From: a virus
DNA: 30,635 nt
Direction: 5' to 3' (one strand)
IMG/VR virus record: IMGVR_UViG_3300045790_001959
Location: 1-30,635 of that record
Shown: piece by piece, positions 1 through 30,635 of the stretch
Layout of the letters: every line of letters begins with the position of its first letter
Numbering within the stretch: position 1 is the first letter of the stretch
Program-made: the position numbers and the translations under genes
The notes under the pieces: model-generated
Told to the model about the DNA's origin: nothing
What the model saw: only the letters and a program-made list of their open reading frames with translations
Database searches by the model: none

Positions 1-314
1 TAGCTAACGTCACCGGCCTGCAAACCGCATTAAACAACAAGGTTGACGATGGGCAGGTTCTGACTAACGTGCCAAGCGGCGCGGTTTTTACTGACACCAA
101 CACGACCTATAGCGTCGGCAACGGTGGTTTGACGCAGATTAATTTCACCAGCGCGTTGAATAGCAAGCTGGCAGGAATTGAAGCTGGCGCAACGGCGGAC
201 CAGACAACCGCTCAAATCAGCGCGATGTTGGTTAACGCTGGTTCAGTAGACGGTTTCAGCATAAGCACGTCGCCATCTGGGGCAGTCGCAAACACAATTT
301 ATTTTAGGACTTAA
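1..314 (+). CDS. Tail fibre protein, C-terminal fragment
   Basis: The reading frame is open from base 3 and ends with TAA at 312-314; the start lies outside the window. About 103 residues are visible. The residues around LQTALNNKVDD and VLTNVPSGAVFTDT are the repeat type seen in trimeric tail-fibre shafts and appendages of many marine phages, which bind the host surface. The remainder (LAGIEAGATADQT) is of the same repeat style and rich in Ala, Gly, Thr and Ser, with no charged or hydrophobic core motif. The next gene starts two bases after the stop, so this is the distal end of the late tail operon. The fibre call rests on repeat style and position; receptor specificity cannot be read. Confidence 0.6.
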   Translation, partial: ANVTGLQTALNNKVDDGQVLTNVPSGAVFTDTNTTYSVGNGGLTQINFTSALNSKLAGIEAGATADQTTAQISAMLVNAGSVDGFSISTSPSGAVANTIYFRT

Positions 315-316
315 CG

Positions 317-736
317 ATGCCCATTGCCGTAGGCGGGACTAACATTAATGATATTCGCATAGGCAGTACGGTCATCAACTCCGTGTGGGTTGGTGGCACG
401 CAGGTGTGGTCGCGTTTATCTCTGTCTACGAATCCAGCAAGCGGGTCCAACACACACACTGCATTTAATAACGCCACTGCGTCCGCAACCGTAACCGTTT
501 CAGCCAACGTAAGTGCAACGTGGAGCTTTAGCCTCGTAAGCGGCTCTAGCGCATTCACGACTGGCGGAAGCAGCGGCACGAGTACCTTCGTCAGACTCTC
601 AAACAGCAACCAACCAACGTCGTATTTATTTTCTACAGTGGACGTGACCGCGACGGTAGGTGGCTCAAGCGTCACCACGCGAGTCGTTGTGCGGGCATAT
701 AAGGAATGGGATGTGAACGAGGGAGGTGGCGGTTAA
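317..736 (+). CDS. Small tail-associated structural protein
   Basis: 139 residues. The N-terminus (PIAVGGTNINDIRIGSTVINSV followed by WVGGTQVW) is a pattern common in short phage structural proteins encoded next to tail fibres. Residues from about 35 on are Ser/Thr/Val-rich with alternating hydrophobic positions (SATVTVSANVSATWSF), as in a beta-sandwich or Ig-like fold. There are no catalytic motifs and no signal peptide. It begins two bases after the fibre stop and its stop overlaps the next start by one base, so it is co-translated with the tail genes. A fibre tip, fibre adaptor or decoration protein are all possible; the exact role is not known. Confidence 0.6.
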   Translation: MPIAVGGTNINDIRIGSTVINSVWVGGTQVWSRLSLSTNPASGSNTHTAFNNATASATVTVSANVSATWSFSLVSGSSAFTTGGSSGTSTFVRLSNSNQPTSYLFSTVDVTATVGGSSVTTRVVVRAYKEWDVNEGGGG

Positions 737-2295
737 TGCCCTATTTACCACTTAGAAAAATCGGAAGCGGTGGGATCGTCTCAGATCTTGATCCTTACGA
801 CCTAGAACTTACTCAGTTTCCTAACGGTAACAATGTGACTTTTCACAGCGGAAGAATCGGCAAGGCACTGGGCCATAGCGTCAGAGAGTCTTTGAGCTTC
901 GCGCCGACTCACGCCAGCGGTTGGCTTTTCGGCGGCAATAACACATTAGTTATGGGATCGCTGAACAAGCTCTACAGATTTAATGGCGCGACTGTTTCAA
1001 ACGCGACCAAAACAAGTGACACCACAAATTACTCAAACAGTCCGCGTTGGCAATCCGCCCAGCTCGGCACAGCATTTTTAATGAACAATGGCTCGGAAGC
1101 ACCGCAGTACATGGTCCCAAGCGGAACCCGTTTTGCGGATTTGCCGTCTTGGCCGAGCGGTGTGGTCACTAACTGCATAAAACCGTTCAGCAGTTTTTTA
1201 GTCATGACCGGCTACGAAGCGGGTTCGAGCAAACGTCCATTTACTGTGCGCTGGTCCGACGAGTACGACCCGTCCACCGTACCCGGCTCGTACGACATCA
1301 CAAGCACCACGAATCTTGCGGGTGAAAACACGCTCGGCGGACGCAACGGAGAGCTTGTCGATCAGCTCGCGCTTAACAACAGCAATATAATTTACGCCGA
1401 GCGCGGTGTGTTTGCGATGGACTTCATCGGCGCGCCCTTTGTGTTCTCGTTCAGAGAGCTTTTTGCAGACGATGGGATCATAAATCGAGGTGCTTGCGCT
1501 GGCATTCCAAACGCGCACATCGTAGTCGGGCAGAACGACATTTATCTGCATGATGGATCTCAAAAACGAAGCATTGTCGATAATAAAGTGCGACGCACTT
1601 TTTTCAACGACCTAGCCGACACTCGCTCAGTCTTTTGCCAAACGATCCCGGACACGACTGAGGTGTGGATCTGCTACGCAGATCAGGACGCCACCGATTC
1701 GCAATCTGCGAATCGCGCACTGGTCTATAATTGGCAGCAGGACGCATTCACTTTTATCGACCTGCCTAACGTAAGGTCTTTGACTGTCGCAGATAAAATG
1801 GACGTCAGCGGGAGCTGGGGCAATGCCGATATGGGAACTTGGTCCACCAACAGCAAGTATTGGTCAAACGTGAGCCTGAGCACACAGGCCAATAACATTA
1901 AGGTGTTTGGTGCGGACTATGTTGCAAGCAAAATACGGCTAATGAACGACACAAACGGTTTAAGTGGCGGCACTATGCAGGCGTTTTTGGAGGCGACGAA
2001 GATTGATTTGGATCAGGTATTGGGCAAGCCAACGCAAAATATCAAGCAGCTAAATGGCATCATGCCTCAAATCGAAGGCACTGGCATAGTCACCGTGCAG
2101 GTCGGTATCAGCGACGCACCACAGGATGGTATTCGTTGGCAGGAGTCAAAGACCTTCAATGTGGAGAGCGACCATAAGATTGATTTTAGGAGCAGCGGAC
2201 GTTACTTCGCGCTTAGAATCGAATCTGACTCAGCCAGCGACTTCTGGCGATTAACGGGATTGGACATCGACGTAAGCGAGGTGGCAAGTCGGTGA
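736..2295 (+). CDS. Tail nozzle / packaged-DNA stabilisation-like protein
   Basis: 519 residues from the ATG at 736. I prefer this start to an in-frame ATG at 706 because a GGGAGGTGG ribosome-binding site lies just upstream and the ATG overlaps the preceding stop (TAATG). The N-terminus (PYLPLRKIGSGGIVSDLDPYD, then an LxxTQFPNGNNVTF stretch) is typical of podovirus structural proteins that close the tail or nozzle and stabilise packaged DNA (P22 gp10-like). The rest is rich in aromatic residues and beta-type alternation (for example NAHIVVGQNDIYLHDG), consistent with a propeller-like nozzle subunit. It ends with a GTGA overlap into the next gene. The family assignment is by recalled pattern only; the alternative is a generic tail protein. 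Confidence 0.55.
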   Translation: MPYLPLRKIGSGGIVSDLDPYDLELTQFPNGNNVTFHSGRIGKALGHSVRESLSFAPTHASGWLFGGNNTLVMGSLNKLYRFNGATVSNATKTSDTTNYSNSPRWQSAQLGTAFLMNNGSEAPQYMVPSGTRFADLPSWPSGVVTNCIKPFSSFLVMTGYEAGSSKRPFTVRWSDEYDPSTVPGSYDITSTTNLAGENTLGGRNGELVDQLALNNSNIIYAERGVFAMDFIGAPFVFSFRELFADDGIINRGACAGIPNAHIVVGQNDIYLHDGSQKRSIVDNKVRRTFFNDLADTRSVFCQTIPDTTEVWICYADQDATDSQSANRALVYNWQQDAFTFIDLPNVRSLTVADKMDVSGSWGNADMGTWSTNSKYWSNVSLSTQANNIKVFGADYVASKIRLMNDTNGLSGGTMQAFLEATKIDLDQVLGKPTQNIKQLNGIMPQIEGTGIVTVQVGISDAPQDGIRWQESKTFNVESDHKIDFRSSGRYFALRIESDSASDFWRLTGLDIDVSEVASR

Positions 2296-2540
2296 GCTAT
2301 ATACCGTCGAATACCTCGGCTAGCACAACAAACGGGCTGCGTAGCTGGCTCGTGCAGGAACTTAACAGGATAGCTAACGGTTTTACCGTGGCGGCCCAAA
2401 CGACAACAGTGCCGGTTATAACCGCAGAGCCTTCAAAACCGATTATCGGTCAAGTGGTATTCGCTGACGGGACGGCATGGAACCCCGGTCAAGGTCGTGG
2501 GTTGTATTACTACGACTCTGCCTGGACAAAAATAGCATAG
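2292..2540 (+). CDS. Small virion/tail accessory protein
   Basis: 82 residues, starting at GTG 2292, which overlaps the upstream stop (GTGA), so translation is probably coupled. The C-terminal half (FADGTAWNPGQGRGLYYYDSAW) is a motif found at the end of many small phage structural proteins and fibre-associated domains. No membrane segment or enzyme motif is visible. A spacing of 10 bases to the next gene keeps it in the same operon. A structural role is inferred from context. Confidence 0.6.
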   Translation: MSYIPSNTSASTTNGLRSWLVQELNRIANGFTVAAQTTTVPVITAEPSKPIIGQVVFADGTAWNPGQGRGLYYYDSAWTKIA

Positions 2541-2550
2541 GAATATAACG

Positions 2551-3840
2551 ATGGCATTATTTGGAATAGGCGGAAGCAAGTCAAAAAGTAGCTCTGACAG
2601 TAACGCTAATACTTTTGTCGATAGGGATCAAGCGCCATACTTAAGCGACGTAAGGTCGCAAGCACAGAGGCTTAATTCTTCTGGGATGCCAGTGGAGGGA
2701 GTCGCAGGGATAAACAACAACCTAAAAACGACGCTTAACGACCAGTATTCCGGTGGCAACATGATAGCCAACGCCGGAGGCCATATGGGGCAAATGGGAA
2801 ATCACATGGCCGAACGAGGGTACGGAGGCGCGATGGACTACGCCAACCGCGCTATGGGCAGTGGGCCAACCCAAGGTGCAGGCTTCGCATTCGGCACTGG
2901 AAACAATTACGCAGGCGGCGCTCAGGGCTTTGATGCCGCTCAGGGCCGTGGCGCTGATTTTCAAATGGCTAACCAGATGGGCAACAGCGCTTCTACAGCA
3001 GGGCCCGCCAACATGAACTCCGCTGTCAACCAAGGTTTTGACCAAAACAACCTTGGCAACTACATTAACAACGACGTTTTGAATGGACAAATTAACGCAG
3101 CGACTCGCGACATCACGCGCAACCTAAACGAAAACCAACTCACAGGAAACGCCGCTAACGCAGCCAGTTCGGGAAACAGCGGGTCAAGTCGCAGAGCGGT
3201 AATGGACGCGATTTCCACGCGAGGCGCGAACGATAGATCTGCGGATATTGGTTCGCAAATGCGCGGTAACGCATACAACCAAGCACTTGGCATCGAGGCC
3301 GGGAGAGCCAGCCAAAACGCTGGATTTCAGCAGGGGGCGAATCAGGCGAACGCGGGGTTTATGCAAAACTCCAACCAATTTAACGCGGGTCAGCAGAATC
3401 AAATGAGGTCGCAGGGTTTCACGATGGGCGGGAACCAATTACAAAACAATCTAAGTCGTCAGCAGCAGGCCGATCAATTTAACTCAGGGCAATATAACCA
3501 AGCCCGACAGTTTGGCACTGGCGTAGGTCAAGGGGCGTTCAACTCCAACACATCAAACAACCAGTTTGGCGCGGACATGGCCTTCCGAGGCGGAGGAGCC
3601 GGTGTCGGAATGCAGCAGACGGGGGCTGGCATGATCGGCGCTGGGCTAGATCGAGCGCAGGGGTCAGGTCAGTATGGGCGCGACTACGAGCAGCAGCTAA
3701 TGAACCAGCAATATCGACAGGGTATGGCGCCATATAACTCGCTCAACTTTTACAATCAAATCGTTGGTGGGCCTAACAACCTGTCTAATTCATCAGCATC
3801 AAGTAGAGGGAGCTCGAGCTCCTTTAACCTTTCAGTCTAG
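2551..3840 (+). CDS. Asn/Gln/Gly-rich virion protein, probable ejection or tail protein
   Basis: 429 residues beginning ALFGIGGSKSKSSSDSNAN, with an AGGA ribosome-binding site before the ATG. From about residue 70 to the end the chain is extremely rich in Asn, Gln, Gly, Ala and Met, with loosely repeated patterns such as NxGFxQxxNQxNAG and QQNQMRSQGF, and it ends in a Ser run. Such low-complexity proteins sit between tail and internal-core genes in podovirus late operons and are usually virion components or DNA-injection proteins. There is no hydrophobic signal and no enzyme motif. I cannot name a family. Composition could also reflect an elongated, partly disordered linker inside the capsid. 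Confidence 0.6.
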   Translation: MALFGIGGSKSKSSSDSNANTFVDRDQAPYLSDVRSQAQRLNSSGMPVEGVAGINNNLKTTLNDQYSGGNMIANAGGHMGQMGNHMAERGYGGAMDYANRAMGSGPTQGAGFAFGTGNNYAGGAQGFDAAQGRGADFQMANQMGNSASTAGPANMNSAVNQGFDQNNLGNYINNDVLNGQINAATRDITRNLNENQLTGNAANAASSGNSGSSRRAVMDAISTRGANDRSADIGSQMRGNAYNQALGIEAGRASQNAGFQQGANQANAGFMQNSNQFNAGQQNQMRSQGFTMGGNQLQNNLSRQQQADQFNSGQYNQARQFGTGVGQGAFNSNTSNNQFGADMAFRGGGAGVGMQQTGAGMIGAGLDRAQGSGQYGRDYEQQLMNQQYRQGMAPYNSLNFYNQIVGGPNNLSNSSASSRGSSSSFNLSV

Positions 3841-3852
3841 GGATAACAGCAC

Positions 3853-5118
3853 ATGGCAGGCCAAATTTTTGACGTTGCAAGAGGCAATTTTGAGCTTGGG
3901 GACGAGGCTGCTCTATTGGAGCAAACACGCGCACAGTCTGGTGGGTACGACCCCTCTATTTCTCTACGAGGCGCTAACCTCACGCCTACTACGCAGGAAC
4001 AAGCAAACGCTATGTCTCGTGCGGGGATGGATCAGCTAGACGATGGCACTTTTGCAGACCCCTACCTGAACATAGCGAGGAACAGAGACGCCCGTTATAC
4101 GATGATGAAGGACAGGGACAGAGAGCAGCGTGAAAAAATGGCAGACTCTGTGCTGTTTAAAGTTGGAGACACATTGGCTGACACTGGGCGAATGTTTTTG
4201 TCTCCGTTGTTTTGGCTGAAGGGCCAAGACACCACGCAGTTCGACCCAAGCGAAAGATTAAAAACCGGGTATACAAATCAGTTTCATGCGCTTGAGGGTC
4301 TACGAGAGGCCAACGTACTGAAATTCATGCAGGGTCGAGAGTCTCGAACACTGGCGGCAAACACATTAGAGATAAACCGCCGGAATTCAAATCAATCTGG
4401 AATGTCTACTGAGGCGAAGCAATTACGCAGCTTTGCGGCTTCAAGCCCTGAAAGAATGCAAATGCTGAACGACGGCACAGGTGCAAGTCACGACCAATTA
4501 CAAAAAGAGTTTATGCTTACGCAGGGGAATGCCGTTTCTCTCTTAGATACAACAGGTGGTCAGTATATTTTAGCTAATAATCAAATGACCGAGGTAAAGG
4601 ACGCAGGCAAAAACTACTTAGATAACACCAAGGTCCACAGGGAGGGGGTTAACCAGGTACGGACGCTTTTAGCGGCGCTGTCAGCCGACACTCCAATATC
4701 TGACATCGCGGCTATATTCTCGTTTATTAAATCTGTAGACCCCGGCAGCACAGTAAGAGACAGTGAAGTTAAATTGTTTGCAGACACCCTGAGTTTGATG
4801 AAAAAGTTTGAGCAACAACTAAATAAAACTCAAACAGGTAAAATTTTAGGCGTGCAGCAAAGCAAAGACCTTAGATCTTATGCAGAGGTTTTAGGTAATA
4901 TTTTTGCAAACAAAATTAAAGACGAAAACGCTTTAGCCCGTGGGCGCATGACATCCCAAGGGTTGGACAGCCGCGAGTTGCAGAGTCAATACATGGGCTC
5001 GTCTGCTGAATTTAACACTACATTTGGAGCCGAGGCGCAAGCCGCGCCGAACGGTGACATTAGTGGCAACCTGTCTGTTGAAGACCTTGCTGCGTTTGGA
5101 ATTGTCGAAGAAACATAA
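3853..5118 (+). CDS. Probable internal virion protein
   Basis: 421 residues, preceded by AGGGATAACAGCAC as ribosome-binding region. The sequence is mostly helical and charged after residue 80 (RNRDARYTMMKDRDREQREKM), with no membrane segment and no recognisable catalytic motif. Position between the Asn/Gln-rich protein and two large proteins with hydrophobic Gly/Ala segments matches the internal-core (ejection) gene block of short-tailed phages, where proteins leave the capsid ahead of the DNA. A 47-base gap separates it from the next gene, longer than elsewhere in this operon but with no clear promoter or terminator. Function is inferred from order. Confidence 0.6.
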   Translation: MAGQIFDVARGNFELGDEAALLEQTRAQSGGYDPSISLRGANLTPTTQEQANAMSRAGMDQLDDGTFADPYLNIARNRDARYTMMKDRDREQREKMADSVLFKVGDTLADTGRMFLSPLFWLKGQDTTQFDPSERLKTGYTNQFHALEGLREANVLKFMQGRESRTLAANTLEINRRNSNQSGMSTEAKQLRSFAASSPERMQMLNDGTGASHDQLQKEFMLTQGNAVSLLDTTGGQYILANNQMTEVKDAGKNYLDNTKVHREGVNQVRTLLAALSADTPISDIAAIFSFIKSVDPGSTVRDSEVKLFADTLSLMKKFEQQLNKTQTGKILGVQQSKDLRSYAEVLGNIFANKIKDENALARGRMTSQGLDSRELQSQYMGSSAEFNTTFGAEAQAAPNGDISGNLSVEDLAAFGIVEET

Positions 5119-5165
5119 CAGAGCCCTGCACAAAATCCTATTCCGCCATACTAATTGAGTCAGTA

Positions 5166-7196
5166 ATGCCAACATTAAATGAACTTGTAAAAATTTACGA
5201 TAGCCAACTAGGTCAAGATCCTGCGGCAGATGCGAACAGGATGCAGATCATACAGAGAGAGATGCAGAGAAACCCAGGTGCAATTGACGACTCTCGTGGC
5301 GCAAGCGCAGGGATAAGAGCTTTGGTTGGCGGAACCCGACAAGAAGACAAGCTGGCTACGCTACAGTCACGCTACCCAGAAGCTATCCCCTATGGCCCAG
5401 ACGGAGATAACTACCTCGCGGTCAACCGCCGCGACGGGCAACCGTTTTTGTACAACAATACGGGGTTCGATCTTGGTGACGTAGCAGAATATGGTCGAGA
5501 GATAACAACAGGTATCGCCGGTGTTGGCGCGGCTGTGGCGACATCGCCCGCCGCTGCAACTGGTGTTGGCGCAGCAGCGCCCTACGTCGCAGGCGGCCTT
5601 GCCAGTGCTGGAGCGGGAGCGCTGTACGACGCGGGGATGGAACACTTATATGACAGTGTTGACACCCGCACGATGGGCGAACAATTTGAAGACTACACAG
5701 TGGAAGGTGTTCTTGGAATGCTTCCAGTAGACAAGTTAGCTGCACCACTTTCAAATTTAGCTCGCAAATTTGTAACTGGCCCATCGCAGGATGCGGTACG
5801 GAAAGTTGTAGAAAAATACGATATTAAAGCCACCGCTGGAACTGTTGGTAATGGGATGCTGCAAAGTTTTGAGGCGGGTACTCAAAGAGTTGGCGCCGCT
5901 ATGGAAAACTTTAGAGTTGCAGCAGAAGAAATGTACGGAGGCATTGAAAAAGTAATTGAAGCCAGTTTTGATTCTATGGGAGGAAGAATAACCAGGCTGA
6001 CCGCTGGAGAAAACGCGGTTACTAAAGGTCAAAAATTTATTACGACGTTTCGATCAGAAGCTGATGAGTTGTATAAAGCCGTGGACGAGTTTATTCCAGG
6101 TGATACGGCTATTGTGCCTGACAATTTGTATAACACCGCAGGCTCGATGTTAGGGAAAGACGCTCTAGGTGAACTTTTTGAGCCCAACCTGGCGCGACGA
6201 ATATTTGAAACCATCAATGGTGACGGCGCAACCGCATATGTCACAACTACGTATGCCAGCTTGGCGCAGATACGGTCTCAGATAGGTGAGCAAATAGCCG
6301 CGAAAGAAGTTGTTGGCCCCGGCAACGTGGGCCTGGGCAATGCTAAAAAACTCTACGCCGCCATAACTGAGGACATGAAGTCCATCGCACAGAACCAAGG
6401 TGATGACGCTTTTGAAGCTTGGAACCGAGCTAATGAGTTCTACAGAGCAGGCAGCAAAGCTATCGACGATGTAATCGTTCCCAACATGACCACAAAAGGT
6501 GGGTCAGAGTGGCTTGGCGGTGAAAGCGTCATGGACAGGCTTGCAAAGCTAATATCAAAAGAGCCAAAGAAACTGGCAGAAGCTAAAACCTCTGGCGTTT
6601 TAAACGACGATGATATGGCCGAGATAGGCGCCGGAGTGCTTGCAGGTTTAGGTAAGGGAACTCCAGGCAGCGTGCAAGTGGAAAAAGACATCCTGTCGCC
6701 TACTCGGTTTAACACGCAGCTAGGCGCTAAGGTCATGCATGAAGAATCTAAAGATATACTGTTTGGAAAAACCACAAACGAAATATTAGACGATCTAAGA
6801 GTCCTGGGTGCGCAGCTAAAGGAAACAGACCAATTGGTAAACCGATCCGGCACAGGTAACGCAAACGCATTTGGCGCGGGGCTAGGCGTCATGGGCGCGG
6901 CTGTTGGTCAGCTTGCAACGGGCGATGTCGCCACTGCGGCAGTCATGGGCAGCAGTGCTTTCCTTGGTGGTGTCGTCATGCCGTACCTCACGTCCAAAGG
7001 GATACAGTCCAGGCCTTTTGTTAACTGGGTTACGGAGGGTACAAAAAATGGCACTGGCAAAGAGTGGGTACGAGCGGGTGCGCGCATGGCAAGCAAAGAA
7101 GGTTTAATGAACGTATATGAGGGTATTGTCGAGTACGTTGAGGGCAACACAGGCGCTAATAAAGAGACCAGTGGTGGTCTACTAGAGGATATATAG
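5166..7196 (+). CDS. Large internal virion (ejection-type) protein with Gly/Ala hydrophobic segments
   Basis: 676 residues. Two Gly/Ala-rich hydrophobic stretches are visible, at about residues 113-153 and 565-612, both of the type that could enter a membrane during DNA ejection. Between them lies a long helical region. The C-terminus ends in ETSGGLLEDI, and related GLL-containing endings occur on the next two gene products. The stop codon (TAG) directly abuts the ATG of the following gene. No lysozyme, transglycosylase or protease motif was found. The ejection/pore role is inference from composition and position; the alternative is a structural tail component. Confidence 0.6.
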   Translation: MPTLNELVKIYDSQLGQDPAADANRMQIIQREMQRNPGAIDDSRGASAGIRALVGGTRQEDKLATLQSRYPEAIPYGPDGDNYLAVNRRDGQPFLYNNTGFDLGDVAEYGREITTGIAGVGAAVATSPAAATGVGAAAPYVAGGLASAGAGALYDAGMEHLYDSVDTRTMGEQFEDYTVEGVLGMLPVDKLAAPLSNLARKFVTGPSQDAVRKVVEKYDIKATAGTVGNGMLQSFEAGTQRVGAAMENFRVAAEEMYGGIEKVIEASFDSMGGRITRLTAGENAVTKGQKFITTFRSEADELYKAVDEFIPGDTAIVPDNLYNTAGSMLGKDALGELFEPNLARRIFETINGDGATAYVTTTYASLAQIRSQIGEQIAAKEVVGPGNVGLGNAKKLYAAITEDMKSIAQNQGDDAFEAWNRANEFYRAGSKAIDDVIVPNMTTKGGSEWLGGESVMDRLAKLISKEPKKLAEAKTSGVLNDDDMAEIGAGVLAGLGKGTPGSVQVEKDILSPTRFNTQLGAKVMHEESKDILFGKTTNEILDDLRVLGAQLKETDQLVNRSGTGNANAFGAGLGVMGAAVGQLATGDVATAAVMGSSAFLGGVVMPYLTSKGIQSRPFVNWVTEGTKNGTGKEWVRAGARMASKEGLMNVYEGIVEYVEGNTGANKETSGGLLEDI

Positions 7197-7661
7197 ATGG
7201 GACTTTTAGACGTTATCAACAGCGCCAGGGAAATGAAAAATGATTTTGTTTCTTCTTTGAAAGGGCCAGGCAGCGCCTACGCAAGGGCAGAAAACTTTAA
7301 GGGAGATCTGCTCAACCAGCCCATGCGCGACATCGGTTTTGGTGACGCCCAACAAATACTAAAGCCCCCGCAAGCGATTAGCTTTGACGATGGCACGGCG
7401 CAAAACGCAGGCTTGCTAATGCAGCAGCAGCAAAAAAATATCGGCGCATTCAACCCCAGCGCAGGCTTGATAGATCTAGGAAACATATCCCTAGAGACGC
7501 CTGACTTAACGGGCATCTACGGTCCTAATCAAGACGAGTATTTGACTCCAGTTCAGCGCGAACAAAAATTGGTGGCCGATGACAACTACGGGGTATTGCA
7601 GGACGGGCCTGATAACACAAACAACGCTAACCCCTATGACGGCTTATTGAGGATGTTTTGA
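7197..7661 (+). CDS. Small internal virion protein
   Basis: 154 residues, starting immediately after the previous stop with AGAGGA in the upstream coding end acting as ribosome-binding site. The chain is rich in Asn, Gln and Asp with a short QQQQ run (around residue 78) and ends NPYDGLLRMF, which resembles the C-termini of its neighbours. It carries no membrane segment and no recognisable domain. Its stop also abuts the next ATG (TGAATG), so three virion genes are translated back to back, which suggests fixed stoichiometry in one assembly such as an internal core. Family not recognised. Confidence 0.6.
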   Translation: MGLLDVINSAREMKNDFVSSLKGPGSAYARAENFKGDLLNQPMRDIGFGDAQQILKPPQAISFDDGTAQNAGLLMQQQQKNIGAFNPSAGLIDLGNISLETPDLTGIYGPNQDEYLTPVQREQKLVADDNYGVLQDGPDNTNNANPYDGLLRMF

Positions 7662-9935
7662 ATGACAACACTATACGCGACCCATCTACAGCGAATGCTC
7701 AACAGAAGAGATAACCCATACATGATGGATCTTCGTCCTGACCGGCAAGCCATGGACCCCAACCTCGGGCCTATGCAAACAATACAGGCAGAAGGGTCTA
7801 GCTTGCGCAGCGGTGCGTACTCGTTAGCGGGAGAAGCACTTGGCGGAGGTAACGAAAACTACCAGCAGGGTCAAAACCTTGTAGAGGCGTCGGAATTTCT
7901 ACCTGTCGTAGGAGGCGTCGCAGCAGCAGGCGACTACGCAGACGCCGTTCGCGCTGGCGACCCGGTGGGCATGGGCATAGGCGCCGTTGGCCTGGGGCTA
8001 TCAATGATCCCTGGCGGCAAAAAAATCAAAGGCAAACTAGACGAAGTTGGAGACGCCGCTAAAAAAGCAGTAAACGATTACAAGCAAGAAGCTGCTATGG
8101 ATGGTTTGCGCCAGGCTGCTAACCGGCAAGAACTTGTAGGTAAATCCAAAGATCGCGTTGGAACTACCGGACAGTACGTCGGAGCTCCGGCAGGAGTTGA
8201 CACTCCAGAGAAGCTGGAAGAGCTCAGAGAAAACTACATTCAAAAAGTTATTAAAGGTGTGGACGGTGCGGATTGGTACGACGATTCCTCCGCCTACCTC
8301 TACGGCGCCGCGCCGCGAAACGCTGGTGGCAACGAACCTCCAGAGCTCGCTGCTCAAAGAGCCACCGACACCATCGCGGTGACGAGTCAGGGCACAAACG
8401 TAGACACTAATTTAGGATTTACTGTCAAGGCCATGAACCAGCGCGCCACAGGGCAGCCTGTTGAGACCGGCAGGTTCCCCGCCTCTCAGAGCCCAAAGAT
8501 TGAGCAAATTCTAGACGGCGAGGTTCCAGAGCTCGGTCCAAAGATCGGACCTTTCGCGGAGAACAACCAAGTTAGCTGGAACCCAGAGCTCGGCACTTCC
8601 CCCGTAAACGACATATGGAACGGCAGAGCGTTTGGCTATGTTGATAAGGATGGTAAGCCCTGGGACGCAGGATTCTCGCCACAGCAGCACGCCTTCATGG
8701 ATGAGCAAACTCAGATAATAGTGGACACCTTAAACGAGCGGAAGGCAGGAGGCAGATCAGATTGGAACGCGTTAAACAGCCAAGCCGCTGCGTGGACGGG
8801 CGCAAAGATTGACGCAGGCAATATTAATCCACAAGACGCGGCGATGCACTACGGTGACTTTGGTGATAAATACGCAGCGAACGCCACGAGTGAGCAAATC
8901 CCAGGAGCGGGTACAGGACAGCTAGACGGTATCGTGGATCAGCCCTACCAGGTGCGCGAAGACTTCACTAACGACCCGAGGTCCACTTGGGACAACGAGG
9001 CTGGGCAAGACTCCATGTACTCGGGCGCTGGGATGTTAACCGAGCCCACTAATCGTAACGTCGGTTCCTACACCCCTGAATCAACTGGCGTCCTGGAAAT
9101 TAACCCAGGTTCAGTAGCTCGACCATTGGTTCAAATGGAAGACATCAACAAGTCCAAAGCGTTGAGCTCGAGGGACGAGGGAATCCTCAACACCGTCGAG
9201 ACGTCAAGAGCATTTGTTGATGTGCAGAACGGGGGCGCCTGGCACAAAATAATTCCGGGGGCGAAAGCTGGAGAGCAAAGTGCCCTGGCTATCCAGATGA
9301 CGAGCTCGCCAACTGAAGAACAAATGTTAGCGGTGACAAAGCTGGCAGAAGACAACGGATTCATAGCTGTAGACACAGGCCAAGGCATTAACTTCATTAA
9401 CGACACCTACAGTGACATTGGCTCTGCAAGAACTGGCACAAGTTTAGGCAAGCAGCTCAAGCAAGGTCAGGTGCTAGACGCAGACAAAAATATCGTCAAG
9501 CAAAGCCCGTTCGTGCAGGACATCCAAAATATTTTAGGCGAAGACACAAAGCTTGACCGAGTGAAAATTGACTCTAACTATCTAAGCTTCGACGATGCGT
9601 GGCGAGCTGGTGAAGGCAGCGGCGCAGCTACCGACCAATTTATTGAGGAAATCCAAAAGAATAAAACTTTGAGGGATAGCCTCGAGCCCACGATTAGATC
9701 GAAGGCCGCAGCTAATATGGCGCGTGACGCTGAAGTGTCCGCCAGTACCGGGATGCCGATACGGGAGGATGTTCAGAACGCCAGGCGCATTCTCGTCGAG
9801 GGCGGCATTGAGGCGCTTATGAAAGCTCGAAAAGCAGGCGCTATTCTTCCTGCGGTGTTTGTCGCGGTTCTTGCGGGGACTCAAGTGGAAGACGAACAAG
9901 AGCAGCCCGGTGGTTTGCTGATGGAAACCTCTTAA
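7662..9935 (+). CDS. Large internal virion (ejection-type) protein
   Basis: 757 residues, the largest protein here. Residues about 75-130 contain a Gly/Val/Ala-rich hydrophobic block (FLPVVGGVAAAGDYADAV and GIGAVGLGLSMIPGGKK) followed by Lys-rich helix. A second hydrophobic segment (AGAILPAVFVAVLAG) lies at about residues 725-740. The protein ends EQPGGLLMETS, sharing a GGLL ending with the product of the gene starting at 5166. The middle is soluble, Asn/Asp/Gly-rich and without an identifiable catalytic motif. It is the last gene of the late tail/core operon and a hairpin follows at 9947. Role in DNA ejection is inferred from hydrophobic segments and order. Confidence 0.6.
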   Translation: MTTLYATHLQRMLNRRDNPYMMDLRPDRQAMDPNLGPMQTIQAEGSSLRSGAYSLAGEALGGGNENYQQGQNLVEASEFLPVVGGVAAAGDYADAVRAGDPVGMGIGAVGLGLSMIPGGKKIKGKLDEVGDAAKKAVNDYKQEAAMDGLRQAANRQELVGKSKDRVGTTGQYVGAPAGVDTPEKLEELRENYIQKVIKGVDGADWYDDSSAYLYGAAPRNAGGNEPPELAAQRATDTIAVTSQGTNVDTNLGFTVKAMNQRATGQPVETGRFPASQSPKIEQILDGEVPELGPKIGPFAENNQVSWNPELGTSPVNDIWNGRAFGYVDKDGKPWDAGFSPQQHAFMDEQTQIIVDTLNERKAGGRSDWNALNSQAAAWTGAKIDAGNINPQDAAMHYGDFGDKYAANATSEQIPGAGTGQLDGIVDQPYQVREDFTNDPRSTWDNEAGQDSMYSGAGMLTEPTNRNVGSYTPESTGVLEINPGSVARPLVQMEDINKSKALSSRDEGILNTVETSRAFVDVQNGGAWHKIIPGAKAGEQSALAIQMTSSPTEEQMLAVTKLAEDNGFIAVDTGQGINFINDTYSDIGSARTGTSLGKQLKQGQVLDADKNIVKQSPFVQDIQNILGEDTKLDRVKIDSNYLSFDDAWRAGEGSGAATDQFIEEIQKNKTLRDSLEPTIRSKAAANMARDAEVSASTGMPIREDVQNARRILVEGGIEALMKARKAGAILPAVFVAVLAGTQVEDEQEQPGGLLMETS

Positions 9936-10029
9936 CGCGATTGATGGCGCGAAGGAGATCCATCTCTTCGCGCTCTGTTCTTGGGCCTTCCCATATTTTT
10001 CCACCACCAGGTAAATCTTTATATGGCAT
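9841..10029 (-). CDS. Possible small minus-strand protein
   Basis: 62 residues starting MPYKDLPGGGKIWEGP, with a GGAG ribosome-binding site seven bases before the ATG. The N-terminal half lies in otherwise empty DNA, and its Lys/Arg/Glu-rich composition (RTEREEMDLLRAINRVKR) looks protein-like. The last 95 bases overlap the end of the large virion gene on the other strand. A longer frame upstream to 10164 runs into the next gene and was not chosen. No family is recognised. It would be the only minus-strand gene in this part of the map, so it may be a spurious frame. Confidence 0.35.
   Translation of the reverse strand: MPYKDLPGGGKIWEGPRTEREEMDLLRAINRVKRFPSANHRAALVRLPLESPQEPRQTPQEE
9947..9973 (+). 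terminator. Strong hairpin after the late operon
   Basis: GCGCGAAG (9947-9954), one bulged G, then AGAT pairs with ATCT and CTTCGCGC (9962-9973), giving 12 base pairs with a two-base loop. It lies 11 bases after the stop of the last virion gene. The following bases (TCTGTTCTTGG) are only moderately T-rich, so termination on the plus strand is plausible but not certain; the hairpin also falls inside the possible minus-strand gene. Confidence 0.4.
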
Positions 10030-10091
10030 TTTTATTCTCCGTAGAAACAATTCTTTGTTGCACTGGCAACTATAGCTTGTCGAGTCTTTAG

Positions 10092-10544
10092 ATGATAGCT
10101 GAAATATCCGCCATCGTAGCCGGTGTAAATATAGCCAGCAACGCCCTAAAGCAAGCGGCGGCAAGCTGCGATGATCTAAGTACTATCGGAACCTTCCTAT
10201 CGAAGCTCGGCGGAGCTGAGGTGGAACTAGCCAAAGCCCAAAATCAGGGAGGGTTGAGCGAAGCAGACGCCGTAAAAGCCGCATTAGCTCGCAAGCAAAT
10301 CGCAGACACGATGCAGGAGGTGAAAGATCTGTTTACCGTCAGTGGCAACGGCGCCTTGTACCAACAGTGTATTCAGGAAATGGCAAATGCTCGAAAGGCG
10401 AAGCAACAAGAATTGGCTATGGCGGCTGCAAAGAAAAAGCAAATGATGAAAGAAATCAGAAATGTCGCGCTAATCCTGATCGCTTGCGCTACTTTTTTAC
10501 CGCTAATCATCTGGGGAATAGTGTCGCTTCTCTTGAACAGATAA
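10092..10544 (+). CDS. C-terminally anchored membrane protein
   Basis: 150 residues. Residues 1-100 are soluble and helical with Ala-rich stretches (SNALKQAAASCDDLSTIGTF). A Lys-rich stretch (RKAKQQ, KKKQMMK) precedes one hydrophobic segment at about residues 123-147 (NVALILIACATFLPLIIWGIVS), leaving almost no residues after it. This tail-anchored layout places the N-terminal domain in the cytoplasm or, alternatively, in the virion. Proteins of this shape occur near lysis or internal-core genes of podoviruses, so a holin, pinholin or ejection accessory is possible. No motif decides between them. The ribosome-binding site is weak. It is the last plus-strand gene before the attachment region. 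Confidence 0.55.
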   Translation: MIAEISAIVAGVNIASNALKQAAASCDDLSTIGTFLSKLGGAEVELAKAQNQGGLSEADAVKAALARKQIADTMQEVKDLFTVSGNGALYQQCIQEMANARKAKQQELAMAAAKKKQMMKEIRNVALILIACATFLPLIIWGIVSLLLNR

Positions 10545-10562
10545 CCCCCCTCCTAAATTTAC

Positions 10563-10764
10563 TGCACCAAATTTGCACCATTGCCTCGTAAGTCATTGAT
10601 TTAATTGAGGCCCCCGGTTGTCCCATATAACCTAATTTTTTTGATTTTCTATCATTTTCAATCACTTAGCATAATTATAGTTAACACAATCAACCACTTA
10701 AACCCCCGCCCGATAACGCGTGATCGCTTTGGTGCTATTTGGGACTGCACCATTGACTGCACCA
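10563..10764 (+). other. attP: Candidate phage attachment site (attP) region
   Basis: The stretch 10545-10852 upstream of the integrase holds no gene. It contains four exact TGCACCA heptamers in two pairs: 10563-10569 with 10574-10580 (11-base period) and 10746-10752 with 10758-10764 (12-base period). Pairs at about one helical turn, on both sides of a spacer, are what integrase arm-type sites look like. Between the pairs lies the candidate core at 10587-10608, related to two other copies near the terminase genes, and an A+T-rich run at 10630-10690 suited to DNA bending. The exact crossover cannot be read without the host attB sequence. Confidence 0.6.
10587..10608 (+). repeat. Candidate att core, repeat copy A
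   Basis: The core reads CGTAAGTCATTGATTT followed by AATTGA. An 18-base stretch (10589-10606) is identical to the complement of 24431-24448, and 21 of 22 bases match the complement of 25076-25097. It sits seven bases after the left pair of TGCACCA sites. Confidence 0.7.
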
Positions 10765-10779
10765 CACCCCCCGGTATTG

Positions 10780-10819
10780 ACAACCCGGAGTTGTCCATAC
10801 ACTTAAAGTGTAGTACCTT
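10780..10819 (+). promoter_or_regulatory. Integrase promoter overlapped by repressor operator
   Basis: The operator-like palindrome ACAACCCGGAGTTGT is at 10780-10794. Its right arm runs into a TTGTCC -35 (10791-10796), followed after 17 bases by a weak TACCTT -10 (10814-10819). The promoter at 23039 has the same geometry. A TTGACA at 10777-10782 is an alternative -35. The integrase would be repressed by the same protein that controls the other operators. Confidence 0.55.
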
Positions 10820-10852
10820 AAGTAACTGTCGAAACTACACAAGGGGACCGCA

Positions 10853-11866
10853 ATGGCGACAATCATAAAACGTGGGGACAACTTCCGGGCTCAGATCCGC
10901 CAAGCCGGACAGCGTACCATGTCCAAATCTTTTCCTAAGAAGGCACTGGCGGATGAATGGGTGCGAGATACAGAGGCCGCTCTCTCAAAAAACACATATC
11001 GAGATGACAAAACTGTTCTGTCTGACGTAATCAAGAGTGCCTTCAGGGTTCTTAATCTTACCGGCGATAAAGCAAAACACTACAAACAGATCGATAAGCG
11101 CTTCGGCCACCTCGCGCTTAAAGAGATAACGAGAGAGGTTCTTTTTGGTTTCGTGGAAGAGCGAAAGGGTGAGGTAAAGCCAAGCACCATCAACCACACA
11201 TTCATTTACCTCGGGACGGTGTTGCGATTTGCCGAGGCTTATATGCTTCTGAAACCAAATATCGAGGAATTTAAGCTAGCGAAGGAGTGGCTTACCGGCC
11301 AAGGGTTTTTGGAAAAAGCAGACAGAAGAACCCGGAGGGTAAGCGACGACGAAATGCAGGCAATCAAAGACGAGTGGATTCTGGACGATTACCAAGGTTC
11401 GTCCGCGAAGGGCTGGTCGCTGCCAGACATGATGAAATTTGCCGTCACGACGGCAATGCGGCGCGGCGAGCAGTTTTGCCTACGCTGGGACGAGTTGGAC
11501 GAGGAGCAAAGAACGGTTGGCTGCTGGCGCAAGCACCCCAAAGGGAAAGTCTACAGCCGCGTGCCGCTGCTCAAGGAGGCGATGGACATTATTGATAGGC
11601 AGGAGCGAAGCAGAGATACCCTTTTTAATATTTCCTCTAACCACGCGGCTAAGGTATTTAATATTTACAGGGACAAGGCTGGTATTAAAGATTTGTGTTG
11701 GCACGACCTTAGACACGAAGGCGTTAGCAGGCTGTTCGAGATGGGAGTCTTCCAAATACCGGAGGTAGCCATGTTCTCAGGGCATCGAGACATCCAGATG
11801 CTGCACTCGTATACGCACCTGAGCGCGGAGCGTATTTCTGCAAAGCTCAAATCCAAGGGGCTATAG
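10853..11866 (+). CDS. int: Tyrosine-family integrase
   Basis: 337 residues with a strong AAGGGGAC ribosome-binding site. It catalyses site-specific recombination between attP and the host attB. The N-terminal arm (residues 1-50) is basic, followed by a helical core-binding domain and the catalytic domain. Catalytic residues can be read: Arg203 in RRGEQ, a Lys in the HPKGKVYSR beta-hairpin near residue 238, His284 and Arg287 in HDLRHEG, His311 in SGHRD and the nucleophile Tyr320 in SYTHLS. The length is usual for the family and nothing appears missing. It lies directly beside the attP-like region and converges on the excisionase-like gene. An operator overlaps its promoter, implying repression in an established lysogen. 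Confidence 0.95.
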   Translation: MATIIKRGDNFRAQIRQAGQRTMSKSFPKKALADEWVRDTEAALSKNTYRDDKTVLSDVIKSAFRVLNLTGDKAKHYKQIDKRFGHLALKEITREVLFGFVEERKGEVKPSTINHTFIYLGTVLRFAEAYMLLKPNIEEFKLAKEWLTGQGFLEKADRRTRRVSDDEMQAIKDEWILDDYQGSSAKGWSLPDMMKFAVTTAMRRGEQFCLRWDELDEEQRTVGCWRKHPKGKVYSRVPLLKEAMDIIDRQERSRDTLFNISSNHAAKVFNIYRDKAGIKDLCWHDLRHEGVSRLFEMGVFQIPEVAMFSGHRDIQMLHSYTHLSAERISAKLKSKGL

Positions 11867-11890
11867 GTTGTTTCAACAACCTTGGGTTGT
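11865..11890. promoter_or_regulatory. Operator cluster between int and the excisionase-like gene
   Basis: Three half-sites alternate here: GGTTGT (11866-11871), ACAACC (11876-11881) and GGTTGT (11885-11890). They form an eight-base inverted repeat AGGTTGTT-TC-AACAACCT (11865-11882) and a standard operator ACAACCTTGGGTTGT (11876-11890). It lies at the junction of two convergent genes and inside the last codons of the minus-strand gene, not at a promoter. There is no T-run, so an intrinsic terminator is unlikely. Confidence 0.5.
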
Positions 11891-12082
11891 AATCTTACTC
11901 AAACCTTCAGCGCGTTTGGCGCTGAAATAGGCCTCAACTACAGCGCGGTCAGCGACACGGTGGCGACCAAGCTTATAAGTTGGACAGCAAAACCGTTCAT
12001 CACTGATCGCGTTGAGCAAACTGCTTTTCTTGATTCCAAAAAGCTCTGAGAGCTCAGTCAAATTCAGATACGGTCGATCCAT
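11873..12082 (-). CDS. Excisionase/AlpA-like DNA-binding protein
   Basis: 69 residues. Residues 6-30 (NLTELSELFGIKKSSLLNAI) form a helix-turn-helix of the MerR/AlpA/excisionase type, followed by a wing-like stretch (YKLGRHRVADRAVVEAYF) with basic residues. Small proteins of this type bend DNA at att sites as recombination directionality factors or act as transcription regulators. The ATG follows the repressor stop without a gap and uses a GGAGG site within the end of that gene, so it is translationally coupled to the repressor. Convergence with the integrase favours an excisionase role. A Cro- or AlpA-like regulator is the alternative. Confidence 0.6.
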   Translation of the reverse strand: MDRPYLNLTELSELFGIKKSSLLNAISDERFCCPTYKLGRHRVADRAVVEAYFSAKRAEGLSKITTQGC

Positions 12083-12736
12083 TCAATCCTCCAAAAATTT
12101 TGATAACTTCATAGCGCCAGCGGTGTAGCAGAAGCTGCGCGTGGTTTGCGTAAACTCTACCGTGACATTTTTCCCTTCTTTCTTACCCAGAGCTTTCCAC
12201 ACACTGCCATCGATCTCGATAAAATCACACGCAACGCTTCTATGCGTTGAAAAATCTTTAACGAGCACGATTGTGGAGCCCTCTGAAATTTGAGCTTCCG
12301 AGAACGTAGCAGTGAAAACACCCTTGTCTTGCTCAACCGCTTCTTCTACTGCCAGGTGACGCACACGCCCCTGGTCGATCATCATGATATCGGTGAAATG
12401 ATTGTCGCCGTTAAAACTTGCGCCTATGCCTTTTGCAACCAGGTACGACATCACGGCATAGGCTGTGTGCTCGTGGCGCCGCGCAGTCATTATGTCCGTG
12501 TTGATTTCACCGTGGCCTGTGCCGAGCGCGAGCCAAGAATGCTTCACTCCTAGCACCTTCGCCAGATCCTTACACAACCTCTGACGCGGAACCGTATCCC
12601 CCGCGAACCATTTTCGTACCGCCTCTTGGCTGATGTTCAATTTCTCTGCGAGATACGTCTGCTGACCCTTGCCAAACTGCGGTATGTCATCGTTCCCGGC
12701 GCAAGCCTCTAAAAGTCTTTTTTCAAAGTTGTCCAT
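12083..12736 (-). CDS. XRE-family phage repressor
   Basis: 217 residues. Residues about 25-66 form a Cro/CI-type helix-turn-helix (TYLAEKLNISQEAVRKWFAG). The C-terminal 140 residues show no S24/LexA Ser-Lys protease signature, so RecA-driven self-cleavage is unlikely. Their hydrophobic/acidic pattern (HFTDIMMIDQGRVRHLAVEE) suggests a separate alpha/beta dimerisation or sensing domain I cannot name. A palindromic operator lies immediately upstream, implying autoregulation. The start is supported by AGAGG five bases before the ATG. The gene sits downstream of the replication operon on the same strand, and the excisionase-like gene follows without spacing. It is the best candidate for the protein that binds all the ACAACY-NNN-RGTTGT sites. 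Confidence 0.75.
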   Translation of the reverse strand: MDNFEKRLLEACAGNDDIPQFGKGQQTYLAEKLNISQEAVRKWFAGDTVPRQRLCKDLAKVLGVKHSWLALGTGHGEINTDIMTARRHEHTAYAVMSYLVAKGIGASFNGDNHFTDIMMIDQGRVRHLAVEEAVEQDKGVFTATFSEAQISEGSTIVLVKDFSTHRSVACDFIEIDGSVWKALGKKEGKNVTVEFTQTTRSFCYTAGAMKLSKFLED

Positions 12737-12737
12737 A

Positions 12738-12782
12738 ACAACCTCTGGTTGTATATAATTAAACGAGAGAATACTACGACAA
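12738..12782 (-). promoter_or_regulatory. Repressor promoter with operator
   Basis: The perfect palindrome ACAACCTCTGGTTGT (12738-12752) lies one base upstream of the repressor start codon. Upstream on the minus strand are an A+T-rich -10-like stretch (12752-12763) and a TTGTCG -35 candidate (complement of 12777-12782). The operator would cover the transcription start, giving autorepression. The TAG stop of the helicase gene (12774-12776) lies inside this promoter, so read-through from the replication operon is also possible. Confidence 0.55.
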
Positions 12783-14093
12783 TTTAGAGTTGTCCATCAT
12801 CTTTAGGAGCAAGTCTTGGGTGTCGCCTTTTTGTCGCAACACTTCTTTTACTGCCTTGTCGGCCTTCACATCGGCCAATATGTGAATTATCCGAACCGGG
12901 TGTCTTTGACCCTGTCGGTGCAGGCGAGCGTTAAATTGTTGGTAAAGCTCCAGACTCCAGGGCAACCCGTACCACACGATGATCGATCCGCCAGCTTGCA
13001 AATTTAGGCCGTGTCCCGCGCTTGCCGGGTGCGCGAGCATCACTTTGACTTTTTTCTTATTCCAGCGATCCAGTATTTTAGTGTCACCTTTAAGCAACTC
13101 TGCGCCCTTTATCCTCTGAGCAATACGTTCGGCGTCGATTTTGAAATTGTAAGCCACTAGAACGGGCTCACTTGCGGCCTCAATAATCTCCTCGAGCGCG
13201 TCCAATTTTGCGCTGTGGAGAACCTCGTGCCCTTCATCGGTATAAACCGCGCCGCTGCAAATTTGCAAAAGCTTGCCAATTTTAACCGCCGCGTTCGCCG
13301 CTAACACCTCTCCGCTTTCAATCTCTATAAGAAAATCTTTTTCCATCTGCGCGTAGGCCTTTAAGGCCTTTGGCGGCAGGGGCACTACAATATTGCTGTC
13401 AATTCTGTCTGGTAACTCAAGGTAATCTTTCGCGTCCATTCGCAAAACAAGGTCTGCGACCTTACCGTGCAATTGATCGACTTTGTCAGGGCGCATCTCA
13501 AACTGGCTCCACTGTGGATTACCAACCGGGCGGCAGTAGGCCTCCAGGAATTTACCCCTGGTATCGCCAAGTCGTTTACCTTTGTCTAGCAAATATATCT
13601 GCGGCCAAAGCTCCATTAGGGAGTTTGGCGAGGGTGTCCCCGTTAACTGAACCATTCGTTTGATTTTGCCGCTCTTCACAACCTTTCTCAGTGCCTTCCA
13701 CCGCTGGCTGCTGTGACTTTTGAAGCTGCTGGATTCGTCGATGATCATAGCGTCGTAATGCCATGCGGAGCCTAAATAGTCTATTAACCAAGGAAGGTTT
13801 TCTCTGTTAATGATGTGAATCGGATTTTGTGAGTGCGCGGCTTGCTCGCGTTTTGAGGCGCTAAGGCCTGCGAGGACGGAAAACTTTAGAGCTCTGAGGT
13901 GCTCCCAGTTTGCAATTTCCTCCCCCCACGTGTGTTGCGCTACCCGCAACGGCGCCACAATAATTACTTTCTTGATGTTTCTTGACGCGAGCAAATCAAC
14001 CAACGCAGTTAATGTGCTAACGGTTTTACCAAGCCCCATGTCTAGCCACAGCGCGCACGCCGCGTTATCTTTAATGAATTGCGCGGCGCGCAA
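12774..14093 (-). CDS. SNF2/DEAD-type helicase
   Basis: 439 residues counted from TTG 14093, the only ATG/GTG/TTG start in frame. Walker A is DMGLGKT (residues 18-24), motif II is DESS (118-121), and motif VI is FNARLHRQGQRHPV near residue 390, the SNF2 superfamily-2 signature. Phage members of this family act with a VRR-NUC nuclease and polymerase A in replication or recombination. The TTG start is doubtful: it cuts the conserved QYQLRAAQF entry motif and lies in a hairpin stem (14077-14095). The frame is open upstream through HNQLHQYQ. Real initiation may be at an ATT codon (14129 or 14126) or by -1 frameshifting from the VRR-NUC gene. The family call is firm; the N-terminus is not. Confidence 0.9.
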   Translation of the reverse strand: MRAAQFIKDNAACALWLDMGLGKTVSTLTALVDLLASRNIKKVIIVAPLRVAQHTWGEEIANWEHLRALKFSVLAGLSASKREQAAHSQNPIHIINRENLPWLIDYLGSAWHYDAMIIDESSSFKSHSSQRWKALRKVVKSGKIKRMVQLTGTPSPNSLMELWPQIYLLDKGKRLGDTRGKFLEAYCRPVGNPQWSQFEMRPDKVDQLHGKVADLVLRMDAKDYLELPDRIDSNIVVPLPPKALKAYAQMEKDFLIEIESGEVLAANAAVKIGKLLQICSGAVYTDEGHEVLHSAKLDALEEIIEAASEPVLVAYNFKIDAERIAQRIKGAELLKGDTKILDRWNKKKVKVMLAHPASAGHGLNLQAGGSIIVWYGLPWSLELYQQFNARLHRQGQRHPVRIIHILADVKADKAVKEVLRQKGDTQDLLLKMMDNSKLS

Positions 14094-14095
14094 TT
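14077..14095 (-). other. Hairpin burying the TTG start of the helicase
   Basis: AATTGCGC and GCGCAATT form an eight-base perfect stem with a three-base loop. The TTG at 14093-14091 lies in the stem, which should reduce its use as a start codon. Confidence 0.5.
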
Positions 14096-14119
14096 GATAT
14101 TGGTGAAGCTGGTTATGCT

Positions 14120-14392
14120 TTAAAATAATATTTTTCCCTGCTCGAAATCTGAAACGACATAAACGTGAAACCCATGCGCTTTAAGCTGCCGGTGGATGGC
14201 GTGCTGGTAAGCGGTTGGCTGCTTGCCCGGAGCCTTGAATTCAATCATTTGGCACACGCCGTCTCGAAAAAATATGCGATCCGGCACCCCGTTTTGTCCG
14301 GGGCTCATCCACTTAAAATTGAGCCACCCCTCGGACTTTGCGTAGCGGCAAACCTTTTCCTCCAATTTTGCCTCGAGTCGATACCGGATCAT
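14120..14392 (-). CDS. VRR-NUC domain nuclease
   Basis: 90 residues, essentially a single VRR-NUC (PD-(D/E)XK) domain. Acidic Glu11/Glu12 lie in the first helix, the catalytic core is GVPDR (residues 35-39, Asp38) and EFK (51-53), and QxxxH occurs in the following helix (Gln63, His67). Such stand-alone domains cut structured or flap DNA and are commonly encoded between polymerase A and an SNF2 helicase in phages. The ATG overlaps the polymerase stop (ATGA), so translation is coupled. The end of the gene carries the GGGAAAA sequence discussed as a possible fusion signal to the helicase. Confidence 0.9.
   Translation of the reverse strand: MIRYRLEAKLEEKVCRYAKSEGWLNFKWMSPGQNGVPDRIFFRDGVCQMIEFKAPGKQPTAYQHAIHRQLKAHGFHVYVVSDFEQGKILF
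14132..14138 (-). other. Candidate -1 frameshift slippery heptamer GGGAAAA
   Basis: On the minus strand G GGA AAA sits in the VRR-NUC reading frame in the X XXY YYZ phase required for -1 slippage, 12 bases from the start of the UAA stop-codon overlap region. After a -1 slip the reading continues as NIILKHNQLHQYQLRAAQ, straight into the helicase frame. The only strong downstream hairpin begins 36 bases away, farther than usual. Confidence 0.35.
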
Positions 14393-15912
14393 TTTCGATA
14401 CCTCTGAGCTTCAAAGCTTTCAACTGACATCGGCAGCCCTTTGGCCCACCGAGGCAAAGCGCACATAAGCTCACTAAACTCCTCGAGACTGCCGTGATCG
14501 TTGCGCGTGTCGGTGACAATTTCGTCGTGAACGGTTAGCACCGGGTCGTACCCAGCGTGCTCAACCAACAACAAGCTGTGCGCCAGAAGGTCTCTGGCAA
14601 CGGCCTGCGTTATGCTTTGGACCAGCGAGCCGCCGTAGGTCTCAATCCATCCCCACTTATGAGTGAAGTTATTCATCCCTTGGTACTTTAGTTTGTTGTC
14701 GAAGGCAGTAGCTCTAGGGAAGCAAAGCTGACGGCCTGACGGCAAAACAAAAAACAAATCTGGCTTTGCAAAAATAAAAGTTCCGGCAAGGGTCTCTTCA
14801 CTCCGACCATACCAAACGCTGTTAATTGCCGCTCGCTCAACCGCGTGCCACAAGCTCACGATAGGGCGATTAGTTTCTCGCCAATTGTCGCGGATTTTTA
14901 GCGCCGTGCCCTCGTCAACATCAGTTCCGTAGTTCGCTGCCATTTTTTGGAACGCGATTTTCCCCCCCTGGTAGCCAAGGGCTAAGACGGCTACCTTTCC
15001 TTGAAATCTTTGCTCGGAGCTGACCTCGGAGTATGGGGTTCCAAACATGCTTGCCGCTGTGACCTTATATAAATCGAGGCCGTCACGAAACGACTGCAAA
15101 ACGGTCTCGTGACCCGCAAGCCAAGCAAGAACCCGCGCTTCAATTGCTGAGTAGTCGCCAACGAGAAGCCTCCGGCCCTTGCCTGCTATCAACATCCCGC
15201 GAAGGCAAGATGCAAGCAGCGCCATGGGCTCACCGTCGAGTTGCGCCGGGCTCCTATATTTCAACACCTCTATCACCGCATCGACATCGTCAACAATCGG
15301 GCGCGGGAGATTTTGAGGCTGGAAGTGCCTTCCGCTCCAGCGCCCGGTGGCTGCACCGCAATATAACGAAGTGCCGTGAGCCCTCCCATCTCTACCCAAG
15401 CAGTCGAGCATCGCTTGATACTTTTTAGTACTTGATTTGGAGAGTGCCTGGCGAATTTGCAGGAACCTGTGCACCTTTGGTGGGCATACACCCTCCATAG
15501 CGCAAATCACCGAAGCCTTATCATATGACGTCATTGTCACGCCCTGGGCGTTTATCCACTCAAGAGCTTTAGCTCGTGAGGCCGTTGAGACAAGAGCCCC
15601 TTCGGTTAACTCGTAAACCTCATTGTTGAGCGCTGGTTCTAATTTCTTAATAATCTCAATGGCGTGCTCTATATTTTCTTTATCTAAACGCACCCCGCGT
15701 AGGTTCATTTTCTGGTCTGTAATCCAGACCAACCTTTCCGTGGGATGTAAAGGGTTTAGACGTTTTCGGATCGCCCTTTCTGCAACAACATCTTGTAGAC
15801 AGTATGAGTAGAGCTCTTGCAGCAGCTCTGGGTCTCGCACGCGCTCACCTTTAAATGGCTTGCACAGCCGCTGAATGAGGTATTTTCCGCGTTTGTCTTT
15901 TAAATTACTCAT
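14389..15912 (-). CDS. DNA polymerase I (family A), polymerase part
   Basis: 507 residues from ATG 15912; a GTG at 15915 is one codon longer. Motif A is VGDYSAIEARVL (Asp254 counting from the GTG), motif B is the helix around Lys307 to GYQGG, and motif C is TVHDEIV (His463-Asp464-Glu465), so the polymerase site is complete. The first 45 residues hold the third exonuclease motif (YCLQD, Tyr38 and Asp42), whereas motifs I and II are on the upstream, separate frame. With that 120-residue upstream part the total is close to a normal phage family A enzyme. It replicates phage DNA. A +1 shift at the upstream stop would join the two parts exactly at GDE-NLKDKRGK. Confidence 0.92.
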   Translation of the reverse strand: MSNLKDKRGKYLIQRLCKPFKGERVRDPELLQELYSYCLQDVVAERAIRKRLNPLHPTERLVWITDQKMNLRGVRLDKENIEHAIEIIKKLEPALNNEVYELTEGALVSTASRAKALEWINAQGVTMTSYDKASVICAMEGVCPPKVHRFLQIRQALSKSSTKKYQAMLDCLGRDGRAHGTSLYCGAATGRWSGRHFQPQNLPRPIVDDVDAVIEVLKYRSPAQLDGEPMALLASCLRGMLIAGKGRRLLVGDYSAIEARVLAWLAGHETVLQSFRDGLDLYKVTAASMFGTPYSEVSSEQRFQGKVAVLALGYQGGKIAFQKMAANYGTDVDEGTALKIRDNWRETNRPIVSLWHAVERAAINSVWYGRSEETLAGTFIFAKPDLFFVLPSGRQLCFPRATAFDNKLKYQGMNNFTHKWGWIETYGGSLVQSITQAVARDLLAHSLLLVEHAGYDPVLTVHDEIVTDTRNDHGSLEEFSELMCALPRWAKGLPMSVESFEAQRYRK

Positions 15913-16267
15913 CACCCATCCCCATAAACTCCCCGCACTTGCCCAGCGCCCTTGGGAACGACACCGCCGCAGCCAAAGCTGCGGTGTCGTTCCATTGGTT
16001 AATGGGGACTGAGGGCCAGTGGAGCACCCTCTCCCAAATTGCTAACTCGAAGAACGAGTTCCACGCCCAGACCTCTGCGCCCTTCTCAATAAGTCGAAAC
16101 AAATCGGTTGGGGCTGGCATGTCTGGGGTCCAGAGCACAGGCGGCTCGTCATCCAATGCCCAAGCGAGGCAAATAACCTCAGTCGAGCGGTGGTCTGCAT
16201 AAGCAAACGCACCCGCCTTCCTGATGTCGCACTCCGAGTAGGTCTCAAAGTCTAACGAGATTTTCAA
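15905..16267 (-). CDS. DNA polymerase I, N-terminal exonuclease fragment
   Basis: 120 residues. Exonuclease motif I is LDFET (Asp6, Glu8) and motif II is AWNSFFE (Asn70-Glu74). The frame then reaches LGKCGEFMGMGDE and stops at TAA 15907-15905, in the middle of the region where homologues run on into KDKRG. The third catalytic motif is in the next frame, so this fragment alone should lack a full exonuclease site. The ATG overlaps the stop of the ssDNA-binding gene (ATGA). Possible causes are a programmed +1 frameshift, stop/start reinitiation making a two-subunit enzyme, or a one-base error. The homology call is strong; the expression mode is unresolved. Confidence 0.85.
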   Translation of the reverse strand: MKISLDFETYSECDIRKAGAFAYADHRSTEVICLAWALDDEPPVLWTPDMPAPTDLFRLIEKGAEVWAWNSFFELAIWERVLHWPSVPINQWNDTAALAAAVSFPRALGKCGEFMGMGDE

Positions 16268-16815
16268 GCTAGGAACTCCTCGGCCTCCTCTGCAACGTCC
16301 TCGGCAGTCTCGCTCTGAATGGCATCAAAGCCATCCAACGCATTGCCTCCACTGCCGAAGCTGTCTCCGTCTTTGGCAAACTGAACAGCTTCTAACGAGC
16401 ACAGTACGCCGCTGAAGCTGGCGCCGTTTGACCAGGCGTAAAATCGGATCTTTGCATTCACATAGCACCCTGCGTAGGGACGCTCATCTTCTTCGACTAA
16501 TGCTGTTAGATCTTTGTCGATAATCGGCACACGCTTTCGGTTAGTCGCTTTTATGATGTATTTACCCTCATATTCGGCGCGGTCAAGTGTGTCGCCGTCT
16601 TGCAAGGAGTAGAACACCTTTTTCGGCAGCTTATTCCACTGCTCGGTTGCAAGTGCGCTAACGAGCTGCCTAAGCGTTGCTATGGCGGCAGCGTCCTCCT
16701 TCTTATCCAATATTAAAGTAGCCGAATACTTTGGCTGCGCGCCTGCATCGAATGCGGAGGGCTTGAACAGGCTTGGGAAGCTTAGTCGTGCGTTTTTAAT
16801 TACTAGTTCGTTCAT
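16264..16815 (-). CDS. DUF2815 single-stranded DNA-binding protein
   Basis: 183 residues with an AAGGA ribosome-binding site. The start (ELVIKNARLSFPSLFKPSAF) and the later KYSATLILDK are the DUF2815 (Enc34-like) pattern, an OB-fold ssDNA-binding family of phages. RPYAGCYVNAKIRFYAW is the conserved second half. The last 30 residues are strongly acidic (ETAEDVAEEAEEF), like the partner-binding tail of SSB proteins. It would coat ssDNA at the phage fork and work with the adjacent polymerase and nucleases. Overlap of four bases with the exonuclease fragment puts it in one operon. Confidence 0.88.
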   Translation of the reverse strand: MNELVIKNARLSFPSLFKPSAFDAGAQPKYSATLILDKKEDAAAIATLRQLVSALATEQWNKLPKKVFYSLQDGDTLDRAEYEGKYIIKATNRKRVPIIDKDLTALVEEDERPYAGCYVNAKIRFYAWSNGASFSGVLCSLEAVQFAKDGDSFGSGGNALDGFDAIQSETAEDVAEEAEEFLA

Positions 16816-16827
16816 TGTATTTTCCTT

Positions 16828-17970
16828 TTACGGTTCTATAACTTGGAAGCCGTCCAGCGCAGTTATCTCAGCCCTTCGATCAGAAACTGGGACCAGCGAT
16901 GGTTTTCCTTCCGGTTTGGTGATGAGCGATTTAAGCTCTTCGCTTTCTACACCCAGGATTTTTATGGCCTGGGTGGGTGAAATTGCTTTTGTGGTGAACA
17001 CCGGCTCGTTAGTAAGCTGTTGCAGAAGTTGTAGCGCCTCTTGCTCGTTACTCCAGCGGCGGTTGGTCTTTGCGCGAACCAATTTATATCCCTCTATTGG
17101 AAAGCCCTCATTGGCGAGCAACTGAGCCTTTGCGGAAACTTTGTCGCACCAACTTTTTATTAACGCTAAGTGCGGCAAAAGCGCTGCGAGCTCACTAGCA
17201 GTAAGTTTATTTGCCTCCACTGGAGCCTGGGTAAGATCATGCAAACCCATAGTTGCCTTTTCCAACGCGTGCGCGGCTAACGGTTTACAGTCCGCAGCAG
17301 CCCTGCAAAATCTGCATTGACTTTCGCCAGGGTTGAACTCTGCGGTATCTGAAAGCGCCGCTGTCGCGGCTGGTTGTAGCGTTTGTTTGCCCCACTTCAA
17401 AAGCTCTGTGTGGCGCATTGTGTGAACGTCCACTGTCCCAAGGCGTGGCTGCACAATCACCATGTGAATCGTGTCTAATTGCGCGTTAAAGCCAAATTGA
17501 TTAATGACTCCCAGGGCGTAGCATTTTAACTGTGGACAGTCCGCCGCCACCGGCATACGCCCATACTTGAGGTCCACCACCCAAGCCTCCCCGGCGCCAA
17601 ATCTAAGAAAGTCAGCAGTCCCAAAGCCACCCTTCGCCCACAAGGAGTAGTCTAGCTTCGCCTCTATAAAAGTGCGGTCCCCAGCTATGGAGTTGCAGTA
17701 ATCCACGTAGACCTGCACAAAATCAGCCATTTCAGCGGTCACCACATAACCATTAAAGGTTTTGCCTAAGAAGGATTTCGCTGGAGACTTCGAGACCAAG
17801 CATTGCTCGGCTAAAAAGTGCGCGGCGGTTCCCTCTTCAGCAGCTTCGCTGGTTGAGTCCGGCACACCCCTGCTGGCTTTCACGCTCGCTGGGCACTGAA
17901 TCCATCTGTGCGCAGAGCTCGCTGAAAGCTCTGCGTGCGCGCCCTCTAACGATAATTCTTCTTGAACCAA
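16828..17970 (-). CDS. DUF2800 Cas4/RecB-like nuclease
   Basis: 380 residues from a TTG at 17970 preceded by AAAAGAGA. An ATG at 18039 is in frame, but the extra 23 residues are unlike the family and would overlap the promoter and operator, so I prefer the shorter form. The DUF2800 nuclease core is visible: ELSASSAHRWIQCP, GTADF (Asp120), VVDLKYG (Asp133, Lys135) and QLKCYALG (Gln147, Tyr151). Cys26 plus Cys219, Cys222 and Cys228 (QCRFCRAAADC) give the four-cysteine layout of an AddB/Cas4 iron-sulphur nuclease. It heads the minus-strand replication operon and probably processes DNA ends for recombination-dependent replication. Confidence 0.88.
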   Translation of the reverse strand: MVQEELSLEGAHAELSASSAHRWIQCPASVKASRGVPDSTSEAAEEGTAAHFLAEQCLVSKSPAKSFLGKTFNGYVVTAEMADFVQVYVDYCNSIAGDRTFIEAKLDYSLWAKGGFGTADFLRFGAGEAWVVDLKYGRMPVAADCPQLKCYALGVINQFGFNAQLDTIHMVIVQPRLGTVDVHTMRHTELLKWGKQTLQPAATAALSDTAEFNPGESQCRFCRAAADCKPLAAHALEKATMGLHDLTQAPVEANKLTASELAALLPHLALIKSWCDKVSAKAQLLANEGFPIEGYKLVRAKTNRRWSNEQEALQLLQQLTNEPVFTTKAISPTQAIKILGVESEELKSLITKPEGKPSLVPVSDRRAEITALDGFQVIEP

Positions 17971-17994
17971 AATAATCTCTTTTAAATTTGCATT

Positions 17995-18039
17995 ACAACA
18001 TTGGGTTGTATCATCATCCCTGACAAGCAAGTAATGCAA
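17995..18039 (-). promoter_or_regulatory. Replication-operon promoter and operator
   Basis: The operator ACAACATTGGGTTGT (17995-18009) lies between the divergent nuclease and Cro-like genes. On the minus strand a TTGCAT -35 candidate (18039-18034), an 18-base spacer and a GATGAT -10 (18015-18010) directly abut it, so a bound repressor would block initiation. No convincing plus-strand promoter could be fixed for the divergent gene. Confidence 0.5.
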
Positions 18040-18070
18040 CTTAATTTGTCACTTTTTTTATAGGGAACTT

Positions 18071-18325
18071 ATGCACAGCAAAAACGATAAAGCACTGGTC
18101 AACGAAGCGCTGGACCAGGTGAAAGAAATTCAAAAATTAAGGTCTGACCGGCAACTAGCATTGATGCTGGATTTGGAAAAACAAAACGTGGCGGCCTGGC
18201 GTTCAAGGGGCGAAGTCCCTGCAAACCGCGCAGTACAAATTGAGTTTTTCACTGATAAAAAAATAACATGGCAGGAACTGTGTCCAAAGTTATTGAGAAA
18301 CACCCAAGAACTTCTCAACAAATGA
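18071..18325 (+). CDS. Cro/YdaS-like DNA-binding regulator
   Basis: 84 residues. Residues about 24-70 match the Cro/YdaS helix-turn-helix layout: RQLALMLDLEKQNVAAWRS, then GEVPANRAVQIE and KKITWQELCPKLL. In temperate phages this protein is usually the early antagonist of the repressor. Its position, divergent from the replication operon with an operator between them, fits that role. AGGGA precedes the ATG by six bases. The stop overlaps the start of the next small gene (ATGA). It is about the usual length for the family, and no ligand or dimerisation domain is added. Confidence 0.75.
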   Translation: MHSKNDKALVNEALDQVKEIQKLRSDRQLALMLDLEKQNVAAWRSRGEVPANRAVQIEFFTDKKITWQELCPKLLRNTQELLNK

Positions 18326-18462
18326 AGCTTCGTTTTTTTATTTTTATGCGTTGGGCCGTTGGCGGCACAGCAGAGCTACTCGATGACGCGACCTACGAGG
18401 TTGTTGAAATTTTGAGACGCTTAGAGCGCTGGGCCGCCGCAGAAGCCAGTAAGTTAGACTAA
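18322..18462 (+). CDS. Small protein of unknown function
   Basis: 46 residues starting at the ATG that overlaps the Cro-like stop. A longer in-frame start at 18268 would lie inside the regulator and is not favoured. The sequence is a basic, aromatic N-terminus (KLRFFIFMRWAVGG) followed by an amphipathic helix rich in Glu, Arg, Leu and Ala (TYEVVEILRRLERW). No family is recognised. It lies 21 bases before the primase-helicase gene, whose AAGGGGAC ribosome-binding site occupies the gap. Confidence 0.5.
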   Translation: MKLRFFIFMRWAVGGTAELLDDATYEVVEILRRLERWAAAEASKLD

Positions 18463-18483
18463 CAAATGTAGTAAGGGGACAAG

Positions 18484-20748
18484 ATGATAGATGAGTATGG
18501 GCACCGGCTTGTAGAGCGAGGTTATCAGATAATTCCGTTGTTGAAGGGCAAGAAAAGACCTCCGGGCACAGGCTGGCAAAACATTGTGAGCACTTCAGAG
18601 CTCGTAACTCAGTGGTCAGCGGAGATGCCAGAATTCGGTATCGGTATTCTCGCAAGCACAACATGCGCGGTTGACATCGATTGCCTGGACAAAGCTGTCA
18701 ATAACCGACTGCTTCACTGGCTCAAAAATAACAACGGGCTCGGGCCTGTTCGCATTGGAGAAAACCCCAAATGCATAGCGCCCTTTCGCAACACAGAGGG
18801 CTTCAAGAAAATACGCTCGACGGAATTTGAGTCTGCGGACGGCGTAAAGCATTGCGTGGAGATCCTGGGTGACGGGCAACAATGGGTTGCGTTTGGGATA
18901 CATCCAAAGACCTTAAAACCATACGAGTGGATCTCAGGGCCCTCAATTGCGGACATATTTCACGAGGACTTACCCGAGCTCACGCTCGAGACTGCAAAAA
19001 AGTTCGTTGCGCATTTCGAGGATATTGCCCGGAGTGAGGGTTGGACCGAGGTAAAAAGCGGTACGCGTGAGCAGGCCCACAAGGCCGAAGAGCTCATGAA
19101 TTTTAAAGCGTCGCTCGATTTGTCAGGCGAAGAAATCGTACAAATTTTGGAAGGATTGGACGCTGATTCCGATCACGATTCCTGGGTAAAAGTGGGAATG
19201 GCACTGCATCATCAGTTCAATGGTGAGGCGGAGGGCCTCGAGCTTTTCGAGACCTGGTCGATGGGATCTGAAAAGTTTAAGGACGGTGAATGCGCGAAGC
19301 GTTGGATGTCGTTCGGTGCAAACAAAGGCGCAAGCGTCACAATGGCATCGCTGAAATTTGAGGTTGCGAAGGCCGTAAGCACAGACGTCATCGAAGAGTG
19401 CCTACCGTCTATGCTGGCTAACTGGGCCTTCGTCCAGGTGGAGGGCTCTGCTCGGGTTCTTAGAGAAGATTTAAATTCCGAGCAAATCATCCTGTATAAG
19501 CACGACGATCTAAAGAAAGAATTTGCTAACCGACGTGTTCTGGACCACAGCTCTGACAAACCAAGGATGATGAACTTGGCGGACCTTTGGTTAGAGCACC
19601 CTGAGAGACGGACATACGCAGCAGGAATCTGTTTCAGCCCTGACAGCGAGGTGCTCCAGCGGTATAACCTATGGCGCGGTTGGTCATATAAAGCCGTGCA
19701 GGGGGACGTGACACCTTTTACACAATTCGTCACTGACATTGTGGCGAGCGGTGACGCAGACCACGCAAACTACATCCTCGCGTGGATCGCCCAAATGGTG
19801 CAAAAACCGTTGTCGAAAGTCGGCGTGGGTTTGGTGCTGCGAGGCAGTAAAGGTAGCGGCAAAACATTTTTCGGAGAGCTCGTGGGTGGATTATGCAAGG
19901 CACACCACCGTATCGTTAGTAAGGCCGATCACATCACCGGAAAGTTCAACCGCCACTTAGAAGATACGTTACTGTTGCAATGCGACGAGGCGTACTGGGC
20001 ACGAAATAAAGCGGCAGAGGGTGCCTTAAAGGATCTGTTAACCAACGGACGCATCACCGTCGAAAGAAAGGGCATGGACAGCTACACATCTAACAATTAT
20101 ACAAGGCTGCTTTTTAGCAGCAACGAGGAGTGGGTAGTGCCTGCTAGTCTCGACGAGCGGCGCTTCGCAATATTTGACGTCAGTGACGAAAGGCAGCAAG
20201 ACGCTGCATATTTCGGAGGCCTCAAAAGATGGTATGACCGAGGTGGCGCCGAGGCCCTGCTTTATTTCTTGAAGAATTTCGACTTGAGCACGGTGGACGT
20301 GCGTAAAGCTCCGCAAACCGCTGCGCTAGATGAGCAAAAATTGCACAGTTTGGGCTCTTGCGACCAGTGGCTACTTGACTGCATCAACGCGGGTGAATTC
20401 AAGGACCAGCGAGCTCACGGCGACGTTTTAGAATTCGGTAAGTACGAGCTTAAAAGCACTTTTTACCAGGTCTATTGCAGCAGTGTAAAAGGCCGGTACG
20501 AGAACGCAATAAAGGAGTCTATGTTTTGGAAGCATTTAAAATCTATCGATGGCGTTATAGAAAACGATAAGAGAACCCGTGTGGGGAACAGGTTTATGCG
20601 CTACGTGCAATTTGCGAGCTCAGAGCACGCGCTGCTCGCTTTTAACAAACACCACAAGATAACCCATAACGCTTTTGCGGACGCGGACGCTTTGACGGTT
20701 GACCCGTTGGACCCTGCAAACTGGGCAGACGAGGAGGTGCCTTTTTGA
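18484..20748 (+). CDS. Primase-helicase (AEP prim-pol with DUF5906-type helicase)
   Basis: 754 residues with ribosome-binding site AAGGGGAC. The N-terminal domain is a bifunctional primase-polymerase: the acidic pair is Asp64 and Asp66 in AVDIDCLD, and the later basic patch is in QQWVAFGIHP. Residues about 215-290 look like the PriCT-2 linker domain (GLDADSDHDSWVKVGMAL). The helicase domain has Walker A GSKGSGKT (residues 454-461), Walker B LLLQCDE (Asp501, Glu502) and sensor-like LLFSSNEEW. It would prime and unwind phage DNA, complementing polymerase A on the opposite operon. Nothing appears missing. The stop overlaps the TTG start of the HNH gene. Confidence 0.9.
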   Translation: MIDEYGHRLVERGYQIIPLLKGKKRPPGTGWQNIVSTSELVTQWSAEMPEFGIGILASTTCAVDIDCLDKAVNNRLLHWLKNNNGLGPVRIGENPKCIAPFRNTEGFKKIRSTEFESADGVKHCVEILGDGQQWVAFGIHPKTLKPYEWISGPSIADIFHEDLPELTLETAKKFVAHFEDIARSEGWTEVKSGTREQAHKAEELMNFKASLDLSGEEIVQILEGLDADSDHDSWVKVGMALHHQFNGEAEGLELFETWSMGSEKFKDGECAKRWMSFGANKGASVTMASLKFEVAKAVSTDVIEECLPSMLANWAFVQVEGSARVLREDLNSEQIILYKHDDLKKEFANRRVLDHSSDKPRMMNLADLWLEHPERRTYAAGICFSPDSEVLQRYNLWRGWSYKAVQGDVTPFTQFVTDIVASGDADHANYILAWIAQMVQKPLSKVGVGLVLRGSKGSGKTFFGELVGGLCKAHHRIVSKADHITGKFNRHLEDTLLLQCDEAYWARNKAAEGALKDLLTNGRITVERKGMDSYTSNNYTRLLFSSNEEWVVPASLDERRFAIFDVSDERQQDAAYFGGLKRWYDRGGAEALLYFLKNFDLSTVDVRKAPQTAALDEQKLHSLGSCDQWLLDCINAGEFKDQRAHGDVLEFGKYELKSTFYQVYCSSVKGRYENAIKESMFWKHLKSIDGVIENDKRTRVGNRFMRYVQFASSEHALLAFNKHHKITHNAFADADALTVDPLDPANWADEEVPF

Positions 20749-21227
20749 CAGCACCCAAGCAGAAACTTTGCAAATTGTGCGCAGAAATGAAGACTTTAGA
20801 TTTGTTTTACCACCGGGCGGACGGGTCAATCGAAAACACCTGTCGCAAATGCAGGACGAGCGAAGAACGAAAACACGCCAACGCAACGCCTTCGGCCTAT
20901 TTACGCAACATCGTCAATAAAGCGCGTTACGGGGCCAAGAAGCGCGGTCTGACTTTCACGATAACGCACCGCGAGATAATGGATATCTGGGACACCCAGG
21001 GTGGCAAGTGCGCACTTAGTGGCGTTTACATGACTTATGCCAAAGATGGAAAGGGTCGCAAGGAACTTAATGTTTCCTTAGATCGGATCGACCCCGAAGG
21101 CGGCTACACCGCAAAACCAAGCAATGTGCAGCTTGTGTGCTACCGCGTCAACATAATGAAACACGTCTTGCAAGAACACGAGCTCTTCTGGTGGATAAAA
21201 AATATTTGTAAAAACTTGAATTTATAG
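20745..21227 (+). CDS. HNH endonuclease-like protein with N-terminal zinc ribbon
   Basis: 160 residues from TTG 20745, justified by a perfect GAGGAGGTG site six bases upstream and by the overlap with the primase stop. Two CxxC pairs (Cys9/Cys12 and Cys33/Cys36) make a zinc ribbon. The HNH core follows: GGKCALSG near residue 88, SLDRID at 111-116, GGYTAKPSNVQLVC at 119-132 and a final Asn in RVNIMK. Such proteins are either homing-type nucleases or nickases for phage recombination and packaging. Its place directly after primase, not beside terminase, gives no packaging hint. The first catalytic position is not a His in the usual place, as in other LDRID-type members. Confidence 0.8.
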   Translation: MTAPKQKLCKLCAEMKTLDLFYHRADGSIENTCRKCRTSEERKHANATPSAYLRNIVNKARYGAKKRGLTFTITHREIMDIWDTQGGKCALSGVYMTYAKDGKGRKELNVSLDRIDPEGGYTAKPSNVQLVCYRVNIMKHVLQEHELFWWIKNICKNLNL

Positions 21228-21281
21228 ACAACTTTCAATTGACTCTACAATTAGTAGTATGGCAGTATTTTGGCAGTTGAA

Positions 21282-21314
21282 GTACCTACATCGGTACACC
21301 GCTTCATTACGGTG
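21282..21314 (+). other. Two adjacent stem-loops in a leader region
   Basis: GTACC/GGTAC (21282-21286 and 21293-21297, six-base loop) is followed at once by CACCG/CGGTG (21297-21301 and 21310-21314, eight-base loop). They lie in the 114-base gap before the gene at 21342, 13 bases ahead of its GAGGAGGT site. There is no T-run, so a translation-control or RNA-stability element is more likely than a terminator. Confidence 0.45.
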
Positions 21315-21341
21315 GATTAGTTTTACGAGGAGGTAAATGGG

Positions 21342-21581
21342 ATGGGGATTGAGCAGGTAAATATCTTGGCGTCAGTGGCGCCAACCGACAGTTTGACAGA
21401 CGTGGTAGCGCCAATGAGCGGCGTAAAAATTACGGTAAGGGAGTCCCACCACGAGCTCTACGAGTTCGAGTTGGTCGTGTATGACTTAGATACTGGCCTA
21501 ACATTCAAGACAATAAACTCAAACAACCTTGCAGATCTTTTAGATCGTCAGCATAAGCTGCTGTTGGCTTTTGCTGTATGA
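21342..21581 (+). CDS. Small protein of unknown function
   Basis: 79 residues. GAGGAGGT at 21327-21334 is one of the strongest ribosome-binding sites in the window; an out-of-frame ATG at 21337 closes after seven codons. The sequence is acidic with beta-type alternation (VKITVRESHHELYEFELVVYD), ends in a short helix (LADLLDRQHKLLLAF), and has no motif I recognise. Two hairpins precede it and a larger one follows, so its expression may be set at RNA level. Confidence 0.6.
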   Translation: MGIEQVNILASVAPTDSLTDVVAPMSGVKITVRESHHELYEFELVVYDLDTGLTFKTINSNNLADLLDRQHKLLLAFAV

Positions 21582-21637
21582 AATTTATTAGGGGAGCGAC
21601 GGCCTCAGTTTGAGCCGCTACACACGGACGTGAAAAA

Positions 21638-21677
21638 GAACGAATGCACAGAGGGCGCATGCTCTCTCAATTCGTTC
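21638..21677 (+). other. Long imperfect hairpin upstream of the 21720 gene
   Basis: GAACGAAT (21638-21645) pairs with ATTCGTTC (21670-21677). Inside it AGAGGGC (21650-21656) pairs with GCTCTCT (21661-21667, one G-T pair) around a GCAT loop, for 15 base pairs in all. It lies in the 138-base gap between two genes. No T-run follows, so it may be an RNase III-type processing site, a small RNA or a translation regulator. Confidence 0.5.
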
Positions 21678-21719
21678 AACCGTCGCACTCAATTACAACT
21701 TTGAAGAGGGTAGGCAACA

Positions 21720-21992
21720 ATGAGTCGGAATTTTTACGAATCAACCAGGGTAAACCTCGACGGGCGCCTGGTTTCGATGTTCCTCAATCAAAACGAAAAG
21801 GGAGCGCACGCGAGGCTGCCATTTTGGAAAGACGAGAAAGTTATAGGGCCCATCTGCGAGCACGCAAAAAAAGGCCTAACAAACGCTCAATCAAGCGAGC
21901 TGGTGGGGATCTCGCCAAGCGAGGTGAGCAAAATTAGAAGAATTTATAGGGAGAGATGGCATGGATTCCGAGGCGTTAAAAGTGGTGGGTAA
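21720..21992 (+). CDS. Small helix-turn-helix protein
   Basis: 90 residues preceded by GAAGAGGG. Residues about 50-80 (HAKKGLTNAQSSELVGISPS and SEVSKIRRIYRE) form a helix-turn-helix of the kind found in small phage regulators and terminase-like proteins, with a basic recognition helix. The N-terminal half is not recognised. A 97-residue frame over the same bases (21644-21937) is Arg-rich and lacks a ribosome-binding site, so I take it as a shadow. The end overlaps the next gene by 32 bases. Confidence 0.6.
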   Translation: MSRNFYESTRVNLDGRLVSMFLNQNEKGAHARLPFWKDEKVIGPICEHAKKGLTNAQSSELVGISPSEVSKIRRIYRERWHGFRGVKSGG

Positions 21993-22146
21993 GGTCGCGC
22001 TAGTGGCTTTCTTTATCGTTATGTTTGGCATGGTGGGCTCTATGGACTACGAGGACGCCAAGGCGTCAGAGATGGCGTACGAGGAGCGCGTGTGCCAACA
22101 GGTTCACGGTGACTATTTAGACCTGGATGTGCGCTGTGGAGCCTGA
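21961..22146 (+). CDS. Small inner-membrane protein
   Basis: 61 residues with a GGGAGAG site before the ATG. Residues about 8-27 (VVGKVALVAFFIVMFGMVGS) form one transmembrane helix, followed by an acidic soluble tail with two cysteines (Cys50 and Cys59 approximately) that could pair in the periplasm. No family is recognised. Single-pass accessory proteins like this in phages often modulate host envelope functions or superinfection, but nothing here proves that. It overlaps its neighbours on both sides. Confidence 0.55.
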   Translation: MDSEALKVVGKVALVAFFIVMFGMVGSMDYEDAKASEMAYEERVCQQVHGDYLDLDVRCGA

Positions 22147-22318
22147 TTTCGAGTTCGTTTGCACCGAGTGCCACAAGATTTGTGATGTTTTCGATAGAAC
22201 AGAAATCGACCACGAGCCCTACGGTGACCAAATTGTGGAGCGCATAAGCATTTACGTTTTGAGCGAGTGCTGCGAGGCAGACGTCGAAGAGCTAGAAATT
22301 GGTCCGGTGATCCATTGA
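22127..22318 (+). CDS. Small putative zinc-binding protein
   Basis: 63 residues from ATG 22127; a GTG at 22136 would remove three residues. CTECHKIC near residue 12 and a CC pair near residue 48 (SECCEADVEE) give four cysteines in a split zinc-ribbon arrangement, and the rest is strongly acidic. The overlap with the preceding membrane-protein gene (20 bases) and with the next gene (TTGA) suggests one polycistronic unit. No known family; zinc binding is inferred from the cysteines only. Confidence 0.5.
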   Translation: MCAVEPDFEFVCTECHKICDVFDRTEIDHEPYGDQIVERISIYVLSECCEADVEELEIGPVIH

Positions 22319-22542
22319 GGCCCTCGCCGGACAGGGCTCGCCAGGCCACGCAGGACATGATGGACCAGGCGATGGACGAGTACTTAAAAAAAGGAGGTGA
22401 GATCACAATCTACGGCCCAGACGTCTATAAGCGTGAGGGGTACAAGCTTTCAAAAAAGGAAATGGCAGCGGCGTTTGCAAACCAGGCCGCTATACAACGA
22501 AATATCAGGAGGGAAAAGGATGGGAACAAAAACAAAATATAG
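22315..22542 (+). CDS. Small basic protein of unknown function
   Basis: 75 residues if it starts at TTG 22315, which overlaps the previous stop; an ATG at 22357 gives 61. I prefer the longer form because RARQATQDMM just before the internal ATG resembles the start of similar small phage proteins. EYLKKGGEITIYGP is the clearest feature, followed by a Lys/Arg-rich helix. It overlaps the next gene by 23 bases and contains that gene's AGGAGGG ribosome-binding site. Function unknown. Confidence 0.5.
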   Translation: MRPSPDRARQATQDMMDQAMDEYLKKGGEITIYGPDVYKREGYKLSKKEMAAAFANQAAIQRNIRREKDGNKNKI

Positions 22543-22948
22543 CCGGGCTGCTAAAAAAGCAGATGACGTGCGCTTGTTTCTCAAAGCCACACCAGGCGCC
22601 AAGGCGCAAGACGTTAACGCGGCCTTCGACATTAGCATGAGCTACGCACATAAGCTTGTCGCACGCTACGCAACGACAGAGAGCAAGCCGTCAAGCGTAT
22701 GGTGTGACGCCCTGGAGCGTCGAAACGCTCAGAGATCAGATGGTTCGAGCGCGGAGTACTACAAGCTTCCAAAGCACGCCAGTCAGCTACAGCATCTAAT
22801 TTCGCACAAGAACATGAACTCTCAAGTCGGTGAGATCTTTAGGTCTTGCTACCGGTTCGGTGAGGCAAGCCACTCTGATGAGCTCAGGGACGCAAAGAAG
22901 ATAATGTTCTACGCGCAATCGGAGGTCGAGCGGCTCGAAAGCCTTTAA
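22520..22948 (+). CDS. Helix-turn-helix protein with DUF3310-like C-terminus
   Basis: 142 residues from the ATG at 22520, chosen over an upstream frame start at 22397 because AGGAGGG lies just before it. Residues about 20-55 (TPGAKAQDVNAAFDISMSYA) look like a small helix-turn-helix. The C-terminal 60 residues (around MNSQVGEIFRSCYRFGE, then RDAKKIMFYAQSEVERL) follow the pattern of DUF3310, the family of T7 gp1.7-type nucleotide kinases and related phage proteins, usually found alone. The role is uncertain. A strong terminator starts seven bases after the stop, closing this transcription unit. Confidence 0.6.
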   Translation: MGTKTKYSRAAKKADDVRLFLKATPGAKAQDVNAAFDISMSYAHKLVARYATTESKPSSVWCDALERRNAQRSDGSSAEYYKLPKHASQLQHLISHKNMNSQVGEIFRSCYRFGEASHSDELRDAKKIMFYAQSEVERLESL

Positions 22949-22955
22949 GGCTTAG

Positions 22956-22984
22956 AGGCCCCTTCATAGGGGCCTTTTTTTTTG
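22956..22984 (+). terminator. Intrinsic terminator
   Basis: AGGCCCC (22956-22962) and GGGGCCT (22969-22975) form a perfect G+C-rich seven-base stem with a six-base loop, followed by a run of ten T. It ends the plus-strand operon that begins at the Cro-like gene. Confidence 0.9.
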
Positions 22985-23038
22985 CCCAAATTTGTTTCAT
23001 TAACTGAACATTTTTCACACAAGAAACCCTTCATATCG

Positions 23039-23078
23039 ACAACTATAAGTTGTCATAACACCCTTATGTTGATACAAT
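23039..23078 (+). promoter_or_regulatory. Strong promoter overlapped by a perfect operator
   Basis: ACAACTATAAGTTGT (23039-23053), extended by GC pairs on both sides to 17 bases, is the most symmetric operator in the window. Its right arm forms the -35 TTGTCA (23050-23055); after exactly 17 bases comes TACAAT (23073-23078). A bound repressor would cover the -35. The first gene starts at 23107 with AAGGGG as ribosome-binding site. Confidence 0.75.
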
Positions 23079-23106
23079 ATGTCCACACACACAGAAGGGG
23101 CCGAGC

Positions 23107-23427
23107 ATGAGCACAACAAAATCACTTTTACACGCACTGACGCTGCGCTATTTGGCGCCAGCGAAATTAGTAGTAGCAGTTAACCCAGCGCACCAGCGCA
23201 CTGTCACCAAATTTTGTGAGGCTCATCGACGAGTTGACCTAAATGTGGATCTTGCAGCAAAGTACGAGGACGATGACAATCTTAACGCTGCTCACAGACG
23301 GCATTTGCGCGATGAGGAAAAATGGTTCGACGTCGCCAGCGAGCTCGAGTCTGAGCTTCCAAAGCGTGAGCTTGAGAACATATGGAAGAAATTGCCTGAA
23401 CTAGTTTTTGCGGAGGACGTAGCATGA
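23107..23427 (+). CDS. Protein of unknown function, first gene of the repressor-controlled operon
   Basis: 106 residues, helical and highly charged (KYEDDDNLNAAHRRHLRDEE). A basic N-terminal half carries several His residues (NPAHQRTVTKFCEAHRR). No motif or membrane segment is recognised. The stop overlaps the next ATG (ATGA). Because an operator overlaps its promoter, it should be silent in the lysogen and expressed early on induction or infection, so an early takeover function is a reasonable guess. Confidence 0.6.
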   Translation: MSTTKSLLHALTLRYLAPAKLVVAVNPAHQRTVTKFCEAHRRVDLNVDLAAKYEDDDNLNAAHRRHLRDEEKWFDVASELESELPKRELENIWKKLPELVFAEDVA

Positions 23428-23783
23428 GTACACGAGCAACCTACCAAATCACAAGCGGCTTCAGTACAGCAACCCTATACATTCACCACGATGGATACTT
23501 CAAAGGTGCAGCGTCGTACTTCAAAGATACTCTGGACCTTATGCGTATCACTGACCGCCCTCTCCTTCCTTGCTTCTTGTGGGCAAACGAAAGAGCAGAG
23601 CTAACTGATGGACACGAAGCTCATGGCGATACCGAATACCGTTATGACTTAAAGAAAGAAAATGGTATATGGGTAGTTATCGCCGCGAAGCGCAAGTCTC
23701 ATGCCTGCAACACTTTTGAAATGGCATGGTGGGGGACGCTATCTGACTTTGTAAACGAATTTAAATTTCAAGAGGCCGCGTAA
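23424..23783 (+). CDS. Conserved phage-type protein starting STRATYQ
   Basis: 119 residues. The N-terminal MSTRATYQI followed by a beta-rich stretch with LYIHHDGYFKGA is a pattern I recall from small phage and plasmid proteins of unknown function. Aromatic residues and His are frequent (IHHDGYF, WGTLSDF). No catalytic signature can be assigned. It overlaps the upstream gene by four bases. Its stop codon lies in the loop of a stable hairpin (23774-23789), unusual for this operon. Confidence 0.6.
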   Translation: MSTRATYQITSGFSTATLYIHHDGYFKGAASYFKDTLDLMRITDRPLLPCFLWANERAELTDGHEAHGDTEYRYDLKKENGIWVVIAAKRKSHACNTFEMAWWGTLSDFVNEFKFQEAA

Positions 23784-23789
23784 GCGGCC
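23774..23789 (+). other. GNRA-type hairpin spanning a stop codon
   Basis: GGCCGC (23774-23779), loop GTAA (23780-23783) and GCGGCC (23784-23789) form a very stable six-base stem with a GNRA tetraloop. The loop contains the TAA stop of the upstream gene. No T-run follows. Confidence 0.55.
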
Positions 23790-23806
23790 CATAGGGGACA
23801 AGAAGC

Positions 23807-24079
23807 ATGAGTAAATTTGGGTACAAGTTGGTATGCACCAATGGTGAAACCGAGGGCGATGAGGTGATTTTGGTGAAAAAGCAATTGCCTACCGTTGCGA
23901 AATTTCTTCGCGCTGAGTTGAATTGGTCGCTTGCAAGTGCGGCAAACACAATCGACCACACGCCCCACCAACCTGTTTGCTTTGACTATTTCGAGGCGAT
24001 GGGTTTGATGATGGATAAAGGAATTTTTCAGAACAAATACCAAGCACGCAGCAGTTGGCACCTGGCTGAAGCCGATTAG
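23807..24079 (+). CDS. Protein of unknown function
   Basis: 90 residues with an AGGGGAC site upstream. The first 30 residues alternate basic and hydrophobic positions (FGYKLVCTNGETEGDEVILV), and the rest is helical with Trp, Phe and His. It is the last gene of the three-gene unit driven from 23039; an intrinsic terminator begins 22 bases after the stop. No known family is recognised. Confidence 0.6.
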   Translation: MSKFGYKLVCTNGETEGDEVILVKKQLPTVAKFLRAELNWSLASAANTIDHTPHQPVCFDYFEAMGLMMDKGIFQNKYQARSSWHLAEAD

Positions 24080-24101
24080 GTTTGCGAGCCGTTGAGGTAC
24101 C

Positions 24102-24123
24102 AAGGGGCTACGGCCCCTTTTTT
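24102..24123 (+). terminator. Intrinsic terminator
   Basis: AAGGGGC (24102-24108), loop TACG, GCCCCTT (24113-24119) and a T-run to 24123 form a classic terminator closing the 23107-24079 operon. Confidence 0.85.
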
Positions 24124-24189
24124 GTGCGCGGTAAAACCTCCCGTACGTTTTACCGCACGCCAATGTGTGTCGGGTGTGTCGGGGTAACG

Positions 24190-24204
24190 ACAACCTCTGG
24201 TTCA
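24190..24204. promoter_or_regulatory. Degenerate repressor operator
   Basis: ACAACCTCTGGTTCA matches the repressor-promoter operator (12738-12752) in 13 of 15 positions. It lies in the non-coding region next to the GTGTGTCGG repeats, with no obvious promoter at this spot. Confidence 0.45.
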
Positions 24205-24430
24205 CCTTGGCACACTACCCTGGCACGCTACAGCCCTTGTTTTATATACTATTTATTAAATTTAAAAAGAGTGTGTCAAGTGTGACAACCTATAAAGTAA
24301 TCCACACAGAAATGAGAAAACACCCTTGTAATTGAAGGGTATGCGCCCCCACTGGCGCAGCCACAGCCCCCACTCACCCCCCGTGTGGTTTGCTTTATAC
24401 CCTGGCACACACAGAACATCGGAAAAACTT

Positions 24431-24448
24431 AATTAAATCAATGACTTA
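24431..24448 (-). repeat. att-core-like repeat copy B
   Basis: The complement of these 18 bases is identical to 10589-10606 in the attP-like region. It lies 150 bases before the small-terminase start and has the same orientation as copy C. Confidence 0.7.
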
Positions 24449-24598
24449 GGTGTTCAGGGGTCGCTTTACTGTGCCGGGGTGGGCTGGCACGCTGTTTTTC
24501 CCAGATAAATATCAATAAACAATCTGTAATTGTATTCCCTACTTAGTGTTGTATGCGTCATAATGCTTGGCGTAACCCACTGATAACAAAGGGAAAAC

Positions 24599-24976
24599 AT
24601 GGCTCACAATAAAGACATCGACCTCGATGAGCTCTACAACCTGGCAAGAATCGGGCTGACAGAGGAGCAGATCGCCACGTCATTGGGCGTACACCAAAGC
24701 ACCATGACCAGGCGAAAGAAGGATGACGCAGATTTTGCCGAGGCATTAAAGGCGGGAAAGCAGGCTGGTATCACCGCCGTCACGAGCGCGCTGTTCACTG
24801 GCGCCACGAACGACGCCAAGCCCAGCACAGCAGCGCAGATATTCTTCCTGAAGAACAGGGCCCGGTGGACTGACCGCATAGAGACAGAGCACAGCGGCAG
24901 CGTGAGCGTGGATGTGCAACTCGACGCAGCGATCCAAGCATTGAGAGACGCAGGCATTGACCCTTCATCTTTATGA
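24599..24976 (+). CDS. terS: Terminase small subunit
   Basis: 125 residues with AAGGGA before the ATG. The N-terminal 45 residues contain a helix-turn-helix (LARIGLTEEQIATSLGVHQS) of the type used to recognise the packaging site. The segment AAQIFFLKNRARWTDRIETE is a strong small-terminase signature also seen in phBC6A51-like and related families. The length fits. It is expected to assemble as a ring and load the large subunit onto DNA. It is separated from the large subunit by 248 structured bases, and the whole gene is flanked by att-core-like repeats B and C. Confidence 0.85.
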   Translation: MAHNKDIDLDELYNLARIGLTEEQIATSLGVHQSTMTRRKKDDADFAEALKAGKQAGITAVTSALFTGATNDAKPSTAAQIFFLKNRARWTDRIETEHSGSVSVDVQLDAAIQALRDAGIDPSSL

Positions 24977-25032
24977 TTGGGTTATGTCTAATAACCCGGC
25001 ATCACGCTGCGACAATGCCTGTCGGTGTGCAT

Positions 25033-25052
25033 GGTGCAGTTGCTACTGCACC
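25033..25052. repeat. Perfect inverted repeat containing TGCACCA sites
   Basis: GGTGCAGT (25033-25040) and ACTGCACC (25045-25052) form an eight-base stem with loop TGCT. TGGTGCA (25032-25038) and TGCACCA (25047-25053) are the same heptamer as the arm-type repeats of the attP-like region, here in inverted orientation. Confidence 0.55.
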
Positions 25053-25075
25053 ACGGTTTATCGCCTAGAAAAATG

Positions 25076-25097
25076 TCAATGAAATCAATGACTTACG
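25076..25097 (-). repeat. att-core-like repeat copy C
   Basis: The complement matches 10587-10608 in 21 of 22 bases and copy B in 16 of 18. It is 22 bases from the inverted TGCACCA pair, between the two terminase genes. Confidence 0.7.
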
Positions 25098-25138
25098 TCA
25101 CCCAGGGCTGCGAGAACGAAAAAGCTCTACACCCGGCG

Positions 25139-25179
25139 CCCCAGGCGGCTCTTCGCAAATTCGGGACTCCGGCCTGGGG
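25139..25179 (+). other. Hairpin before the large terminase gene
   Basis: CCCCAGGC (25139-25146) pairs with GCCTGGGG (25172-25179) around a 25-base loop. It lies 45 bases before the large-terminase start. No T-run follows. It could be part of a packaging recognition structure or an RNA element; it does not fold as a tRNA that I can recognise. Confidence 0.4.
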
Positions 25180-25224
25180 GAGCTACGGTGGGTATATTCG
25201 GTTACACGTTCGGGCGGCTTTTAT

Positions 25225-26712
25225 ATGACAAAGAGCACTTCAAAAAAAGCGGCTTCAAAAAAAGAGCCCGTTGCTCTAACGGAAGAGCAAGAAAACAAGG
25301 CGGCTGAAATTGCAAAAGCCATCGCCATTGTTAAGGATCATAAAAGAACACACCGAATTGAGTATTTTAAACCGTACCCTTGGCAAGCTAAATTTTATAA
25401 AGCAGGTTTAAAAAACAAGCAACGTCTGCTGATGGCTGCAAACAGAGTAGGCAAAACAGCAAGCATGGCAGTGGAAGTTTCTTTCCATCTCACGGGGGAA
25501 TACCCCGATTGGTGGGAAGGAATAACATTTAACAAGCCTACCGCCATCTGGTGCCTGGGCGTTAGTGGCGAGCAATTGCGCGACGTGGTTGTGAAGGAAC
25601 TTTTCGGAGCCTATTTGGGAGACGGAAAATTTGACGGAAACGGATTAATCACCCAACAGAAAGTGTACCAAGTCACCCCTGCCATGGGCACGCCAAGATT
25701 ACCCCGTGACGTTGCGGTTCGTCACAAGAACGGCAATACATCATTAGTGAGTTTTAAAAGCTATACCCAGGGCCAGCACGTACTCATGGGCTCGAGCCAG
25801 GACTTTATATGGATCGACGAAGAGCCCGTGGACCCTACGATATACCCACAAGTGTTGACAAGAACAGCCACGGGCAACGGTGGTTTAGGCGGCTATGTGA
25901 CCATGACTTTCACGCCAGAGAATGGCGTGACTGAGCTTGTCAGCCAGTTCATGGACAATCGCCAGGACGGACAGTTTTTAGCCAACGCCACCTGGGATGA
26001 CGCAAAGCACCTGGCGGAAGACACCAAAAAGCAGCTACTTGCTGCGATCCCTGAATATCAAAGGGACATGAGAAGCAAAGGAATCCCTGTGCTGGGAGAA
26101 GGCATGGTGTTTGCGCTCAGTGAAGAAGTTATTAAGTGCGAGCCTTTTGAGATCCCTGCCCATTATAAGAAATTGTGCGCCATCGATTTTGGAATAACCC
26201 ACCCCACAACCGTTGTCTGGACGGCGTACAACCCCGATAGCGATACGATTTATGTTTTCGATTGTTATAAGAAAGAGGGGGAAATTCCAGCGGTACACGC
26301 AAGCGCCATAAAGTCCAGAGGAAAAAATATCCCAATGGTTTACCCCCACGATGGGGACGCCACCGAGAAAGGCAGTGGCAGGACGCTTGCAGAAATGTAC
26401 GTTGAAAATGGCGTTCTAATGATAGGCAAGTTTACTAACCCCGACGGCTCAAACTATGTTGAGCCTGGGTTGATGGAAATGTTAGAGCGATTCAGAACGG
26501 GAAGGCTGAAAGTGTTCTCCAACCTCACGCCTTGGTTCGAGGAATTTCGCCGATACCATCGCAAAAAGGGAAAAGTCCACAAAAATTTCGACGATTTAAT
26601 GGACGCCACCCGCTACAGCGCTATCTCCGTCACCAGGTTTGGGCAAAACGAATCAGAGCAGCAGCAACTAACCAACAGAACAGGATATACCTCGAATGAA
26701 TACGATTATTGA
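25225..26712 (+). CDS. terL: Terminase large subunit
   Basis: 495 residues. The ATPase has Walker A-like ANRVGKT (residues 72-78) and Walker B FIWIDEEP (Asp198, Glu199). The C-terminal nuclease begins with AIDFGITHP (Asp321) and includes acidic residues in YPHDGDA (Asp376, Asp378) and FDDLMDATRY. It pumps DNA into the prohead and cuts the concatemer. The length is usual. The ribosome-binding site is poor and its ATG overlaps the stop of a doubtful 67-codon frame, so initiation is unexplained. It overlaps the portal gene by 17 bases. Confidence 0.95.
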   Translation: MTKSTSKKAASKKEPVALTEEQENKAAEIAKAIAIVKDHKRTHRIEYFKPYPWQAKFYKAGLKNKQRLLMAANRVGKTASMAVEVSFHLTGEYPDWWEGITFNKPTAIWCLGVSGEQLRDVVVKELFGAYLGDGKFDGNGLITQQKVYQVTPAMGTPRLPRDVAVRHKNGNTSLVSFKSYTQGQHVLMGSSQDFIWIDEEPVDPTIYPQVLTRTATGNGGLGGYVTMTFTPENGVTELVSQFMDNRQDGQFLANATWDDAKHLAEDTKKQLLAAIPEYQRDMRSKGIPVLGEGMVFALSEEVIKCEPFEIPAHYKKLCAIDFGITHPTTVVWTAYNPDSDTIYVFDCYKKEGEIPAVHASAIKSRGKNIPMVYPHDGDATEKGSGRTLAEMYVENGVLMIGKFTNPDGSNYVEPGLMEMLERFRTGRLKVFSNLTPWFEEFRRYHRKKGKVHKNFDDLMDATRYSAISVTRFGQNESEQQQLTNRTGYTSNEYDY

Positions 26713-28777
26713 TGAAGATGAGTTGCTAACGGTTTTAGAGCGCAACATTGACGCGTCGGACACGTACACCAACAGCGAAGTTGGTGAGCAGCGGGACAAG
26801 GGCCACAAGTATTACTACGGTGCCCCCATGGGGAACGAGGTTCGTGGCCGCTCACATCATGTGAGCATGGACGTATTCGACGCAGTTGAGGCGGTGAAAG
26901 CCATGATGCTGGAGACGTTTAGCGCTGACCGCAACATATGCCGTTTCGACGCTCAGAGCCCTGAAGATGCTATGGGCGCCAGGATGGCTACTGCCTGGAC
27001 GAACTATAACTTCTATAGACAGAACGACGGGTACAAAATTCTAACGGATGTTATTCACGACGCGTTGGTAGCTAAGACCGGAATCGTTAAGCGGTACTGG
27101 AAGTCCGATTATAAGTACGAGGAAATGGAGTTCCAGGGAGTGTCTGAGGACGATTTCAACGTGATGATGTCGAACCCTGAACTAGAGCTCATGGAGATCC
27201 AGGAGGAGATGGTCGAGGGGATGGACGAGCAAACAGGCATGGCGTATAGCCAGATGACGCTGACAGGTACAGCGCGGCGCAGGATTAACACAAGTAAGGT
27301 TTGTGTTGAGACTGTGCAGCCCGAGGATTTTTTGATCAACCCGAGAGCCAAGACTGTTCAAGACTCAGACTTTTGCTCGCACCGAATGGCCCGTACTCGT
27401 GGTGAGCTTTTAAGTGAAGGGTTTGCAGAAGAAGTGGTTGCCAAGCTTGATGAGGAGGACGCGCTCAAGGAGGACGGGTCCATTGGCCGCGACTCTGTGG
27501 ACAGCTTCAGGCATGACCGCCTTGGGTTAGACGATAGCCACGACAGGGTCTATGTCACGCTCTACGAGTCATATATAAAGAGGCACGATCCTGAGCTCAA
27601 CGCGTGCGTTTTTTATAAATGCCTGCACTCTAGGCACACAATGCTGGACACAGAGATCGTGAGCGAGATGCCCTTCCGCACCTTTACGCCCTTCCCGTTA
27701 CCTCACAGATTTTATGGTATGAGCCTGGCCGACGTGCTCGTTGACCTACAGAAGACGATGTCTTCACTAAAACGAGGCGTGGTCGATCATTTGATGCTAA
27801 CCACAACTTCCCGTTGGGTAGCCAACTTGTCATTAGTCAAGAACCCACGCGACCTGTTAGACAACAGGGTCGGTGCGGTTGTTGACGTTATGTCGCCAAA
27901 CCCCGAGAGCGTGGTACGGCCTTTGCCAACCCCGCAGCTTAACGGAAATGTTTACACTGCGATTGAAAATTTCGAGCAGGAGAAAGAGGCTCGATCAGGC
28001 TCCAGCAGGATGAGCCGAGGAATGGACACAACCGCGATAAGCAAACAGAACTCTAGCGACTTGATTAATACGTTCATGAACGCCTCCAACCGACGAATCA
28101 TGGTGATGTGTCGTAATTTTGCTGAAAACTTCCTAAAGCCATTAATGGAGGACATATATCGACTTGGTGTCGAGTATGAAAACGAAGAGAAGATGCTCCA
28201 GCTAGATGGTCGCTTTGTCCCTATAAACCCCGCGATGCTTGGCGACAGAACCGAAATGTCTGTTGCGGTGGCGCTGACCCCTGAAGAGCAGGCCCAAGAA
28301 GCTCAAATGCTTTTGAGTCTAGATCAGCAGTTCACGATGAACCCTCAAGACCCGACACTTGGTGGCTTGTATGGGCAGCAGCAGCGGCACGCGATGATCT
28401 CGAGGGCATTCGAGCTTCTAAACATAAAAGAGGGAGCGGCTTATTTGGTAGACCCAAACGCAGAGGAGTTCCAACAGCAACAACAGCAGCAACAACAACA
28501 GCAAGAAGAAGCCCAGGCGCGTCAGGAAGAAGTAGAGAAATTCCACGCAGGCATGACCGCTCGCCAGGTGGCTGTCTTAGAGGGCCAGTTAGAGCTCGAT
28601 GTAATAAAAGAGCAGAACCGAATGCTCCTGGAGCTCGAAAAGCAAGAGTTTACCGAAGAAGAAAAAGAGGCTCGGCTAAATTTGGACACCGAGAAACTTC
28701 TTCATGACATGGAGATCCAGGAAGCAGAGTTGAAACTGGAGAAAAAACAAAACAGGAACGTATCAATTGGAAACTGA
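26696..28777 (+). CDS. Portal protein, P22-like
   Basis: 693 residues, close to the P22 portal length. The N-terminal part (ALERNIDASD-like helix, then DVFDAVEAVKAMMLETF and GIVKRYWK) and the crown region (FRTFTPFPLPHRFYGMSL, then DLQKTMSSLKRG) follow the head-to-tail connector pattern of P22-type podoviruses. It forms the dodecameric DNA channel and docks the terminase. After residue about 590 comes a run of 11 Gln (28472-28504, mixed CAA/CAG), then a long Glu/Gln/Lys coiled coil that could form the barrel. The Gln run is pure enough to vary in length between isolates. It overlaps terL and the next small gene. Confidence 0.88.
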   Translation: MNTIIDEDELLTVLERNIDASDTYTNSEVGEQRDKGHKYYYGAPMGNEVRGRSHHVSMDVFDAVEAVKAMMLETFSADRNICRFDAQSPEDAMGARMATAWTNYNFYRQNDGYKILTDVIHDALVAKTGIVKRYWKSDYKYEEMEFQGVSEDDFNVMMSNPELELMEIQEEMVEGMDEQTGMAYSQMTLTGTARRRINTSKVCVETVQPEDFLINPRAKTVQDSDFCSHRMARTRGELLSEGFAEEVVAKLDEEDALKEDGSIGRDSVDSFRHDRLGLDDSHDRVYVTLYESYIKRHDPELNACVFYKCLHSRHTMLDTEIVSEMPFRTFTPFPLPHRFYGMSLADVLVDLQKTMSSLKRGVVDHLMLTTTSRWVANLSLVKNPRDLLDNRVGAVVDVMSPNPESVVRPLPTPQLNGNVYTAIENFEQEKEARSGSSRMSRGMDTTAISKQNSSDLINTFMNASNRRIMVMCRNFAENFLKPLMEDIYRLGVEYENEEKMLQLDGRFVPINPAMLGDRTEMSVAVALTPEEQAQEAQMLLSLDQQFTMNPQDPTLGGLYGQQQRHAMISRAFELLNIKEGAAYLVDPNAEEFQQQQQQQQQQQEEAQARQEEVEKFHAGMTARQVAVLEGQLELDVIKEQNRMLLELEKQEFTEEEKEARLNLDTEKLLHDMEIQEAELKLEKKQNRNVSIGN

Positions 28778-28955
28778 TTTACAACGATTCGACAAATTCT
28801 TGAACGGCGCCAAGGCGCGAAAGGCGCCAAAGATTCACAGTAAGCAGGCGCTGAAAGAATACCTGGCTTTTAAGGCGCAGACCTCTGCGCCAGCGGAGCC
28901 ACCCGCCAATAAGGCAAAACCAAAGCAACCTAACGAAAAGGACTTTATCGCATGA
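28767..28955 (+). CDS. Small basic protein between portal and scaffold
   Basis: 62 residues from TTG 28767, the only start available, which overlaps the portal end by 11 bases with AGGA upstream. The product is rich in Lys, Ala and Pro (GAKARKAPKIHSKQALKEYL, then APAEPPANKAKPKQ), which suggests a disordered, DNA- or acid-binding head accessory. The stop overlaps the next ATG (ATGA). Family not recognised. Confidence 0.5.
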   Translation: METDLQRFDKFLNGAKARKAPKIHSKQALKEYLAFKAQTSAPAEPPANKAKPKQPNEKDFIA

Positions 28956-29215
28956 ACGACATTGAGCAAGAAGACATAAACGAAATCGCAACGAAGGCAA
29001 ACGCGGCGCAGATGGCAATCAGCTCCCCGATTTTTAACGAAGCGTTTCAGATGATGAATCAGGGGATCGTCGAACAAATTATTCAAACACCCGCTGAAGC
29101 AACTGTAGAGCGCGAGCGCTTGTACTCGATGTATAAGTCAGGGCAGTTGTTTGTGCAGCAATTTGCCACATTAATAAACAACTTTGAGTTGCGTAAGCAA
29201 CCGACAGGTGAGTAA
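28952..29215 (+). CDS. Small helical head-region protein
   Basis: 87 residues, largely alpha-helical and Gln/Asn-rich (NEAFQMMNQGIVEQIIQTP, then FVQQFATLINNFELR). There is no enzyme motif or membrane segment. It overlaps the upstream gene by four bases and is followed after one base by the scaffold ATG. Proteins at this place in podovirus head operons can be head-assembly accessories; the role here is not known. Confidence 0.55.
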   Translation: MNDIEQEDINEIATKANAAQMAISSPIFNEAFQMMNQGIVEQIIQTPAEATVERERLYSMYKSGQLFVQQFATLINNFELRKQPTGE

Positions 29216-29216
29216 A

Positions 29217-30188
29217 ATGGCAGAAAACAACATAGAGCCATCAGAGCAAACCGCAACGGACTCCGGTGATTCAAACATGATCGAAAGATTGACCGCCCTC
29301 CTGGAGTCCGATTTAGAGTCGGAACAACCTGAAGAGCAAAGCGAACTTGATCAAGAGGCCGACCAGGCCGACACGGTAGACACGGAGTTTGAAGATGTAC
29401 TCGAAACAGACGCCGTCGAGGACGAGGAGGTCGAAGACCCAACCGAAGACCCCGAAGCGGAAGACTCAGAAAAAGAGCTAACTTTTGAAATTGATGGCGA
29501 GGTCCATACAGCAGAAGAACTAAAGCTCGGTTTTCTCAGACAAAGTGACTACACAAAAAAGACACAACTCGTCAGCGAGCAACGGAAGGCCTTTGAGGCC
29601 CAATCCCAGCAAGCCGAGGCGACGATGAGTGCCTTAATGTCCGCAGCAAACGCAGACCTTACACGCTTTCAGGGCGTGAATTGGGAAGCGGTAGCAGCAG
29701 ACAACCCGGATCAGTACCGGCAGGCCAAGGCGGCCTATGAGCAAACTAAATCGACCTACGACTTTATAAAGTCCCAGGCAGATCAGTTCCAGGCTCAGAC
29801 ACAGCAACAGGATGCCGCGCAACTTAAACAAGACGCGCAGGACTCTCTGACTGTACTGAAGACTCAAATCCCTAATTGGACTAACGATTTATATTATCGA
29901 ATAGGCGATTATGCTCATAAAAATTTAGGTGTAAGCAGCGAAGAATTTAACAAAGTTGCTGATCATCGGATTATTACCGCTCTACACAAGGCCATGCTTT
30001 TTGATTCGGCAAAACAGGTGACGGCTAAGAAGAAACTCAAAGCCAGCGCCACTAAAACTTTGTCAGGCAGTAAAGCTGACTCAAGCACGACTACGAAAAC
30101 TGAGGGCACACGCAAAGCGCGTGAGCGTCTGAAGAAAACGGGCCGAATTGAGGACGCCGCCGCTGTCATCTTGAGCAGGATGAAATAA
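29217..30188 (+). CDS. Probable scaffolding protein
   Basis: 323 residues from the ATG at 29217, chosen over an in-frame start at 29184 because AGGTGAG precedes it and because it follows the upstream stop directly. The first 95 residues are strongly acidic (Glu/Asp-rich, as in VEDEEVEDPTEDP). The rest is Gln/Ala/Lys-rich coiled-coil type (QADQFQAQTQQQDAAQLK), and the C-terminus is basic (RKARERLKKTGR). This acidic-to-basic layout, and the position just before the major capsid gene, are those of podovirus scaffolds that guide prohead assembly and then leave. Assignment is by composition and order. Confidence 0.75.
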   Translation: MAENNIEPSEQTATDSGDSNMIERLTALLESDLESEQPEEQSELDQEADQADTVDTEFEDVLETDAVEDEEVEDPTEDPEAEDSEKELTFEIDGEVHTAEELKLGFLRQSDYTKKTQLVSEQRKAFEAQSQQAEATMSALMSAANADLTRFQGVNWEAVAADNPDQYRQAKAAYEQTKSTYDFIKSQADQFQAQTQQQDAAQLKQDAQDSLTVLKTQIPNWTNDLYYRIGDYAHKNLGVSSEEFNKVADHRIITALHKAMLFDSAKQVTAKKKLKASATKTLSGSKADSSTTTKTEGTRKARERLKKTGRIEDAAAVILSRMK

Positions 30189-30189
30189 C

Positions 30190-30635
30190 ATGCCAACAGT
30201 ATCAGGTACACTAAAAACCTTCGACCAGGTCGGTAAAAAGATCGATTTCGAGGACGTCATTTACGATATTAGCCCAACGGCTACACCTTTCCTTAGCAGT
30301 ATTGGTAGCTCAACAGCTACAGCAACACTGCACCAGTGGATGCAGGACTCTCTCGCCGCAGTTGGCGCTAACGTACTTGTTGAGGGGGCAGACGCAGGCG
30401 CTGCATCAACCATCACACAAGTTGTTAAAACAGCGAACACGCAGATCTTTGGTAAGGTCGTAGCGACGTCCGGCACAGCAGAAGCGGTAGGCACCTATGG
30501 ACGCTCTAGCGATTTAGCTCTGGCGATCAGTAAAGCAGCCAAGGAACTAAAGCGCGACATAGAACATTCGTTTGTTGGTTTGACGCAAGCCGGTACCGCA
30601 GGTAACGGAACCACTGGAAGGCAGCTAACATCTGC
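30190..30635 (+). CDS. Major capsid protein (SU10/DUF5309-like), 5' fragment
   Basis: 148 codons are visible, and the gene runs off the end of the window. The N-terminus (GTLKTFDQVGKKIDFEDVIY, then DISPTATPFLSSIG, TLHQWMQDSLA and ANVLVEGADAG) is the DUF5309/SU10-like HK97-fold major capsid pattern. AGCAGGA precedes the ATG, one base after the scaffold stop. It builds the shell around the scaffold. The completeness of the remaining fold cannot be judged here. Confidence 0.88.
   Translation, partial: MPTVSGTLKTFDQVGKKIDFEDVIYDISPTATPFLSSIGSSTATATLHQWMQDSLAAVGANVLVEGADAGAASTITQVVKTANTQIFGKVVATSGTAEAVGTYGRSSDLALAISKAAKELKRDIEHSFVGLTQAGTAGNGTTGRQLTS

Follow-up and report, generated by a model that had tools for sequence, protein, structure and literature searches.

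IHF is a DNA-bending protein of the bacterial host, and in the attP of phage lambda its sites (H1, H2 and H') lie between the Int arm sites and the core. The published consensus is WATCAANNNNTTR, with an AT-rich 5' half (PMC7581858). In lambda cosB (R3-I1-R2-R1), the R sites are TerS sites and are accompanied by an IHF site (PMC4669245). The integrase of KplE1 (intS) controls a promoter overlapping the att region with its binding sites, a precedent for an integrase regulating transcription from an att region (PMC2951348), and helper-embedded PICI satellites link integrases with prophage late genes, once in a terminase gene (PMC10111431).

Here we describe a 30,635-base virus record (the window, i.e. 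the whole stretch of DNA analysed) in which the tyrosine integrase gene int lies upstream, followed by terS, terL and an SU10-type portal gene in this order (Table 1). As in lambda attP, WATCAANNNNTTR with an AT-rich 5' half is found between arm-type sites and core; in this phage the motif additionally stands on both sides of terS, and an extended form of it is repeated in many viral contigs. Short repeats and an IHF site next to the terminase genes recall lambda-type cosB; unlike the latter, the repeats match the attP arms, ignore the TerS recognition helix and are located between terS and terL. The KplE1 sites belong to attL, beside the int promoter (PMC2951348), whereas the second copy here lies ~14 kb away by terL, and a PICI satellite inserts into a late gene (PMC10111431), whereas no insertion was seen here and it is the phage's own integrase that matches. 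No description of integrase arm sites together with a terminase was found in the open-access literature searched. GenBank contained no near-identical phage DNA, and neither Rfam families nor a tRNA, as the idea of an att core at a tRNA end would have it, were found in the window.

Table 1. Positions of genes and sequence elements in the window.
Feature	Position	Strand	Remarks
Left attP arm-type pair	10563..10580	-	two TGGTGCA copies (10563/10574), 11-bp spacing
Copy A, IHF-type site AATCAATGACTTA	10589..10601	-	exact WATCAANNNNTTR match; left half of attP, adjoins arm-type pair
Candidate crossover core, inverted repeat GGTTGTCCCATATAACC (GGTTGT-CCCAT-ATAACC)	10616..10632		position between arm pairs; role inferred
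Further attP IHF-type site AATCAACCACTTA	10688..10700	+	exact consensus match
Right attP arm-type pair	10746..10764	-	two TGGTGCA copies (10746/10758), 12-bp spacing; just before likely int promoter
int, tyrosine integrase	10853..11866	+	PF00589, E 1.4e-18; phrog_1 integrase, E 1.1e-41
Copy B region	24205..24500		TGGCAC repeats (24208, 24221, 24403, 24485), AT-rich stretch, IHF site
Copy B, IHF-type site AATCAATGACTTA	24436..24448	+	exact consensus match; ~150 bp before terS
terS, small terminase subunit	24599..24976	+	phrog_309, E 2.5e-29
Inverted repeat GGGTTAT-GTCTA-ATAACCC	24979..24997		just after terS; resembles attP core repeat
Site C arm-type pair	25032..25053		TGGTGCA on + and - strand; motif same as attP arms
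Copy C, IHF-type site AATCAATGACTTA	25083..25095	+	exact consensus match; between terS and terL
Block CTTCGCAAAttcGGGACTCC (CTTCGCAAA-NNN-GGGACTCC)	25151..25171		conserved in front of terL
terL, large terminase subunit	25225..26712	+	PF03237/PF17289

IHF-type sites in the three repeat copies

The initial annotation had recorded an 18-base repeat in three copies, here A, B and C, and read it as a candidate att core. The underlying observations were reproduced: 24431-24448 (+) is the reverse complement of 10589-10606 over 18/18 bases, 25076-25097 agrees with the reverse complement of 10587-10608 at 21/22 bases, and copies B and C lie in the same orientation on either side of terS. The repeats also exceed chance. 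Exact instances of AAATCAATGACTTA, the 14-mer common to the copies, number three in the window and 0 in the reversed-pattern control; A and C form the top-ranked inverted repeat in the 30-kb window. Two features had been overlooked, namely a perfect IHF consensus in each copy and an arm-type repeat, GGTGCAGT, common to the attP region and site C.

The 13-mer AATCAATGACTTA, present in A, B and C alike, is a perfect match to WATCAANNNNTTR. The whole window holds five exact matches to this consensus, against 0.89 expected from shuffles, and four of them are intergenic, where 0.12 would be expected in 2,393 bases; these are A, B, C and the site at 10688-10700. Sites B and C were then compared across relatives found through TerS. 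The match at site C is 9/9 in the window and in 20/20 such relatives examined, and that at site B is 9/9 in 17/20 of the sequences covering the place (the window and 16/19 relatives), including the exact match AATCAACGGCTTG in L014. Eight distinct 13-mers were found among the orthologous B and C sites, with all 12 differences at W, N4 or R positions, so that only the fixed positions are constrained. A crossover core requires a conserved, identical centre; an IHF site does not. Here the centre differs among orthologues as well as across phages, the N4 of the motif being TGAC in 17/95 of the matches listed in viral contigs. In 85 nonredundant copies, WATCAA has an A-rich tract 10-14 bp ahead of it, which fits the published AT-rich 5' half of an IHF site (PMC7581858); this half is present at B and C and weak at A.

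A tie between the 18-mer and the integrase was not supported by a motif scan, in which the motif was common across viral contigs: among the matches listed, a PF00589 integrase was found in 10/50 motif-bearing records and was absent from 40/50. Some records contain 5-33 near-copies, the highest number belonging to a 306-kb phage. A few copies elsewhere follow tRNA ends, as would fit IHF sites next to att sites that are located at tRNAs. When a 30-base motif was compared with annotated phages and plasmids, most of the matches were weak and at the level of chance. The 18-mer is almost certainly an IHF docking site and not an integration core, and is best described as an extended form of the IHF site that is frequent in phage intergenic DNA.

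In the 306-kb jumbo phage (G077; L173-L177, L190), many of the 33 near-copies of AAATCAATGACTTA are arms of long intergenic hairpins, AATCAATGACTTAGCACTTG...CAAGTGCTAAGTCATTGATT. In several phages (L178-L189; L082, L095, L112, L182), an IHF-like motif immediately precedes sigma70-like promoters (TTGACA-N17-TATAAT) and occurs there in either orientation.

Layout of attP and the surroundings of terS

The integrase of the window retrieved no relative from viral contigs as a single query, and relatives were obtained with an alignment query. Related integrases share a common attP layout, in which an arm pair is followed after ~8 bp by TAAGTCATTGATTT (IHF), the core, a second IHF site and another arm pair. 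Copy A is recognisable in this layout as an ordinary IHF site within attP, and the actual crossover core is likely the inverted repeat at 10616-10632, since a core-like repeat (GGTTRTCCCACATAACC) holds the same position between the arm pairs in G010, G011 and G013. The arm pairs lie on both sides of the core and change with the N-terminal domain of Int: YRVLIRKAG is found with TGGTACA, FRAQIRQAG with TGGTGCA and YRAAVRISG with TGGAGCA. The Int N-terminus, a putative arm-binding domain, gave a weak match to Arm-DNA-bind_4 (E 0.004) in 1/5 members.

The palindromes GACAACCCGGAGTTGTC (10779-10795, int promoter) and GACAATTTAGAGTTGTC (12778-12794, before the repressor gene) were also observed, as was GACAACCCTAGGTTGTC upstream of int in G010; all three are likely repressor operators.

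Before terS, an AT-rich tract is flanked by two clusters of short repeats, the second of which includes the IHF site. The repeats vary by phage (TGGCAC, CCGGCAC, CACCCGACT and CACCCTACT), even with near-identical TerS. This composition would fit a putative iteron-type origin, or a late control region or enhancer for the terS promoter. IHF would most likely bend the DNA at all three copies, at A in the part of attP that separates the integrase arm sites from the core, and at B within the repeat-rich control or origin region before terS.

The initial annotation had further raised the possibility that terS is a mobile module acquired through the integrase. In the relatives examined, terS is found in the same place with its flanks at fixed distances, and an empty allele without terS, or clean junctions at the repeats, did not appear among them. 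The visible exchange concerns a part of the gene. Between L010-L013 and L015-L019, the HTH segment (terS codons ~25-48) has been swapped as a block in an otherwise near-identical gene, giving TerS classes with quite different recognition helices (HQATM versus STPTF). No upstream column (0) separates the two classes and a single column of the terS-terL gap does, the W of the site C IHF match. The class differences are confined to the stretch of terS that encodes the HTH, so the repeats at B and C do not follow TerS and the exchange of terS did not use them. The packaging site that TerS recognises may be situated inside terS. Binding of TerS at B or C was considered and rejected on the comparison of the swapped HTH segments.

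Arm-type pair and IHF site between terS and terL

Copy C is accompanied by an arm pair, GGTGCAGT-TGCT-ACTGCACC, whose 8-mer is identical to the attP arms and which lies 30 bp from the IHF site. Apart from the attP arms, the window has no other perfect TGGTGCA pair. A spaced arm pair is present at both attP and C in seven genomes, with other, weaker pairs numbering 0-2 per genome. The arms at the two places also agree in type: the window has GGTGCA at attP and C alike, and GGTACA is found at both in G010, G011, G013, G014, G008 and G002. G104 shows the same pattern in inverted form: in its terS-terL gap, 7 bp separate a perfect GTACCA pair from the IHF site, and both elements are reversed. We regard the divergent G114 as the strongest test and an independent case of C arms matching the attP arms of the same phage. 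Its attP arms are TTGGAGCA, and its gap reads AATCAACGACTTA, 8 bp, TTGGAGCA-N4-TTGGAGCA, a perfect pair 8 bp away from an IHF site. Allowing up to one mismatch, its 30 kb contain only three arm pairs, the C pair and the two in attP.

Taken over the 13 genomes with both regions, site C has the motif and spacing of the attP arms, changing in step with them, in 9/13. Three of the exceptions (G086, G105 and G109) form one clade with GGTACA-type attP arms, yet at C they have only degenerate repeats and lack an IHF site; the fourth, G139, has an IHF site at C without arms there, and its own attP arms could not be defined. The order of arms and IHF site at C differs among genomes. In phages with related integrases and other terminases, arm pairs were found at attP only, with an automatic choice of arms that was unreliable for several genomes, which makes the arrangement at C specific to this terminase lineage. 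Because the relatives share ancestry and are not independent, the independent evidence amounts to a few lineages and not to dozens of contigs.

At the level of sequence, the comparison documents the IHF consensus, the constraint on its fixed positions, the arm pairs at attP and C and their concerted change, and from this co-variation we infer that the integrase would bind site C. Of the other possibilities raised initially, that of secondary integrase sites stands in so far as the site C repeats track the integrase arm-type sites of each phage, the signal residing in the neighbouring 8-mer pair and not in the 18-mer. A second role, for example in packaging, would be compatible with an arm-bearing site that adjoins terL.

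Right of the site C IHF match, two alleles (L004/L010/L011/L016 versus L002/L005/L013/L015/L018) are shuffled against the left-hand types, forming a mosaic junction near the IHF site. The hairpin after terS is suggestive of a second core and could equally be a terminator. The block CTTCGCAAAttcGGGACTCC, conserved in most of L298-L318 and in L408-L409 and diverged in L315, L410 and L414, is a possible, speculative cosN or leader.

Competing explanations and a possible second role of the integrase

Taking the evidence together, the 18-mer is probably an IHF site that would bend attP at copy A and a control or origin region at copy B, with copy C and its arm pair forming an ectopic half-attP for Int and IHF (probability roughly 0.78). 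Among the competing explanations, a lambda-type cosB, in which the paired repeats at C would be TerS binding sites with an IHF bend between them as in lambda R3-I1-R2, is unlikely. Repeats and an IHF site do stand near a conserved block before terL, and lambda cosB does combine TerS sites with an IHF site (PMC4669245). However, the repeats do not follow the wHTH recognition helix of TerS: they are unchanged between L010-L013 and L015-L019, where this helix is fully different and the only gap column splitting the TerS classes is the W of the IHF site, and they match the attP arms in several lineages.

It is distinctly unlikely that the repeat pairs of attP and site C serve a regulator besides Int as operators, for instance an excisionase or a protein that activates the int and late promoters. 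The right attP pair lies just upstream of the likely int promoter, and an HTH_17 protein (11873-12082) is a candidate excisionase; against this, the attP pairs stand on both sides of the core-like repeat, where Int arm sites are usually found, and across the family they differ according to the N-terminal domain of Int. Decay of site C, with its loss in one clade, would suit a functionless relic, a fragment of a former attP that stayed behind after a rearrangement, but this origin is improbable given that the C arms still agree with the present attP arms in each of three specificities (GGTGCA, GGTACA and GGAGCA) and that the IHF site is held under constraint. Very improbable is the initial proposal of the 18-mer as crossover core of an integrase-mobilised terS cassette, for although copy A lies within attP, B and C bracket terS in one orientation and site C bears integrase arm-type repeats, the centre of the motif lacks the identity that crossover needs, attP-type arms are absent at B, no relative examined has an empty site, the TerS HTH is exchanged within the gene, and 10616-10632 is the better core candidate. 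A conserved Int-arm/IHF site beside terL appears to be a better reading than a terS cassette moved by the integrase.

If copy C and its arm pair are such an ectopic half-attP in the terS-terL gap, they would be open to the phage's own Int together with IHF. It can be speculated that Int and IHF on C block terL transcription or adjacent terminase assembly for as long as the genome is bound for integration, and that this block is released in the lytic phase; with abundant Int and a circular genome undergoing integration, terminase expression or packaging would then stay off. Only tentatively do we propose this second job of the integrase, in which, together with IHF, it would hold off terminase expression or packaging from a dedicated half-att site during integration, with site C being kept in step whenever the specificity of the integrase changes.

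The IHF motif is common to attP regions and many other intergenic sites and can thus mimic an att repeat. That an apparent att core turned into a well-known host-protein site calls for caution in predicting att sites from repeats. At the packaging locus, a site of integrase arms and IHF follows the specificity of the integrase in several lineages, and the position of copy C beside sites that look like docking sites of the phage's integrase hints at an undescribed link between DNA integration and packaging. If Int acts at C, this would provide a direct molecular switch for the choice between integration and packaging.
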